A DNA stretch of 55,591 nt from positions 1-55,591 of the forward strand of contig DYJA01000001.1 in NCBI GenBank assembly GCA_020723345.1, in the 5' to 3' direction. The notes beneath the pieces are model-generated. The model was not told where the DNA came from, ran no database searches, and saw only the letters and a list, made by a program, of their open reading frames with translations. The stretch's first letter is position 1, and every line of letters begins with the position of its first letter. This DNA is from Candidatus Aquidulcis sp. (GTDB lineage: Bacteria > Chloroflexota > Anaerolineae > UBA4142). This document shows positions 1 to 55,591 of the stretch, piece by piece. The position numbers and the translations under genes are program-made.

Positions 1-466
1 CCACTGGCAATCTGAATCGAACATCCGTGCTCACAGTTTGAGAGTTGCACCCATTCGACATTTGCTCGAATTCGCGGATCGCTTCGTCTACTTCCGGCGG
101 AGACGCGCTCTCCCCAACGGCAATCTCCAATTTGGCTCGGAGAAATAGATCGGCGAGCGCGTTAGCCAGCGCGCTGCCGCCAAGGGCAACCTGCACCGCA
201 CGCGGGACGCCGCGCGAGCCGCCGAGCGGCACCGGATGGCGCATCGCTTTGGCGAGCGTGTCGTACACCTGAGGCGGGGTAGGCAACGTCGGAAAAATCT
301 GCGAACCGCGAATCGTGCCGATTTCACCGTTCAAAACGGTAACGATGAAAGGACGATAGGGCTTTCCCTTTGGCGAAGCGACCCAGGTTCGCAGACGATT
401 GATCGCGACGAACCAGGTTTCGTTCAGTCGCGGCAGGTTGGAAATGGAGGATCCATGGCGTGGCAT
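1..466 (-). CDS. Hypothetical protein, 3' part outside window (DUF6930/DUF7309-like N-terminus)
   Basis: The frame is open from an ATG at 464-466 to the left edge, so 155 residues are seen and the C-terminus is missing. AGGAG (complement of 473-477) lies six bases before the ATG. The N-terminus contains NLPRLNETWFVAINRLRTW followed by a KPYRPFIVTVLNGEIGTIRG segment. From memory this resembles the conserved start of small Chloroflexota proteins filed under DUF6930/DUF7309, whose function is unknown. The gene lies 20 bases downstream of tex on the same strand and is probably cotranscribed with it. No catalytic motif, signal peptide or membrane segment is visible. Confidence 0.65.
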   Translation of the reverse strand, partial: MPRHGSSISNLPRLNETWFVAINRLRTWVASPKGKPYRPFIVTVLNGEIGTIRGSQIFPTLPTPPQVYDTLAKAMRHPVPLGGSRGVPRAVQVALGGSALANALADLFLRAKLEIAVGESASPPEVDEAIREFEQMSNGCNSQTVSTDVRFRLPV

Positions 467-485
467 AAGGCGCTCCTATTCAACT

Positions 486-2612
486 TCAGGCGGGCAGTCC
501 CAATCCGATGCGCTCGCGTTCGGCATCGATGGACAACACGACGACATCAATCGTATCGCCGACAGCCAAACTGCTCCCGCCCCTTCGCATTTGGCTCTTG
601 TGCAAGAGTCCATCGGTCTTGACGCCGATGTCAACAAACAAACCGAAATCTACGACGTTGCGTACCGTTCCTTTGAGCCGCATCCCGGTTTTCAGGTCTT
701 GCAGTTTCAGCACATCACGCCGCAACAATGGCTTGGGCAATTCATCGCGCGGATCGCGTCCGGGGCGCACCAACTGATCGAAAATATCGACGAGCGTTGG
801 CTCGCCGCATCCAAGCACTTGCGCGATTTCTGCAACCGCCGTTTGCTGGCGAAACTTGGCGCAGCGTTCGGACAGATCGCGCTCGGTGCCGTTGACGCCG
901 ATCAGAGCAAAGAGATTACGCACGACGGCGTACGATTCGGGATGAATCGCCGTTTGATCGAGCGGCTCGCTGCCGCCGATCACGCGCGTAAATCCGGCGG
1001 CTTGCTCGAACGCTTTCGGACCCAGCCCCTTGACCAGTCGCAGCGCCGCGCGATTCGGAAAAGGACCCTGCGCGTCACGATGCGCGACAATCGTCTCAGC
1101 CAATTTTGGTCCGATGCCGGCGACATAGCGCAAAAGCGCGGGCGAAGCCGTGTTCACGTCCACGCCCACCGCGTTTACCGCCGATTCGACGACCGCGTCC
1201 AGCGCGTCCGCGAGTTCTTTTTGATCTACGTCGTGCTGGTACAAACCAACCCCAATCGACCGCGCATCAATCTTGACCAATTCGGCGAGCGGATCGAGCA
1301 CGCGGCGCGCAATGGAGACCGCGCCGCGCAGCGTCACATCCAGATCAGGCAATTCTGCGCGCGCCAGCGGCGATGCGGAATAAACCGACGCGCCGGCTTC
1401 ACTGACGATCAGATATTCGGTGCGCGCGCTCTCGGCGATTACTTCGGCGACAAGTTGCTCGGTCTCGCGCGACGCGGTGCCGTTGCCAATCGCAAAGAGA
1501 TCGGCGCCGGTTGTTTCGACGAGGCGGCGCAGCGCGGCTTTGCTCTCCGTCCATTGTTTCTGCGGCTCGTGCGGATAGATCGCGCCGGTGACCAAGACCT
1601 TGCCGGTTTGATCCACCACGGCGACCTTGCACCCCGTGCGAAATCCGGGATCAATGCCGATGACAGAATGTCCGCGAATCGGCGGCTGCAACAACAAGGC
1701 GCGGACGTTTTCGGCGAAGACGCGAACGGCGTGCGCGCTCGCGTCATCGCCGAGCGCGCCGCGCACGTCGCGCTCGACCGCCGGCAACAGCAAGCGTTCA
1801 TAGGCGTCGCGGGTCGCGAGCGTCAATTGTTCCGCCAACGGCGAGTGCGCGTTCGGAGGATATTTTTGCGCGAGCCGCGCCAGGATGTGCGCGTCCGGCG
1901 CGTTGAAGCGGATGCGGAGCGCGCCGCTGCTTTCGCCGCGATTGAGCGCGAGGATTTGGTGTGGACGCAAGCGCGCAACCGGCATGGCGAACTCGTAGTA
2001 CTGGGCAAACACTTTGCGCGGATCCTTTTCGGCATCGGCAAGCGTGCTGGCGATTTCGCCGCGCTCGCGCGCCAAGGCGCGTGCCGCGCTGCGTAATTCC
2101 GCGTCGTCAGAAACGATTTCCGCGACAATGTCGCGCGCGCCTGCCCAGGCGTCATCCGCTTCCGGCACGGCTTCCGACAGAAAAGGCGCGGCAAGTTTCG
2201 CCAGCGAATCGCGCGTGAGCGGCTGCGCGAGGATCAATCGGGCGAGCGGTTCCAAGCCGCGTTCGCGCGCAACGGTCGCGCGCGTGCGCCGTTTGGGTTT
2301 GAAGGGCTGGTACAAATCCTCGACGGTCTGAAGTTTGTCGGCGGTTTGAATCGCGCTCGCCAACTGCGGCGTCAATTTGCCCTGCGCGGCAATCGATTCG
2401 AGGACGGTCGTTTGGCGTTCGGCGAGTTTGCGGAGATAGGTGAGCCGTTCAAAGAGACGGCGCAACTGCTCTTCATCGAGCGAGCCGGTCGTCTCTTTGC
2501 GATAGCGCGCGATAAAGGGAATCGTGTTGCCGGCATCGAGCAGCGCGATGGTCGCTTCAACCTGAGTGGAACGAAGATTCAGTTCGCGCGCGAGGATCGC
2601 AGAGGTGTCCAT
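486..2612 (-). CDS. tex: Tex-family transcription accessory / S1 RNA-binding protein
   Basis: This is a 708-residue Tex (YhgF) homologue, a cytoplasmic nucleic-acid-binding protein linked to transcription and RNA handling. The N-terminal helical region carries the family stretch IPFIARYRKETTGSLDEEQL. A YqgF/RNase H-like domain starts near residue 320 with GIDPGFRTGCKVAVVD and includes VGLYQHDVDQKEL. Helix-hairpin-helix repeats follow (VAGIGPKLAETIVAHR and VKGLGPKAFEQAAGF). A C-terminal S1 domain occupies roughly residues 635-708 (GTVRNVVDFGLFVDIGVKTDG). The protein is somewhat shorter than enterobacterial Tex because the tail after S1 is absent. The start is the ATG at 2612, in a TAATG overlap with the upstream gene, which indicates translational coupling. 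A GTG two codons earlier is possible. Confidence 0.95.
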   Translation of the reverse strand: MDTSAILARELNLRSTQVEATIALLDAGNTIPFIARYRKETTGSLDEEQLRRLFERLTYLRKLAERQTTVLESIAAQGKLTPQLASAIQTADKLQTVEDLYQPFKPKRRTRATVARERGLEPLARLILAQPLTRDSLAKLAAPFLSEAVPEADDAWAGARDIVAEIVSDDAELRSAARALARERGEIASTLADAEKDPRKVFAQYYEFAMPVARLRPHQILALNRGESSGALRIRFNAPDAHILARLAQKYPPNAHSPLAEQLTLATRDAYERLLLPAVERDVRGALGDDASAHAVRVFAENVRALLLQPPIRGHSVIGIDPGFRTGCKVAVVDQTGKVLVTGAIYPHEPQKQWTESKAALRRLVETTGADLFAIGNGTASRETEQLVAEVIAESARTEYLIVSEAGASVYSASPLARAELPDLDVTLRGAVSIARRVLDPLAELVKIDARSIGVGLYQHDVDQKELADALDAVVESAVNAVGVDVNTASPALLRYVAGIGPKLAETIVAHRDAQGPFPNRAALRLVKGLGPKAFEQAAGFTRVIGGSEPLDQTAIHPESYAVVRNLFALIGVNGTERDLSERCAKFRQQTAVAEIAQVLGCGEPTLVDIFDQLVRPGRDPRDELPKPLLRRDVLKLQDLKTGMRLKGTVRNVVDFGLFVDIGVKTDGLLHKSQMRRGGSSLAVGDTIDVVVLSIDAERERIGLGLPA

Positions 2613-4684
2613 TACCACGCGCGCGCCTCGTTGACTTGTTCTCGATCAAACCATTTCTCGGCGCGCTGATAATCCTCGGCGGTCGGCGGAAAATTTACGC
2701 GCAACGCGTCGAGATACTCGGATTCTTCCGTCTCTCGTTCTTGGAGCCGGTCAAGGATAGCCAATTTTGCGGCGGCATCAGGTCGTTTGCCGATTTCTTT
2801 CCGACACTTGTCCCAGTTATCCCTGAACTTGCGTTTGAGCGCCAGCGCCATCCACCATTCGTTGTAGGTGAATGGCTCATCGCATTTCTCTCTGCCAAAC
2901 TCGGGCAGCCGAAAAGCAATCTCCCCGCCGAGCGGCTCAGGGCGCGGCAGCGGAGTTAGGCGATCAGGTTGCGCGAGGATCGCGTTCGCATCTCGAAGGA
3001 AAGCATAGTCAGCCGGGATCGAGCCGCGCTGCGCCAAGAAAGCGAATAGATCGCGCACGTTCTCAGCGCGAGAACGCCCATCGTCTTCATCCCATCCCAC
3101 AGCCGTATCAGTCAGGTACTCCCAGAGATGAAAGTCATGCAGATCATCCGCACGTTCAAAGTCGTCAACGTCTTCATCGAGGTACTGAACGAAATCCTTG
3201 ATGTCCGACCACTGCTCGATCATCCATTCCAGTTCCTCGTCGGCGCGATCCAAGCCCTGCGGATCTTCTTCGCTGAGTGTTGCCAGATAGTCGGTGACCC
3301 ATTGGGGCGGGAACCACGGCAATCTTTTGGTCAACGCCGCGAAGGTCTTGTTTACATCGGCTATCACATCGTCAAAACTGTAGAGTTTGTCGAGATCGGT
3401 TTCAAACGTATCCTCTTCGTCTTCTTCGTCCCAGTCTTCACCTTGTTGCGCGACAAAGTTTTGAAATGTCTCGTTATGTTCCAGATCGCGCATGTCCACC
3501 ATAAGCGGTCGTCCGCTGCGATCCGGTGTCAGCGGCAAATGCGCCAACTCATCGCGCGTAGTGTCTGCTGCGATTTCTGACGCAGACGGATGAAGCACCC
3601 AGCGTTCGACGAGGTGGCGAAATCCGATGAAATCTTTTGGCAGGGCGATGCTGTATTTGCGATTGGCTTGTACGGCGGCGGCAATCGTCGCCTGCGCGCG
3701 CGCCAAACTCACGCGATACATTCGCTCCCCCATCTTCGCCTCCGAGCGCTCGATAAAATCACGTCGGAATTTTTCGGGCGACAGCGGTTGGGTGGGGAAC
3801 ATATCTTTGATCGCGCCGCGCCACGGCACGCCGAAATCGAGCAAGAAGACGAGCGCTTGCACAACACCTTCGCCGCGCTCCCAGGCAACCGTCACGCTTT
3901 GCTGCCAGGGATGATTCGGATCAGTCATGTACGCGGCGTGGAATCGCGCCTGACCCAGGTTGAGGATGGCAGGCGTAATTGGTTTGACGCCTTTGGCGGC
4001 AAGCCGGTCGAGCGTGCCTTCGGCGGCTTGCTGCAATTTTTCAATCGAAGTCGTGTACGCGATCGCGTAAAGAAAATCGGCTTCCAAATCCGTCCCGCCC
4101 GCTTCGGCGCTCTTCACCAAATCGAAAAGAACATCCTGTCCGGCGCTCGCGTTTTCCGGCATCTTGTAAATGTGGTGCATATACGCTTCGACTTCCGCGG
4201 GATCGCGCGAGTCGCGCAGATGACGCGCTAGACCGCGCACGCCGGCGTGGAAGAGATCCTCGGCGGATTTCAGATCGCTCGGCTTGAGATCGCGCGGGGA
4301 AAAGTAGCGACCTGGGTCGGAAGTATCCACCTCCTCGCCCATGCCTTTGAGTATGACCAGGACGGTCATCTTGGCGTCGAGCGTGAGCGTGCGCGGTTTT
4401 TTCACTTGCTGCCAGAGATAGTCAATTACTTCGTGATTCTTCAGGCGTCCCACCAGCGTCATCAGAACATCGCGCTCGGCTTCGGGTGTGTCGTGCATGC
4501 GCGTGACGAGCGCGCCCAGCACCGAGGGCAGGTCGGCTTCCGCAATGAGCGACTGAACGGCGGCAACCAGCCCCGCATCATCTAGTTCGCCGCGTGTGTG
4601 GCGCTCGAACAGCGCGTCGAGGCGCGGACGCGCCAGCACACGCGGATCAACCTTGGGTGTCTTGTGTTTGTTCTTCTTGCTCAC
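2612..4684 (-). CDS. Large acidic hypothetical protein
   Basis: This 690-residue protein is soluble, with a basic N-terminus (SKKNKHKTPKVDPR), a helical body and two strongly acidic stretches (around EDWDEEDEEDTFETD and EDVDDFERADDLHD). There is no signal peptide or membrane helix. The regular helical segments suggest a repeat scaffold, but I recognise no family. It overlaps tex by the TAATG arrangement and is probably cotranscribed. A plausible promoter lies 75-105 bases upstream (4761-4788). A role in RNA or translation would be inference from the tex coupling alone. Confidence 0.85.
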   Translation of the reverse strand: MSKKNKHKTPKVDPRVLARPRLDALFERHTRGELDDAGLVAAVQSLIAEADLPSVLGALVTRMHDTPEAERDVLMTLVGRLKNHEVIDYLWQQVKKPRTLTLDAKMTVLVILKGMGEEVDTSDPGRYFSPRDLKPSDLKSAEDLFHAGVRGLARHLRDSRDPAEVEAYMHHIYKMPENASAGQDVLFDLVKSAEAGGTDLEADFLYAIAYTTSIEKLQQAAEGTLDRLAAKGVKPITPAILNLGQARFHAAYMTDPNHPWQQSVTVAWERGEGVVQALVFLLDFGVPWRGAIKDMFPTQPLSPEKFRRDFIERSEAKMGERMYRVSLARAQATIAAAVQANRKYSIALPKDFIGFRHLVERWVLHPSASEIAADTTRDELAHLPLTPDRSGRPLMVDMRDLEHNETFQNFVAQQGEDWDEEDEEDTFETDLDKLYSFDDVIADVNKTFAALTKRLPWFPPQWVTDYLATLSEEDPQGLDRADEELEWMIEQWSDIKDFVQYLDEDVDDFERADDLHDFHLWEYLTDTAVGWDEDDGRSRAENVRDLFAFLAQRGSIPADYAFLRDANAILAQPDRLTPLPRPEPLGGEIAFRLPEFGREKCDEPFTYNEWWMALALKRKFRDNWDKCRKEIGKRPDAAAKLAILDRLQERETEESEYLDALRVNFPPTAEDYQRAEKWFDREQVNEARAW

Positions 4685-4760
4685 CGCAGCATCCCCCCAG
4701 CGACATTTGTTGGTGTAGTGTCAGCCAGTACTGATGACCGGCTTTCTCCTATTCATCCGT

Positions 4761-4788
4761 ATTTTATCTCTATGAAGAGTGGTGTCAA
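4761..4788 (-). promoter_or_regulatory. Candidate sigma70-type promoter for the acidic-protein/tex operon
   Basis: On the minus strand TTGACA (complement of 4783-4788) is followed after 16 bases by TAAAAT (complement of 4761-4766). This places the transcript start about 70 bases upstream of the ATG at 4684. Confidence 0.5.
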
Positions 4789-4967
4789 ACTCGTGCTCGA
4801 AAGCACAGGTGCTGCGAAGCGCGGCGTCAAGTATCCGCGCGTACTGGAAAAGAAGGCAACGAGCGAATGACCTCCGCGATTTGATCAGTTCGCCAATCGC
4901 GCGAGGCATACACTCCGATGCAATGAGGCAGTTGATTGGAGTCATACTCCCTCTCGCCCCATCGATA

Positions 4968-5005
4968 ACAAACCCTTTGAGTTTCCAAGAACCCGAAGGG
5001 TTTGT
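4968..5005 (-). terminator. Inverted repeat after the sensor kinase gene, possible terminator
   Basis: ACAAACCCTT and AAGGGTTTGT form ten-base arms around an 18-base loop, just past the kinase stop at 5016. There is no T-run, so termination is uncertain. The arms resemble the perfect palindrome at 8707-8738. Confidence 0.4.
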
Positions 5006-5015
5006 CGTTGTCCAT

Positions 5016-6482
5016 TCACGCGCGCGCCGGTAGCCGCACGGTAAACGTACTGCCGCGACCCAATTCGCTCTCAACCGTGATCGCGCCGCCGTGCGCGGTA
5101 ACGATTTCTTTCGCGATGGCAAGCCCCAAGCCGGTGCCGCCTCCTGAGCGGGAGTCGAAGGAGACGCGCGCTTTGTCGCCGCGATAAAAACGTTCAAAGA
5201 GGCGCGGCAAATCTTCCGGCGGAATGCCCTCGCCGGTATCTGCGACGGAGATCGTGATCCATTGCGGCGGCGGCGGATCGACGACGCGCCGCCACGCGAG
5301 AATGCTGCTCTTGGTCGCGCTCAACCTCGCGGACGATTTCGCGGTCACCGTCACCGCGCCGCCGGGGCGATTGTACTTGAGCGCGTTGTCCACGAGATTC
5401 GTGACGACTTGCTCCAAACGGCCCGCGTCGCCGATGATTTCCGGCAATGGATCGAGCACGGTCGTTAGCGTTTCGCCGGTCGCATTCGCGCGCGCGCGGC
5501 AGCGCTCCACCCAGCGCGGCAGCAACTCGTTCAGATCGACCGGATCGCGCGCCATCGGCAATTGTCCCGACTCGAAACGCGCGAGCGTGAGGAGATCGCC
5601 GGCGAGCCGCGCCATGCGCGCGGCTTCTTCGAAAATCGTGTGCGCGGCGCGCCGCGCGCTGTCCAAATCTTGCGCCGTTCCGTCGAGGATCGCCTGCGCG
5701 AATCCCTGGATCGAAGTGAGCGGCGTTTTCAATTCGTGCGAAACGTTCGCGACGAAATCCTTTTCCATCTGCCGCGCGCTCTGCACTTGCGCCGCCATCG
5801 TGTTGAAACTCGTCGCGAGTCGCCCGATCTCGTCTCTGCCGCGCGCGGCGACGCGATGATCGTACTGCCCGCGCGCAATCGCTTCGGTCGCTTGCGTCAA
5901 GCGCGTGATCGGACGCGCAATCGAACGCGCGAGAACGAGCGCGACGAGCAAGGAAACGAGCAGCGTGATGCCGCCCGCGACCACGAGACTCCAACCGATC
6001 TCGTCGAGCGTTTCAAAAAACGGTCGTTCGACGTTCGCGAGCGCGACGTACACGTTTTGCCCGCCGATTTGTCCGGCGGCAATCGCCGCGTACAGCACGA
6101 CGCGTCCGGGGCGCAGCGTATGCGTGCCCCAGAAAAAACCGCGCGGCGCTTCGGTGCGGACGATGGGCGTCAGCGTGATCGTGCGATTCGTCAAGCCGTA
6201 CGCGGCATCGGCGAGCACGAGTCCTTTGTCGGTGACGATGATCACGCTGCCAATGTTGCCCGCTTGCTGCTGCAAGCGCGTCAACGCCTCGCGCGGCGGC
6301 ACGTCGTTGAGGAACATCGCGCGCGCTTGAAACGCGAGCGGCACGACTGCGTCGCCGAGGCGCGACAATTGCACCTGCCGCTGATAGTCGCGCAGAATGA
6401 TCGCGAGACTCACCGCGAGAATCGCGAGCGTGAGGAAAATGATGAAGACGTGGGTGAGAATGAGACGCGTTCTGAGAGACAT
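5016..6482 (-). CDS. OmpR-type sensor histidine kinase
   Basis: This 488-residue membrane kinase autophosphorylates on histidine and passes phosphate to the regulator encoded upstream (6602-7267). Transmembrane helix 1 is at about residues 8-31. An extracytoplasmic sensor region follows to about 163, and helix 2 spans about 165-187. A HAMP linker follows (RSIARPITRLTQATEAI). The H-box is FVANVSHELKTPLTSIQ, with phospho-acceptor His249. The ATPase domain has the N-box NLVDNALKYNRPGG, G1 VADTGEGIPPEDLPRLFERFYRG and G2 GGTGLGLAIAKEIV. It starts at ATG 6482, about 120 bases downstream of the regulator stop, with a heptamer array in the gap. Its signal cannot be inferred. Confidence 0.95.
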   Translation of the reverse strand: MSLRTRLILTHVFIIFLTLAILAVSLAIILRDYQRQVQLSRLGDAVVPLAFQARAMFLNDVPPREALTRLQQQAGNIGSVIIVTDKGLVLADAAYGLTNRTITLTPIVRTEAPRGFFWGTHTLRPGRVVLYAAIAAGQIGGQNVYVALANVERPFFETLDEIGWSLVVAGGITLLVSLLVALVLARSIARPITRLTQATEAIARGQYDHRVAARGRDEIGRLATSFNTMAAQVQSARQMEKDFVANVSHELKTPLTSIQGFAQAILDGTAQDLDSARRAAHTIFEEAARMARLAGDLLTLARFESGQLPMARDPVDLNELLPRWVERCRARANATGETLTTVLDPLPEIIGDAGRLEQVVTNLVDNALKYNRPGGAVTVTAKSSARLSATKSSILAWRRVVDPPPPQWITISVADTGEGIPPEDLPRLFERFYRGDKARVSFDSRSGGGTGLGLAIAKEIVTAHGGAITVESELGRGSTFTVRLPARA

Positions 6483-6486
6483 TAGA

Positions 6487-6597
6487 ATTTACGATTTATG
6501 ATTTCCGATTTATGATGTGGCGGCAGAAGCAAATCCTGAGTCACCCTGGCACTTGCGTTCCCGCCAGGGCAAGTGTAAATCCTAAATCATAAATGCC
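6487..6597. repeat. Heptamer array with facing arms (ATTTATG-type)
   Basis: The left arm is four 7-base units (ATTTACG, ATTTATG, ATTTCCG, ATTTATG) from 6487. The right arm at 6577-6597 carries the complementary-type units AAATCCT, AAATCAT and AAATGCC. Between them is a GC-rich inner hairpin (CCTGGC facing GCCAGG). It sits between the regulator and kinase genes. Confidence 0.8.
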
Positions 6598-6601
6598 AGG
6601 T

Positions 6602-7267
6602 TCACGCGACCAGTTTGTATCCAACCCCGCTGATCGTTTCAATCTGCGTCTTTGCGCCCGCCAATTTCTTGCGGAGGTGCGCGACGTGAACGTCGACGGT
6701 GCGCGTTTCCCCGGCAAAATCGTAACCCCAGGCGATTTCGAGCAGACGTTCGCGCGTGAGAACGATGCCGGGGTTTTGCATCAACACCGCGAGCAGATCG
6801 AATTCCTTCGTGCGGAGTTCGACCGATTTCCCCGCGGCGGTGACTTCGCGGCGCGCTTGATCGAGCGTCACATCGCCGACGATGACGCGCTGCGTTTTGG
6901 GCGCAGGCGCGACGCGGCGAAAAATCGCTTTGACGCGCGCGACGAGTTCGCGCGGGTTGAACGGCTTGGTCAGGTAATCGTCCGCGCCGAGTTCCAGTCC
7001 GACGATCTTGTCGATATCTTGATCGCGCGCGGTCAGCATGATGATCGGCGCGTCGCTTTCCTGGCGGATGCGGCGGCAGAGTTCCCAACCGTCGATGCCC
7101 GGCAGCATCAAGTCCAAAATGATCGCCGCGGGCTTGGTCGCGCGAAACTTTTCGAGCGCGGTCTTGCCGTCGTACGCGACCTGGATTTGGTATCCTTCTT
7201 TTTCCAGATACATCCGTTCGAGTTCGATGATGTTTTTCTCGTCGTCCACCAAGAGTAATGTGGTCAT
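6602..7267 (-). CDS. OmpR/PhoB-type response regulator
   Basis: This 221-residue cytoplasmic DNA-binding regulator has a receiver domain from residue 3 (LLLVDDEKNIIELERMYLEK). The phospho-acceptor Asp is in IILDLMLPGIDGWEL, followed by the conserved Thr of IIMLTARD and the Lys of LTKPFNPREL. A C-terminal winged helix follows (VELRTKEFDLLAVLMQNPG, then TRTVDVHVAHLRKKL). The start is the ATG at 7267, preceded by GGAG at eight bases; an upstream in-frame start at 7294 lacks such a site. It precedes the cognate sensor kinase on the same strand. Its regulon is unknown. Confidence 0.95.
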   Translation of the reverse strand: MTTLLLVDDEKNIIELERMYLEKEGYQIQVAYDGKTALEKFRATKPAAIILDLMLPGIDGWELCRRIRQESDAPIIMLTARDQDIDKIVGLELGADDYLTKPFNPRELVARVKAIFRRVAPAPKTQRVIVGDVTLDQARREVTAAGKSVELRTKEFDLLAVLMQNPGIVLTRERLLEIAWGYDFAGETRTVDVHVAHLRKKLAGAKTQIETISGVGYKLVA

Positions 7268-7285
7268 CGCTTTTTCTCCACATAC

Positions 7286-7314
7286 GTGGGACAAGTTTTG
7301 GAAACTTGTCCTAC
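7286..7314. repeat. Palindromic element (GGACAAGTTT type)
   Basis: GTGGGACAAGTTT and AAACTTGTCCTAC form 13-base arms with one mismatch around TGG. The element covers the stop codon of the BtrH-like gene. It is related to the perfect palindromes at 33791-33818 and 34163-34190. Confidence 0.75.
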
Positions 7315-7922
7315 TCGATCATACGCCAGAAATTTTCTTCGCGCGCCGCCAGGTCGCGCAGCGCGTCGCGCGCCTCGGCAAACAACGCGCGATTCTTTTC
7401 GTCCGAGACGCGTTTGAGCAAAAGCGCGAACGCTGTCCACGCGTCCGCAATTTTCACCATCGAGTTGGGCAGTTTTGCCGCGCGTAAATCCGGCGCGATG
7501 GCTTCCGTCTCGCGCAAATAGTCGGCGTACATTTTGCAGAACGCGCCGCCGCCTGTCCCGCGCCGCTCGACGATTTGATAGCCAAAGCGCGCGCAGAATT
7601 GCCAGTCCGGCGCGTCGCCCCAATTCGCCAAATCGTCCGCAAGTGTTTTCATTCCCGCGATACCCGCGTGTGGATCGCTGGCGCTCAATATCGCGCGCGC
7701 GTTCTCGCGCAGCGCGCCGAACGCAATCTCTGGCAGCGACTCGAACGCGTTGTCGGCGAGGGGTGCGACCGCGCGCGTCGTCGTATCCGGCGAGGACGAC
7801 GCGGTGACCGGGAAACGGCGTGCGCGATTCAAGTCCAACGCCGCGCAGTGTAGGAGATCGCGCATCGCGGTTGAGCCGCAGTGGTTACCGCGCGTGTGGT
7901 GGAAACCGGAGACGAGTTTCAT
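7311..7922 (-). CDS. BtrH/DUF4872-like protein with a large internal deletion
   Basis: The N-terminus (VSGFHHTRGNHCGSTAMRDLL) matches the start of BtrH-type N-terminal domains, including the HCGST block around the nucleophilic Cys. These are papain-fold acyltransferase or peptidase-like proteins known from butirosin biosynthesis. From about residue 60 the sequence matches the DUF4872 C-terminal domain (AGMKTLADDLANW, CARFGYQIVERRGTGGG and MYADYLRE). Full-length relatives are about 320-340 residues and this one is 203. The middle of the N-terminal domain, which would hold the catalytic His/Asp strand, is missing, joined near LLHCAALDLNRARRFPV. It is probably inactive unless the protein acts through DUF4872. 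Its stop lies in a palindromic repeat. Confidence 0.7.
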   Translation of the reverse strand: MKLVSGFHHTRGNHCGSTAMRDLLHCAALDLNRARRFPVTASSSPDTTTRAVAPLADNAFESLPEIAFGALRENARAILSASDPHAGIAGMKTLADDLANWGDAPDWQFCARFGYQIVERRGTGGGAFCKMYADYLRETEAIAPDLRAAKLPNSMVKIADAWTAFALLLKRVSDEKNRALFAEARDALRDLAAREENFWRMIE

Positions 7923-7974
7923 GCCACCATTCTACTCCAAAACGGCGGGGTGTCAACGAATTTGAACGAATACT

Positions 7975-8003
7975 TTGCCGCAACAAGGATTTTGGTATAT
8001 AAT
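7975..8003 (+). promoter_or_regulatory. Sigma70-type promoter for the Band 7 protein gene
   Basis: TTGCCG at 7975-7980, a 17-base spacer and TATAAT at 7998-8003 give a strong match. The transcript would carry a leader of about 145 bases before the ATG at 8156. I recognise no riboswitch in that leader. Confidence 0.75.
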
Positions 8004-8155
8004 GAGAGTGTCCGTTTCCCTAGACGATTCTTCTTGCACGCGAAGCTTGAGAAAGCCGGCTGTCTGGATCATTCATCCTGGCGCCGTTCTGCATCGCGCC
8101 TGCGCGACTCAGTTGAACGCGACGAACAGATCACCGCGAATCCTTGGAGGTTTCC

Positions 8156-8704
8156 ATGTTCTTCGCTCCACAGTTTCAACAGCCCACTAGCGCGCCATTT
8201 CCACTCACGTTGCTGGCGACTGTCCTCGCGCTCACGCTGATCCTTGCGCTTGTTCTGCTGACCGGCGCGCTCCGGATCGTGCCGGAGTACCAACGGCTCG
8301 CGCTCTTTCGGCTGGGGCGATTCATCCGCGTCGCCGGTCCCGGCTTGGTGGTTCTTGTGCCGTTCGTCGATCTCGGCGTGCGCGTCGACTTGCGCGAAAA
8401 GACCGTGCCGCGCGCCGATCCCGCGACGACGCAAGACAATCGGCGCATCGTCGTCGATTGGCTGTGGAGTTATCAAGTCGTCGATCCGGCAAAAGCGGTC
8501 CTCAACGTCGAAAATCTGGACGTGACGGCGCAAGCAAGCGCGAGCAGCGCGCTCCGTTCGATCATCGGCGGGATGTCGCTGAACGATGTGATGTTCCGGC
8601 GGGAAGAGATTCGCACCGAATTGCAAACGCGCTTGCGCGCAATGACGGACGCGTGGGGCGTGCAAGTCCGCCAAATGGAAATTCGCGAGATCAAGCGCAA
8701 CTAA
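8156..8704 (+). CDS. SPFH/Band 7 (slipin-like) membrane protein, short form
   Basis: This is a 182-residue membrane-anchored SPFH protein. One N-terminal helix at about residues 15-38 is followed by the slipin signature IVPEYQRLALFRLGRFIRVAGPG. The Band 7 core continues with DLREKTVPRADPATTQDN and ends at QVRQMEIREIKRN. Slipins and stomatins organise membrane microdomains and often work with a NfeD-type partner; none is present here. Typical slipins run about 250 residues, so the C-terminal coiled-coil region is missing and the protein stops right after the conserved EIRE block. The start at 8156 has GGAGG six bases upstream. Confidence 0.85.
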   Translation: MFFAPQFQQPTSAPFPLTLLATVLALTLILALVLLTGALRIVPEYQRLALFRLGRFIRVAGPGLVVLVPFVDLGVRVDLREKTVPRADPATTQDNRRIVVDWLWSYQVVDPAKAVLNVENLDVTAQASASSALRSIIGGMSLNDVMFRREEIRTELQTRLRAMTDAWGVQVRQMEIREIKRN

Positions 8705-8706
8705 AA

Positions 8707-8738
8707 AGACCCGAAGGGTTTGCAAACCCTTCGGGTCT
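8707..8738. terminator. Perfect 32-base palindrome between convergent genes
   Basis: AGACCCGAAGGGTTTG is followed directly by its exact complement. It lies three bases past the Band 7 stop and 15 bases from the stop of the facing lipoprotein gene, so it can terminate both. It belongs to the same design class as the other TTT/AAA-centred palindromes here. Confidence 0.75.
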
Positions 8739-8752
8739 ACTTTCGAGCGACG

Positions 8753-9271
8753 TTACTTGGGCGCCAACCCAAACGTCAGCGTCGTGATCTTCCACTGACC
8801 GTCAATCTTGCGGAACGTCCACTTGTCGTTATCTTTGACGTTCGTGATCCCGATTTTAGTATCCGCCATCGCGGTCGCGCTGTCGCCGGTGAGCGTCACG
8901 CGAATGTTTGGATGTTCGGCGAACGCGGGATTCGACGGAAAGACAATGTTGACGTAGCGGTCGCGAATCGCCGACCAATTTTTCCAGGTCTTGTCGTCGC
9001 TGGGATTATCCGGCGTCCGATTCGCGTCGGTGACGACGCCGTCGGTCGCCCACATCGCTTGCAAGCGATCAATGTCTTGCTGCACCACCGCTTCGCCTTC
9101 CGCGACGATCAACTGTCGGATCGCTTCCTCGGCGTTCGCGGGCACGGGCGTCGGCGTGCGTTGAATCACAGGTTTGGGCCCGGCGCTCGGCGGCGGCGGC
9201 GCGCCGGTCTGACACGCGACCACCGATAATAACAACACTGCGAACACCAAAACCAAAACGACCTTGCGCAT
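8753..9271 (-). CDS. Lipoprotein with NTF2/SnoaL-like domain
   Basis: This 172-residue secreted lipoprotein has a signal peptide (VLVLVFAVLLLSVVAC) with the lipid-modified Cys in VVACQTG. A Pro-rich linker with TPTPVP follows. From about residue 47 to the end is a cystatin-like fold of the NTF2/SnoaL/DUF4440 type (AEEAIRQLIVAEGEAVVQQD, LQAMWATDGVV, then strands ending KWTFRKIDGQWKITTL). Such domains can be ligand pockets or enzymes, and the sequence does not tell which. A promoter lies at 9312-9339. It faces the Band 7 gene across a shared palindrome. Confidence 0.8.
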   Translation of the reverse strand: MRKVVLVLVFAVLLLSVVACQTGAPPPPSAGPKPVIQRTPTPVPANAEEAIRQLIVAEGEAVVQQDIDRLQAMWATDGVVTDANRTPDNPSDDKTWKNWSAIRDRYVNIVFPSNPAFAEHPNIRVTLTGDSATAMADTKIGITNVKDNDKWTFRKIDGQWKITTLTFGLAPK

Positions 9272-9311
9272 GAATAAACCTCCGAAATCTTCGAGAAATT
9301 TGACGGGCGCA

Positions 9312-9339
9312 ATAATAGCACGATTCGGCGAAAAGTCAA
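9312..9339 (-). promoter_or_regulatory. Promoter for the NTF2-like lipoprotein gene
   Basis: On the minus strand TTGACT (complement of 9334-9339), 16 bases, then TATTAT (complement of 9312-9317). The start codon is about 40 bases downstream. Confidence 0.6.
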
Positions 9340-9350
9340 AAATAGTCCAC

Positions 9351-9425
9351 CAGGCAATCGGTAATTGGGCAATCGGTGATCAGTCGCCCGATTGCCTGAT
9401 CGCCTGATTGACCGATTGACTGTGT
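9351..9425. repeat. 7-8 base unit array overlapping the end of the methyltransferase gene
   Basis: Degenerate units of GCAATCG/GTAATTG type on the left face GATTGCC/TGATCGCC/TGATTGACC units on the right. The right arm encodes the last residues (VNQAIRQSGD) of the upstream minus-strand gene. Confidence 0.75.
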
Positions 9426-11326
9426 GCCCACCTGACGATCTCCGCGCACACATCGTACCGCCCAAACGACGGCATCAGGTACGTTCCCGCGACGAATTCT
9501 TTCGTGTCTAGCAGTAACTCTTGCGCGAGTGTGATCCCTTCTTCGATGCCGCGCTCACCCGCGTCTTTCATCCGTCGGCGCGCGTCGTCGGTCAGCGTGA
9601 TGCCGGGAACTTCGTTGTGCAAAAATTCCGCGTGCTTGCTGCTCATCAGCGGCAGCACGCCGAGCAGAATCGGAATTTCGACCTTGCCGAACTGGTCGCC
9701 GTACTTTTGCAGAAACTCGCGCAGAATCGCGCCGTCGTAAATCGGCTGTGTCATCACGAGATCTGCGCCCGCTTCAATTTTGCGATGAAAGCGCTCGAGC
9801 TCTTTCGGATCGGAATTCGCCCACATCATATCGAGCGCGCACGCGACGAAGAAATCCGCGTTCGCGCCGATGCTCGTCCCCGCCCAATCGCGTCCTTCGT
9901 TCAGGCGTTTCAAAATCTTGATCAAGCCGATCGCGTCGATGTCGTACACCGCGGTCGCGTTCGGATAATCGCCGAGGCGCGGCGGATCGCCGGTGAGCGC
10001 GAGGACGTTGCGAATGCCGAGCGCGTGCGCGCCGATCAGTTGCGCTTGCAGCGCCATCAAGTTCCGGTCGCGCGTCGTGAAATGGATGATCGTCTCCAAA
10101 CCGATTTGCTGCTGCACCATCGCCGCGAGCGAAACGCAATCCATCCGCACTTTGGCAAGCGGCGAATCCGCGATGTTGACGCAATCCACGCCGATCTCTT
10201 TCAACATCGCCGCGCCGCGCAAAATTTTCGCCGGGTTCAAGCCGCGCGGCGGATCGAGTTCGACGCTGGTGATCCATTTCCCGGCGCGCAGTTTCTCGCG
10301 CAAGGAACCCGGCGCGCGCGTCAACTTTTCCATCGGCTCTTCGACCGCGACCGGTTTCGGTTTTTCCGCGACGCCCTTCGACACGCTCAGGGCGCGCGGC
10401 AATTCTGCCGGACGCAGCGCGTCGAGCGCGCGGCGCATCGCGGCGATGTGTTCCGGCGTCGTGCCGCAGCACCCGCCGATGATCGTCGCGCCGAGTTCGT
10501 CCACAAACTTGGGAACGTAGTCCGCAAAGTACTGCGGCGACGAAACGTAAATGTACCGCTCGCCGATGCGTGTGGGAAAACCGGCGTTGGGCATGACGGA
10601 GAGAAGGGGATTGGTAATTAGGGATTGGGGATCGGTCGGCGGCAACATGCGCTTGACCGCGTCAAACGTTCCTGCCGGACCGACGGAGCAATTCGCGCCG
10701 AGTACGTCGACGCGCGCGTCGCGCAGCGCGGCGGCGATTTCTTCCGGCGTGTTGCCCGCCAGCGTGTCTTCGTCTTCGGTGAATGACATTTGCGCGATGA
10801 GCGGCAGATCGCGCGTGACCGCGCGCACAGCGGCAATCGCGATTTTGAGTTCGTTGAGATCGGAAAAAGTTTCGAGGATGAGCGCGTCCGCGCCGCCTTC
10901 GAGCAGCGCTTCGATCTGTGCTTGAAACGCGGCGCGCGCGTCCGCCTCCGCCAGCGCGCCGAGCGGCGCGACGAATTGTCCGAGCGGTCCGACCGAGCCG
11001 AGGACGAACGCGTTTGCCCCGGCGATTTCGCGCGCCTCGCGCGCGAGCTTGACGCCGCGCAGATTGATCTCGCGCGCCTTGTTTTCCAGTCCGTGCCGCG
11101 CGAGTTTGAACCGATTCGCGCCGAACGTATTCGTCTCGATCAACTCCGCGCCCGCGCGCAGATAATCGCGGTGAATTTCCTGCACGAGCGCGGGCTGTGA
11201 CAGATTCAGTTCGTCGAAACAGCGCTCGAACGAAATGCCGCGCGCGTACAACTGCGTCCCCATCGCGCCATCGGCGAGAATGGGACCGCGACGGAGCCGG
11301 TCGAGAAGTGGATTTGTGATTGACAT
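9380..11326 (-). CDS. Bifunctional homocysteine S-methyltransferase / methylenetetrahydrofolate reductase
   Basis: This 648-residue fusion resembles B. subtilis YitJ. The N-terminal domain (about 1-310) transfers a methyl group to homocysteine; it has DGAMGTQLYARG, GANCSVGPAG and the zinc-binding Cys pair in IIGGCCGTTPEH. The C-terminal domain (about 345-630) is a MetF-type TIM barrel reducing methylene-THF (TSVELDPPRGLNP, NVLALTGDPPRLGDYPNA, VMTQPIYD). The pathway is methionine and one-carbon metabolism. Three repeat-derived pieces lie in the reading frame: a heptamer array at 10609-10636 (PQSLITNPLLSV), a CCCTTCGACACGCTCAGGGC palindrome at 10374-10393 in the interdomain linker (RALSVSKG), and an array encoding the C-terminus. 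All preserve the frame, so the enzyme is probably functional. Confidence 0.93.
   Translation of the reverse strand: MSITNPLLDRLRRGPILADGAMGTQLYARGISFERCFDELNLSQPALVQEIHRDYLRAGAELIETNTFGANRFKLARHGLENKAREINLRGVKLAREAREIAGANAFVLGSVGPLGQFVAPLGALAEADARAAFQAQIEALLEGGADALILETFSDLNELKIAIAAVRAVTRDLPLIAQMSFTEDEDTLAGNTPEEIAAALRDARVDVLGANCSVGPAGTFDAVKRMLPPTDPQSLITNPLLSVMPNAGFPTRIGERYIYVSSPQYFADYVPKFVDELGATIIGGCCGTTPEHIAAMRRALDALRPAELPRALSVSKGVAEKPKPVAVEEPMEKLTRAPGSLREKLRAGKWITSVELDPPRGLNPAKILRGAAMLKEIGVDCVNIADSPLAKVRMDCVSLAAMVQQQIGLETIIHFTTRDRNLMALQAQLIGAHALGIRNVLALTGDPPRLGDYPNATAVYDIDAIGLIKILKRLNEGRDWAGTSIGANADFFVACALDMMWANSDPKELERFHRKIEAGADLVMTQPIYDGAILREFLQKYGDQFGKVEIPILLGVLPLMSSKHAEFLHNEVPGITLTDDARRRMKDAGERGIEEGITLAQELLLDTKEFVAGTYLMPSFGRYDVCAEIVRWAHSQSVNQAIRQSGD
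10374..10393. repeat. REP-like palindrome inside coding sequence
   Basis: CCCTTCGACACGCTCAGGGC is a variant of a widespread extragenic palindrome (CCCTTCGACAAGCTCAGGG). Here it lies in the linker between the methyltransferase and reductase domains and is read as part of PRALSVSKG. Confidence 0.7.
10609..10636. repeat. Four-unit heptamer array inside coding sequence
   Basis: GATTGGT, AATTAGG, GATTGGG and GATCGGT in tandem are read on the minus strand as part of DPQSLITNPLLSV in the methyltransferase domain. Four units are 28 bases, so the frame must be restored by flanking bases. Confidence 0.6.
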
Positions 11327-11342
11327 TCATACATCTCCGGAG

Positions 11343-11478
11343 ATGGGATAAGAGGGCTTGAGAAGGCATTAGAAGGCAAAGAAGGCAGAGAAGGCAACCG
11401 GGACGAGTCACCCACGTTGCCTTCTCTGCCCTCTCGTTCTTCTTCGCCTTTTACGCCCTCTGATGCCTTCTTATCCCC
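11343..11478. repeat. Large facing array of AGAAGGCAN-type units
   Basis: The left arm has about five 9-base units built on AGAAGGCA. The right arm has the complementary TGCCTTCT-type units, so the whole can fold into a long imperfect hairpin. It fills the gap between the aminopeptidase stop and the methyltransferase start. A close relative is at 37078-37212. Confidence 0.8.
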
Positions 11479-11482
11479 TCTG

Positions 11483-13000
11483 CTATTTTTTCGCGGCAAG
11501 CGCGAGCGCGAGATTGACGAACGTCCGCGTCGGCGTGCCGTTGCCGAATTTGTTCTGATAACCGCTCGTCGCCTTGGGATTGTCGGAACTGCCGGCGATG
11601 TCGAGATGCGCCCACGGCGTCTCGCCGACGAAATTCTTGAGGAACATTGCGCCGATAATCGAACCCCCCGGACGCCCGCCGGAATTCTTAATGTCCGCCC
11701 AATCGCTCTTGATATTCTCCGCGTATTCCGGATCCATCGGCATGGGCCAATTCTTTTCGCCGGTCTCTTCGCCGAGCCGGAACAGCAGGTTCGTCAACTC
11801 TTTGTCGGGCGAAAAAAGTCCGGTGCGAAGATGTCCCAACGCGATCGTCATCGCGCCGGTCAACGTCGCCGCGTCGACGACGGGCGAAAGTTTCAGCGTC
11901 TTGGTCGCGTAGACGAGCGCGTCGGCGAGAATCAAACGCCCTTCCGCGTCGGTGCTGATGATTTCAATCGTCTTGCCGTTCATCGCTTTCAAAATGTCGC
12001 CGGGTTTGTACGCTTTGCCGCTCGGCAGATTTTCGGTCGCCGGGACGATGCCGGTGACATTGAGCGTGGGTTTGAGATGTCCGATGGCTTGCATCGCCGC
12101 GATGACTGCCGCGCCGCCCGCCATATCGCCTTTCATATCTTGCATATCCGCCGCGGGCTTGAGCGAAATGCCGCCGGAATCGAACGTGATCGCTTTGCCG
12201 ATCAAGCCCACGCCCGGCGCGCTCTTTTTGCCGCCGCCGAGATAGCGCAAGACGATGATGCACGGCGGCTCGTCCGATCCTTGCGCGACGCCGAGGAACG
12301 CGCCCATGCCGAGTTTCTTGGCTCGATCGCGGTCGAGCACTTCGAATTCCAGCCCGGCTTCTTTGGCGACGCGCTTGGCAACGTCGGCGAGGCGCGTCGG
12401 CGTCATCGCGTTGCCGGGTTCGTTCGTCAGATCGCGCGCGAGGTTCGTCGCGTTCGCGAGGATTTCGCCGCGTTCCGCTCCGGCTTTCATCACTTTCAAT
12501 TTCGTCGCGTCGCGTTCGAGCATCACCACTTGCTCAATTTGTTTCACGTCGTTATTGTCGGTAAAGTACTTGCGAAACTGCCACAATCCGAGAATGATCC
12601 CTTCGGCATTTGCCTGCGCCGCACTTTCGGGATCGAGATTCCCCAAGCCGCCCGCGCCGTGGACAACCGTCGCGACTTTTTTCGCTCCGGCATTGCGAAG
12701 CGCCTTGACGCCGTTCGCCGCCGCCTGGCGCGCCCGATCGAGCGTAAATTCGCCTTGCTTACCCAAACCGACTACGCAGACGCGGTCGGCGGGTAATCGG
12801 TCAAACGTATGGACAACCGTCGCGCTGCCGAGTTTGCCGTTAATCTCGCCTTTCTTGATCATTTGGGTTAACACGCCGCGCAGTTTCTTGTCGACCGCGC
12901 CCGCCCCGCCGTCGGGTGACATTGCGCCTTCAAACAAGTTGACGACAATCCCATCGCCTTTCCAAGTCGTAATGTCGCCGGTCTGAACCTTGAGCTCCAT
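11483..13000 (-). CDS. pepA: Leucyl aminopeptidase, M17 family
   Basis: This 505-residue cytosolic dimetal aminopeptidase releases N-terminal residues from peptides. The macro-like N-terminal domain covers about 1-170. The catalytic domain carries GLIGKAITFDSGGISLKPAADMQ followed by MKGDMAGGAAVI, with the metal-binding and catalytic Lys and Asp residues. It also carries the family signature in the form ISTDAEGRLILADAL, with the metal-binding Asp and Glu. The usual signature is NTDAEGR, so Ser replaces the first Asn, which is probably tolerated. The ATG at 13000 has GGAGGAG upstream. A good promoter is at 13050-13078. Confidence 0.95.
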   Translation of the reverse strand: MELKVQTGDITTWKGDGIVVNLFEGAMSPDGGAGAVDKKLRGVLTQMIKKGEINGKLGSATVVHTFDRLPADRVCVVGLGKQGEFTLDRARQAAANGVKALRNAGAKKVATVVHGAGGLGNLDPESAAQANAEGIILGLWQFRKYFTDNNDVKQIEQVVMLERDATKLKVMKAGAERGEILANATNLARDLTNEPGNAMTPTRLADVAKRVAKEAGLEFEVLDRDRAKKLGMGAFLGVAQGSDEPPCIIVLRYLGGGKKSAPGVGLIGKAITFDSGGISLKPAADMQDMKGDMAGGAAVIAAMQAIGHLKPTLNVTGIVPATENLPSGKAYKPGDILKAMNGKTIEIISTDAEGRLILADALVYATKTLKLSPVVDAATLTGAMTIALGHLRTGLFSPDKELTNLLFRLGEETGEKNWPMPMDPEYAENIKSDWADIKNSGGRPGGSIIGAMFLKNFVGETPWAHLDIAGSSDNPKATSGYQNKFGNGTPTRTFVNLALALAAKK

Positions 13001-13049
13001 TGTCTCCTCCAGTCTCGTAGAACAAATGATTCATTGTAGAACATCTGGG

Positions 13050-13078
13050 ATTGTAACACAGTCACGCGGGAGCGTCAA
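13050..13078 (-). promoter_or_regulatory. Promoter for the leucyl aminopeptidase gene
   Basis: On the minus strand TTGACG (complement of 13073-13078), a 17-base spacer and TACAAT (complement of 13050-13055). It fires away from the MATE promoter, with a heptamer hairpin between the two. Confidence 0.7.
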
Positions 13079-13080
13079 AC

Positions 13081-13158
13081 GAAGGATGAAGGCAGAAGGA
13101 TGAAGGATGAAAAGCGCCTTGCCTTTCTTCATCCTTCATCCCTCATCCTTCTGCCTTT
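13081..13158. repeat. Facing GAAGGAT heptamer arrays between divergent promoters
   Basis: The left arm is GAAGGAT, GAAGGCA, GAAGGAT, GAAGGAT from 13081. The right arm is ATCCTTC, ATCCCTC, ATCCTTC, TGCCTTT at 13131-13158. The arms are near-complementary and separated by about 20 bases. A one-arm relative with the same unit is at 14611-14640. Confidence 0.85.
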
Positions 13159-13160
13159 TT

Positions 13161-13189
13161 TTGACACTATCCTGCTCCAGCGCGATAAT
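13161..13189 (+). promoter_or_regulatory. Near-consensus promoter for the MATE gene
   Basis: TTGACA at 13161-13166, 17 bases, GATAAT at 13184-13189. Transcription would start near 13196, which rules out the in-frame start codons at 13107 and 13188 for the gene. Confidence 0.8.
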
Positions 13190-13217
13190 GAATCCCTACC
13201 TTTGTGGAGAAAATACA

Positions 13218-14609
13218 GTGACGATTAGTGACGTACTCGAACGCCTGAATACGATGCGACGACCGCGCGCGCAAACCGCGCCGCTCAGTTTGAATCGACA
13301 ATTGTTGCGCCTAGCGGGACCCTCGCTCGTCGAAAACCTGTTGCAGACGATGCTGCTGGTTTGCGATATGATCTTCGTCGGGCAACTCGGCAAGGACGCG
13401 ATTGCCGGAATTGGCTTGGGTGGGCAATTGACGTTCTTCTTGCAAGTCGCGTTTATGGGACTCGCGGTCGGCAACACCGCGCTGGTCGCGCGCGCGATTG
13501 GCGCAGGCGACAAGCGCGAAGCCGAACGGATCGCCAAGCAATCGTTGACGCTCGCGGTGGTGCTAGCAGTAACGATCGGCGTTTTCACCTGGTTCGTCGC
13601 GGAGGATATCGTGCGCGTGATGGGCGCGACGGAAGAGGTCAACGCGATTGCGAGCGGCTTTCTCCGCATCGTTTCCTTGTTCGCGTTCGTGATGGGCGTG
13701 ATGTTCATCGGCGGCGGGACGCTGCGCGGCGCGGGCGATACGTTCACGCCGATGCTGATCACCGGCTTTATCAACATTATCAATATCATCGTCGCCTACA
13801 CGTTTATCTTTGGCAATTTCGGTTTCCCGCGTGTGGGTCCCCTCGGTTCGGCGGTGGCGATGACGGTCTCGCGGACAGTCGGGGCGGCGCTGATTTTGTA
13901 TGTGCTGTTCAAGCGCACGAAAATTTTGCCGCTTGCGTGGCGCGGCGGCTGGGGTTTTCATCGCGATGTGATCGCGCGCATTCTCAACATCGGTCTGCCC
14001 GGCGCGCTGGAACAAGTCGTCTTTCAAGCCGGGTTCCTCGTGTTCGCGGCGCTGGCGGTTTCGCTGGGCACGGCGAATTACGCGGCGCAACAAGTCGCGT
14101 TCACCGTCAACAATTTTTCGATTATGCCCGCGTTCGCGTTCGGCGTCGCCGCGACGACGCTGGTAGGGCAGAATCTCGGCGCGAAAGACCCCGAGCGCGC
14201 GGAGCGGAGCGCGCACGCGGCGTTGAAAGACGGAACGCTCTGGATGGTGGTGATGGGCGTCGCGTTCGTCATCTGGCGCGAACCGCTGGTGCAATTGTTT
14301 ACAAGCGATCCCGACGTGTGGCAGCCCGCGCAAATGTGCTTGATGTTTATCGCGATCAGTCAACCTTTGCTGGCGGTGAGCATGGTGCTTTCCAGCGCGC
14401 TGCGCGGCGCAGGCGACACGCGCGCGACGCTCGTGGTGACCTTTTGCGGCATCTGGATTATGCGCGTCGCGTTTGGATATTTGCTCGGCATCGTTCTGGG
14501 TTTGGGATTGTTCGGAATGTGGATCGCCTGGACGAGCGATTGGGTGGTACGCGCGGCGCTGATCACACTGCGGTTCCGGACAGGACGGTGGAAGACGCTG
14601 CGCGTGTAA
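13218..14609 (+). CDS. MATE family multidrug/cation efflux protein
   Basis: This is a 463-residue inner-membrane antiporter with twelve predicted helices in two homologous halves. Family features include RLAGPSLVENLLQTMLLVCDMIFVG near the start and GGTLRGAGDT mid-protein. The second half repeats the pattern in LSSALRGAGDTRATLV. It probably exports organic cations or drugs by Na+ or H+ exchange; the substrate cannot be read. The GTG at 13218 is chosen because GGAG lies eight bases before it and the promoter maps the transcript start to about 13196. The longer frame from 13107 would translate a heptamer array and the promoter itself. Confidence 0.9.
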   Translation: MTISDVLERLNTMRRPRAQTAPLSLNRQLLRLAGPSLVENLLQTMLLVCDMIFVGQLGKDAIAGIGLGGQLTFFLQVAFMGLAVGNTALVARAIGAGDKREAERIAKQSLTLAVVLAVTIGVFTWFVAEDIVRVMGATEEVNAIASGFLRIVSLFAFVMGVMFIGGGTLRGAGDTFTPMLITGFINIINIIVAYTFIFGNFGFPRVGPLGSAVAMTVSRTVGAALILYVLFKRTKILPLAWRGGWGFHRDVIARILNIGLPGALEQVVFQAGFLVFAALAVSLGTANYAAQQVAFTVNNFSIMPAFAFGVAATTLVGQNLGAKDPERAERSAHAALKDGTLWMVVMGVAFVIWREPLVQLFTSDPDVWQPAQMCLMFIAISQPLLAVSMVLSSALRGAGDTRATLVVTFCGIWIMRVAFGYLLGIVLGLGLFGMWIAWTSDWVVRAALITLRFRTGRWKTLRV

Positions 14610-14610
14610 A

Positions 14611-14640
14611 GGCAGAAGGCAGAAGGATGAAGGATGAATT
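14611..14640. repeat. GAAGGAT heptamer array, one arm
   Basis: Units GAAGGCA, GAAGGAT, GAAGGAT and GAATTTC follow directly after the MATE stop codon. The unit is the same as at 13081-13158, the other end of the same gene, so the MATE gene is bracketed by related arrays. Confidence 0.75.
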
Positions 14641-14677
14641 TCATACCGCATACTTCTGACTTTATCCTTTGATTACG

Positions 14678-15202
14678 ATGAAAATAGCGATTGGCTCTAC
14701 CAATCCCGTCAAGATTCGCGCGGTTAAACGCGTTGTGCGAAAAATTTTTCCGAACGCGGAATTCGTCGCGCGCGAGGCGCCGTCCGGCGTGCCGGGACAG
14801 CCGCGCGGCGACAAGCAGACGCGGCGCGGCGCGGTCAATCGCGCGCGCGCGGTGCGAAAAGCGGCGCGCGCGGATTGGGGCGTTGGACTGGAAGCCGGGA
14901 TCATCGAGAACGAGTTTGGGATGATGACGTGCGCGTGGTGCGCGATTGTGGACCGGCGCGGGCGCGTCGGCATCGGCGGCTCGACGAACATGCTGCTGCC
15001 GGATCAAGTCGCGGCGCGGATCAAAGCCGGCGCGGAGTTGGGCGAGGCGATGGACACGTTCGCGAACATTCGCGACGTCAAGTACAAAATGGGCGCGATT
15101 GGCGTGCTGACGCGCGGGCTGTCGAATCGTCAGCGCGCGTACGAGTACGTGTTGACGCTGGCGATGGCGCGGTTTTTGTGGGAGGGGAAGTACGGGGGAT
15201 AA
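14678..15202 (+). CDS. yjjX: Inosine/xanthosine triphosphatase (YjjX/DUF84 family)
   Basis: This 174-residue enzyme hydrolyses non-canonical purine triphosphates (ITP, XTP) and so cleans the nucleotide pool. The family start MKIAIGSTNPVKIRAV binds the nucleotide. GVPGQPRGDKQTRRGAVNRA, VGLEAGI and GAIGVLTRGLSNRQRAYEYVL are the conserved blocks. The ATG at 14678 is preferred over a TTG three codons earlier because it begins the conserved motif. A terminator palindrome follows at 15211-15240. A diverged, frameshifted copy of its 3' end lies 630 bases downstream (15829-15949). Confidence 0.9.
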   Translation: MKIAIGSTNPVKIRAVKRVVRKIFPNAEFVAREAPSGVPGQPRGDKQTRRGAVNRARAVRKAARADWGVGLEAGIIENEFGMMTCAWCAIVDRRGRVGIGGSTNMLLPDQVAARIKAGAELGEAMDTFANIRDVKYKMGAIGVLTRGLSNRQRAYEYVLTLAMARFLWEGKYGG

Positions 15203-15210
15203 CACACAAC

Positions 15211-15240
15211 AAGAGACGACTTGCGCGCAAGTCGTCTCTT
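15211..15240. terminator. Perfect palindrome terminator after yjjX
   Basis: AAGAGACGACTTGCG is followed directly by its exact complement. It lies between yjjX and the facing small membrane protein gene and can serve both. Confidence 0.8.
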
Positions 15241-15292
15241 TAGTTGCAGCACGCTCTCGGTTAGAATGTCAATACTCGAGCGGCTGCACCGG

Positions 15293-15613
15293 TTATCGCA
15301 TGCCACCGCCTAAGAGCAAGGGAACGACGCTCGTAAGACAGGCAAGCACGATACAGACAACGAGCAGAATTGCGCCGGCGATCACCCATTTGCGCTGGGC
15401 GGCTTTGAACTGTTCGACGCTTTGCCAATCCTTGCCGAGCCAAGCCCATTCATTGCCCTTGATCAAGCCAATGATACTGCCGATTCCTGGGAGGAAGAAC
15501 ATCAGCGCGAGCGGACCACAACCCACGCCATTGAATGCGCCCCAAATCCAGGACATTAAGAAGGCGCCCCAATTCAGACCTTGCGCCTCGGGTGGAAAAG
15601 TTTTGGTTGACAT
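15293..15613 (-). CDS. Small two-helix membrane protein
   Basis: This is a 106-residue protein. LNWGAFLMSWIWGAFNGVGCGPLALMFF begins a first hydrophobic segment of two short passes. The conserved-looking IKGNEWAWLGKDWQSVEQFKAAQRKW forms a cytoplasmic loop, and a strong C-terminal helix follows (VIAGAILLVVCIVLACL). The GNEWAW/SVEQFK pattern occurs, from memory, in small uncharacterised membrane proteins of Firmicutes and Chloroflexota. AAGGAG lies 11 bases before the ATG, and a promoter is at 15768-15797. It lies between yjjX and a degenerate copy of the yjjX 3' end, so it may have arrived as cargo. Confidence 0.8.
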   Translation of the reverse strand: MSTKTFPPEAQGLNWGAFLMSWIWGAFNGVGCGPLALMFFLPGIGSIIGLIKGNEWAWLGKDWQSVEQFKAAQRKWVIAGAILLVVCIVLACLTSVVPLLLGGGMR

Positions 15614-15767
15614 TGCCAGATTTTCTCCTTCAAAAACTGAATGATGATTATCGTTCGCAGTTCATGAATTCGGGATCAGTTGCTTGGTCTTACGCCACAT
15701 CACCTCCCCACCATAAATCCATCGCGCTTGAATTTGTCATCGCCGAGTATCTTCCAAAGACGCGGCA

Positions 15768-15797
15768 ATTATAGAGCGAAGGGGCAACCGGCGTCAA
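15768..15797 (-). promoter_or_regulatory. Promoter for the small membrane protein gene
   Basis: On the minus strand TTGACG (complement of 15792-15797), 18 bases, TATAAT (complement of 15768-15773). This gives a 5' leader of roughly 148 bases in which I see no known riboswitch. Confidence 0.7.
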
Positions 15798-15828
15798 GGG
15801 GGGATCGCCATTCGCTTCCAACTTTGTT

Positions 15829-15949
15829 GAATGGACGCGATCGGCGTACTGACGCGCGGACTGTCAAACTGTCAACGCGCGCGATTACATTTTGACGCTG
15901 GCGGTGGCGCGGTTTTTGTGGGAGGGGACGTATCGCCGCGTAATCAAAT
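15829..15949 (+). pseudogene. Diverged duplicate of the yjjX 3' end
   Basis: The first half reads MDAIGVLTRGLSNCQRAR, which matches MGAIGVLTRGLSNRQRAY of YjjX. After a four-base deletion the match continues in another frame as DYILTLAVARFLWEG, corresponding to EYVLTLAMARFLWEG, and reaches TAA at 15947-15949. Nucleotide identity is roughly 80-85% by eye, so this is not a recent tandem copy. No 5' part of the gene is present. Confidence 0.85.
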
Positions 15950-15952
15950 AAC

Positions 15953-15990
15953 AGAACTCCGTTTTCCCAAAGGTGAGAAAACGGAGTTCT
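15953..15990. terminator. Hairpin terminator between the yjjX remnant and the methyltransferase gene
   Basis: AGAACTCCGTTTTC and GAAAACGGAGTTCT are perfect 14-base arms around a ten-base loop. It sits at the 3' end of the minus-strand methyltransferase gene, with CTTTT beyond the plus side. Confidence 0.75.
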
Positions 15991-15993
15991 CTT

Positions 15994-17559
15994 TTACTTA
16001 TCTTCATGTTCTAGATCCAACGCGAGTTGACCTTTGGACTCCATCAAGGCAAGCGCTTGGCGTCCTTGCTTGGCGGCGGCTTGAGAGAGATACCAACGCG
16101 CAGTTGTGTTATCAAAAAAGAAACCGTCTTGCAAAAGTTCCTCCAACTCCGATAGCCGTGTTTTCTGCAAAGCGTTCAGCAAACCGTGCTCAAGCAGGCG
16201 CGGAATGAGTTGATTGTAAATTTCTTCTGTCGTCAATCCCTCTTTTTTGAGAGAGACCAGTTCCCTGACCTGACTAACGAGAATATCGTTTTCATTCCCG
16301 TTGCCGCGATCAAATCGAATGCGTCGCGGCTGTCGCTTCTTTTGTAGATTGAGGATCAGTTCCCCCGACAGAACCGACAATGGATTGGCGCGTTTGTGGC
16401 GCGAGGATTGGAAACTGGCTTGCGCGACGGTGTTAGCGTACTCAAATCCCGCGTCCTGCGCCGCCTCGATCAAGACATTCCAATACGCCAGGTCTTTGTG
16501 CGCGAAGACGATCGACAGCCAGCCGTTCCACTTGAGTACCTCGCGCATCTCGCGCAGAGAATCCTGCAACAGCCGCGCATAGTCATCGCGCGATTTGTCC
16601 AGATCGCCGCCTTCGATCACTTCGGCTTGCTTGTCCTGCGCGTTGACATCGAACCCCAACCACGCGTTCCACATTGTAGACAAGTCGAGATAAGCAATAT
16701 GGCTTCCGTACGGCGGATCGGTGAAAATATAATCCACTGATTCGTGATCAATCACACTGGTCAATTCGGTCGCAGATGCGTGGATTACTTTGAGTCGCTG
16801 ATAATTCTCGCCAATTGCTTGATTCGTTTCTTTCTTGACCGCGACTAGATTCTTGAATTTCTGACTGAATTCATTCCACACATTCAACTCAACCGATTCT
16901 TTGGGAATCCAGTATCGATACGTGTGCATGATACCGCTGTTGCCGCGTCCTTCGCTGCGACCTTTGGTTGTGCTGTAGGTCAGATTGCACTTGTTCAGTG
17001 TCGCCGAAAAAGCAAAGCGCAACGAATCCCTAATGACCGCATCGCGGACATTGTCGATTTGCTGATAGACCCGCGACAGCGCCAGCAATTGTCGCCGCGT
17101 GAATAACTCCTCGCTCAAGCGCGCATCCGCATTCTTCGGCAAAGCCAAGCCGCGCGGATACCACGCGTCCAGCGGCTCCTGTTCCAGTACTTCATTCGAC
17201 AACGCGTAAAGACGCTCGATGTACGGGCGGCACGTTTCTTCAATTGCGACAAATTCTCGGCGGAGCGCGGTGATGTCAATCGGTGCGACTGCGATTTGCT
17301 GACAGATAAAATTCGCGAGCGGGTTGATGTCAACGTGAATCCCGCGCCGTCCCAGCACAACCGCTTCAATTGCCGTCACGCCACTGCCGCCAAACGGATC
17401 GAGGACGACATTATCCTTGTCGGGCGCAAAGTGCCTGATGTACGCTTGCACGACATTCCACGGGCGACGCGTGAAATACGGATGCGATCCGAAATGGCGG
17501 CGGACGGATTGCTTCTTGGGAGGAACTGAAACTGAGATGGGGTGGCTCACCACGTTCAT
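15994..17559 (-). CDS. DNA methyltransferase (N4/N6 amino type)
   Basis: This 521-residue AdoMet-dependent DNA methyltransferase has the cofactor motif LDPFGGSGVTAIEAVVLGRR (residues 53-72), followed by HVDINPLA. The catalytic motif DPPYGSHIAY is at 281-290. The N-terminal HFGSHPYFTRRPWNVVQAYI is typical of stand-alone and type II methylases of the DPPY group. The long C-terminal third (about 390-521) has no motif I recognise and may hold target recognition. Its ATG overlaps the stop of the upstream gene by four bases (ATGA), so the two are translationally coupled. Base composition is visibly lower in GC than the flanks, which suggests transfer. Confidence 0.88.
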   Translation of the reverse strand: MNVVSHPISVSVPPKKQSVRRHFGSHPYFTRRPWNVVQAYIRHFAPDKDNVVLDPFGGSGVTAIEAVVLGRRGIHVDINPLANFICQQIAVAPIDITALRREFVAIEETCRPYIERLYALSNEVLEQEPLDAWYPRGLALPKNADARLSEELFTRRQLLALSRVYQQIDNVRDAVIRDSLRFAFSATLNKCNLTYSTTKGRSEGRGNSGIMHTYRYWIPKESVELNVWNEFSQKFKNLVAVKKETNQAIGENYQRLKVIHASATELTSVIDHESVDYIFTDPPYGSHIAYLDLSTMWNAWLGFDVNAQDKQAEVIEGGDLDKSRDDYARLLQDSLREMREVLKWNGWLSIVFAHKDLAYWNVLIEAAQDAGFEYANTVAQASFQSSRHKRANPLSVLSGELILNLQKKRQPRRIRFDRGNGNENDILVSQVRELVSLKKEGLTTEEIYNQLIPRLLEHGLLNALQKTRLSELEELLQDGFFFDNTTARWYLSQAAAKQGRQALALMESKGQLALDLEHEDK

Positions 17560-18482
17560 TTGCCCTCTTCTTTGCTCGTGATCCTTTTCAGTTCACCAAC
17601 CATAAATCTGCCTAATTCACTCGCGTCAATCACATCAAGATAGTCTTCACCCTTGAGCAGTTTGCGATCATTATGTTCGAAACACAAAATGACGATTTCG
17701 TTCCCGCCCTTTTTCGATTTATATCCTGCGCGGGTATAGCCATTGGAATCATACTTCAATTCGATGCCGCGTTGAATTCGCCCGTGCCCCGTCATCGTAA
17801 TTGTTGCGTATGGTTGATCTGGAAACCTGGTCACATGCAGCCCCAAGTCAATCCCAAGCCATTCCCAAAAGCGACTGAGAATCAACAAGTTATTCTCCAG
17901 CGTCTCCTGAACTTGTTTGCTTGTGCCGCTTTTGCCTCGTTCGCGAAGGTTTTCCCTGTGTTCGTGGACTTCGGTACAGAACGAATCAATCTTGTTAGCC
18001 GCTTGCCTGAAAATAAACGGATCACGTTGGCGAAGGTGCTTGAGATGGTATAACCATAGGCGCGATTTGTGCTCTTCGATAAAGGTGAGACAATTTGGAG
18101 TAAAAGGATAATCAAACTCGACCACACCTTCCTCTGTCTCGACGGAGATCAATTTTGCGATGAGATTAGTCATCGCCTGCTCACGCAATTGAACCGTGAC
18201 GCCAAGAACCTGACTAGGAAACAGCGTTTTGGAGAGTCCAACGATCTTGGCAACTTGAACATCAAAAGAATCTGTCTCTTCGCGCATATTCAGCCGATCC
18301 TTTTGCGTATTGCTGCCCTCTTTGAGATCAACGCGATACTTTGGATCGTACAAACCAAGCGGAGTTTCGAGCAAGAGGGGCCAACTCGTTTTTCGTTGTG
18401 CAAGACTACGCAACAACGGGGCATCCCGGAATTCGTACAAATTTCCGCCCGACTGTTTTGAGATTCGTCTGAGCTGTGGCAT
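17556..18482 (-). CDS. Putative restriction endonuclease partner of the methyltransferase
   Basis: This 308-residue soluble protein is coupled to the methyltransferase by a four-base overlap. I recognise no named family. GRIQRGIELKYDSNGYTRAGYKSKKGGNEIVILCFEH resembles the end of a PD-(D/E)XK nuclease core, with an ExK-type ELKY followed by a strand. A preceding acidic residue on a strand would be needed and I cannot place it with confidence. The first half (RISKQSGGNLYEFRDAPLL) also does not match a family known to me. The nuclease role is inferred from position and the weak ELKY motif. An orphan methylation partner or regulator is the alternative. Confidence 0.55.
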   Translation of the reverse strand: MPQLRRISKQSGGNLYEFRDAPLLRSLAQRKTSWPLLLETPLGLYDPKYRVDLKEGSNTQKDRLNMREETDSFDVQVAKIVGLSKTLFPSQVLGVTVQLREQAMTNLIAKLISVETEEGVVEFDYPFTPNCLTFIEEHKSRLWLYHLKHLRQRDPFIFRQAANKIDSFCTEVHEHRENLRERGKSGTSKQVQETLENNLLILSRFWEWLGIDLGLHVTRFPDQPYATITMTGHGRIQRGIELKYDSNGYTRAGYKSKKGGNEIVILCFEHNDRKLLKGEDYLDVIDASELGRFMVGELKRITSKEEGK

Positions 18483-18510
18483 CGTCCCCCCCTTCGACTT
18501 GCGAGATTAA

Positions 18511-18648
18511 CGCACCCTACCCTGTCAATTCCCGCACCACCTCATTCACCAGCTTGCCGTCCGCGCGGCCTTTCATTTTCGCGGCGGCTTCTTTCATCAC
18601 TTTGGGAAATTCTTTCGTTCCCAGCGCGGCAATGATTGTCTCAACTGA
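18511..18648 (-). pseudogene. Diverged duplicate of the yqeY 3' end
   Basis: The minus strand encodes an uninterrupted 44-codon tail (SVETIIAALGTKEFPKVMK to NEVVRELTG and stop) that matches the C-terminus of the full yqeY at 19428-19868. Identity is about 90% by eye and extends a few bases past the stop codon. There is no start codon or 5' part. The toxin-antitoxin genes lie between this fragment and the full gene. Confidence 0.88.
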
Positions 18649-18683
18649 CGCTCACACAAAACGAACGCGGCTGCGCCGCACCA

Positions 18684-18902
18684 TCAGCGTGCTTCGCCCG
18701 GCTTTTGCTGTTGTTTGACCTGCTCAAGCAATGTTTCCATATCCCATCGATCAAGCCATTGATGCCGATCTTTGGAATAGTCGCCGTAGCCCGTCTCAAA
18801 TTGCTGCAAGAAGCGGATCATCCCGACGGGACCCAACTCGTGCATGAGCGCGGCGAGTCCAGATATTCTGATTTGCTCTAAAGTCATTGTTTGAGTACTC
18901 AT
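18684..18902 (-). CDS. Putative antitoxin paired with a PIN toxin
   Basis: This 72-residue protein begins MSTQTMTLEQIRISGLAALM and has the block LGPVGMIRFLQQFETGYGDYSK, then RHQWLDRWDMETLLEQ. From memory small proteins with this block sit next to PIN-domain genes in cyanobacteria and Chloroflexota, which suggests an antitoxin. No DNA-binding fold is obvious. Its ATG overlaps the toxin stop by four bases, so the toxin is encoded first, the reverse of the common order. Confidence 0.65.
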   Translation of the reverse strand: MSTQTMTLEQIRISGLAALMHELGPVGMIRFLQQFETGYGDYSKDRHQWLDRWDMETLLEQVKQQQKPGEAR

Positions 18903-19348
18903 TTTTCCGATTGCTCCTTAACCCATACTAGCGGATTTTCCACACGCACACCAAGTTGTGCTGAGAGACGCACCGCTTGGCGAAGTAGTTGATCGTCCGT
19001 AGTCAGAAATACATCAACACTGCCGCTTTCCGCACATGCCAGATGCGTTGCGTCAAAGGGATGAATACCCAGCGTTTGCAACTCCTTGGCGCGTTTCTCT
19101 TCCTTCTGGCTGACGTGGATCGAATGGCGCGCTAAGGGCATGAGCAGTTTGATCCGCGCTTGTCGCTCCGCGTCTGGTATTTGCTGAATTTCGACGCCCA
19201 GGACTGTACTGCTGATCCATTGCCATTCATCATTTTTGACATGATTCAAAATGATCAGGATTGCTTCTGCTTCAAGGCGAATGCGATCCTGAGATTGATC
19301 GTCAAATGGACGGTTCAAACAACAAGCGTCAAGATAGATTGTTGGCAT
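18899..19348 (-). CDS. PIN-domain toxin (VapC-like ribonuclease)
   Basis: This protein of about 149 residues starts MPTIYLDACCLNRPFDDQ, with the first catalytic Asp at residue 7. A Glu follows in RIRLEAEAI, and the acidic cluster DATHLACAESGSVDVFLTTDDQLL supplies the remaining metal ligands. PIN toxins are Mg2+-dependent RNases, often cutting tRNA or rRNA. The ATG at 19348 is chosen; a GTG three codons earlier is possible. The pair sits between a full yqeY and a duplicate of its 3' end, consistent with arrival of a small unit at the end of yqeY. Confidence 0.8.
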   Translation of the reverse strand: MPTIYLDACCLNRPFDDQSQDRIRLEAEAILIILNHVKNDEWQWISSTVLGVEIQQIPDAERQARIKLLMPLARHSIHVSQKEEKRAKELQTLGIHPFDATHLACAESGSVDVFLTTDDQLLRQAVRLSAQLGVRVENPLVWVKEQSEK

Positions 19349-19427
19349 TTTGTCCACTCGTACATGTGATTGTACACAGGTTGATTAGGTTTGTCACTCT
19401 GCCGATTTGGAAGCGTCCCAAAGCACC

Positions 19428-19868
19428 CTACCCTGTCAACTCCCGTACCACCTCATTCACCAACTTGCCGTCCGCGCGGCCTTTCATTTGCGCGGCGGCT
19501 TGCTTCATCACTTTAGGAAATTCCTTCGTCCCCAGCGCGGCGATGATCGCTTCCACTTCGGCTTTGATTTCGTCGCGCGAGATTTGCTTGGGCAAATATT
19601 TTTCGAGCGCGGCGAGTTCGGCGGATTCCTTTTCCACCAAGTCCGCGCGATTTCCCTGCTTGAACAATTCGATGGATTCACGGCGCTGCTTGACCTGCTT
19701 TTCGGCGACGCCGAACAAATCGGCTTCCGTGATCGCCTTGTCTTTGGGTTGCGCGAGTTCGAAATTGGAGATCGCGGCTTTGAGCATCCGAATCGCGTTG
19801 AGCCGATTTTCGTCTTTGGCGCGCATCGCGGCTTTCAAATCTTCGGCAAGTTGGTCTTTCAGTCCCAT
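19428..19868 (-). CDS. yqeY: GatB/YqeY domain protein
   Basis: This 146-residue YqeY protein resembles the tRNA-binding tail domain of GatB and may assist tRNA amidation or aminoacylation; its exact role is unsettled. The helical N-terminus (LKDQLAEDLKAAMRAKDENRLNAIRMLKAAI) and the C-terminal YqeY bundle (MKGRADGKLVNEVVRELTG) are intact. The ATG at 19868 is preferred, with GGGAG upstream. The longer frame to 19916 would translate a repeat array. Its 3' end is duplicated at 18511-18648. Confidence 0.88.
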   Translation of the reverse strand: MGLKDQLAEDLKAAMRAKDENRLNAIRMLKAAISNFELAQPKDKAITEADLFGVAEKQVKQRRESIELFKQGNRADLVEKESAELAALEKYLPKQISRDEIKAEVEAIIAALGTKEFPKVMKQAAAQMKGRADGKLVNEVVRELTG

Positions 19869-19884
19869 CGTGATTGCTCCCTCG

Positions 19885-19975
19885 AAAATGGGACACTGAT
19901 AAACACTGATGAACACAGATCAAACTATGTGTAATCTGTGTCTATCTGTGTACACCTGTGTCCAAGTGATATTCG
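19885..19975. repeat. Facing array of ACACTGATAA/ATCTGTGT units
   Basis: The left arm has about three ten-base units of the type ACACTGATRA. The right arm carries units of the type TAATCTGTGT, CTATCTGTGT, ACACCTGTGT. The arms are near-complementary. It lies upstream of yqeY, and an array of the same type recurs at 44672-44735. Confidence 0.75.
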
Positions 19976-20073
19976 CGTCACTATGAATTTGCTGTCACGC
20001 GCACGTAAAACTCCGTTTCTGTCGACAACATTGTAACTCAGAGCGGCGCGCGCGTCAAACGTCCGGACGCCCC

Positions 20074-20103
20074 TTGACACACCTGGAAACCCAATGCTAT
20101 AAT
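20074..20103 (+). promoter_or_regulatory. Near-consensus promoter for the three-gene operon
   Basis: TTGACA at 20074-20079, 18 bases, TATAAT at 20098-20103. Transcription would start near 20110 and give a leader of about 158 bases before the first ATG. Confidence 0.8.
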
Positions 20104-20180
20104 CCACGCCAAGATGGTTGGTCGTCGTGATGAGTGCGGCGACCCAGTCTTGTTTTCCCCGTGACGATTGCGGGCAAGCA

Positions 20181-20247
20181 ACGCAACGCGGTATGCGCGC
20201 GATTGCGTCAATTCGCTTCGGCAAATCCTGGGGGTTTGCCTTTTTTT
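20181..20247 (+). promoter_or_regulatory. Leader with upstream hairpin and intrinsic terminator (attenuator candidate)
   Basis: ACGCAA (20181-20186) pairs with TTGCGT (20203-20208) around CG-rich pairs. A few bases later GGCAAA (20220-20225) pairs with TTTGCC (20235-20240), directly followed by seven T (20241-20247). The ribosome binding site comes right after. A terminator placed between promoter and start codon implies conditional read-through. I do not recognise the aptamer class, if there is one. Confidence 0.6.
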
Positions 20248-20267
20248 ATTTTCCGGGAGGAGCACAC

Positions 20268-20765
20268 ATGGCAAAAAACGATAGCAAACCGCGCGAGCAA
20301 AAACCGTGGTGGGATCAACCTCCCGCGTCGATTGGCGGCGACGCGATTATCGCGAACGTCGGCGCGGGCGCGCACAATGTCGCAGTGGGCAAGCATATCC
20401 AGCAGACGATCATTTCCACACTGGGCGCGCCAGCGCCGGGCGACAAGCAGATCATCGAGCAAAAGTTTGCGGAACTGAACACCACGCTTGGCAAACTTGG
20501 CGGGCAGATCGACGCGAACACGAAAAAGACGGCGGAGTTCCAGATCAAACTCTTGCAAGGTGAGTTGACCAAAACCGACGAAAAGGAAACGCCGAGCGCG
20601 ACGACGATCGCCCAGGTTGGCGATTGGCTGCTCGACAATGTGCCGTCCGTCGCCGAGACAGTGATCGGTTTGTTCGCGACGCCAGCGGTGGGCAAGGTCA
20701 TCGGCAAAGCCGGCGAAGTCGCGGTCAAGTGGGCAAAAGAGCGATTGGGGCGCGGAAATGGCTGA
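20268..20765 (+). CDS. Uncharacterised protein with shared Gly-rich N-terminal motif
   Basis: This 165-residue soluble protein has residues 1-20 charged and then the motif GDAIIANVGAGAHNVAVGKHI, nearly repeated in the next gene (GDVVVANIGAGARDVIVGKNI). A helical or coiled-coil stretch follows (QIIEQKFAELNTTLGKLGGQIDANTKK). The tail contains VGDWLLDNVPSVAETVIGLF, then ATPAVGKVIGKAGEVAVKW, a mostly apolar segment that could insert into or lie on a membrane. The start at 20268 follows GGGAGG. Its stop overlaps the next start (ATGGCTGA). I cannot assign a function. A shared interaction module between the two proteins is the simplest reading. Confidence 0.75.
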   Translation: MAKNDSKPREQKPWWDQPPASIGGDAIIANVGAGAHNVAVGKHIQQTIISTLGAPAPGDKQIIEQKFAELNTTLGKLGGQIDANTKKTAEFQIKLLQGELTKTDEKETPSATTIAQVGDWLLDNVPSVAETVIGLFATPAVGKVIGKAGEVAVKWAKERLGRGNG

Positions 20766-22356
20766 AGGCAAGTCCACCTGGTTGAGCCGATTGCGCGCGC
20801 GGTCGACGCGCGGCGATGTCGTCGTCGCGAACATCGGCGCGGGCGCGCGCGATGTGATCGTCGGCAAAAACATTTTGCGGATCGGTACGCTCGTCGTGCC
20901 GGCGGCGCCGGTTTTCGTCGGCGTGGTCGCGCTGATCGCGCTCGCCGCGCTCGGCGCGTACTGGCGTTTCGTGCCGGACAAGATGCCGCCAAGTTTGTTC
21001 AACGTCGCCGTCGCGCAATTCGGCGAAATCGGCGCGGACGGGCGCGTGAGCGCAACCGCGAATTCGCAAATGTTCAGCCAGTACATTTTCAAATCGCTGC
21101 GCGATGAAGTTGTCCCGCAAAGCGCAAACTTGCCTGGGCTGCTCAAGCCGAATGTCTGGCACGATAGTTTGTTTCCGACCCAGATGCGTGTGCGGATCGA
21201 TCTGGTACCGGGAAATACGCCAGACGCGCGGCGCGCCGCGGCGAAACAATTCGCGGAAAGCATCGGCGCGAAAATGATCATCTACGGCAACCTGGCGGCG
21301 AATGAAAACTCGGCGGCATTCGTTCCCGAGTTTTACGTCGCGCAACTGAACGACGAAGAGACCGCCGAAATCATCGGGCAGTATCAATTCGGCGCGCCGA
21401 TTCCGGTGCAACTTGCGAACGATCTGGGCGCGAATTGGGCGGACAGTTTACCGCTCAACAAAACGCTCAGCGCGCGGCAGCAGGCGCTCGCGCAATTCAC
21501 GCTCGGCTTGACGCACGACTTGAGCGGTTATCACGAAGACGCGATCGGTTTTTTCCAAAACGCGCTGCGCGCGCTGCAAGATTCCAAAAGTCGCCAGGGC
21601 GAAGAAATCGTTTTTTATTTTCTTGGGCGACAGTATCTTCTCTTGGCAAATAACCAGCAAGCGGAAATGGAATCGCTCAATCGGCAAGCCGGTCAAGCCA
21701 GGTCAGACGCGGAGCGCAACGCGCTGCGCGACAAAGCGCAACAAGCATCGGCGCAAGTGGACGCGGATCTCGCCAAAGCCGAGGAACAGTTCGCGCACTC
21801 GCGCGAGCGCGCCGCCGATTACGCGCGCGCACATTCCGGATTGGCAAGCGTCGCGCGTTTGCGCGCGTTGCGCCAATCGCCGCAACAACGCCTCGATCAA
21901 CCCGAGTTTCTCAATCGCGCGTTTGCGGAATATCAGATCGCGCTGAACGCGGCGATCCAGGCGGGCGAAGAACAAACGCCGCTCCAAGTTCGCATCGCGT
22001 TGGGTACGACATATTTTTTGCAGGGCGAGGCGTGGCTGCACAAACAAGATTGGGGACGCGCCGCCGCCGTCTTCGACGAGTCGATCAAGACGACGGAGGG
22101 ACAACTTTCCAACTTGGCGAAACGGTACCGCTCGCTCGCGGAAGCGTACCTGACTTTGGGCAACGCGAATTTCGAAAAAGGGATCGCGCAAGCGCAGTCG
22201 AAAGAAAACGCCGCCGCGCGAATGTCATATCAGAAAGCGCTGGATTGGTATGGCAAGTGCATCGAGATCAAAAATTTTGATGCGACGACCGCCGAAACAT
22301 CGGCGGCGCGCTGCGCGCTCTATCAATCCGATGTCAAAAAGAGAATGCAGGAGTAA
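20758..22356 (+). CDS. Membrane-anchored TPR protein with the shared Gly-rich motif
   Basis: In this 532-residue protein the cytoplasmic N-terminus carries GDVVVANIGAGARDVIVGKNI. One helix at about 42-72 (LVVPAAPVFVGVVALIALAALGA) follows. The domain after it begins FNVAVAQFGEIGADG and contains IGAKMIIYGNLAANENSA, an alpha/beta fold reminiscent of proteins that assemble outer components. From about residue 230 are TPR-like repeats (ALAQFTLGLTHDLSGYHEDAIGFFQNAL to KALDWYGKCIEIKNF) with a coiled coil in the middle (about 300-345). It overlaps the upstream gene and is followed after two bases by the lipoprotein gene. It is possibly an envelope scaffold; function unknown. Confidence 0.8.
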   Translation: MAEGKSTWLSRLRARSTRGDVVVANIGAGARDVIVGKNILRIGTLVVPAAPVFVGVVALIALAALGAYWRFVPDKMPPSLFNVAVAQFGEIGADGRVSATANSQMFSQYIFKSLRDEVVPQSANLPGLLKPNVWHDSLFPTQMRVRIDLVPGNTPDARRAAAKQFAESIGAKMIIYGNLAANENSAAFVPEFYVAQLNDEETAEIIGQYQFGAPIPVQLANDLGANWADSLPLNKTLSARQQALAQFTLGLTHDLSGYHEDAIGFFQNALRALQDSKSRQGEEIVFYFLGRQYLLLANNQQAEMESLNRQAGQARSDAERNALRDKAQQASAQVDADLAKAEEQFAHSRERAADYARAHSGLASVARLRALRQSPQQRLDQPEFLNRAFAEYQIALNAAIQAGEEQTPLQVRIALGTTYFLQGEAWLHKQDWGRAAAVFDESIKTTEGQLSNLAKRYRSLAEAYLTLGNANFEKGIAQAQSKENAAARMSYQKALDWYGKCIEIKNFDATTAETSAARCALYQSDVKKRMQE

Positions 22357-22358
22357 CC

Positions 22359-23054
22359 ATGCAGAACGTATTTCGGATCATCATGCTAACCGGCATCGTG
22401 AGCAGTTTCGCTTTGAGCGCGTGCAGTCCGCTGACGATCACTTTCGGCGCGGCGCCATCGCCAGCGGTGATCGTCGTGACAGCAACGCCCGCGCCAACGC
22501 AACCGCCGCCGCCCACGTTAACGCCGCTGCCGGTGTTGCCGTCGGCGACGCCCACCTCCGCGCCAATTCCCACTGCCACTCCGCGCGCCGCGCCGACGAA
22601 CACTCCAGCGCTACCACCGCCGCCACCGCCACCACCTCAATCGACTCCATCTCTGCCGCAGTTGAGTGTTTCCGATCAAGGCGGCGGCAACATGGATTTG
22701 TACGTGTTCGGCGGACAAGTGGGTTGGCAACTTGTTTTTCGCGCGGTCGCGTGCGCGCCGAATTGCAACAATCGACCGGATGGCAGAGATGTCAACTCGG
22801 TTTATTTTGTCTTTTTCAAGCGACTCGCGGACGGTCGTCTGCGATGGGTCTTTGAGCACACCGAGATGAACGCGCCGTACTGTTCTTTCGGCGGATCAGG
22901 GGCGTGCAACTGGCTCGACATTCGCAATCTGAATACGCGCTGGCCCGGCACGCAGAATATCGTCGAGAACGGCGACTATGTTTTGCGAATCGAAGCCGAC
23001 GGGAAAAATGGCGCGAGTTGGAACGGCAGTTTCAATTTTAGAGTTCAGCGATAA
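22359..23054 (+). CDS. Lipoprotein with long Pro/Thr linker and C-terminal beta domain
   Basis: In this 231-residue lipoprotein the lipobox is FALSACSP near residue 22. A Pro/Thr/Ala-rich spacer of about 70 residues follows (TPAPTQPPPPTLTPLPVLP and similar, including a run of eight Pro). The C-terminal domain of about 130 residues begins LSVSDQGGGNMDLYVFGGQVGW and has four Cys (VACAPNC and YCSFGGSGACNW), which may form disulfides outside the cell. It ends in NGDYVLRIEADGKNGASW. It starts two bases after the TPR gene and is the last gene of the operon. Family unknown to me. Confidence 0.8.
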   Translation: MQNVFRIIMLTGIVSSFALSACSPLTITFGAAPSPAVIVVTATPAPTQPPPPTLTPLPVLPSATPTSAPIPTATPRAAPTNTPALPPPPPPPPQSTPSLPQLSVSDQGGGNMDLYVFGGQVGWQLVFRAVACAPNCNNRPDGRDVNSVYFVFFKRLADGRLRWVFEHTEMNAPYCSFGGSGACNWLDIRNLNTRWPGTQNIVENGDYVLRIEADGKNGASWNGSFNFRVQR

Positions 23055-23061
23055 ACAAAAA

Positions 23062-23095
23062 CAGCGCGCGCGTCAATCAACCGACGCGCGCGCTG
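23062..23095. terminator. GC-rich palindrome between convergent genes
   Basis: CAGCGCGCGCGTC and GACGCGCGCGCTG are perfect 13-base arms around eight bases, between the lipoprotein stop and the stop of the facing membrane protein gene. Confidence 0.7.
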
Positions 23096-23116
23096 CGCAA
23101 AGAATCGTCAGACGCG

Positions 23117-23938
23117 CTACTTTGCGCGGAACGCGTTCTGGATCAATTCCGGCGCGAATTTCCCGCTCGTTTCGCCTTCCGCCGCGTAGCGATAAACTGT
23201 CGCGGAGTAAATGCCGCCGAGCGTCGAACTGAGCAGCGCGAGCGCGATGTACGCCAGTACGCCCATCACGACGAACGCGACGATCAGCGCGGCGACATTC
23301 AGCGCGATGCCGAGCGCGACGCCCGCGACGATGAACGCGGTCACGAGCAAAAAGAGCAAGAAGAACACCAAGCCCATCCCCGCGCCGCCGACGATTTGTT
23401 CACCCCACGTCCGGCGCAAGTACTGCGCGCTGCGCTTGACTGCTTCGAGCGGACCGACATTTTCGACGACGAGCACCGGCACGACGAGATACGTCGCGAG
23501 ATTCCACGCCGTTCCGATGATCGAACGCACGATGTCCGCGACGACGCCGCGCTTGGAGAGCGCTTGCAAAATCATGCCGACCGTCGCGGCGATCAGCGCG
23601 TAACCAAGAATTGCGCCGAAATGACTGAGCGCGATCTGCACGCCGTCGCTCAGCGTCGGGTCCTGACCGCGCAACCGCATCATCGCCGCGCCGACGAGCG
23701 CGGAATTCGCGAAGGTGATGACGGTGTACTGGACGATGTAAAACAGAAACAACAAAACATAGCCCAGCACTTCGTTGCCGCCCGCCGCGTAGAGAAAAAA
23801 TCCCGGCACGGCGAACGCAAGCGTCACCAAGAGCAGCGCGAACGCGGAGGCGATCGGAAAGACGACGAGTTCTTTGTCATCTTGCAAAACGTTCCACGAT
23901 GCTTTGACCAAATTCCACGAACGAGAAAAGGTAGACAT
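23117..23938 (-). CDS. DUF6159-like multi-pass membrane protein
   Basis: This 273-residue integral membrane protein has about six helices. The conserved-looking start STFSRSWNLVKASWNVLQDDKELVVFP, the motif SALVGAAMMRLRGQDPTLSDG and the end GGIYSATVYRYAAEGETSGKF match, from memory, proteins listed under DUF6159 in Chloroflexota and archaea. No enzyme motif is visible. AGGAGG-type spacing precedes the ATG, and a 9-base array lies between it and the next gene. Confidence 0.8.
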   Translation of the reverse strand: MSTFSRSWNLVKASWNVLQDDKELVVFPIASAFALLLVTLAFAVPGFFLYAAGGNEVLGYVLLFLFYIVQYTVITFANSALVGAAMMRLRGQDPTLSDGVQIALSHFGAILGYALIAATVGMILQALSKRGVVADIVRSIIGTAWNLATYLVVPVLVVENVGPLEAVKRSAQYLRRTWGEQIVGGAGMGLVFFLLFLLVTAFIVAGVALGIALNVAALIVAFVVMGVLAYIALALLSSTLGGIYSATVYRYAAEGETSGKFAPELIQNAFRAK

Positions 23939-23952
23939 TTTTCCTCCTGGGG

Positions 23953-24008
23953 AGTGCGTTAGTGCGATAGTTAGGCATTCACTATTGCACTATCGAACTA
24001 TCGCACTG
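23953..24008. repeat. Array of TGCGATAGT-type units with facing arm
   Basis: GTGCGTTAGTGCGATAGTTAGG on the left faces ACTATTGCACTATCGAACTATCGCACTG on the right, each read as degenerate 8-9 base units. It separates the DUF6159-like gene from the end of the lipoprotein gene. Confidence 0.7.
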
Positions 24009-24009
24009 A

Positions 24010-24870
24010 TTAGCGCGGCGGAATTGTCACGATCAGCGTGTAACTCACCGCGCCGGTTTCCGGTTTGACGCTGATGAAATAATCCTGCGATTTGGGAAGC
24101 AGTCCGCTCCATTGCATCGCGCTCGCATGATCCGAAATCAGCACCGTCCCGTCCGCGCCATAGATCACCAGCGCGGCTTGTCCGCCGGGCGGCACGATCA
24201 GGTTGACGCTCATCGTTTGCCCGGCTTGCGCGGCAATCACCCACCGATCCACCTCCACCGCGCGCGTGACGCCTTGCACCGTCGCCGAAATTCCGCCGGG
24301 CGCAAAAGTGATGCGCTTTGCCACCGGCGTGGCTGGCGCGGCAGTCGGCAATGGCGGCACGGTAACTTGGAGTGTGTAATTGGGCGCGGTGCCATCGTAC
24401 GCGTTGACGCGAATGTTGTAATCCTGGGTGATCGGGATGCGCCCATTCCACTGCATCGCGTCGGCGTGATCGGAAATCAGGACGGTACCGTCCGCGCCGT
24501 AAATGATCAAGCGCGCTCTGCCGTTCGTCGGAACGAGGTTCACACTCAGGGTTTGTCCAACCAGAACGCGCAAGACCCAGTGATCGCTTGTGTTCGCCGC
24601 GAGTTTGCCGGAGACTGACGCGGTCACTCCACCGGATGGAAATGTGATCCGCTGCGGCACCGGCGTCGGTTGCGGGCGCGGATCAATCGTCGGCGCAGGC
24701 GAAGGCGCGGCAGTCGGCGGTCGGTTGTCAGCGGTCGGGGAAGGCGGAACCTGGGTCGGATAGATCACGGTGACGACCGGCGGCGCCGGCGCGGGCGCGG
24801 GTGAACAGCCAAGCGTCGATAGCGCGACGAAAAGCAGCGCGCCGCACGCAAAAAGGAAAAATAGTTTCAT
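24010..24870 (-). CDS. Lipoprotein with two tandem beta-sandwich repeats
   Basis: This 286-residue lipoprotein has its lipobox at LSTLGCSP. A Pro-rich linker precedes two homologous domains of about 95 residues. The first runs from RITFPSGGVTASVSG to NYTLQVTVPP, the second from RITFAPGGISATVQG to SYTLIVTIPPR. Both share IIYGADGTVLISDHADAMQW or VIYGADGTVLISDHASAMQW almost exactly, so the duplication is recent. The fold pattern is like bacterial pre-peptidase C-terminal domains. The ATG at 24870 follows AAAGGAG. An in-frame ATG at 24903 preceded by AGGAGG is also possible and would add eleven basic residues. Confidence 0.8.
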   Translation of the reverse strand: MKLFFLFACGALLFVALSTLGCSPAPAPAPPVVTVIYPTQVPPSPTADNRPPTAAPSPAPTIDPRPQPTPVPQRITFPSGGVTASVSGKLAANTSDHWVLRVLVGQTLSVNLVPTNGRARLIIYGADGTVLISDHADAMQWNGRIPITQDYNIRVNAYDGTAPNYTLQVTVPPLPTAAPATPVAKRITFAPGGISATVQGVTRAVEVDRWVIAAQAGQTMSVNLIVPPGGQAALVIYGADGTVLISDHASAMQWSGLLPKSQDYFISVKPETGAVSYTLIVTIPPR

Positions 24871-24940
24871 TACGCTTGCTCCTTTCGATTTCCTCAAACC
24901 CATTAGGTCGATCCTCCTGATCAGTTTGTTTTCTCTACGC

Positions 24941-24979
24941 GCTAGACATCCCAAGTGTATCACACTTGGGATGTCTAGC
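24941..24979. repeat. Palindrome with 18-base perfect arms
   Basis: GCTAGACATCCCAAGTGT and ACACTTGGGATGTCTAGC surround ATC. It lies between the lipoprotein gene and the remnant response regulator and may terminate the latter transcript. Confidence 0.75.
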
Positions 24980-25010
24980 GCAACTTTCGATCTGTTTTGT
25001 TAGGGCTTTG

Positions 25011-25083
25011 TCATTGTCATTGCGAGGAGCGTTTTTTGCGACGAAGCAATCCCCATGTTGCTCGGAGATTGCTTGCTTCGACT
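25011..25083. repeat. GTCATTGCGAGG/GAAGCAATC repeat element
   Basis: The stretch contains GTCATTGCGAGGAGC, GACGAAGCAATCCCC and GGAGATTGCTT, a variant of a palindromic element common in many bacterial genomes (GTCATTGCGAGCGAAGCAATC family). It starts inside the coding region of the response regulator and supplies its stop. A decayed copy (GCGAAGCAATCTCC) follows pheT near 39879. Confidence 0.75.
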
Positions 25084-25163
25084 TCGTCTTCGAACAGCGC
25101 GCTCAGCGCGTTCCGCATCAAGGGATGATCGTCCGCAATCAAGACGCGCATTTTGGCGGTCAT
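25017..25163 (-). pseudogene. Truncated NarL-type response regulator
   Basis: The ATG overlaps the kinase stop in ATGA. The first 28 residues (MTAKMRVLIADDHPLMRNALSALFEDEV) are a typical receiver start with the acidic pair DD. The frame then runs into the GTCATTGCGAGG-type repeat and stops after 48 residues. The phospho-acceptor Asp, the rest of the receiver and the HTH domain are absent, and no continuation is found before the palindrome at 24941. Confidence 0.85.
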
Positions 25164-26821
25164 CGCGCCTCTCCCAAAAAATCGGGGAACTTTGCCGAAC
25201 TCAGAGGAACTATGAGTTGTACGCGCGTTCCTTTGCCCGGCGCAGAGTCAATCGTCAATCGCCCGCCGATTTTTTCCGCGCGCGTTTTCAGATTTCTCAA
25301 ACCCATTCCGCCCGTCCGCACCGAGTGGGGATCGAATCCCTTGCCGTCGTCTCGGATCTCCAATCTCAAATCTTGGTCGCCGCCGCGCAACGTCACGACG
25401 ACGTGCGTCGCGCTCGCGTGCTTGAGCGAATTGTTCAACGCTTCCATCGCGAACAAGTACAATTCGTGTTCGATTGTCGCCGCGAGCAGCGGCACATTTT
25501 CCGCGCTGAATTGCGCGTCGATGCCGGCGCGCTTTTCAACCGCGTCGAGCCGCAGCGCCAGTGCGTCCGCCAACCCGGTCTGCTCCGGCGCGAGATGCCA
25601 ATCGTACAGCAGCAAGCGCATCTCCTTCAATGCCTGCTGCGCGCCTTCGCCCAACTGCTCGATCAGCGCATCGAGACGATCGTACTTGTGGTGCTTCAAT
25701 CGATTCGCCGCGGTGTACGCCACCAGCACCAAACTATTCAGCGATTGCGTGACCGAGTCGTGCAAATCGCGCGCGAGCCGTTGGCGTTCGCGCAGGATCG
25801 CCATTTCCTCGAATTGCGCTTCCATCTGTTTGCGCTCGGTAATATCGCGCAGCACGATCAATCGCCCGGTGACGACGCCGTGCGGCGCGAAAAACGGCGC
25901 GGCACGCACGTCGATCCAGCGATTGGCGATTTGGATTTCTTTGGGATGAAACGCGGTTGGATGCGCGTCGTCGCGCGCGGCGACGAATCCGTTCAGCGGC
26001 AAAGTCGCGATGTTCGCGCCGATTGCCTCGGCGCGAATGCCCAACATTTCGCGCGCCGCGGGGTTGATGTCCGCGATGCGATCGTGCGCGTCGAGCACGA
26101 TCACGCCTTCGCTCAACGCTTCAAAGAGCGCGTCGCGCGCGACCGGCACGAGATCGAGCAGGCGCAAACGAAAAATGCCGAACGCGATCAGCAAACCGCC
26201 CAGGATGAACGCAAGCGGCGATAGATCCAATCCGGCGACCGGACTCCAGCCGAAAATGTAAATCGCGTTGAACGCAAATGGAATGACGATGCTCGCAAGG
26301 AGCGCGAACGCCTGCTGCCGGTACGCGTGCTGCGCGTGCAGCGACGCGCTCGCCAACACAAACAGCGCGCCGACGATGACGGCGTACGAGTACGCCGCGT
26401 TGATCCAAAACCACGCGCCGTGTCCGTAATTCAAAATTTCGAGATCGCTGGGAATCGGCTCGATGCGATTCCAGACCAAGCCGTGCCACTCGTTCGTGAA
26501 CACGAGCAAGAGGGTCGCGAGCGGCAGAATCGCCAAGAGCGTCGAGCCGTACCAGCGGAGCGGGCGATGCGTGTACTCGAGCGCGAACATCAGCACCAGC
26601 AACGGCGCGGTTTCCGCACCCAGGTACGACACTTTCGACCAAAGAATTTTTTCGGGCGTTGTTGCCGCGATCATTTCGAGCGTCTCTGCGAGCGACCACA
26701 CCGCGAGCGCGAGCAGCAAGAGCGCGAGCGAACGCCCGCCCGGCGTCGCGCGGCGTTGCCACGCGAACCAGGCGACGATCAACGAAACGCTCATCGCAAG
26801 AAAAAAGATCACGGCGTACAT
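25160..26821 (-). CDS. 7TM-PAS sensor histidine kinase (NarL/HisKA_3 type)
   Basis: In this 553-residue kinase residues 1-225 form seven membrane helices of the histidine-kinase 7TM type. A PAS domain follows at about 227-330 (LSEGVIVLDAHDRIADINPAAREMLG). The HisKA_3 dimerisation helix carries RLARDLHDSVTQSLNSL with phospho-His354. The ATPase domain has ALNNSLKHASATHVVV and DDGKGFDPHSVRTGGMGLRNLKTRAEKIGG. It should signal to a NarL-type regulator, and the coupled gene is one, but truncated. The kinase therefore either talks to a distant regulator or is on the way to loss. Confidence 0.92.
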   Translation of the reverse strand: MYAVIFFLAMSVSLIVAWFAWQRRATPGGRSLALLLLALAVWSLAETLEMIAATTPEKILWSKVSYLGAETAPLLVLMFALEYTHRPLRWYGSTLLAILPLATLLLVFTNEWHGLVWNRIEPIPSDLEILNYGHGAWFWINAAYSYAVIVGALFVLASASLHAQHAYRQQAFALLASIVIPFAFNAIYIFGWSPVAGLDLSPLAFILGGLLIAFGIFRLRLLDLVPVARDALFEALSEGVIVLDAHDRIADINPAAREMLGIRAEAIGANIATLPLNGFVAARDDAHPTAFHPKEIQIANRWIDVRAAPFFAPHGVVTGRLIVLRDITERKQMEAQFEEMAILRERQRLARDLHDSVTQSLNSLVLVAYTAANRLKHHKYDRLDALIEQLGEGAQQALKEMRLLLYDWHLAPEQTGLADALALRLDAVEKRAGIDAQFSAENVPLLAATIEHELYLFAMEALNNSLKHASATHVVVTLRGGDQDLRLEIRDDGKGFDPHSVRTGGMGLRNLKTRAEKIGGRLTIDSAPGKGTRVQLIVPLSSAKFPDFLGEAR

Positions 26822-27028
26822 CGTCGAAAGTTATCCTATCATATTCTTCCCACCGATCGAAAGGATCACGGATGTTCAATTTCTGATTCGTTCTTCCGCG
26901 TTCCCTTCAATCGGCGTGGAAATCCGACATTGTCAAAGTGCTCGCCTTATCTGGGCGCCCACGCTGGCAGATTGTCGGTTGGATGGTCCCAAAACAACCG
27001 GCAAGAACCTCCGGGTTTTGGTCTGCGA

Positions 27029-27679
27029 TTACTTGACACTCACCGTCACACTAAACGTTTCCGCTTTCGGGTCATCTTGCACCCACGCTTGCTTGTGGAC
27101 GAATTTCAACACCGCGCTGCCCGCGCCGACGGCTTGAAATTTGTAGACGAACTTGCCGGGTGCGCCGGGCATCGCCGCGCCGGCTTGATACTGATCCATC
27201 GGTTTCGCCGGATCGAATTGCGGCTTCAACACCTTGTCGTTGCCGGACACGAGCGACCACGCATAGCCGGTCGAGCCGGGCGCGCCTTCCAGAACAACTT
27301 CGACGATGTTACCCACCGCGGCTTGCATCGTCTTGCCGTTGTCGGCTTTGGTCACCGACACTGGTTTTGCGCCGGGTTTGCACTCGCCGCGCATAAACGC
27401 CCATTCCTCACATTCGCTCTTGTCCGCGAAAACACAGTAGCCGACTTCGCCGCCTTGCGCGTCTTTGCGAATCTCCAACTTGCCGCCGTTCTGAACACAG
27501 AACGTCGACGCCGGATTCGCGATGCTCGACCCAGGCGCGCCGGTCGTTGGCGCGACGGTTGGTTGTGTTTGAACGACGGTTACAGCAGGCGGGGCGGCGG
27601 GCGCAGGCGACGAACACGCCGCGACCAAGCCGACAAACAGCGCCAAACCGATCAACGAAAAAATCTTGGGAAAGTTCAT
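27029..27679 (-). CDS. Lipoprotein with DUF333 and chagasin-type protease inhibitor domains
   Basis: This is a 216-residue lipoprotein (lipobox LVAACSSP). After a Pro/Thr linker, residues about 55-100 form a DUF333 module (NPASTFCVQNGGKLEIRKDAQGGEVGYCVF and CEEWAFMRGEC) with paired Cys. Residues about 110-216 form an I42 chagasin-like domain: the inhibitory loop GSTGYAWSL, the GAGSAVLKF strand and HKQAW in the place of the RPW loop. Chagasin domains block papain-family cysteine proteases. The ATG at 27679 is chosen because GGAG lies eight bases upstream. It lies downstream of the NBR1-Ig operon but is separated from it by a palindrome. Confidence 0.85.
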   Translation of the reverse strand: MNFPKIFSLIGLALFVGLVAACSSPAPAAPPAVTVVQTQPTVAPTTGAPGSSIANPASTFCVQNGGKLEIRKDAQGGEVGYCVFADKSECEEWAFMRGECKPGAKPVSVTKADNGKTMQAAVGNIVEVVLEGAPGSTGYAWSLVSGNDKVLKPQFDPAKPMDQYQAGAAMPGAPGKFVYKFQAVGAGSAVLKFVHKQAWVQDDPKAETFSVTVSVK

Positions 27680-27772
27680 TTTCATTACTCCTTTCGGGAG
27701 AGAGAATATCACATTCGGGCGCAAAATTCATCTGCCGAATGATAGATTTGCGTCTCAACAAAACGCGCGGTT

Positions 27773-27807
27773 GAGACCTGTCAGGTTTCCAAAACCTGAC
27801 AGGTCTC
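27773..27807. terminator. Palindrome (GACCTGTCAGGTTT type) after the NBR1-Ig operon
   Basis: GAGACCTGTCAGGTTT faces AAACCTGACAGGTCTC around CCA, a perfect 16-base stem. It lies just past the stop of the 550-residue protein. From memory the element type is widespread in Chloroflexota genomes. Confidence 0.7.
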
Positions 27808-27817
27808 GACATCGTTC

Positions 27818-29470
27818 CTACTTTGAGAAGCAGATGTTGCCGACGTTGGTGAGATTGCCGCACATTTGATTGCTGCTGGCATTTACCGAGCCGCTGAAAC
27901 TCTGCCCGCCCAGTAAATGAGTCGCCCACGAAACCGCACCGGTGTAAACATGGAAGGTCCCGCTCACATCTGTGATTTGCGGCGTCGTCGTCCCAACTTG
28001 GTGGACCATCCGACCGGCGATGCCACATTCGGCGCTGGAACAGCCCAGCGCTTCCGTCAATTCGACGGAATAGTCTCCTGATCTCCAAATGCCATTGATA
28101 TTGCGCCGTTGCGGTACGGGTGTTGGCGGCACGGCTGTCGGCGCCGGTTGATTCACCGTGATCGTGATCGTGCGATCATCCGGCGAGCCGTCTTTTTTGA
28201 TCGAGCGCAAGGTGTATGCCGTCGTCACATTCGGCGCAACGGAACGCGCTTCGTGCCCGGTGACGCCTTGCCCGTTCAGATAGACCGCGTTCGCGCACTC
28301 GACATCCCAGCGCAGAACGGTAGACTGCCCGACGTTGATGTTGTACGAATCCGCGCGAAAGTTGACCGCGAGTTGACATTGCGGCTGCGGCTGCGTGATC
28401 ATGCCGGTGATCTTTCCCGAAGTCGTCGCTTGTCCTTGAATGTCGGTTGCAATCGCGTACAACGTATAACTTCCGACGCCCGGCTGCCACTTGAAGGAAC
28501 CGGTGATCGTGCGCGTCGCCGAGCGCGAGGTGGCTTTGCTGACCTGGGTGTTGTTGATGAAGAGCGCGACCGACGACAGTTCGGTGTTGCCGACACCCTG
28601 GAACGTGATGTACACGTCCGCGCCGGCAGCAAACGAAAAGTTCGCGCCGGGCGACGTGATGGCGGCTTGCGGCGGCGGCACCGGCACGATGGTGTTGATC
28701 TTGGCGACGAGGACGGGACCGAAGAACGCGCCGTTTTCATCGTGTAGTTGCCACTGCCCGGCGTGGACGCCACCGGCAGCCGGCGCGGTCAGCGCGATCA
28801 ACAGATCGGCGGTCTGCCCCGGCGCGATGTTCGACGGCACCGCGACCTGGGTGAGATTCGTCATCCGCTCGCCGCCCACCGACGCGAGTTGATACTTGGG
28901 ATTCCACGTACACGAGCCGACGTTTTGCACGCGCCAGATCTTGTTGAACTGTTGATTCGGTTGGAATGGCGTGCCATCCGGGACGGTCACATCCGCGATG
29001 AACGCCGCGTTGTTCGCGCAGGGTCCGGGACCCGCCGTCGGCACGACAACTGTCGGCGCGGCGGTTGGCGCACCGGTCGGCGCGACCGTCGGTGCCGGCG
29101 CGGGCGCGCCGCTCGCGACGACGACCATCGTGTCCGGATCGCTTGTCGCGTTGTCCGCGCTGTACGCGCGCGCGCTGACGGTGTGTTGACCGGCGACCGC
29201 CATCCATTTGAACGGCAGCGCGATCGATTTTTGCGGCGGATCGATCTTGGCGTCGCCCGCCGCCGCATTGTCCACCAAAAATTCCACGCGCACGATGCCT
29301 TTGCCGGAATCGCTCGCGGTCACCTGGAACGCGATTTCCTGACCCGCGCTGATCTGCCCGCTGATCGGCGTGAACTTGACCGTCGGTTTGGCGGATGCAG
29401 AGCAAGCCGCCAACGCGATCACTCCGATCAGTAGTACAAACAGCAACGATTTAAGCTTGTGGGTTTTCAC
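27818..29470 (-). CDS. Surface lipoprotein with NBR1-type Ig domain
   Basis: In this 550-residue protein the signal peptide ends at the lipobox IALAACSA. An Ig-like domain (about 25-115, EIAFQVTASDSGKGIVRVEF) comes first, then a Pro/Thr linker. The NBR1/ILRUN-type Ig domain (about 155-260) has FNKIWRVQNVGSCTWNPKYQL and GQWQLHDENGAFFGP. Two further Ig-like segments follow, then a C-terminal domain shared with the upstream paralogue (ELTEALGCSSAECGIAGR). Such domains occur on the outside of Chloroflexota cells, and binding or adhesion is the likely role. The start is a GTG with GGAG eight bases upstream. It lies in the operon behind the c-di-GMP riboswitch candidate. Confidence 0.85.
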   Translation of the reverse strand: MKTHKLKSLLFVLLIGVIALAACSASAKPTVKFTPISGQISAGQEIAFQVTASDSGKGIVRVEFLVDNAAAGDAKIDPPQKSIALPFKWMAVAGQHTVSARAYSADNATSDPDTMVVVASGAPAPAPTVAPTGAPTAAPTVVVPTAGPGPCANNAAFIADVTVPDGTPFQPNQQFNKIWRVQNVGSCTWNPKYQLASVGGERMTNLTQVAVPSNIAPGQTADLLIALTAPAAGGVHAGQWQLHDENGAFFGPVLVAKINTIVPVPPPQAAITSPGANFSFAAGADVYITFQGVGNTELSSVALFINNTQVSKATSRSATRTITGSFKWQPGVGSYTLYAIATDIQGQATTSGKITGMITQPQPQCQLAVNFRADSYNINVGQSTVLRWDVECANAVYLNGQGVTGHEARSVAPNVTTAYTLRSIKKDGSPDDRTITITVNQPAPTAVPPTPVPQRRNINGIWRSGDYSVELTEALGCSSAECGIAGRMVHQVGTTTPQITDVSGTFHVYTGAVSWATHLLGGQSFSGSVNASSNQMCGNLTNVGNICFSK

Positions 29471-29510
29471 TTTCTTCTCTCCTTTTTCGATTTCAGTTTG
29501 ATCTTAACAA

Positions 29511-29585
29511 TCAGAGCATCACAGCGCAGCCACTCAACGCCCACCACACAACTGCGCCAATCACGAACAAGCCAATGCGGTACAT
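29511..29585 (-). CDS. 24-residue membrane or lipoprotein-like microprotein
   Basis: ATG at 29583-29585 is preceded by GGGAGGG five bases upstream. It encodes MYRIGLFVIGAVVWWALSGC followed by AVML and a stop. The sequence is a single hydrophobic helix ending in a lipobox-like LSGC. It lies in the gap between the two paralogous NBR1-Ig genes on the same strand. The strong ribosome binding site and helix argue for translation, and nothing else does. Confidence 0.5.
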   Translation of the reverse strand: MYRIGLFVIGAVVWWALSGCAVML

Positions 29586-29638
29586 CTTTCCCTCCCGCAG
29601 ACCGGACCGATTTTGCGGAATCCGCCCGGTCTCAACTC

Positions 29639-31465
29639 CTATTGTTTCGTGAAAGTCACCGAACCTGCTCCAATCAAATTGCCGGTCATCGTCCGGCTGT
29701 CCGCCGCTAACGTGCCGGTGAATCCGCCCATCGCGCCGGGACGCGCGAGGATCAGCGAGACCGCGCCGGTATGCACGTTGACCGTACCGCTCAAATCGTC
29801 GATGATCGGCGCGCCGCTCGTCGTTTCGATCAGGCGACCTTGCACGCCGCACTCCGGTCCCGGGCAGCCAAGCGCTTCGGTCAGTTCCATGATGTATTTT
29901 CCCGAATGCCAATTGCCGCTGATGTTGCGACGCTGCGGCACCGGCGTATTCGTCGGCGGAACGTGCGTCGCGGTTGGCGGCACATGCGTCGCGGTCGGTG
30001 GGACACGCGTCGCGGTCGGCGGAATCGGCGTGGGATCGGCGCAACTGTTCGTGAACGATGCTTGATTCGAAGTGAGCTGATTCGGCGTCAAGATCGCCAA
30101 CTGCGCCCACAACCCGCCTTTCGTACCCCATTCCTGCGAATACCCCGGCAATTGATGCGTGCCCGCGCCCGGCGCGTAGAACGTCATCACGGGCGATGGC
30201 GAAACTGATCCTGAGCCAACCCAGCGATACGTCACCGCGCCGGCATCGTTCGTCGTGATACTCCCGGTGTAGTAGAAATGACCGGGGCAATGTCCGACGT
30301 AATTCGATGGGTTGACGTTCATCGACGCGCCGGTGACGCGGAACGCGGGCTTGGGTGTTGGCGGAACCGGCGTCGCGGTAGGAACCGGCGCGACGACATT
30401 GATCGTGATCTGACGATTGATCGATGCGCCGCCGCAGTACGCCGTGAACGTAAACGTCGTCGTCTGATCGACCACGACCTGCAGCGAGCCGCTCGCCGGC
30501 ACCGCGCCGACGCCCGGATCGATGCGCGTCGCGCTCACGTTCGTCGCGCCCCAGTTCAGCGTGATCGCGGTGTACGGCGGAACGGAAATCGAAGACGCGG
30601 TAAACGCGGTAATGTTCGGCGAACCGGTGCAGACCGGCGTCGGCTGTGGATTCACGACGTTGATCCGCGCGTCGAGCAGCGCGCCAAAGGTTTGTCCGTC
30701 CGCGCCGCGCAATTGCCATTGCCCGGCGTGCGGTCCCGGCGCGACCGGCGCGGTCATCGCGACGCTCAGATCGAACATCGCGCCGACCGGCGTGTACGGA
30801 ATCGCGACAGTATTCTGAGTCGACATCGCTTCGCCGCCGACGAGGATCAATTGATAACCCGCGTTCCAGGGACAGGTGCCGGTATTCAGCACGCGCCAAA
30901 CCTTGTTGAACGTCTGCCCCGGTTGCATCGAGGTGCCATCCGGCACCGTGATATTGTCGGAGACGAGCGCGCTGCCGTTGACGCAGCCCGGCGGTGGAGG
31001 CATCGGCGTTGGTGTTCCGGCGACAGAGGTTGGCACCGGCGTCGCGCTGCGCGGCACAACCGTCACGGCGATTCCTGCCGGATCGTTCGCCGTGCCGTCG
31101 GCGCGGAACGCGCGCACGATGATCGTGTGTGCGCCGACGCCGGAAGCATTCCAAGTTTGGTTGCGCTGCAACGCGGTTTGCGGCGGATCGATCTTGTCTT
31201 CCTGAACCACAAGATTGTCGACCGAAAGAACGATCTTGACGATTCCTTTTGTGTCGGTCGCGGTCGATTGCACGGCGACGGCTTGCCCTTCGCCGAATTG
31301 GCTGCCCGCGGCGGGCGCGTCGATGACGACGACCGGCTTGCCTTGCGCGCCGAACACCATCGCGGCAAGCACGCCGAGAACGATCAGCGCAAGCACGATC
31401 AAACCGATGGTTAACCAAATCCACGATTTAATTTGTGGGTTGCTGGTAGAATTAGCGGTTGGCAT
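29639..31465 (-). CDS. Membrane-anchored surface protein with NBR1-type Ig domain
   Basis: This 608-residue paralogue of the downstream lipoprotein is anchored by one helix (about 14-38, IWLTIGLIVLALIVLGVLAAMVF) instead of a lipid. An Ig-like domain follows (VVVIDAPAAGSQFGEGQAV), then a Pro-rich linker. The NBR1-type domain (about 160-270) has FNKVWRVLNTGTCPWNAGYQL and GQWQLRGADGQTFG. Further beta domains come next, then a linker of tandem VPPTATH heptapeptides encoded by 21-base repeats (29954-30020). The C-terminal domain (ELTEALGCPGPECGVQGR) is shared with the paralogue. CAGGAG precedes the ATG. It starts 21 bases after the small upstream gene of the same operon. Confidence 0.85.
   Translation of the reverse strand: MPTANSTSNPQIKSWIWLTIGLIVLALIVLGVLAAMVFGAQGKPVVVIDAPAAGSQFGEGQAVAVQSTATDTKGIVKIVLSVDNLVVQEDKIDPPQTALQRNQTWNASGVGAHTIIVRAFRADGTANDPAGIAVTVVPRSATPVPTSVAGTPTPMPPPPGCVNGSALVSDNITVPDGTSMQPGQTFNKVWRVLNTGTCPWNAGYQLILVGGEAMSTQNTVAIPYTPVGAMFDLSVAMTAPVAPGPHAGQWQLRGADGQTFGALLDARINVVNPQPTPVCTGSPNITAFTASSISVPPYTAITLNWGATNVSATRIDPGVGAVPASGSLQVVVDQTTTFTFTAYCGGASINRQITINVVAPVPTATPVPPTPKPAFRVTGASMNVNPSNYVGHCPGHFYYTGSITTNDAGAVTYRWVGSGSVSPSPVMTFYAPGAGTHQLPGYSQEWGTKGGLWAQLAILTPNQLTSNQASFTNSCADPTPIPPTATRVPPTATHVPPTATHVPPTNTPVPQRRNISGNWHSGKYIMELTEALGCPGPECGVQGRLIETTSGAPIIDDLSGTVNVHTGAVSLILARPGAMGGFTGTLAADSRTMTGNLIGAGSVTFTKQ
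29954..30020. repeat. 21-base tandem repeat in a Pro/Thr linker
   Basis: Three units of the type CGGCACATGCGTCGCGGTCGG encode, on the minus strand, VPPTATH repeated three times. This is a coding minisatellite that could change spacer length by whole heptapeptides. Confidence 0.75.
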
Positions 31466-31486
31466 CTTTGCTCCTGAAGAACGCGC

Positions 31487-31717
31487 TCATCCACTGCGCT
31501 TGGACACGCTCACTTTTTTGCGGCGGGACGGCGCTTTGTCCTGCTCGCCTTGCAACGAGGTACACAAAAAAGCAAATGCCTGCTGCAAGTCGGCGAAATT
31601 TTCGCGCATCCCAGTCCGCGTGCTTTCTAACGACGCGCGCCAGACCGGTTTGCCATCCTGACGCACTTGCCACAGCCGCAGCAGATACGATTCGTAATTG
31701 GTTTGATTTTCAATCAT
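31487..31717 (-). CDS. Small conserved-looking protein, first gene of the riboswitch operon
   Basis: This 76-residue soluble protein contains SYLLRLWQVRQDGKPVWRAS, then LESTRTGMRENFADLQQAFAFL, followed by a basic tail (RRKKVSVSKRSG). From memory the SYLLRLWxV...GxPVWRASLExxxTGxRxxFADL pattern occurs in many small Chloroflexota proteins of unknown function. It is the first gene after the c-di-GMP riboswitch candidate and its terminator, with 21 bases to the NBR1-Ig gene. The start context GAGAGATACC is a modest ribosome binding site. Confidence 0.75.
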   Translation of the reverse strand: MIENQTNYESYLLRLWQVRQDGKPVWRASLESTRTGMRENFADLQQAFAFLCTSLQGEQDKAPSRRKKVSVSKRSG

Positions 31718-31770
31718 GGTATCTCTCGTACACCCTCGCGCGGGCGGTGTTGGAGCGAGTTCCCCAAAAA

Positions 31771-31957
31771 CAAAACCCGCTCCAAATATCCGAAGCGGGT
31801 TTTGCGATCCCTGTGCTGGAACCTAGCCAGTCCAAGCCCAGATCAGCGAGAATGAATGTGTCCTCTTCGGTAGCCCGGCGACCATAATCGGCGACGATTT
31901 TAGGTCCGTAGCTTTGCGTCACCGGCTTTCGCCGGGTTTGCCGTTGTCGGAGTGCTT
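31771..31957 (-). promoter_or_regulatory. Cyclic di-GMP-I (GEMM) riboswitch with terminator platform
   Basis: Read on the minus strand, 31957-31859 contains GGCAAACC, a small CCGGCGAAAGCCGG hairpin, then GGTGACGCAAAGC, ACGGACCTAAAA and GTCGCCGGGCTACCGA in that order. This is the conserved GEMM-I order (GGCAAACC, GNRA-capped P2 arm, GACGCAAAGC, CGG-CCTA, receptor arm, closing GGGNTACCG). About 55 bases on, CAAAACCCGCT pairs with its complement (31771-31804), followed by GTTTTTG, an intrinsic terminator. The first gene starts 54 bases further. Ligand-dependent read-through or termination would control the whole NBR1-Ig operon; the direction cannot be read. Confidence 0.85.
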
Positions 31958-31971
31958 TGTTTTCTGCTCTC

Positions 31972-32003
31972 CTTATACCACAGCCGCGTCACAAGCGCGT
32001 CAA
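31972..32003 (-). promoter_or_regulatory. Extended -10 promoter for the riboswitch operon
   Basis: On the minus strand TGGTATAAG (complement of 31972-31980) is an extended -10. A TTGACG (complement of 31998-32003) sits 20 bases upstream, longer than ideal. Confidence 0.5.
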
Positions 32004-32009
32004 AATAAC

Positions 32010-32038
32010 TTGTCTTTGGTACCTTTTTACTATATAAT
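32010..32038 (+). promoter_or_regulatory. Promoter of the SARP-type regulator gene
   Basis: TTGTCT at 32010-32015, 17 bases, TATAAT at 32033-32038. Only eight bases separate the -10 from the ATG at 32047, so the transcript is expected to start at or next to the start codon. Confidence 0.75.
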
Positions 32039-32046
32039 CGAGCGCG

Positions 32047-33414
32047 ATGGCAAAGTTGGAACTGGCATTTTTGGGCGCATTCCATATTACGCTCGACGAA
32101 CAACCGATCACGCGCTTTGGCACCGACAAAACCCGCGCGCTGCTCGCGTACCTGGCGATGGAATCCGGACACGCGCATCGCCGCGAAACGCTGGCGGGCA
32201 TGTTGTGGCCCGATCAGCCGGACGAAGCGGCGCGGCATAGTTTGCGGCAAGCCCTGTTGCGCTTGCGCGGCGCCATCAGCGACGCCGATAATACCGCGTT
32301 CTTGCTCGCCTCGACCGAAACGATTCAATTCAACCGCGCCAGCGCGCACTCGCTCGACGTGGCGGAATTTGCCGCGCTCGTCCAAACCTGCCAGACGCAC
32401 TTGCACCCGCGATTAGCCGATTGCGCCGCGTGCATCGCGCGCCTGCAACTCGCCACCGATTTGTATCGCGGTGAATTGCTGCGCGATCTGTTTATTGGCG
32501 AAAGCACGCAGTTCGAGGAATGGGTCCTCGTCCGCCGCGAATTGCTGCACCGCCAGGCGCTCGAATCGCTCGATACGCTCGCGGCGCACCACCTCGAACA
32601 CGGCGAGTACGCGCGCGCCCGCCAGTACGCCGCGCGCCAGATCGAACTGGAACCGTGGCGCGAAGAAGCGCATCGGACCTTGATGGGCGCGCTCGCGCGC
32701 GACGGACAGCGCGGCGCGGCGCTCGCGCAGTACGACACGTGCCGCAAGATTTTGGCGCGCGAGTTCAACACCGCCCCATCGGAAGAAACGACCAAGTTGT
32801 TCGAGAAAATTCGCAGTGGCGCATTTGAAAACAAGTTACCCGTTTCCATTGTGCCGCCACGCGACGCGCTTCCACGCGATCCCGCGAATCTGGACGCGCT
32901 CGCCGCGCTCGCGCAGTTTCACCTCGCGCAAGGCGATCTGACGCGCGCCCACGCGTACCAAACGCAAGTGCTCGCGCAGCAAAACGCGTCCGGCGATAAG
33001 AGCGCGCTTGCCGCCGCGCACCATCAACTCGGCGTCATTCTGCAACGCCAAGACAAATTGGATGCCGCGCTCGCGCACTTGCGCGACGCGCTCGCGCTGC
33101 GCGAACAAATCGGCGAACAAAGCGGCATCGCCGCATCGCTCGACGCGCTGGGGAAAATCCTGGCGCAGCAAGGCAATTGCCCCGACGCGCACGCGCATTT
33201 CTTGCGCGCGTTGAAAATTACGGAGACGATCGGTGATCCGTCGGGCAGCGCGCGCGTCTTGAAACATCTGGGCATGTTGCGCCAACGCCAGAAAAAGTTC
33301 GACGACGCGCGCGCGTGTTTCGAGCGCGCCTTGGCGCTCCAAAAAGAAATCGGCAACCGCGCGGCGATTGCCGACTTGGAAAAGCGTCTGGACGCGCGCC
33401 GCGATTCAAATTGA
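32047..33414 (+). CDS. SARP/BTAD transcriptional regulator with TPR domain
   Basis: In this 455-residue cytoplasmic regulator residues 1-95 are an OmpR-like winged helix (LELAFLGAFHITLDEQPITRFGTDKTRALLAYLAM, then LAGMLWPDQPDEAARHSLRQALLRLR). Residues about 100-255 are the bacterial transcriptional activation domain (YRGELLRDLFIGESTQFEEWVLVRRELLHRQALESLDTLA). Residues about 280-450 hold four or five TPR units. There is no NB-ARC or AAA module, so this is a short SARP. The -10 box ends eight bases before the ATG, which implies a leaderless mRNA. Its stop codon lies inside the -35 box of the T-box promoter. Its target may be the divergent riboswitch operon, but that is only positional. Confidence 0.9.
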   Translation: MAKLELAFLGAFHITLDEQPITRFGTDKTRALLAYLAMESGHAHRRETLAGMLWPDQPDEAARHSLRQALLRLRGAISDADNTAFLLASTETIQFNRASAHSLDVAEFAALVQTCQTHLHPRLADCAACIARLQLATDLYRGELLRDLFIGESTQFEEWVLVRRELLHRQALESLDTLAAHHLEHGEYARARQYAARQIELEPWREEAHRTLMGALARDGQRGAALAQYDTCRKILAREFNTAPSEETTKLFEKIRSGAFENKLPVSIVPPRDALPRDPANLDALAALAQFHLAQGDLTRAHAYQTQVLAQQNASGDKSALAAAHHQLGVILQRQDKLDAALAHLRDALALREQIGEQSGIAASLDALGKILAQQGNCPDAHAHFLRALKITETIGDPSGSARVLKHLGMLRQRQKKFDDARACFERALALQKEIGNRAAIADLEKRLDARRDSN

Positions 33415-33438
33415 CAAATCGAATTTTCTGACGATAAT
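33411..33438 (+). promoter_or_regulatory. Promoter of the T-box operon
   Basis: TTGACA at 33411-33416, 16 bases, GATAAT at 33433-33438. The -35 box contains the TGA stop of the upstream regulator gene. Confidence 0.7.
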
Positions 33439-33444
33439 GCAAGC

Positions 33445-33787
33445 GAACGGCGACGACGGAGACGAGTACCTGTTCGGAATCTGGCAGCGAGAAGGGCACG
33501 CCGCAACATGCGCGGCAGGGTGCGAGTCCTTTCAGAGTACGACGGCGAAATTCCCTCCCGAGCCGCGCCGGCGAAATCGGTTGATGAAACTAGCCCGCGC
33601 CGCGCATCCCGCGTTACCGGGATAGCCGATGATGGTCGGCGTTGAGTGAGTCAACTAGTCCTGTAGTCACATAGTCATGTAGTCAGCTGACGAAGCGACT
33701 ATGTGACTAACCGACTATGCGACTATCTGACTAACCAGGGTGGTACCGCGAGATACGCTCTCGTCCCTTTGGGGGCGGGAGTTTTTT
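33445..33787 (+). promoter_or_regulatory. T-box riboswitch, Phe specifier (UUC)
   Basis: Stem I holds the AGTA motif (33465-33468) and CAGCGAGAAGGGCAC...GGTGCGAGTCC as its upper part. The specifier loop reads GAAA-TTC-CCTCCCGAG, which aligns with GAAA-GGC-AUUCUUGAG of B. subtilis glyQS and puts the codon TTC (Phe) at 33551-33553. Two further hairpins follow at about 33607-33641. The antiterminator T-box sequence AGGGTGGTACCGCG is at 33737-33750. A terminator at 33757-33787 ends in six T. Uncharged tRNA-Phe should promote read-through. pheS-pheT are in the same direction 2.2 kb downstream, after four other genes. A repeat array (33647-33735) is inserted before the antiterminator. Confidence 0.93.
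33647..33735. repeat. TAGTCA-type array inside the T-box leader
   Basis: Units of the type TAGTCACA/TAGTCATG on the left face GACTATGT/GACTAACC/GACTATGC units on the right, and can fold on themselves. They occupy the linker between the stem II/III region and the antiterminator, making the leader much longer than usual there. Confidence 0.8.
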
Positions 33788-33790
33788 GTT

Positions 33791-33818
33791 GTAGGACAAA
33801 TTTGCAAATTTGTCCTAC
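33791..33818. repeat. Perfect 28-base palindrome upstream of the DUF952 gene
   Basis: GTAGGACAAATTTG is followed by its exact complement. It lies between the T-box terminator and the DUF952 start. Its near-identical twin is at the 3' end of that gene (34163-34190). Confidence 0.85.
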
Positions 33819-33827
33819 CGTGATCCC

Positions 33828-34205
33828 ATGGATCTAACATTCCATCTCGTTCCACAAGCATATTTCGACGCGCTCGATCCGCACGCGGATTACGTGCCGC
33901 GCGATTTCGCGCGCGACGGCTTCATTCACTGCACCGACGGCGCGGAGGAAATGGCGCGCACCGCGAATCGCTACTACAAATCGGACGCGGAATCGCATTA
34001 CTATCTCTACATTGACAAAACGCGCGTCCACGCGTCAATTCGGTACGACGATGCCGCGCGCATCTACCCGCACATTTACGGCGCGCTGAACCGCGACGCG
34101 ATTGTCGCGGTACGCGCAGCGCGCCGCGACGCCGACGGAACGTTTCTGGCACCGGAGACCCTGTTGGACAAATTTGCAAATTTGTCCTACGGAAAGCGAC
34201 CATAA
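33828..34205 (+). CDS. DUF952 family protein
   Basis: This is a 125-residue protein. LTFHLVPQAYFDALDPHADYVPRDFARDGFIHCTDG is the DUF952 signature (H in FHL, and GFIHCT), followed by YLYIDKTRVHASIRYDD and FPHIYG-like YPHIYGALNRDAIV. The family is an uncharacterised small alpha/beta fold. The ATG at 33828 has no clear ribosome binding site because a palindrome lies directly before it; a TTG at 33810 is the alternative. The last residues (DKFANLSYGKRP) are encoded by a second copy of that palindrome, so the original C-terminus was probably replaced. It is the first gene after the Phe T-box. Confidence 0.8.
   Translation: MDLTFHLVPQAYFDALDPHADYVPRDFARDGFIHCTDGAEEMARTANRYYKSDAESHYYLYIDKTRVHASIRYDDAARIYPHIYGALNRDAIVAVRAARRDADGTFLAPETLLDKFANLSYGKRP
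34163..34190. repeat. Palindrome copy inside the 3' end of the DUF952 gene
   Basis: GTTGGACAAATTTG and CAAATTTGTCCTAC: the same 28-base element as at 33791-33818 with one change, translated as part of DKFANLSY. Confidence 0.85.
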
Positions 34206-35453
34206 TTGAGTTCGCCTTTGACACCCGCCTCTTCGAACGCGCGATTGTCGCCGGTCGTCGCGCTGCAACATTCCGACTTTCGCTTGATCTGGCTCGGTCA
34301 ATTGATCTCGCTTGCCGGGACGCAGATGCAGCAAGTCGCGATCAATTGGCACATTTACATCTTGACGAAATCACCGGTCGCGCTGGGCTTGATCGGACTG
34401 ATGCGCGTCGTGCCGATCATCGTCTTTTCGCTGATCGGCGGCGCGATTGCGGACGCGCACGACCGACGGCGCGTCCTGATCGTCACGCAAATCGCGATGA
34501 TGTTTTTCGCGGCGATGCTGGGTCTGCTGACGATCTTTGAAATCATCAACGCGCCGCTGATCTACGCACTTGCCGCGCTCACGGCGGCGGCAGGCGCGTT
34601 CGATAGCCCGGCGCGGCAGGCGCTCTATCCCAACTTGGTGCCGAAAGAGCATTTGACGAACGCGGTCAGTCTGATCAACCTGAGTCGTCAAACCGCCTCG
34701 ATCCTGGGTCCCGCGCTCGCAGGTTTTGTGATCGCGGCGCTGAACGTCGAGGCGGTGTACTGGATCAACGCGCTGTCGTTTCTCGCGGTGCTTGGCGCGC
34801 TCGTGCTGATGAAAACGCCCGCGCAGAAAAACCTCGGCGCGTCGAGTGTGTCGCTTTCCGCCGTCAGCGAAGGGATTCGCTTCGTCGTCAAATCGCCGAT
34901 GATTCTTTCGACGATGCTGTTGGACTTTCTCGCGACGTTTTTCTCATCGGCAACTTCGCTCCTGCCGATTTTCGCAACAGAAATTCTAAACGTCGGCGCG
35001 CAAGGACTGGGGCTTTTGTACGGCGCGGAATCGATCGGCGCGTTGATTGCGGGTACGATTGTGTCGTTTCTCGGCAACATCAAGAAGCAAGGCGCGATTT
35101 TGCTCGGCGCGGTCGCGGCATACGGGATGGCGACGACGCTCTACGGCATGTCGAATATTTTCGTCTTGTCGTTCGTCTTGCTCGCGCTCGTCGGCGCGGC
35201 GGACACGATCAGCACGATTTTGCGGAACACGATTCGCCAACTTGCCACGCCGGATCATTTGCGCGGGCGAATGACATCGGTGAATATGATTTTCTTCCAG
35301 GGTGGTCCGCAACTTGGAAATCTTGAAGCCGGAATCGCGGCGGCGTTGTTCGGCGCGCCGTTCGCGGTGATCAGCGGCGGCATCGCGACGGTGATTCTGG
35401 TTGCGGTGACGGCGTGGCTCGTGCCGCAGTTGCGCGAGTACGGCGGGCAGTAA
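34206..35453 (+). CDS. Major facilitator superfamily exporter (EntS-like)
   Basis: This is a 415-residue permease with twelve helices. HSDFRLIWLGQLISLAGTQMQQVAINW is typical of the MFS_3/EntS group, and GGAIADAHDRRRVLIVTQ is the loop 2-3 signature. DSPARQALYPNLVPKEHLTNAVSLINLSRQTASILGPALAGF spans helices 4-5. It probably exports a small molecule by proton antiport; the substrate is unknown. A TTG start at 34206 directly follows the DUF952 stop. It lies within the T-box(Phe) transcription unit, so it may respond to Phe starvation. Confidence 0.88.
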   Translation: MSSPLTPASSNARLSPVVALQHSDFRLIWLGQLISLAGTQMQQVAINWHIYILTKSPVALGLIGLMRVVPIIVFSLIGGAIADAHDRRRVLIVTQIAMMFFAAMLGLLTIFEIINAPLIYALAALTAAAGAFDSPARQALYPNLVPKEHLTNAVSLINLSRQTASILGPALAGFVIAALNVEAVYWINALSFLAVLGALVLMKTPAQKNLGASSVSLSAVSEGIRFVVKSPMILSTMLLDFLATFFSSATSLLPIFATEILNVGAQGLGLLYGAESIGALIAGTIVSFLGNIKKQGAILLGAVAAYGMATTLYGMSNIFVLSFVLLALVGAADTISTILRNTIRQLATPDHLRGRMTSVNMIFFQGGPQLGNLEAGIAAALFGAPFAVISGGIATVILVAVTAWLVPQLREYGGQ

Positions 35454-35463
35454 CGGAGCAGGA

Positions 35464-35856
35464 ATGGAACCCAAACGCTTGATCGAGAAAGCGCGAAATC
35501 TCGCGAATAAAAAAACGCTGTCGGACGAGTGCACGGTGGGCGCAGTCGGTTGCGTCATCGTTTCCGGGAGCGGCGCAGAGTACGGCGGCGTGTGCATTGA
35601 CGCTGCGTGCGGCATCGGATTTTGCGCGGAACATGCCGCCATCGCCGCGATGATCACCGCGGGCGAATCGCGCATTCGTCAAATCGTCGCCGTCAACCAC
35701 TACGGCACCGTTTTGTCGCCGTGCGGGCGCTGCCGCGAATTGATGTTTCAGATCAACCTGACGAATTTGCAGACGGAAGTCATCCTCGGCGAACACGCGA
35801 CAATTTCATTGGGAGAATTATTGCCCAAGCGTTGGCAAGAAGCATGGACCGCGTAG
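35464..35856 (+). CDS. Cytidine deaminase-like protein
   Basis: This 130-residue zinc deaminase carries the catalytic motif as GFCAEHAAIAAM (Cys ligand with AEH catalytic Glu region) and SPCGRC (two Cys ligands), the three-Cys tetrameric CDA pattern. It would deaminate cytidine or deoxycytidine, or a cytidine-like antibiotic as in blasticidin S deaminases. The ATG follows GGAGCAGGA and lies ten bases after the MFS stop. It overlaps the start of the Nudix remnant by 13 bases. Confidence 0.85.
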   Translation: MEPKRLIEKARNLANKKTLSDECTVGAVGCVIVSGSGAEYGGVCIDAACGIGFCAEHAAIAAMITAGESRIRQIVAVNHYGTVLSPCGRCRELMFQINLTNLQTEVILGEHATISLGELLPKRWQEAWTA

Positions 35857-36002
35857 ACGGGACGCTTGTCATCGTCGCCGCGATCATCCGGCGCGGTGAC
35901 GAAATTCTGCTTGTGGAACAACATGGCAAGGATGATCCCGCGTCAGTGTGGGCATTGCCGGGCAGCCGCGGTGAACCGGGCGAACTGAATACTGAATACT
36001 GA
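35844..36002 (+). pseudogene. Nudix hydrolase cut short by a heptamer array
   Basis: The 52-residue frame reads MDRVDGTLVIVAAIIRRGDEILLVEQHGKDDPASVWALPG, then SRGEPGELNTEY and stop. The first 45 residues are a good Nudix N-terminus up to the point where the GX5EX7REUXEEXGU box should begin. There the sequence changes to ACTGAAT-type heptamers, which supply the stop. The catalytic Nudix box is absent, so no hydrolase activity is expected. pheS begins 35 bases later. Confidence 0.85.
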
Positions 36003-36025
36003 ACACTGAACACTGGATACTCCAA
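35984..36025. repeat. Six-unit ACTGAAT heptamer array
   Basis: ACTGAAT, ACTGAAT, ACTGAAC, ACTGAAC, ACTGGAT, ACTCCAA in exact 7-base register, at the break point of the Nudix gene and just before the pheS ribosome binding site. Confidence 0.9.
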
Positions 36026-36037
36026 CAGGAGGATGGA

Positions 36038-37075
36038 ATGATAAACGAACTAAACGCACTCCGCGCGAACGCGCTCGAACAACTCGCGCACGTTTGGGAC
36101 GACAGCGCGCTGGAACAATGGCGCATCACATTTCTGGGACGCAGTGGCGCGCTTGCCGCGGCAATGACGAAACTGGGCATGTTGGCAAGGGAAGAACGTC
36201 CTGCCGCCGGGAAACTCGCGAACGAGGTCAAGACCGCGCTCGAATCCGCGTTCGAAGCGAAGATCGGCGCGATCAAACAGCGCGCGCTCAGCGAATCGCT
36301 CGAAAGCGAGCCGCTTGACATCACACTGCCCGGTCGCCCGATTCAGCGCGGGCGTCTGCATCCCGCGAACGCGAATCTGCGCGAGATTTATCGTATCTGG
36401 CGCGATATGGGCTTTCAGATTTTTCTGTCGCGCGAAACCGAATCGGACGAAGTGAATTTTCAAATGCTCAACATTCCGCCGCATCATCCCGCGCGCGATA
36501 ACTGGAGTACGTTCTACGTCGCCGATACCGATCATCGCGTTTTGCTCCGCCCGCACACGTCGCCCGGACAAATTCGCGCGATGCGCGAACTGGGCGCGAA
36601 CGGCACGCAGCCGGTGCGCGTGATTCTGCCGGGGATGTGCTATCGCTACGAGCAAGCCAGCGTGCGCTATGACATTCAATTCAATCAAGTCGAAGGGCTG
36701 GCGGTCGGGCGCAACATCACGTTCGCGGATTTGAAAGGGACGCTGACCGAATTCGCGCGGCGCGCGTTCGGCGAACGTCCGGTGCGTTTCTACGCCGATC
36801 ATTTTCCGTTCACCGAACCGAGCGCGCAGATGGATGTGCAGTGTATCATCTGCAACGGCGCGGGCTGCGCGCTCTGCAAGTACACCGGCTTTCTCGAAAT
36901 CCTGGGATCGGGGATGGTGCATCCGGTCGTCCTCCGCAACGGCGGCTATGATCCGGACGAATGGAGCGGCTTTGCCTTCGGCTTGGGACCCGAACGCATC
37001 GCGATGTTGCGTTACAGCATCGAAGACATTCGGTACTTTTGGGGAAACGATCTGCGGTTCTTGGAGCAGTTTTGA
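36038..37075 (+). CDS. pheS: Phenylalanine-tRNA ligase alpha subunit
   Basis: This 345-residue class II synthetase subunit charges tRNA-Phe as an alpha2beta2 complex with PheT. The N-terminal coiled coil covers about 1-85. The catalytic core has HTSPGQIRAMRELG, GMCYRYEQASVRYDIQFNQVEGLAV, FPFTEPSAQMDVQC and GLGPERIAMLRYSIEDIRYFWGNDLRFL. A Cys-rich insertion CIICNGAGCALCKYTG could bind zinc, as in some bacterial PheS. GGAGGA precedes the ATG. It is distal in the T-box(Phe) unit, which fits its regulation by uncharged tRNA-Phe. Confidence 0.97.
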   Translation: MINELNALRANALEQLAHVWDDSALEQWRITFLGRSGALAAAMTKLGMLAREERPAAGKLANEVKTALESAFEAKIGAIKQRALSESLESEPLDITLPGRPIQRGRLHPANANLREIYRIWRDMGFQIFLSRETESDEVNFQMLNIPPHHPARDNWSTFYVADTDHRVLLRPHTSPGQIRAMRELGANGTQPVRVILPGMCYRYEQASVRYDIQFNQVEGLAVGRNITFADLKGTLTEFARRAFGERPVRFYADHFPFTEPSAQMDVQCIICNGAGCALCKYTGFLEILGSGMVHPVVLRNGGYDPDEWSGFAFGLGPERIAMLRYSIEDIRYFWGNDLRFLEQF

Positions 37076-37077
37076 AA

Positions 37078-37212
37078 TGCAGAAGGGATGAGAAGGGATG
37101 AGAGGGCATAAGAAGGCGTAGAAGGCATTAGAGGGCAAAGAAGGCAGAGAAGGCAACGAGGGCGCGTGCCTTCTCCGCCCTCTCCGCCTTCTGATGCCCT
37201 CTTATCCCCTCT
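37078..37212. repeat. Large facing array of AGAAGGCNN-type units between pheS and pheT
   Basis: The left arm has seven or so 9-base units built on AGAAGGCA or AGAGGGCA. The right arm has complementary CCTTCTC, CCCTCTC and CCTTCTG units. It is the same type as at 11343-11478 and can form a long hairpin in the pheS-pheT intergenic RNA. Confidence 0.8.
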
Positions 37213-37231
37213 TCAAAACAAGGAGTCCAAA

Positions 37232-39856
37232 ATGAAGTTGCCCTTGAGTTGGATCCGCGATTACGTTGACATCAAAATTTCGCCGGAAGAATTGGCGATG
37301 AAATTGACTTTTGCCGGACTCGAAGTCGAGCAAATGGAGTACATCGGTTTGCCGCGCCCGGCGGGATCGCGCGCGACCGGCGAACGCCCGGAACTCGCGT
37401 GGGATCGCGATAAAATTTTCGTCGGCGAAATTCTGGAAGTGAAACAACATCCTAACGCGGATCGCTTGACGCTCGTGCGCGTCGACGCTTCGCGCGGCGC
37501 GGACGCACCAATCGAAATGGTGACCGGCGCGCCGAACATCAAGGTCGGCGGGAGTGGCTACAAAGTCGCGCTCGCGCTCGAAGGATCGCGCTTGTACGAC
37601 GGACACAAGCCGGGCTGGGAACTCGCGACGCTCAAGAAATCGAAAATTCGCGGCATCGAATCCGGTTCGATGGTCTGCTCCGAAAAAGAACTCGCGATCA
37701 GCGACGAGCACGAAGGCATTATCCTTTTGCCGGACGACGCGCCCGTCGGCACGCCGCTCGCGGATTATCTCGGCGACATCGTACTCGACATCAAGATCAA
37801 TCCGAACATGGCGCGCTGCGCGTCGGTGATCGGCATCGCGCGCGAAATCGCCGCGCTGACCGGCGCGAAACTCAAACCGGTGCCGCAAAAAATGATCGCG
37901 CAAGGCGCGCCGATTGAAGACCAGGTCAAGATCGTGATCAAGAATGCGGAACTCAATCCGCGCTTCACCGCCGCGCTGATTCGCGGAATCGAAATCAAAC
38001 CGTCGCCGTTTTGGATGCAGCGTCGTTTGTTGATGGCGGGCATGCGCCCGATCAGCAACATCGTCGACGCGACGAATTACATCATGATCGAAGTGGGCCA
38101 ACCACTCCACGCGTTCGATTACGATAAACTGGTGGCGCGAGCCGCTGGCTCGCCGCCGACGATCATCACGCGGCTCGCGGAACCCGGCGAAGTACTCGAA
38201 ACGCTCGACGGCGTCAAACACAAACTCGATCCGTTCAACATTCTTGTGTGCGACACGCGCGGTTCGCTTTCGATTGGCGGCATTATGGGCGGCGCGGAAA
38301 GCGAGGTGGACGCGAACACGAAAAACGTGCTGCTCGAAGCCGCGGCGTGGGAATACATCAACATTCGCCGAACGATGGCGTCGCAGAAAATCGCGTCGGA
38401 AGCCGGATATCGTTTCAGCCGCGGCGTCCATCCCGCGCAAGCAAGCGTCGGGTTGAAACGCGCGATTGAGTTGATGCGCGAACTCGGCGGCGGCGAAATC
38501 GCAAAGGGGATCATTGACGAGTACCCGAACAAGCCGAAGAAAATCGTCATCAACTTGCCGGTCGTGGAAGTCAAGCGGCAACTCGGCGTGGAAATTCCGG
38601 CAAAGCAAATCGTCAAGATGCTTGAAGCGCTCGAATTCAAAATTCAAAATTCAAAATTCAAAGGCAAGCACGCAACACGCAACACGCAACACGCAACAGT
38701 CTTGCGCGTGACAGTACCAGACCACCGCCTCGACGTGGACGGCACGGACGATCTCGTCGAAGAAATCGCGCGGATGTACGGCTACGAAAATATTCCGATC
38801 TCGCGGATGGACGACGAATTGCCGCCGCAGCGCGCGAATGTTGACCTGGAACAGGAAGAGTACGTACGCGATTTGCTGGTTGACGCGGGGCTGCAAGATG
38901 TCGTCACGTACCGCTTCACGACGCCGGAGCGCGAAGCGCTGCTCACGATCCCAGGTTCGCCGCGTCCGGCAATTCCGCAACGTGAATACGTCCGCATCGA
39001 GAATGCGATCAGCGCAGACCGCTCCGTCCTGCGCCAATCTCTAATTCCCAACCTCCTTGATCTCACCGCCGCGAATTTGCGCTATCGCCCACGCGTCGCC
39101 GTGTTCGAAATCGGGCCCGTATTCTGGATGCGCGGCGCGGACGACGCGCTGTTGCCGCGCGAAGTCGCGACCGAATTGCCGGAAGACAAAGGCATCCGGT
39201 TGCCGCTTGAGCGTCGCCGCCTGGCAATCGTGTTGACCGGCGCACGCGGCGAAATCGCGTGGCAAGGCGCGGATACGACGCCGGTCGATTTCTACGATCT
39301 CAAGGGCGTCGTCGAAACGCTGCTCGCCGGGTTGCATCTCACAAACGCGTCATTCGTCGCGTCGAGCAATCCGCTGTTTCATCCGGGGCGCGGCGCGCAA
39401 GTGAAAGTGGGCGATGTGGTGATTGGGGAATTCGGTGAACTGCATCCGGTCGTGCGCGACGCGGAGCGATTCGATCTGCCCGCGCAAGCCGTTCTCGTCG
39501 GCGAATTCGATTTGGACGCGTTGTTCGCGTGCGTGACGGCGGCGTACAAAACCACGGCGCTCTCGCGCTATCCCGGCGTCGCGCAAGACCTCGCGCTGAT
39601 CGTGGACGAAAACGTCCCGGCGGATCGCGTGCACGCGCTCATCGCGCAGACCGGCGGCGCGCTCTTGCAGCGCGCGACCCTGTTCGACGTGTATCGCGGC
39701 GATCAAATCGCGCAAGGCAAAAAGTCGCTCGCGTACGCGCTGACGTTCCAGTCGGCAGATCGCACACTGTCGGACGCGGACGCGAGCAAGGTGCGCGAGA
39801 AAATCGTCGCGCGGCTCAAGCGCGAAATCGGCGCGGAGGTGCGCGGAGCGGGCTAG
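37232..39856 (+). CDS. pheT: Phenylalanine-tRNA ligase beta subunit
   Basis: In this 874-residue subunit the tRNA-binding OB fold (about 35-160) has VGEILEVKQHPNADRLTLVRVD. The B3/B4 editing domain (about 205-385) includes MRPISNIVDATNYIMIEVGQPLHAFD. The B5 domain runs about 400-520, followed by the catalytic-like core. The FDX-ACB anticodon-binding domain closes the protein (about 780-870, LSRYPGVAQDLALIVDENV). The ATG at 37232 follows AAGGAG; the longer frame from 37166 would translate a repeat. Within B5, LEALEFK is followed by about 19 extra residues (IQNSKFKGKHATRNTQHAT) encoded by two heptamer arrays before the normal VLRVTVPDHRLDV. The frame is kept. Confidence 0.96.
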   Translation: MKLPLSWIRDYVDIKISPEELAMKLTFAGLEVEQMEYIGLPRPAGSRATGERPELAWDRDKIFVGEILEVKQHPNADRLTLVRVDASRGADAPIEMVTGAPNIKVGGSGYKVALALEGSRLYDGHKPGWELATLKKSKIRGIESGSMVCSEKELAISDEHEGIILLPDDAPVGTPLADYLGDIVLDIKINPNMARCASVIGIAREIAALTGAKLKPVPQKMIAQGAPIEDQVKIVIKNAELNPRFTAALIRGIEIKPSPFWMQRRLLMAGMRPISNIVDATNYIMIEVGQPLHAFDYDKLVARAAGSPPTIITRLAEPGEVLETLDGVKHKLDPFNILVCDTRGSLSIGGIMGGAESEVDANTKNVLLEAAAWEYINIRRTMASQKIASEAGYRFSRGVHPAQASVGLKRAIELMRELGGGEIAKGIIDEYPNKPKKIVINLPVVEVKRQLGVEIPAKQIVKMLEALEFKIQNSKFKGKHATRNTQHATVLRVTVPDHRLDVDGTDDLVEEIARMYGYENIPISRMDDELPPQRANVDLEQEEYVRDLLVDAGLQDVVTYRFTTPEREALLTIPGSPRPAIPQREYVRIENAISADRSVLRQSLIPNLLDLTAANLRYRPRVAVFEIGPVFWMRGADDALLPREVATELPEDKGIRLPLERRRLAIVLTGARGEIAWQGADTTPVDFYDLKGVVETLLAGLHLTNASFVASSNPLFHPGRGAQVKVGDVVIGEFGELHPVVRDAERFDLPAQAVLVGEFDLDALFACVTAAYKTTALSRYPGVAQDLALIVDENVPADRVHALIAQTGGALLQRATLFDVYRGDQIAQGKKSLAYALTFQSADRTLSDADASKVREKIVARLKREIGAEVRGAG
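38635..38698. repeat. Two heptamer arrays inserted in frame in pheT
   Basis: Four exact ATTCAAA units (38635-38662) are followed, after six bases, by ACACGCA-type units (38669-38698). They are read as FKIQNSK and the heptapeptide-periodic HATRNTQHAT. Confidence 0.95.
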
Positions 39857-39913
39857 CGCAATTTGTTGTTGCGCGCGCAGCGAAGCAATCTCCAAGCCAC
39901 AATCTATAAATTA

Positions 39914-39950
39914 ATAATGCGGACGAGAGAATGTTTCTCGTCCGCATTAT
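39914..39950. terminator. Hairpin terminator between pheT and the LuxR-type gene
   Basis: ATAATGCGGACGAGA and TCTCGTCCGCATTAT are perfect 15-base arms around seven bases. It serves both the pheST operon and the facing regulator gene. Confidence 0.8.
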
Positions 39951-39979
39951 ACTTGTTGGGCTGCGACAATACACTTTGC

Positions 39980-40195
39980 TCAGGCAGCAGATGCGCCAAA
40001 TTCCAACCGCACCAGGCGGATTGCCAACTCGGTGCGCGAACGCGTGCCGGTCTTGGCGAAGACCTTGGTGAGGATATTCTTGACAGTCTTGATGCTAATG
40101 GTGAGTTCCCGTGCGATTTCTTTGTTGCTCGCGCCCGTGGCGACCAGCGCGGCGATTTCGCGCTCGCGGCGGGTTAGTGGAAAATCCCGATCCAT
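39980..40195 (-). CDS. Stand-alone LuxR/GerE-type HTH protein
   Basis: This 71-residue protein consists almost only of a LuxR C-terminal HTH (PLTRREREIAALVATGASNKEIARELTISIKTVKNILTKVFAKTGTRSRTELAIRLVRL). All family positions (LTxRExEI, NKEIAxxLxIS, TVKxxxxxIxxKxG) are present. No receiver or ligand domain is attached, so it resembles GerE-size regulators. The ATG at 40195 follows AGGGAGAG; a longer frame upstream lacks a binding site. A hairpin lies in its leader (40219-40251). It might be the output partner of an orphan kinase, but nothing shows this. Confidence 0.85.
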   Translation of the reverse strand: MDRDFPLTRREREIAALVATGASNKEIARELTISIKTVKNILTKVFAKTGTRSRTELAIRLVRLEFGASAA

Positions 40196-40218
40196 TATTC
40201 TCTCCCTAATCTGTGATC

Positions 40219-40251
40219 GCAAACGTCCGCGAGATCGCGGACACTGTTTGC
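40219..40251 (-). promoter_or_regulatory. Stable hairpin in the leader of the LuxR-type gene
   Basis: GCAAAC and GTTTGC enclose an inner GTCCGCGA/TCGCGGAC stem. It lies 24 bases upstream of the start codon with no T-run. It could be an mRNA structure or an operator. Confidence 0.4.
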
Positions 40252-40472
40252 CGAAGGCAGGTACTGTGTGCAATTTCATGTACCCCCGTCGACTCACTGC
40301 TCGCGTATGAACGGCAGGAAAAACTGATTAGTGGCGCAGCGGTTGCTGTGATAGCTAATCTACTGTGATTGCTAATTCGCGATTACTTGGGTGTGCCACA
40401 GAGCGATCAACGACGCACACGCCTTTGTCCCCATACAGAGCAGCGCCCGCGCGCCTTGCGACTGCATCGTTC

Positions 40473-42554
40473 CTATCGGCGTGAAGGCGCAGTATCAGGG
40501 TTACCACCTCTGCGCGCGTTCGCGGCGTCATTCAACGCATGTTGCTCTCGGCTTATTGTGCCAGAGGAGGAACTTGTGCTTGTACCACACGTCAGCGTTG
40601 CCCAATCCACAAGAAGTTGGTCGCTGCTTTCGGAATACATGCCAACGCCTACTTGCCCTGACGTCAGCGAGGCATCAGACCCGGACCAAACTAGGGTACC
40701 ATTGATGTAGAAGGATAGACTGGAACCGTTGGCAACAACTCGGAGGGTATTCCATGCATCGCCTTGGTTGATGGCAGAAGAGGTCGTCCAAGACTGAAGC
40801 GACGTGGACGTAGCGGCAACGCTTTTGTACACAGAGAAGGCGCCGTTGCGAGTATATTGGAACAGATATCCATTGTACCACCAGTTGGTTGATCCCAGCG
40901 GGTACACAGTTCCCCGAATCCACAGTCGATTGGCATTCGTATCCGATCCATAGCGGATGAGCCGCGCTTCGTAGGTAAAGTTCGAGTAATCTTGAGTGTA
41001 ACTGGCAGAGGATCCGGTGGAGATCGCCCCGGTACAGCGCAGATAGTTACTGTCCACCGACCAAGTACCTGTATGGAATTGCCATCCAGGCGCGGATCCA
41101 TTGAATTGTGAGTTGAACCCGCAGGTACCCGTATCGCTTCGGGCTACAAAGGGCAAGTAGACAGATAAATTTGGTGGTTCCAGCGCGTTTGCCGCAAGGT
41201 CCAACCGTATGCGCGGTTTCGTAATGCTGTTGCGTGAATCAGTGACCGGCAATCCGGTTGTCGTCAATGCCGAAAGGACTTGATTGACCGTTGCGGAAGG
41301 TACTTTGGACTTGAGCAACGCCCATGCGCCGGCGACGTGTGGGGTTGCCATCGAAGTGCCATCCCAATTTCCCCACGTATTTCCCGGTGTGGATGAGTTT
41401 ATTTTCGAACCAGGCGCGAGCAGATTCAAGAAAGAGGCGCTGTTGGAATAACTCATCACAGCATCCACAGTGGTTCCGCTACTTCCATCACCAGTAGCTC
41501 CGACACTGATCGCTGTGGAGATACAACCGGGGGCGCTCATTGAGTCAGTATAACCACTGTTGCCCGATGCGATCACCGTGGCGATTTTCAGCGAACGAAG
41601 GTTGTCAATCGCTGCCTTTCTTGCGGTATTGGCAGAATCGCACGATGCCTGATCGTAGTAGCGCCCTCCACCTAGACTCATATTAACCGTTGCAACAGTA
41701 AAACTGCTACTCAATGTTTGGACGCGTTCCAAGCCCAGGATCTGGTCAGAAACATAGCTTGAGACAGAGCCGCCGAATTGTGTGAAAACTTGAACGGCGA
41801 TCACGTTCGCATCCCTCGCAACACCTGAAAAACCAATCGAGCCATTGTCTTTTCCCGCGGCGATGCCTGCCACATGCGTGCCGTGTGAACATCCGCTGAT
41901 AGCCGGGCTACAATTGACCCCTGAGCCGGGTGCTGTAGAATTTACCCCTCCAGGACAGACCGAAGTGCCTCCTCCACCGCCGTTGGAATAACACGCTTCT
42001 GAGACCACCTTGCCGACGAGGAATGGATGAGTCTTGTCAACACCGGTATCAAGGACAGCCACTACCTGCCCCGCGCCGGTGTAACCGCTTGCCCAAACGG
42101 TCGGCGCACCGATCAAAGGGACACTCTCCGCGAGGGCGAGAGGATCAGCCATGTCCTCCTCAATGCTTGACACATCGCGGCGCGTGGACAAAAAGGTCAA
42201 GGCAGCGGCATCCACCCACATCGCCATGTAGGGGATGTAGCTGAATTTTCTGACAGATTGGGCATTGTACGCTGCCATCTGGGTCAATAGTGCGTCTTGC
42301 GCCCTGCGGATAGCAACACGCTGATTCTGCACCAATGTCGGGCTGACCAAGTTTCCCTCGGTTTGGAACGGGATCCTCAAACCAACGATCACTGGCACAG
42401 TTCCGTTCGCTTGTGCTTTTGCAACCAACGCTGCTACATTCAGGGGTAACTGTGTAGGCGCCTTGGCCAGGGACGTACTTGCGCCCCGTGTTGAAACGAA
42501 GGATAGACAAACAATTGCGATGAGCACCGTAACCGTAAATTTTTTCCAGTTCAT
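40473..42554 (-). CDS. Secreted subtilisin-like serine protease (S8) with C-terminal LamG-like domain
   Basis: In this 693-residue protein the signal peptide (MNWKKFTVTVLIAIVCLSFV) is followed by an I9-like propeptide to about 145. The catalytic domain has Asp169 (VVAVLDTGVDKTHPF), His224 (CSHGTHVAGIAAG), oxyanion Asn332 (ASGNSG) and Ser401 (DGTSMATPHVAGA). Near residue 480 is NLSVYLPFVARS, a YLP-V motif common in exported Chloroflexota proteins. A jelly-roll domain of about 190 residues (GWQFHTGTWSVDSNYLRC to LLVDWATLTCG) resembles LamG/DUF1080 and may bind polymers. The ATG at 42554 follows GGGAGG. GC content and codon use are clearly lower than in neighbouring genes, suggesting transfer. 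The leader contains a terminator. Confidence 0.95.
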   Translation of the reverse strand: MNWKKFTVTVLIAIVCLSFVSTRGASTSLAKAPTQLPLNVAALVAKAQANGTVPVIVGLRIPFQTEGNLVSPTLVQNQRVAIRRAQDALLTQMAAYNAQSVRKFSYIPYMAMWVDAAALTFLSTRRDVSSIEEDMADPLALAESVPLIGAPTVWASGYTGAGQVVAVLDTGVDKTHPFLVGKVVSEACYSNGGGGGTSVCPGGVNSTAPGSGVNCSPAISGCSHGTHVAGIAAGKDNGSIGFSGVARDANVIAVQVFTQFGGSVSSYVSDQILGLERVQTLSSSFTVATVNMSLGGGRYYDQASCDSANTARKAAIDNLRSLKIATVIASGNSGYTDSMSAPGCISTAISVGATGDGSSGTTVDAVMSYSNSASFLNLLAPGSKINSSTPGNTWGNWDGTSMATPHVAGAWALLKSKVPSATVNQVLSALTTTGLPVTDSRNSITKPRIRLDLAANALEPPNLSVYLPFVARSDTGTCGFNSQFNGSAPGWQFHTGTWSVDSNYLRCTGAISTGSSASYTQDYSNFTYEARLIRYGSDTNANRLWIRGTVYPLGSTNWWYNGYLFQYTRNGAFSVYKSVAATSTSLQSWTTSSAINQGDAWNTLRVVANGSSLSFYINGTLVWSGSDASLTSGQVGVGMYSESSDQLLVDWATLTCGTSTSSSSGTISREQHALNDAANARRGGNPDTAPSRR

Positions 42555-42630
42555 CTCGTCCTCCCTCCTTTGATGATAGATTTGCGTGAACACCGATGAA
42601 CGTTCTGCATGATAGCGCTCCCCGCTCAAA

Positions 42631-42670
42631 GAAAAAACAAAACCAGCCGTCAAGATTCCAACGGCCGGTT
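42631..42670 (-). terminator. Terminator hairpin in the protease leader
   Basis: Minus-strand AACCGGCCGT and ACGGCTGGTT (one mismatch) are followed by TTGTTTTTTC. It lies between the minus-strand promoter (42823-42852) and the protease ATG at 42554, so it could act as an attenuator. Confidence 0.65.
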
Positions 42671-42822
42671 ACACTGTTTGCTCCCTCTAGTCGTAGTGTG
42701 TCCAAAAGTCGGTGTGCCATCGACGGACTAGAGATCAACGCATCCGCTAGGTTTGGCAACATCACCACTATCGCGCAGAGCATCACGCGAACCAAACGGA
42801 TCGGGTTTGTATTTCCATGCGC

Positions 42823-42852
42823 ATTATAAACCTGATTATCCGCGCCTGTCAA
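42823..42852 (-). promoter_or_regulatory. Promoter of the protease gene
   Basis: On the minus strand TTGACA (complement of 42847-42852), 18 bases, TATAAT (complement of 42823-42828), both exact consensus hexamers. Confidence 0.8.
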
Positions 42853-42886
42853 TGGATTTTGGGTTAAAGTCGGGTTAAATTCGTGG

Positions 42887-42915
42887 TTGTCATTTTCAGA
42901 CCTCGTTGTTATAAT
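42887..42915 (+). promoter_or_regulatory. Promoter of the reductase/dehydratase activase cluster
   Basis: TTGTCA at 42887-42892, 17 bases, TATAAT at 42910-42915. The ATG at 42929 would be only about seven bases into the transcript. Confidence 0.75.
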
Positions 42916-42928
42916 GGACGATGAAACA

Positions 42929-43690
42929 ATGATTACCGCCGGCATTGACATTGGCATCAAAACAACCAAGGTCGTCCTGCTGAACGACGACAAAATTATC
43001 GCGCGGAGTTTAGTTCTGACCGGCTGGGAATTGCAGCAAGCCGGGGAAAACGCGCTGACCGCCGCGCTCACCGACGCGCGTTTATCGCGCGACGACCTCG
43101 CGCGCGTCGTCGCGACCGGCGCGGGGCGGCAGTCGTTTTCGCTCGCGCGGCGCAACGTCACCGAGATCACCGCGGGCGCGCGCGCGCTCGCGTTTTTGCA
43201 TCCGCAAGTCCGCACCGCGATTGACGTCGGCGCGGAAGAAGCGCGCGCGCTCAAATGCGCCGATGGGCGCGTACTCGATTTCGCGGTGAACGAAAAGTGC
43301 GCGGCGGGCGCGGGCATCTTCATCGAAACGATGGCGCGCACGCTCGAAGTATCGCTCGAAGAAATGGGCGCGCTGTCGCGGCAAGCGAGCGGTACGGCGA
43401 CGCTGAATTCGCAATGCACCGTGTTCGCGGAATCGGAAGTCGTTTCGCTGATCCACGCGCAAACGCCGAAAGCGGAAATCGTACGCGCGGCGCACGACGC
43501 GATCGCAGGACGCGTCGCGTCGCTCGCGCGGCGCGTCGGCGGCGCGCCGGAAATCGCGCTCGTCGGCGGGATCGCGCACAACGTCGGTTTCGTCGACTCG
43601 CTGAGACGCGAACTGGGAAGGGAAATCATCGTGCCGCGCGATCCGGAATTCATCGGCGCGCTCGGCGCGGCGTTGATTGCGGGCGACTAG
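42929..43690 (+). CDS. BcrAD/BadFG-type CoA-enzyme activase, first subunit
   Basis: In this 253-residue ASKHA-fold ATPase the nucleotide-binding start is MITAGIDIGIKTTKVVLLNDD. DVGAEEARALKCADGRVLDFAVNEKCAAGAGIFIETMAR contains the Cys that, with a Cys from the partner (also CTVFAES here), holds a [4Fe-4S] cluster between subunits. ALVGGIAHNVGFVDSLRREL closes the fold. Such activases use ATP to inject a low-potential electron into 2-hydroxyacyl-CoA dehydratases or benzoyl-CoA reductases. It looks closest to the P-type subunit of bzd-type reductases. The ATG at 42929 is chosen because it begins the ATPase motif and lies just after the promoter. Confidence 0.85.
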   Translation: MITAGIDIGIKTTKVVLLNDDKIIARSLVLTGWELQQAGENALTAALTDARLSRDDLARVVATGAGRQSFSLARRNVTEITAGARALAFLHPQVRTAIDVGAEEARALKCADGRVLDFAVNEKCAAGAGIFIETMARTLEVSLEEMGALSRQASGTATLNSQCTVFAESEVVSLIHAQTPKAEIVRAAHDAIAGRVASLARRVGGAPEIALVGGIAHNVGFVDSLRRELGREIIVPRDPEFIGALGAALIAGD

Positions 43691-43794
43691 AAGTCGCAGC
43701 AACAAAGGCACAAAGCCGACCTCCGTCGGCTAGAGTCTGCGAAGGCAGACTTGGTGATGTTGTTGTCGCGATTTCAATCGCCGAGAGAATTGCA

Positions 43795-44664
43795 ATGCCC
43801 CAAGAATTCTGGCGTTGGAAAGAATACAACTGGCGCGCGCTCGATCTTTCGTGGCGCAAAGCCAAGATCATCACGGCAGGCGTGGATGTCGGCTCAGTCA
43901 GCACGCAAGCGGTTGTGATGATCGACGGCAAACTGTACGCGTACGCCAATCGCCGCACCGGCTCGAGCAGCCCCGACAGCGCGCGCCGCGCGATGGAGTG
44001 CGCGCTCGAAGGCGCCGACCTCATACTCGACCAGATTCACTACATCGTCGGCACGGGATACGGGCGGGTCAACGTTCCGTTCGCGCACAAGACGCTGACC
44101 GAGATCGCGTGTCACGCGCGCGGCGCGAATTTTCTGTACGGCGCGGCGGTGCGAACGGTACTCGATATGGGCGGGCAGGATTGCAAGGCGATCAAGATCG
44201 ACGCGCAGGGCAAAGTCGTCAACTTTCTGATGAACGACAAATGCGCGGCAGGCACCGGTCGCGGCTTGGAAGTGATCGCCGATCTGCTCCAGGTGCCCAT
44301 CGAAGAAATGGGCGAGTTGTCGCTGCGCATCGAGCAAGAACCCGAACCGGTGTCGAGCACGTGCGTCGTGTTCGCAAAAACAGAAGCGCTCGGTTTGCTG
44401 CGAAAAGGGTGGAAGAAAAACGACGTGCTCGCAGCGTACTCGCGCGCGATGGCGCATCGCGTCGCCGCGTTGCTCAGACGCATCGGAATCGAAAGTGAAT
44501 TTGTGATCACCGGCGGCATTGCGAAAAACAGCGGTATCGTCACGCGACTTGAAAAAGAATTGGGCATCGTCGCGCGCAAACCGAATTTCGATACACAGAT
44601 TGCGGGCGCGGTGGGCGCGGCGCTGATTGCGAAGGAACTATTCGCGAAGATTGCGCCGCGCTAA
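43795..44664 (+). CDS. BcrAD/BadFG-type CoA-enzyme activase, second subunit (BzdQ-like)
   Basis: In this 289-residue ASKHA ATPase a distinctive N-terminal extension MPQEFWRWKEYNWRALDLSW precedes the nucleotide site IITAGVDVGSVSTQAVVMIDG. LDMGGQDCKAIKIDAQGKVVNFLMNDKCAAGTGRGLEV supplies the cluster Cys; STCVVFAKTEALGLL and FVITGGIAKNSGIVTRLEKEL are conserved. The extension and the RTGSSSPDSARRAME block recall, from memory, the Q subunit of bzd-type benzoyl-CoA reductase. Two unequal activase subunits fit a benzoyl-CoA reductase better than a simple dehydratase, which uses one. The start at 43795 has only a weak GAGAG site. Confidence 0.85.
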   Translation: MPQEFWRWKEYNWRALDLSWRKAKIITAGVDVGSVSTQAVVMIDGKLYAYANRRTGSSSPDSARRAMECALEGADLILDQIHYIVGTGYGRVNVPFAHKTLTEIACHARGANFLYGAAVRTVLDMGGQDCKAIKIDAQGKVVNFLMNDKCAAGTGRGLEVIADLLQVPIEEMGELSLRIEQEPEPVSSTCVVFAKTEALGLLRKGWKKNDVLAAYSRAMAHRVAALLRRIGIESEFVITGGIAKNSGIVTRLEKELGIVARKPNFDTQIAGAVGAALIAKELFAKIAPR

Positions 44665-44671
44665 TGAACAG

Positions 44672-44735
44672 ATGTGGAAATTGGACACAGATTGACACAG
44701 ATAAAAATCAGTGTTCATCAGTGTTTATCTGTGAC
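44672..44735. repeat. ACACAGATT/ATCAGTGTT facing array
   Basis: ACACAGATTG and ACACAGATAA units face ATCAGTGTTC, ATCAGTGTTT and ATCTGTG units. It fills the gap between the second activase and the first reductase subunit, and is the same type as at 19885-19975. Confidence 0.75.
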
Positions 44736-44761
44736 CTATTTCCAGAGGGAAGAAACAAGGG

Positions 44762-45778
44762 ATGCAAAATAAAATCGGCTACCTCTGCACTTACGTTCCC
44801 GAAGAAATCCTCCACGCGGCAGGATTTTCTCCCGTGCGGATCGCGCCCAACACGACGCCGCCGACGCGCGCCGACGCGCATTTGCAAAGTTACACGTGTT
44901 GCCTCGCGCGCAGTTGTCTCGATCAGGCGCTCGCGGGTAAACTGAATGATCTCGCGGGCGTCGTCTTCGCGCACACGTGCGACACGCTGCAAGGTCTCGC
45001 CGACATTTGGCGCGCGACGTTTCCGAACTTGTTCGTCGAAACCGTCGTCGGTCCCGTCACGCTGAACGGTCCGCACGCGCAAAAATATCTCGTCGCCGAA
45101 CTCCGCCGCTTTGCCGCCGCGCTCGAAAAACATTTCGCCGTGCGCGTCACCGACGACGCGTTGCGCGCGAGCATTCGGCTTTACAACACGCGCCGCCGCG
45201 CGCTCGCCGATTTTTATGCGCGTCGCACCGAATTCACGGCCGTGGCATGGTTCAATGTGATGAACACGGCGTTGACAACTGCGCTAGAGAAATTCGCAAT
45301 TCGTAATTCACAATTGACAATTCGCAATTCGCAATCCGCAATTCGCCTTGTTCTCATCGGCGCGACGATTGACGAACCGACGCTGCCGCAAATCCTCGAC
45401 GACCTGGGCGCGCGGATTGTCGCGGACGATTTTTGCAACGGCGCACGCTATTTCGACACGCTCGTCGCGGAAGAAGGCGATCCCATCGAAGCGATTGCGA
45501 CGCGCGAACTGACGCGCGCGACTTGTCCCTGCAAACATCGCGCGCTCGACGATCGCGTCGAGCGTTTGGTGAAACTCGCGAAAGACAACCGCGCGGACGG
45601 CGTCATCTTTTATCACAAGAAATTTTGCGACCCGCACGCGTGGGACTATCCGCCGCTCGCCGCCGCGCTCGACCGCGCAGAGATTCCGCACCTGCTGCTC
45701 GAAGTCGAGCAAGTCGCGCCGGTTGGACAGACGCGTGTGCGCGTGGAAGCGTTTCTTGAATTGCTGTCGGAAGAATAA
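44762..45778 (+). CDS. 2-hydroxyacyl-CoA dehydratase/benzoyl-CoA reductase subunit (BcrC/HgdB type)
   Basis: This 338-residue subunit binds one [4Fe-4S] cluster and the CoA substrate. Candidate Cys ligands are in SYTCCLARSCLDQAL, HTCDTLQG and KKFCDPHAWDYP; RATCPCKHR and DDFCNGARYF also match family blocks. MQNKIGYLCTYVPEEILHAAGFSPVRI is the usual start. Between FNVMNTALTTALEKF and RLVLIGATIDEPTLP lie about 16 extra residues (AIRNSQLTIRNSQSAI) encoded by eight heptamers, at the border between the two Rossmann-like lobes. Because the insertion is in frame and at a linker, the protein may still work. Confidence 0.85.
   Translation: MQNKIGYLCTYVPEEILHAAGFSPVRIAPNTTPPTRADAHLQSYTCCLARSCLDQALAGKLNDLAGVVFAHTCDTLQGLADIWRATFPNLFVETVVGPVTLNGPHAQKYLVAELRRFAAALEKHFAVRVTDDALRASIRLYNTRRRALADFYARRTEFTAVAWFNVMNTALTTALEKFAIRNSQLTIRNSQSAIRLVLIGATIDEPTLPQILDDLGARIVADDFCNGARYFDTLVAEEGDPIEAIATRELTRATCPCKHRALDDRVERLVKLAKDNRADGVIFYHKKFCDPHAWDYPPLAAALDRAEIPHLLLEVEQVAPVGQTRVRVEAFLELLSEE
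45292..45347. repeat. Eight-unit ATTCGCA heptamer array in frame inside a reductase subunit gene
   Basis: ATTCGCA, ATTCGTA, ATTCACA, ATTGACA, ATTCGCA, ATTCGCA, ATCCGCA, ATTCGCC in exact 7-base register. Three units make seven codons, so the peptide is heptad-periodic (IRNSQxx). Confidence 0.95.
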
Positions 45779-45779
45779 A

Positions 45780-45840
45780 CCGCAGAGGACGCAGAGGGTT
45801 AGATCGTTTTTCTCTGCGTCTCTGCGCCCTCTGCGGTCAG
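45780..45840. repeat. GCAGAGGAC/CTCTGCGTC facing array
   Basis: CGCAGAGGACGCAGAGGG on the left and CTCTGCGTCTCTGCGCC on the right form a hairpin between the two reductase subunit genes. Confidence 0.75.
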
Positions 45841-45849
45841 GGGAATTTT

Positions 45850-47091
45850 ATGAGCGAACGACGCTACAAAAAACTAAAAACCGCGCCGGAACTCAAACGC
45901 TTGCTGGAACAACATTATCTCGCGGCAAAATATTTTCATCCCGGCAGACCGCTTGCGTGGCTGACGAGCGGCGCGCCCGTCGAGATCATTCGCGCGCTCG
46001 ACATCTTTCCGGTCTATCCCGAAAACTACGGCGCGTTGTGCGGCGCGCGCGGCGCGTCGGCGGCGCTGTGCCAGGTCGCCGAGGCGCGCGGCTATTCGCC
46101 CGACTTGTGCGCGTACGCGCGCAGCAGCGTCGGCATGATGAACGACGCGAAACACGCGCCGCTCGGCGGACTGCCGCGTCCCGATCTGTTGATCACGTGC
46201 GGCAACATTTGCGGCACGGTACTGAAATGGTACGAAGCCGCCGCGCGGCATTTCCACGCGCCACTCTTTATTCTCGACACGCCGTTCATCCACGCCGACG
46301 ACGGCGAGCCGACCGCGCACGCCATCGGCTACGTCGCTGCGCAACTCGAAGAAATGATCGCGTTTCTGGAAAAGCAAACGCGCCGCAAACTATCGAAAGA
46401 GAAATTGCTGGAAACCGCGCGGCTGTCGAGCGAAGCGGTGTCGCTTTGGCGCGATGTGCGCGAATCTTGCCGCGCGCGTCCGTCGCCGCTGAACGCGCCC
46501 GATCTTTTTTTGAACATGGCGCCCATCGTCACGCTGCGCGGCACGAAAGAGTGCGTGCAATTTTATCGCGCGCTGAAAGAAGAAATCGCCGAACGCGTTG
46601 CTAACAAAGTGAGCGCGCTGCCGGAGGAAAAATATCGCCTGCTGTGGGACAATATCGCGATCTGGCACCACCTCTATCGTTTTTACAATCACTTTGCGAA
46701 TTACGGCGCGTGCTTCGTCGTGGACACGTACACCGGCGGCTGGGCGATGAAGATGGAAGGCGGCGAACCGATCGCGGCGTTGGCGCGGACGTACACGGAG
46801 GTGTTTCTCAATCAAGGTCTGCGCGTCCGCGCGCGCGATATGGCGGACTTGGTCACGCGTTTCGACGTGGACGGATTCGTCATGCACTCGAATCGGTCGT
46901 GCAAACCGTACTCGGTGGGGCAGTACGACATTCGCCGCATCGTCACGGAGCAAACGGGGAAACCTGGGTTGATGATCGAAGCGGATCACAGCGACCCGCG
47001 TTCGTACGACGACGAAGCGATTCAGGCGCGGATTCAAACGTTTATGGAAGGAATCGCTCACTCCACCCGTTCGGGACAAAACGCCAAGTGA
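45850..47091 (+). CDS. 2-hydroxyacyl-CoA dehydratase/benzoyl-CoA reductase subunit (BcrB/BzdO type)
   Basis: This is a 413-residue large subunit. PLAWLTSGAPVEIIRALDIFPVYPENYGALCGARG is the typical start. RPDLLITCGNICGTVLKW has the cluster Cys pair, and VDGFVMHSNRSCKPYSVGQYDI and PGLMIEADHSDPRSYDDEAIQ are conserved. Together with the preceding subunit and two activases this makes a complete four-gene set for an ATP-dependent dearomatising or dehydrating enzyme. Order here is activase, activase, C-type, B-type, different from bcrCBAD and bzdNOPQ. No ferredoxin or ligase gene is adjacent. The substrate is therefore open. Confidence 0.87.
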   Translation: MSERRYKKLKTAPELKRLLEQHYLAAKYFHPGRPLAWLTSGAPVEIIRALDIFPVYPENYGALCGARGASAALCQVAEARGYSPDLCAYARSSVGMMNDAKHAPLGGLPRPDLLITCGNICGTVLKWYEAAARHFHAPLFILDTPFIHADDGEPTAHAIGYVAAQLEEMIAFLEKQTRRKLSKEKLLETARLSSEAVSLWRDVRESCRARPSPLNAPDLFLNMAPIVTLRGTKECVQFYRALKEEIAERVANKVSALPEEKYRLLWDNIAIWHHLYRFYNHFANYGACFVVDTYTGGWAMKMEGGEPIAALARTYTEVFLNQGLRVRARDMADLVTRFDVDGFVMHSNRSCKPYSVGQYDIRRIVTEQTGKPGLMIEADHSDPRSYDDEAIQARIQTFMEGIAHSTRSGQNAK

Positions 47092-47104
47092 ATGGGGCGG
47101 AATC

Positions 47105-47428
47105 TTATTTCCGCAAATCCTCGCGTACCGGATAAAACACGTCCACGATGTAGCACTGTGTAATCGCCTTGCCCGAGTGCGGAACATTCGACGGGATCAC
47201 GGCGACCATCCCGGCTTGCAGCACGCGCGTCTCGCCGCCCACCGTCATTTCAAATTCACCCTCGACAATATTCGCGATTTGTTCATGCGGGTGCGCGTGT
47301 TGCGGCAACGGCGCGCCCGCCGTGACCGAGACGTGCGAGATTGTCAGGTTGTTGCCGTGGACGAGGCGCGCGGTGTACCCCGGCGCAAGTTCTTTCGACG
47401 CGAGATCGGATAGATTGATGAATGACAT
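47105..47428 (-). CDS. Small cupin-domain protein
   Basis: In this 107-residue single-cupin protein the metal motif is LPQHAHPHEQIANIVEGEFEM with His44, His46, His48 and Gln50, and a second motif ends VIPSNVPHSGKAI with the fourth His. Many such proteins are small dioxygenases, isomerases or sensors, and the sequence does not decide. The ATG at 47428 follows GGAGGAA. It converges on the reductase cluster (stops 13 bases apart) but has no evident link to it. Confidence 0.85.
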   Translation of the reverse strand: MSFINLSDLASKELAPGYTARLVHGNNLTISHVSVTAGAPLPQHAHPHEQIANIVEGEFEMTVGGETRVLQAGMVAVIPSNVPHSGKAITQCYIVDVFYPVREDLRK

Positions 47429-47484
47429 GAGCGTTCCTCCTTGGCGCGTATTATAGCATCGCTTGGCAATCGCGCCAATCTGCG

Positions 47485-47520
47485 AATGGCGAATTACGTA
47501 TGGCGTATGGCGAATCGCGT
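47485..47520. repeat. ATGGCGA heptamer array
   Basis: ATGGCGA, ATTACGT, ATGGCGT, ATGGCGA, ATCGCG: short 7-base array upstream of both the cupin gene and the AAA/R3H promoter. Confidence 0.75.
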
Positions 47521-47528
47521 TTGCCGCT

Positions 47529-47558
47529 TTGACGCTCTTGTCAAGATGGTGGTATAAT
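47529..47558 (+). promoter_or_regulatory. Promoter of the AAA/R3H ATPase gene
   Basis: TTGACG at 47529-47534, 18 bases, TATAAT at 47553-47558. The resulting leader contains the next heptamer array. Confidence 0.75.
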
Positions 47559-47570
47559 AGCGCCCGAAGA

Positions 47571-47612
47571 ATTTCCAATCTCCAATCTCTAATCTCTAAT
47601 CTCTAATTTCGA
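47571..47612. repeat. Six-unit ATCTCTA heptamer array in a 5' leader
   Basis: ATTTCCA, ATCTCCA, ATCTCTA, ATCTCTA, ATCTCTA, ATTTCGA in exact register, ending three bases before the GAGG ribosome binding site of the next gene. Confidence 0.92.
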
Positions 47613-47624
47613 TTCGAGGTTTTT

Positions 47625-49169
47625 TTGACTACGGAACACTTGATTACCGACGATCTCGATTTGCTGCTGAACGTTCTCCCGCCGCATTTGCAAGCGCACT
47701 TGCGCGAAATCAATCGCGGCGCGGAATTGCTCGAAATTGTGATGGACTTGGGGCGCGTGCCCGACGCGCGTTTTGTCGGTCAGACGATCACGCTCAACTC
47801 GCGCGAAGTGAACCACGACGACATTGACTATGTCGTCTCGCGCATCGGCGAATTCACCGAAGACAATCGCGCTGGTATCCCGCGCACACTGCATCGCATT
47901 TCTTGTATCCGCAATCGGCAAGGACGCATCGTCGGCTTGACGTGCCGCGTCGGGCGCGCGGTGTACGGCACCGTCGAGATCATCCGCGACATTATCGAAT
48001 CGGGCAAGAGCGTGCTGATCCTGGGTCGCCCCGGCGTCGGCAAGACGACGCTGCTGCGCGAATCGGCGCGCATTCTCGGCGAGACCAAGCGCGTCGTGAT
48101 CGTCGACACGTCGAACGAAATTGGCGGCGACGGCGACGTGCCGCATCCGGCAGTCGGCAAAGCGCGGCGGATGCAAGTGCCGACGCCGACGCTGCAACAC
48201 GAAGTGATGATCGAAGCGGTCGAAAATCACATGCCCGAAGTGATCGTCATCGACGAGATCGGGCGGGAGTTGGAAGCGGAAGCCGCGCGCACGATTGCCG
48301 AACGCGGCGTGCAGTTGATCGGCACCGCGCACGGCAATTCGCTCGACAATTTGATGATGAACCCGACGCTTTCCGATTTGATCGGCGGCATTCAATCGGT
48401 CACGCTGTCGGACGAAGAAGCGCGGCGGCGCGGCACGCAGAAATCGATCTTGGAACGCAAAGCCCCGCCGACGTTCGACGTATTGATCGAAATTCAGGCG
48501 CGCCATCGCCTCGCAGTGCACCCCGACATCGCGTACGCGGTGGATGCGCTCTTGCGGCGGCGCGCGCTCGAGCCGGAGATTCGCACGCGCGACGCGGACG
48601 GGCAAGTCAAAATCGAAAAGTCCGCGACCGTGCGCGTCGGCGCGCTGCGCGAATCGCCGCGCGGACGTGAAGCCGAAAAAGCGCACGCCGAGGAGCAACC
48701 GCCGCGCGCGCTGCGATTGTTCCCGTACGGGTTGAGCCAGGATCGCTTGGAGCAAGCCGCGAAAAGTTTGAATTTGCCGATTCAAGTCGTCAACGACGTT
48801 CACAGCGCGGACGCGGTGTTGACGCTGAAAAATTATTATCACAAGCGTCCACCGATTGTCACCGATGCGGAGCGGCGCGGCGTGCCGGTCTATGTTTTGC
48901 GGTCGAACACGCTCGCGCAGATGGAAGGCGTGTTGGAGGATTTGTACGGCATCGATGGCGCGAGCGATCCCACGCAAGCCGCGCTCGACGAGATGCAAGC
49001 CGCGATCGAACAGATTCGGAACGGCGCGCACTCGGTTGAGTTAGCGCCGCAGAGCGCGTACGTGCGGCGGCAGCAACACGAGGCGGCGCGGCAGGCGAAT
49101 CTTTTTTCGCGTTCGATTGGCAAAGAACCCAAGCGGCGCGTGCGAATTTACGCGAGCGAGGCGGAATGA
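47625..49169 (+). CDS. AAA ATPase with R3H domain (Ycf45/SpoIIIAA-like)
   Basis: In this 514-residue cytoplasmic protein the N-terminal region ([20 protein letters not shown]) and the ATPase core resemble SpoIIIAA and cyanobacterial/plastid Ycf45. Walker A is [11 protein letters not shown] (134-144), and [37 protein letters not shown] (Walker B) and [18 protein letters not shown] follow. After a linker a central alpha/beta region precedes a C-terminal R3H domain that binds single-stranded nucleic acid ([34 protein letters not shown]). Its cellular role is not settled. It starts at TTG 47625 with GAGG five bases upstream; no better ATG precedes the conserved start. Confidence 0.9.
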
Positions 49170-49170
49170 A

Positions 49171-49201
49171 GGCAAAAGTCGAAAACGACTTTTGCCTTTT
49201 T
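49171..49201. terminator. Intrinsic terminator after the AAA/R3H gene
   Basis: GGCAAAAGTCG and CGACTTTTGCC around four A, followed by five T. It stands directly at the stop of the facing GH99-like gene. Confidence 0.85.
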
Positions 49202-49202
49202 G

Positions 49203-50927
49203 TCATTTCCAGCGTTGCGCGTATTCGCGCGTGATTTGCAGGTACAGGTCGCCCAAATTCTGGCTCGGCTCGATGTAGGTGTGTTCCCACCATTCGTTCC
49301 ACGTCGTGATGAAGATCCAATCGGGGTTGCTGGCGAGCGCGGCATCCCACGCGGCGCGATAGAGCGCGCCGTCCTGACGATCCAGAATGGGCGTCGTGCG
49401 TCCGGGGATGAGATGATCGTCGTAGCCAGGTTGCACGGTCGCCGCCCAAATTTTCGGCGCGGGCGCATCCGCCAGCAAGGGAAAATAGTGAACGGCGAAG
49501 CGCGTGCGTTCGTTGACGCGCGGCAAGCGCGCGGTCACTTGATCGTTGCGCTGGACGACGTTGAGAATGTTGTACTGATACATCCCGCCAAACACATCGA
49601 GCGCGTTGAGTTTCGCCCACGTTCCGGCAAACTCCGCGAGCAAGAGCGCGTCGAGTCCTTCCGCCTTGAGTCGCGCGAGCAACTTTGCCCACGTCGTTTC
49701 CGATACTTGATACGACGCCCAGATGACGAACACCGGTTTGCCGCCGACGCGCGCGTACGCTGGATGCTTGCCGTAGCGGGAGATCGCATAGCGCAGCCAT
49801 TGGAAGATTTCGCTTTCGGAGCGCGGCTGGCTGGCATTACCCAACAACTCAAAGTTGATCATCACGGCGAAATTTTTTTCGCGCGCCAAATCGAGGAGCC
49901 GCGCCAGATTTTCGTCGGTATAACTACCGGGACCCCACCACGATGAAATGAACCCATCAATCCCCGCGCTTTGCGCCTGTTCGATGTGCCGCGCGAGCAC
50001 CGCCCGGTCGCCGGAGGTGTAATAACCCCCGCGCGGGCGGTCGCGCAGGATCGCGGTATCCCATTCGTTTGCCACGTACCAGGGATAATAGTACGCCCAC
50101 AGCATCGGACGCGGCTCGACCATCGCGATCTCACCCGTCAGGCGCGCGCGCTGGTCGAGCATACTGAGGTCGAGCGCGAAATCCAACGGCGTCGCGCCAT
50201 CGTGTCGAATTTCCCGGATCAATTCCGTTTCGTTCCCGATCACGTTCCACACGCGCAGCGCGCTCGCGCCCTCCGACGTTTGCTCCAAGCGCAACGACAG
50301 CGGCGTGACGAACCGCCCGCGTGAAGTGACCGCGTAATCGGCGGTGACGGCGATGCGATTTCCCGGCGCGACTTGCGCCACCCACACACTTGGCAAGTCA
50401 ACGCCCCATTTGAGCGGATTGCCCGCGACGTTCAACGCGCGCGCGGTGAGAAAGTAACTCGTGTCCTGCGTCGTGACGCGCGCGCCTTGCGCGGTGGTAG
50501 TCAACTCAAAGCGCAAGCGGTGGTACGTGATCCGTTCGGGCGCGTCGCGGTACAGCGCGTCCAGCCGCGCGCGCACGTCCGCATCCAGATCGTAGTATGT
50601 GCCGTCGATCGCGACGGCGCGACTGTTGAAAGTCAACTGCAACGCCGGATCTTCGCCCTGGTAGAGATCGACGCGGTAGAGATAACCGCCGCGCGGCGAT
50701 TGGTTCGCCTGCCGCGTGAAACTCAGCGCAGTGACCAGATCGAAGAACGCGGCGATTGGCTTTGCGTCGCGGATCGCGTGGGTTTCTCCGTTGATGCCAT
50801 TGAGCATTGCGATTCGCGTGATCGTGGACGCATCGCCGGTGTAGAAATCGCTAAAGCGCTTGGTCGCGCCGGAATCGCACGCGCCCGTCAAAACGACCAG
50901 CGCGCAAAGCAGAAGAATGTTTTTCAT
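49203..50927 (-). CDS. Lipoprotein with GH99-like (endo-mannosidase type) glycosidase domain
   Basis: This 574-residue lipoprotein has its lipobox at VLTGACDS. The N-terminal half (about 20-260) is a beta-rich accessory region. The catalytic-type domain begins MLWAYYYPWYVANEWD near residue 275 and includes RHIEQAQSAGIDGFISSWWGPG and KNFAVMINFE. HPAYARVGGKPVFVIWASYQV, then IFITTWNEWWEHTYIEPS close it. These YYPWY...DGFxxSW and WNEWxExxxIEP blocks are the GH99/GH71-like pattern for mannan or related glycan cleavage. It is the last gene of a three-gene exported set. Confidence 0.85.
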   Translation of the reverse strand: MKNILLLCALVVLTGACDSGATKRFSDFYTGDASTITRIAMLNGINGETHAIRDAKPIAAFFDLVTALSFTRQANQSPRGGYLYRVDLYQGEDPALQLTFNSRAVAIDGTYYDLDADVRARLDALYRDAPERITYHRLRFELTTTAQGARVTTQDTSYFLTARALNVAGNPLKWGVDLPSVWVAQVAPGNRIAVTADYAVTSRGRFVTPLSLRLEQTSEGASALRVWNVIGNETELIREIRHDGATPLDFALDLSMLDQRARLTGEIAMVEPRPMLWAYYYPWYVANEWDTAILRDRPRGGYYTSGDRAVLARHIEQAQSAGIDGFISSWWGPGSYTDENLARLLDLAREKNFAVMINFELLGNASQPRSESEIFQWLRYAISRYGKHPAYARVGGKPVFVIWASYQVSETTWAKLLARLKAEGLDALLLAEFAGTWAKLNALDVFGGMYQYNILNVVQRNDQVTARLPRVNERTRFAVHYFPLLADAPAPKIWAATVQPGYDDHLIPGRTTPILDRQDGALYRAAWDAALASNPDWIFITTWNEWWEHTYIEPSQNLGDLYLQITREYAQRWK

Positions 50928-50945
50928 CGTTTACCTCTCTACTAT

Positions 50946-52088
50946 TTACCGATAGACCCATCCGGCAAAACGCCCGGGCGCGAGATACGCCAAGCCGCTG
51001 CCGTCCGAGTTGATGCGCGCGAGCGCGACCGGATTCCGCGCGTTGGGACCGATCTGTACGAGCACCGTGCGCGCGTCCAGCCAACCGACCGGCGCCATCC
51101 AAAACACGTCGCGCACTCCGCCGACGCCGTTGATCGCCGAGACCGGAAATTCGGCGACGATTGCGCCGGTCGTCGAAGCGATTCGCACGTACGCCTCGAA
51201 GGTCGGCGGCGCGCGCAGATGCCAGTGTCCGCGCCCCTCCATCCAGGCGACGTGGCGATTGTCCGGCGCAAAGGCCGCGCTGCCAGCGCCGCGATCGCTC
51301 TGCGCCAATCGCGGAAAGGTGACGGTGTGTCCCGTGATCAAATTGCGAATCGTCAAGGGACCGGCGTCCGCGTCGTCGTTGGCGGCGTAACTCACCCAGG
51401 AGCGATCGGGCGATAAAGCGGAGGGGTTGGTCTCGCGATTGAGAATTTCTCGATTGGCTCCCGCGACCAAGTCCAGGTAGTACAGTCCGCGCCGGGGCTG
51501 GAAGATGGCGAATTCTCCACCGCGCGCCGGTTCAAACGTGTACCACACGCCGACAACGCGATCGCGCGCAGTCGTGAGCGCGAGCGGCGCGAGCGCTTCG
51601 CCAGCCGGTTCAGTCAGCGTCAACACCGGTTGCGCCGTCGCCAAAGTTTCGCTGGTCCCGACGAACAACTGGGTGAGCCAGCGTCCTGCGGTTTCTTCGG
51701 CGGTCGAATAAGCCAGAATCGGTTGCGCGGGCGCTCCAGCCAGTTTGAAGACGCGGCGCGTCGCCGCGACGGGCGCAATCGCGTCGTTGACATTGCGCCG
51801 CAGAATCGTGTCGCCTTGCTCGAACGCGCAGAAGATCAAGGGGAGAGAAGCATCGGCGCGCCAAGCCCCGGCGAGATGCACGCACCCCGGTTCGCTCGCG
51901 CGCAAGTCAGGCGCGCGCAACTCGGCGACGGCTTGCCCATCCAGATCGAAAAGAGTCACTCCGCGATCCGCGCGCGCGGCGGCGACGAAACCGGCGATCT
52001 TGGGTTCGGCGGTGGCGGGACTTGTACTGCAAGTCCCGCCGACCCACGCGCACAGTGCAACGATGAAAGAGAAATGGAGCATCCGCAT
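50946..52088 (-). CDS. Exported TolB-like beta-propeller protein
   Basis: In this 380-residue protein the signal peptide ends at a possible lipobox WVGGTCST. The rest consists of repeated four-strand blades with the PD40/TolB pattern (RGVTLFDLDGQAVAEL, NPSALSPDRSWVSYAAND, GSAAFAPDNRHVAWMEGRG, VALARINSDGSGLAYLAPG). Propellers of this type bind proteins or glycans outside the membrane. It lies five bases after the beta-helix gene and 18 bases before the GH99-like gene, so one transcript is likely. Confidence 0.8.
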   Translation of the reverse strand: MRMLHFSFIVALCAWVGGTCSTSPATAEPKIAGFVAAARADRGVTLFDLDGQAVAELRAPDLRASEPGCVHLAGAWRADASLPLIFCAFEQGDTILRRNVNDAIAPVAATRRVFKLAGAPAQPILAYSTAEETAGRWLTQLFVGTSETLATAQPVLTLTEPAGEALAPLALTTARDRVVGVWYTFEPARGGEFAIFQPRRGLYYLDLVAGANREILNRETNPSALSPDRSWVSYAANDDADAGPLTIRNLITGHTVTFPRLAQSDRGAGSAAFAPDNRHVAWMEGRGHWHLRAPPTFEAYVRIASTTGAIVAEFPVSAINGVGGVRDVFWMAPVGWLDARTVLVQIGPNARNPVALARINSDGSGLAYLAPGRFAGWVYR

Positions 52089-52093
52089 AGCGT

Positions 52094-53365
52094 CTACTTT
52101 CCAAGCCCGGGCAGATCGTCAAAGTTGACGGCGGGAAGCGTCGCAAAGTTGACGCCCAAATCGCCGCCGTCGGAGGCGGCGCGTTTGGCAGGACTGCTTT
52201 CCGCGAGTTTGAAATTGCGGCGCGCCGGATCGACGAACTGCGGATTGACCGCCAGCGAGTGCGCGCCATAGCCCGCGCTCTTGTGTTGAAAATCGGTCAG
52301 ACTCAGCCGCGCGTAGAATTCGAACGTCTGCCGCTCGGAAAAATCGCCCCAACTCACCACGGCGTCCTTGTCGTTCTTGTTGAACCAGAGATTGTGGTGA
52401 TATTGATTCGTCAACGCGCCGTACTGATTCAACGCGGGGCGGCGATCCGTCGTCGTACTGCTGCCGATCACCAACGGCGCGCTGGGTTGCGCGTTGCCGA
52501 TCACCACGCCGATGTTGTCGTACACTTGCGTTTCGTTGCTGGGGATGCAAAAGCCGGGATCGCCGGGCGGCGTTCCGCCGAGATTCGCCGTGCCTTCGTA
52601 GATGTACACCGCGCCGCCGCTCGCCTCGACGATGGTGTTGTGGTAAACTTTGGTGCCGAGCGCGCAGTAGAACGTGATTCCCCAACGTTCGACCGAGCCG
52701 TTGTTGAAGATCAGGTTGTTGGCGACGTGGTTGTAATCGCCGCGCTTGATCCGCACCGACGCTTCGGCGTTGTGGTAGATGAGGTTGTTGCTGATCATGT
52801 TGTGATCGCTGAGCGCGAGCCAAACGCCCGCGTCGTTGCCGTGAATGACGTTGTGCGTCAAGATGCTGTTGTGGACGCGCACGCCGCGAATTCCGCCGCC
52901 GTGCGCGGGCTCGCGCGTTGGCGCGGCATCCGCGGCGGCGGACATCAGCGCGCCCGTGATCTCAAAGCCGTGGATCTTGATGTACTGCACGTCGTACAGA
53001 TCGAACCCGGCTTCGCCGGGCGAAGCGATCACGACGCGTTCATTGTCGTCGGTGACGAAACTGATGGGCGCGCCCGCCGCGCCGGACGTTCGGAGCGTGA
53101 CCTTTTCGCGATAAACGCCCTTTCGCACGTGGACGATTGTGCCGGGCGTCGCGCGGTCCGCCGCCGCCTGAATGGTACACAAGGGCAAGCGTTCCGTGCC
53201 GGGATTTTGATCGGAACAGCGCGGGTCGTTGCGATTCACGTAGAGCGCGGTGGAATCGCTTTGCGCGACGGACGGCATCGCGCTGAGCGCGAAAAACAGC
53301 GCAACCAATCCCGCGACGATGCTCCCGCGCGCGCGTTTGGATCGAACCAAGTTCAAGGTGTTCAT
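52094..53365 (-). CDS. Secreted right-handed beta-helix protein (pectate-lyase-like fold)
   Basis: In this 423-residue protein the signal peptide (GLVALFFALSAMPSVAQ) is followed by YVNRNDPRCSDQNPGTERLPLCTIQAAADRATPGTIVHVRKG, the DUF1565/NosD-type start of a parallel beta-helix. Coil repeats follow (HNSILTHNVIHGNDAGVWLALSDHNMISNNLIYHN). Such proteins bind or cleave polysaccharides, and no clear lyase triad is visible. A strong AAAGGAG precedes the ATG. It is first of three cotranscribed exported genes, and sits downstream of a two-component pair on the same strand that might regulate it. Confidence 0.85.
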   Translation of the reverse strand: MNTLNLVRSKRARGSIVAGLVALFFALSAMPSVAQSDSTALYVNRNDPRCSDQNPGTERLPLCTIQAAADRATPGTIVHVRKGVYREKVTLRTSGAAGAPISFVTDDNERVVIASPGEAGFDLYDVQYIKIHGFEITGALMSAAADAAPTREPAHGGGIRGVRVHNSILTHNVIHGNDAGVWLALSDHNMISNNLIYHNAEASVRIKRGDYNHVANNLIFNNGSVERWGITFYCALGTKVYHNTIVEASGGAVYIYEGTANLGGTPPGDPGFCIPSNETQVYDNIGVVIGNAQPSAPLVIGSSTTTDRRPALNQYGALTNQYHHNLWFNKNDKDAVVSWGDFSERQTFEFYARLSLTDFQHKSAGYGAHSLAVNPQFVDPARRNFKLAESSPAKRAASDGGDLGVNFATLPAVNFDDLPGLGK

Positions 53366-53528
53366 TTTTTTCTCCTTTCTTTTTTGACGTGTTCACACGA
53401 ACAGTCTGGTCGAACAATACCAGAAAGGAGTTAACGTTCGACAACGGCGCGGTATGAATCGGGTAATGGTGTTGTAAGGGATTTGTAAAAATGGAGATGC
53501 GGAGAGGCGAACGCGTTGGCGATTCGTT

Positions 53529-54902
53529 CTACGCGGGGAGGGTGAGCGTAAAACGCGCGCCTTGACCCGGCTGGCTCGCGGCGGTGAGGTCGCCGCCGTG
53601 CCGCCGCGCGATCTCGCGCGCGATGGTCAAGCCCAAGCCGCTGCCGATTCGACCGGTCGAACGCGCGGGGTCGGCTTGGTAGAAACGATCGAAGACGTGC
53701 GGCAACGCGTCCGGCGCGATTCCGGGTCCGGCGTCTTGCACCCAGAGCGCGATGTTGCCGGCTGGCTCGACTGCGCCGCCGACAGTGATGACGCCGTCGC
53801 GCGGAGTAAAACGCAACGCGTTTTCCAGCAAATTCGTCAGGACGCGCTCGATCTGAGTCGGATCGGCTTGGAGCGTGGGGAACGCGGGGGGCAGCGCGTC
53901 CACGATGCGCGGACCCTCGGTGGGCGGCGCGAGATCGGCAATGACTTGACGCGCCAACTCCGCGAGGTCTAACGCGACCGGATGGAACGGCGTCAAACCG
54001 GCTTCCAGGCGCGCCAACTCCAACAACGCGCCGATGAGGCGCGTCATTCGTTCGGTCTCGCGTTGGATGCCGGTCAGCGCGCGCTGCCGCGCCGATTCCG
54101 TATCTGCCGCGCCGTCGGCGAGCGCGCTGGCGTAACCCTGAACGATGGCGAGCGGCGTTTTGAGATCGTGGGAGACGTTGGTCAAAAAATCGCGCTGACG
54201 CTGCTGCGCGTCGCGCACTTGTACGCGCATCGCGTCGAATGCGCGCGTCAAGTGTCCCAGTTCATCGCGACTGGCGGGCAAGGGTGGATCGTCGAAAATT
54301 CCTTGCGCCATTCGATTCGCCGCGACGGTAAGACGCGTCACCGGACGCGCGATCGAGCGCGCCAGCCACACCGCCAACACCGTCGAAATGATCAATCCGA
54401 ATAGCGCGGCAGGAATCATCGCATCGAGCAAGTGCTGCCAACCGGCGATCAGGTTGCCGCTCGGGATCGCCGCCGCGAGCAAACCGGTCGTCTGATCCGC
54501 GATGTTCATCGGCTGAAGAATCAGCGTGAGGTCTTCGCTGGTGAGCGTGGTCGCGCGGGGAAAAGCCAATTCGCGTTCGAGGATGATTTTGACGCGGGCG
54601 AGGTCCGCGTCGGGGATCGCAAAACCTTCGCTGACGTACACGCGCGGCTGCCGCTCGCCGCCGTACACCAACAACGCTGCGCCCCACTCGGCGCTGGCGC
54701 CGCGCAGCGCGTCTTTTGCCTGGGGCGACGGCGGATCGACCCAACTGCTCAGCAGTTTGAGCCGGAGCCGCAATTCCTGAACGCGCGCGTTGCGACTGTA
54801 TGCGCCGAACTGGAGCAGCGTCAGTCCCATAAACAGCGCGAGTGACGATAACACCACCGCCAGAAATGCGATCAGCAAACGCGCGCGATGGCTCTGCGGC
54901 AT
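53529..54902 (-). CDS. OmpR-type sensor histidine kinase
   Basis: In this 457-residue membrane kinase helix 1 is at about 8-32, the extracytoplasmic sensor at 33-155 and helix 2 at about 160-182. A HAMP linker follows (RSIARPVTRLTVAANRMAQGIF). H-box DFLTNVSHDLKTPLAIVQGYA carries phospho-His245. The ATPase domain has NLLENALRFTPRDG, VQDAGPGIAPDALPHVFDRFYQ and GSGLGLTIAREIARRHGG. It starts one base after the regulator stop, so the pair is coupled. It is distantly similar in layout to the pair at 5016-7267 but clearly not a recent copy. Confidence 0.95.
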   Translation of the reverse strand: MPQSHRARLLIAFLAVVLSSLALFMGLTLLQFGAYSRNARVQELRLRLKLLSSWVDPPSPQAKDALRGASAEWGAALLVYGGERQPRVYVSEGFAIPDADLARVKIILERELAFPRATTLTSEDLTLILQPMNIADQTTGLLAAAIPSGNLIAGWQHLLDAMIPAALFGLIISTVLAVWLARSIARPVTRLTVAANRMAQGIFDDPPLPASRDELGHLTRAFDAMRVQVRDAQQRQRDFLTNVSHDLKTPLAIVQGYASALADGAADTESARQRALTGIQRETERMTRLIGALLELARLEAGLTPFHPVALDLAELARQVIADLAPPTEGPRIVDALPPAFPTLQADPTQIERVLTNLLENALRFTPRDGVITVGGAVEPAGNIALWVQDAGPGIAPDALPHVFDRFYQADPARSTGRIGSGLGLTIAREIARRHGGDLTAASQPGQGARFTLTLPA

Positions 54903-54903
54903 T

Positions 54904-55591
54904 TCAATTCACGTCCAGCCGATAGCCGACGCGCTGCACGGTGGCAATCGTCAGATCGCGCGCGTCGGCGGCGGCGAGTTTGCGGCGCAATTGCGCGATG
55001 TGCATATCCACCGTGCGCGTGCCGCCGGGAAATTCATAGCCCCATGCCTGCTCGATCAATTGCGCGCGACTGAAAACCTTGCCGACCGCGCTCGCCAGCG
55101 TCCACAACAAATCGAATTCGCGCGGGCTGAGTTCCAAGGCGCGCCCCTGGACGCGCGCGGTGCGGCTCGCACGATCGATCGTCAGCGCGCCGACTTGCGC
55201 GTCTTGCGCGGTCGCGGTTTCCGGCGCGCGGGCGCGCCGCAGCACGGCTTTGACGCGCGCGACTAACTCGCGCGGATTGAAGGGTTTGGTGATGTAATCG
55301 TCCGCGCCCACTTCCAAGCCGACGATCTTGTCCACGTCGGCGTCGCGCGCGGTCAGCATGATGATCGGCACGTTCGTCGCGCGTCGGAGGCGGCGGCAGA
55401 CTTCCAAGCCATCGACTTTGGGGAGCATCAAATCCAGGAGGACGAGCGCGGGCAGTTGCGTCTCGACCGCCGTCAGGGCGTCTTGACCATCGCCGGCGAG
55501 CGCGACGCGAAAACCTTCGCGGGACAAGTACATTTGCGCGACGTCGCGCAAGTCCGGCTCATCGTCCACGACGAGGATTAGGGGCTTGTCG
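54904..55591 (-). CDS. OmpR/PhoB-type response regulator, N-terminus outside window
   Basis: The frame is open to the right edge (DKPLILVVDDEPDLRDV at the boundary), so only the first few residues are missing. The receiver has the acidic pair in VVDDEP, the phospho-acceptor Asp in VLLDLMLPKVDGLEV, Thr in IIMLTARD and Lys in ITKPFNPREL. The winged helix (ALELSPREFDLLWTLASAVG, TRTVDMHIAQLRRKLAA) is complete. A GTG inside the receiver motif should not be taken as the start. The cognate kinase follows after one base. Confidence 0.93.
   Translation of the reverse strand, partial: DKPLILVVDDEPDLRDVAQMYLSREGFRVALAGDGQDALTAVETQLPALVLLDLMLPKVDGLEVCRRLRRATNVPIIMLTARDADVDKIVGLEVGADDYITKPFNPRELVARVKAVLRRARAPETATAQDAQVGALTIDRASRTARVQGRALELSPREFDLLWTLASAVGKVFSRAQLIEQAWGYEFPGGTRTVDMHIAQLRRKLAAADARDLTIATVQRVGYRLDVN

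Follow-up and report, generated by a model that had tools for sequence, protein, structure and literature searches.

A predicted c-di-GMP-I riboswitch upstream of NBR1-Ig protein genes in a Chloroflexota bacterium

The window analysed here is a stretch of 55,591 nt from Candidatus Aquidulcis sp. (Chloroflexota, class Anaerolineae; contig DYJA01000001.1). An earlier note on this DNA had placed a c-di-GMP-I (GEMM-I) riboswitch on the minus strand, followed by a T-tailed terminator and genes for a 76-residue protein, two NBR1-Ig proteins and a microprotein. We find the aptamer between an extended −10 and an intrinsic terminator, upstream of the gene for the 76-aa protein. The features of the locus are as follows.

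32047–33414, plus strand: divergent BTAD/TPR transcriptional regulator, a conserved neighbour
31986–32005, minus strand: upstream block TTTTGACGCGCTTGTGACGC, conserved with a syntenic ortholog in a second genus (G001) and partly in a third locus (L150)
31972–31980, minus strand: extended −10 promoter TGGTATAAG, identical in the G001 ortholog
31863–31952, minus strand: c-di-GMP-I aptamer with the 3-nt P1 3′ strand (Rfam part 31866–31952)
31942, minus strand: equivalent of G20 of Vc2 (RF01051 model position 11)
31927–31930, minus strand: GAAA tetraloop of P2, seen in the sequence
31915, minus strand: equivalent of A47 of Vc2, a conserved A (model position 38)
31882–31904, minus strand: halves of the tetraloop receptor in P3 (CCTAA 31904–31900, TATGG 31886–31882)
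31862–31870, minus strand: CCGAAGAGG, P1 3′ strand and, from complementarity and folding, putative antiterminator strand
31790–31798, minus strand: CCGCTTCGG, terminator 5′ arm, complementary to 31870–31862
31765–31805, minus strand: intrinsic terminator GCAAAACCCGCTTCGG-ATAT-TTGGAGCGGGTTTTGTTTTTG, stem of about −23 kcal/mol
31487–31717, minus strand: gene for the 76-aa protein, first of the operon (ORF; no Pfam or NCBIfam match)
29639–31465, minus strand: 608-aa membrane-anchored protein with Big_7 and N_BRCA1_IG (NBR1-Ig) domains, by profile match
29511–29585, minus strand: putative coding 24-codon ORF MYRIGLFVIGAVVWWALSGCAVML with a lipobox-like end, preceded by GAGGGAAAG
27818–29470, minus strand: 550-aa lipoprotein with a GTG start, N_BRCA1_IG and Big_7, by profile match
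27029–27724, minus strand: 231-aa lipoprotein with DUF333 and a chagasin-type I42 inhibitor domain, in the same place in the ortholog

The genes listed by the earlier note are present. A 76-aa ORF (31717–31487) follows the terminator at 31805–31765, which is a strong one, and its product is one of a small protein family with members in 65 of the 199 genomes of the class. Both NBR1-Ig proteins match N_BRCA1_IG (PF16158), with 85.6 and 84.1 bits against a cut-off of 28 (E 4e-24 for 31465–29639 and 1e-23 for 29470–27818), and the 24-codon lipobox ORF at 29585–29511 is the probable microprotein gene. The two NBR1-Ig proteins share with both of their counterparts in the ortholog a C-terminal stretch of ∼100 aa, RRNIxGxWxSGxYxxELTEALGC..., that lies outside all Pfam models. 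A contig scan of close relatives with the 608-aa protein gave no match. A perfect palindromic hairpin (GAGACCTGTCAGGTTTTGGAAACCTGACAGGTCTC, 27773–27807) lies between the gene of the second NBR1-Ig protein and that of the I42 lipoprotein, which may be transcribed separately; the hairpin core has ∼17 copies in the genome, compared with 0 for the reversed control. On the promoter side, the TTTTGACGCGCTTGTGACGC block is a possible regulator site or −35 region; the TTGACG it contains is 20 nt from the −10, beyond the classical spacer.

Covariance-model scoring, which the earlier note had proposed as a check on its GEMM-I assignment, gave a strong match. With cmscan and Rfam 15 on the whole window, RF01051 (c-di-GMP-I) matched at 31952–31866 on the minus strand with 81.8 bits (E 1.3e-14; curated cut-off 35 bits). 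The match is complete (model positions 1–87 of 87, not truncated) and is the only one in the window above its curated cut-off. Within the clan the best match is RF01051 and not c-di-GMP-I-GGC (RF03167), which scored best at only two G001 loci among the loci scanned. All sequence blocks named in the earlier note occur in GEMM-I order on the minus strand: GGCAAACC, the GAAA-capped P2, GGTGACGCAAAGC, CGGACCTAA with one receptor half, TATGG and GGGCTACCG. The span it gave (31771–31957) does cover aptamer and terminator; the aptamer proper is narrower, at 31866–31952 with P1 extending to 31863. The Rfam model contains P1 only in part: bases 1–3 of the model pair with the three bases that follow its end (CUC 31952–31950 with GAG 31865–31863). 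The GNRA tetraloop and the P3 receptor are both present, from which docking is predicted, and P2 has a single mismatch at its base. We take G20 of Vc2 to correspond to model position 11 and Vc2 position 47, by equal offset, to model position 38; the window carries G and A at these positions. By every sequence criterion tested the RNA is a c-di-GMP-I riboswitch that is predicted to bind its ligand.

The earlier note held that loss of the P2 and P3 arms or of the tetraloop and receptor in homologs would speak against the aptamer. Across 31 related aptamers these elements are kept, and P1 is kept as well. In this alignment 91.3% of helix cells were paired compared with 78.1% after shuffling. Changes on both sides occurred in 18 of 25 pairs, including all three P1 pairs, and double-change cells numbered 116 as opposed to 14–29 in controls with slid partners, which were at most 41.7% paired. 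In a larger set of 64 aptamers the three P1 pairs were formed 43, 50 and 49 times where 34.7, 26.0 and 37.3 were expected. P1, P2 and P3 are therefore supported by compensatory change.

When relatives were searched for the aptamer upstream of NBR1-Ig genes, as the earlier note had suggested, it was found in full synteny in another genus of the family. This locus (G001 contig 460) has the aptamer, a terminator, the NBR1-Ig genes and the divergent BTAD gene. Identities are 54% over 447 aa for the BTAD protein, 71% over 51 aa for the microprotein of the 76-aa type, 47% and 52% for the NBR1-Ig proteins and 66% for the I42 lipoprotein. A DUF6159 gene is inserted at the orthologous locus, and a DUF6159 homolog is seen further along the window (23120–23989). 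Between the two loci the intergenic DNA aligns over 142 nt with 76% identity (E 1e-23). The alignment takes in the promoter block together with the aptamer and stops at the P1 3′ strand; sequence conservation thus does not extend to the expression platform. The terminator of the ortholog, ATCGCTCCG...CGGAGCGAT followed by eight T, is unrelated to that of the window; it was assigned by hand, since the hairpin given by the automatic terminator caller was wrong.

A third orthologous locus, L150 of Anaerolineae bacterium SKW216, has the promoter, the divergent BTAD gene, a microprotein with 66% identity and an NBR1-Ig gene. It has no aptamer, and only ∼80 nt separate its divergent genes. As promoter and genes are found here without it, the switch is a lineage-specific module, gained or lost, in either direction, at a conserved promoter.

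To examine how the aptamer could act on the terminator, we folded the nascent transcript ended at the terminator loop, either unconstrained, with P2/P3 enforced or with P1 enforced. Pairing of the P1 3′ strand CCGAAGAGG with the terminator 5′ arm CCGCUUCGG reached 7.3–7.5 expected pairs when the RNA was unconstrained or P2/P3 were enforced, and 0.02 when P1 was enforced; P1 and this antiterminator are thus mutually exclusive in the computed folds. The G001 ortholog showed a like competition (9.5 vs. 3.0 pairs) despite its differing terminator. Over 43 loci, the complementarity to the own arm was −12.2 kcal/mol compared with −11.3 kcal/mol for swapped arms, with 59 of 5000 permutations as good, and only 1 of 200 sets of shuffled terminator arms was as good as the own arms. 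For the window locus alone the effect is not significant (shuffle p ∼0.095; swapped terminators equal it in 36% of cases), and taken by itself the antiterminator there is no more than suggestive. RNAfold without ligand preferred a non-aptamer fold. In the complete transcript the terminator was favoured in every state, so that switching must be kinetic and decided during transcription.

The folding and the complementarity over 43 loci point to a logic like that of Cd1, in which the ligand holds P1, no antiterminator forms and transcription terminates. We infer the switching direction and the extent of the operon from these data and conclude that the RNA is probably a transcriptional OFF switch for the genes of the 76-aa protein and the two NBR1-Ig proteins. 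Transcription would start just 3′ of the extended −10 (31980–31972). At low c-di-GMP, P1 would be unstable and CCGAAGAGG (31870–31862) would pair with CCGCTTCGG (31798–31790), delaying the terminator and allowing RNA polymerase to enter the genes. When c-di-GMP is high, its binding to the aptamer would keep P1 closed, the antiterminator would not form and termination would follow at 31805–31765.

The same aptamer could also act as an ON switch in which the ligand blocks the terminator, so that c-di-GMP induces the NBR1-Ig proteins like adhesins. Ig-like surface proteins are often adhesive, versions of this aptamer class with ON logic are known (pilM, PMC9262584), and the ∼60 nt between aptamer and terminator could hold an additional switching hairpin. 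We nevertheless regard an ON switch as rather unlikely: we found no other helix, involving the P1 5′ strand or the aptamer core, that would have to open before the terminator could form, and in the constrained fold aptamer and terminator coexist, the competing helix being the antiterminator. It is improbable, too, that the aptamer governs the 76-aa gene alone with the NBR1-Ig genes transcribed from their own promoter. The gaps of 168 and 94 nt after the second and third genes, the latter with the palindrome, would leave room for this; the first NBR1-Ig gene begins only ∼21 nt after the end of the 76-aa gene, no intrinsic terminator was called in between, and the gene order is the same in the ortholog.

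The OFF switch that we favour would respond to c-di-GMP made from distant genes. The earlier note had remarked on the lack of a nearby cyclase, EAL or HD-GYP gene; indeed none is found in the window, GGDEF, HD-GYP and PilZ hits are absent from its 280-kb contig, and no EAL domain is found in the genome. Across the whole source genome, GGDEF gave 16 hits and PilZ four, and HD-GYP genes number ∼15. With cyclases encoded elsewhere in the genome, the missing local cyclase is ordinary and the aptamer would read a pool set elsewhere. The four PilZ hits rule out that riboswitches are the only c-di-GMP effectors.

That a GEMM-I fold of this kind prefers another ligand (3′,3′-cGAMP, or a promiscuous choice), and is controlled by that dinucleotide, appears very improbable. 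The equivalent of position 20 does vary in the clade, being G in 55, A in six and C in three of 64 related aptamers, and it is C in the syntenic G001 ortholog, where it may shift ligand preference. The window has G, the c-di-GMP state, and not the A20 that marks the cGAMP riboswitches (GEMM-Ib), and its genome has the GGDEF hits and HD-GYP genes described above. In GEMM-Ib, A20G switches selectivity from cGAMP to c-di-GMP (PMC6456294), and position 20 is described as a selectivity factor and no hard filter (PMC9262584). From its sequence, we infer that c-di-GMP is the ligand of the window aptamer. A decayed copy without regulatory effect, which the aptamer-free operon of L150 (where the aptamer is evidently dispensable) and the P2 mismatch might suggest, is very improbable given the high score, the intact P1, tetraloop, receptor and binding-site bases, and the terminator retained in the diverged ortholog.

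Several characterized riboswitches resemble this one in part. Vc2 of Vibrio cholerae (RF01051) has the same P1, P2 and P3, the GAAA tetraloop with its receptor and the equivalents of G20 and A47. Vc2 is described as a translational OFF switch (PMC9262584), whereas the window aptamer is followed by an intrinsic terminator. Closer in mechanism is Cd1 of Clostridioides difficile, a transcriptional OFF switch whose terminator is compatible with the aptamer, coexists with it and competes with an antiterminator (PMC9262584). It differs in that it was reported without a detectable P1, while P1 of the window covaries, and in its phylum and target genes. The Geobacter cGAMP riboswitches (GEMM-Ib, e.g., pilM) share the overall fold of the window aptamer; they have A20, and pilM is an ON switch (PMC6456294, PMC9262584), as opposed to G20 and predicted OFF in the window.

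Such aptamers are common in this lineage. The source genome has eight, as two tandem pairs and four single copies; the family has 59, in 13 of 14 genomes; in the order, 18 of 20 genomes searched had at least one. The number per genome reached 14. A sample across the class gave 29 of 120 genomes, and none was found in 14 control genomes. The first genes after the other aptamers include those for subtilases, a gingipain-type C25 protease, a papain-type protease with I42, glycosidases, MG2 proteins, CheW, OpgC, HD-GYP and GGDEF proteins and an archaellin-containing chemotaxis operon.

NBR1-Ig genes are present in all 14 family genomes with about 70 matches and lie downstream of an aptamer only in the two orthologous operons of the window and G001 contig 460, which rules out the aptamer as their general partner; in one further genome (G008 C159) the NBR1-Ig gene is upstream of an aptamer and not downstream. 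Nor is the aptamer a fixed partner of the microprotein family. Among 44 named loci of this family, 40 were scanned with Rfam and gave no c-di-GMP match, L151 is the G001 aptamer locus, and L191–L193 were left out. Two loci of the source genome (L148:5668-9000 on C128 and L149:5737-9999 on C19) carry paralogous pairs of microprotein and BTAD genes without an RF01051 match.

Other aptamer loci showed arrangements of their own. Aptamers head operons with a response regulator first in L141:565-11776 (G007 C43), L142 (G001 C313) and L143:1-1700 (G009 C182). Those of G007 and G001 run on into archaellin genes, and by profile match the G007 operon also has ArlF/ArlG-like, CheW, CheR and CheW genes; a paper on the Chloroflexota archaellum mentions neither a riboswitch nor c-di-GMP (PMC12488501). 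In the source genome, the tandem L046:1053-1326 (C76) has A20, the GEMM-Ib state, in both aptamers and ends in a terminator, and only a convergent gene follows, making it an orphan without evident target. In the tandem L043:948-1206 (C26), the first aptamer leads to a terminator. The second precedes the leader of a 219-aa gene, where GTGTCT, next to the ribosome binding site, could base-pair with AGACAC; such an arrangement may combine control of transcription with control of translation. A tandem similar to L043 occurs on G001 C132. In order-level relatives (L095, L096, L098 and L099, genomes G014–G017), aptamer and terminator are followed by a conserved hairpin block, TGGGTCTGCT...CCCCCC...AGCAGCCCATCGC and a GC-rich hairpin. 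This block matched no Rfam family, and no gene lies close downstream of it on that strand.

It is conceivable, though we consider it doubtful, that riboswitches are a main c-di-GMP output in this Anaerolineae family. With up to 14 aptamers per genome they would control an extracytoplasmic regulon of NBR1-Ig proteins, subtilases, gingipain- and papain-type proteases, glycosidases, chemotaxis and archaellin-like proteins, and G, A or C at position 20 would tune sister loci, both orthologous NBR1-Ig operons included, to different cyclic dinucleotides.

The aptamer class is well known, but it appears that neither this NBR1-Ig target nor the fact that a second genus conserves it has been described. 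The part of a survey of GEMM regulons in sequenced genomes used here lists polysaccharide degradation alongside numerous genes without a known function, and that part does not mention an NBR1-Ig target (PMC3766115). Our literature search, which covered only a part of the subscription papers, found no paper devoted to Chloroflexota c-di-GMP riboswitches, and the NBR1-Ig operon was not found as a target in the literature searched.

Surface proteins are expected targets of this riboswitch class, and such switches are common in the lineage. The two orthologous loci with the aptamer and the one without it are a natural case of riboswitch gain or loss at an otherwise conserved operon. Proteins of the NBR1-type Ig group, uncharacterised here, are placed under a predicted second-messenger switch, which gives a handle on when they are made. 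The predicted OFF switch would have them produced at low c-di-GMP, contrary to what is expected of a simple biofilm adhesin.
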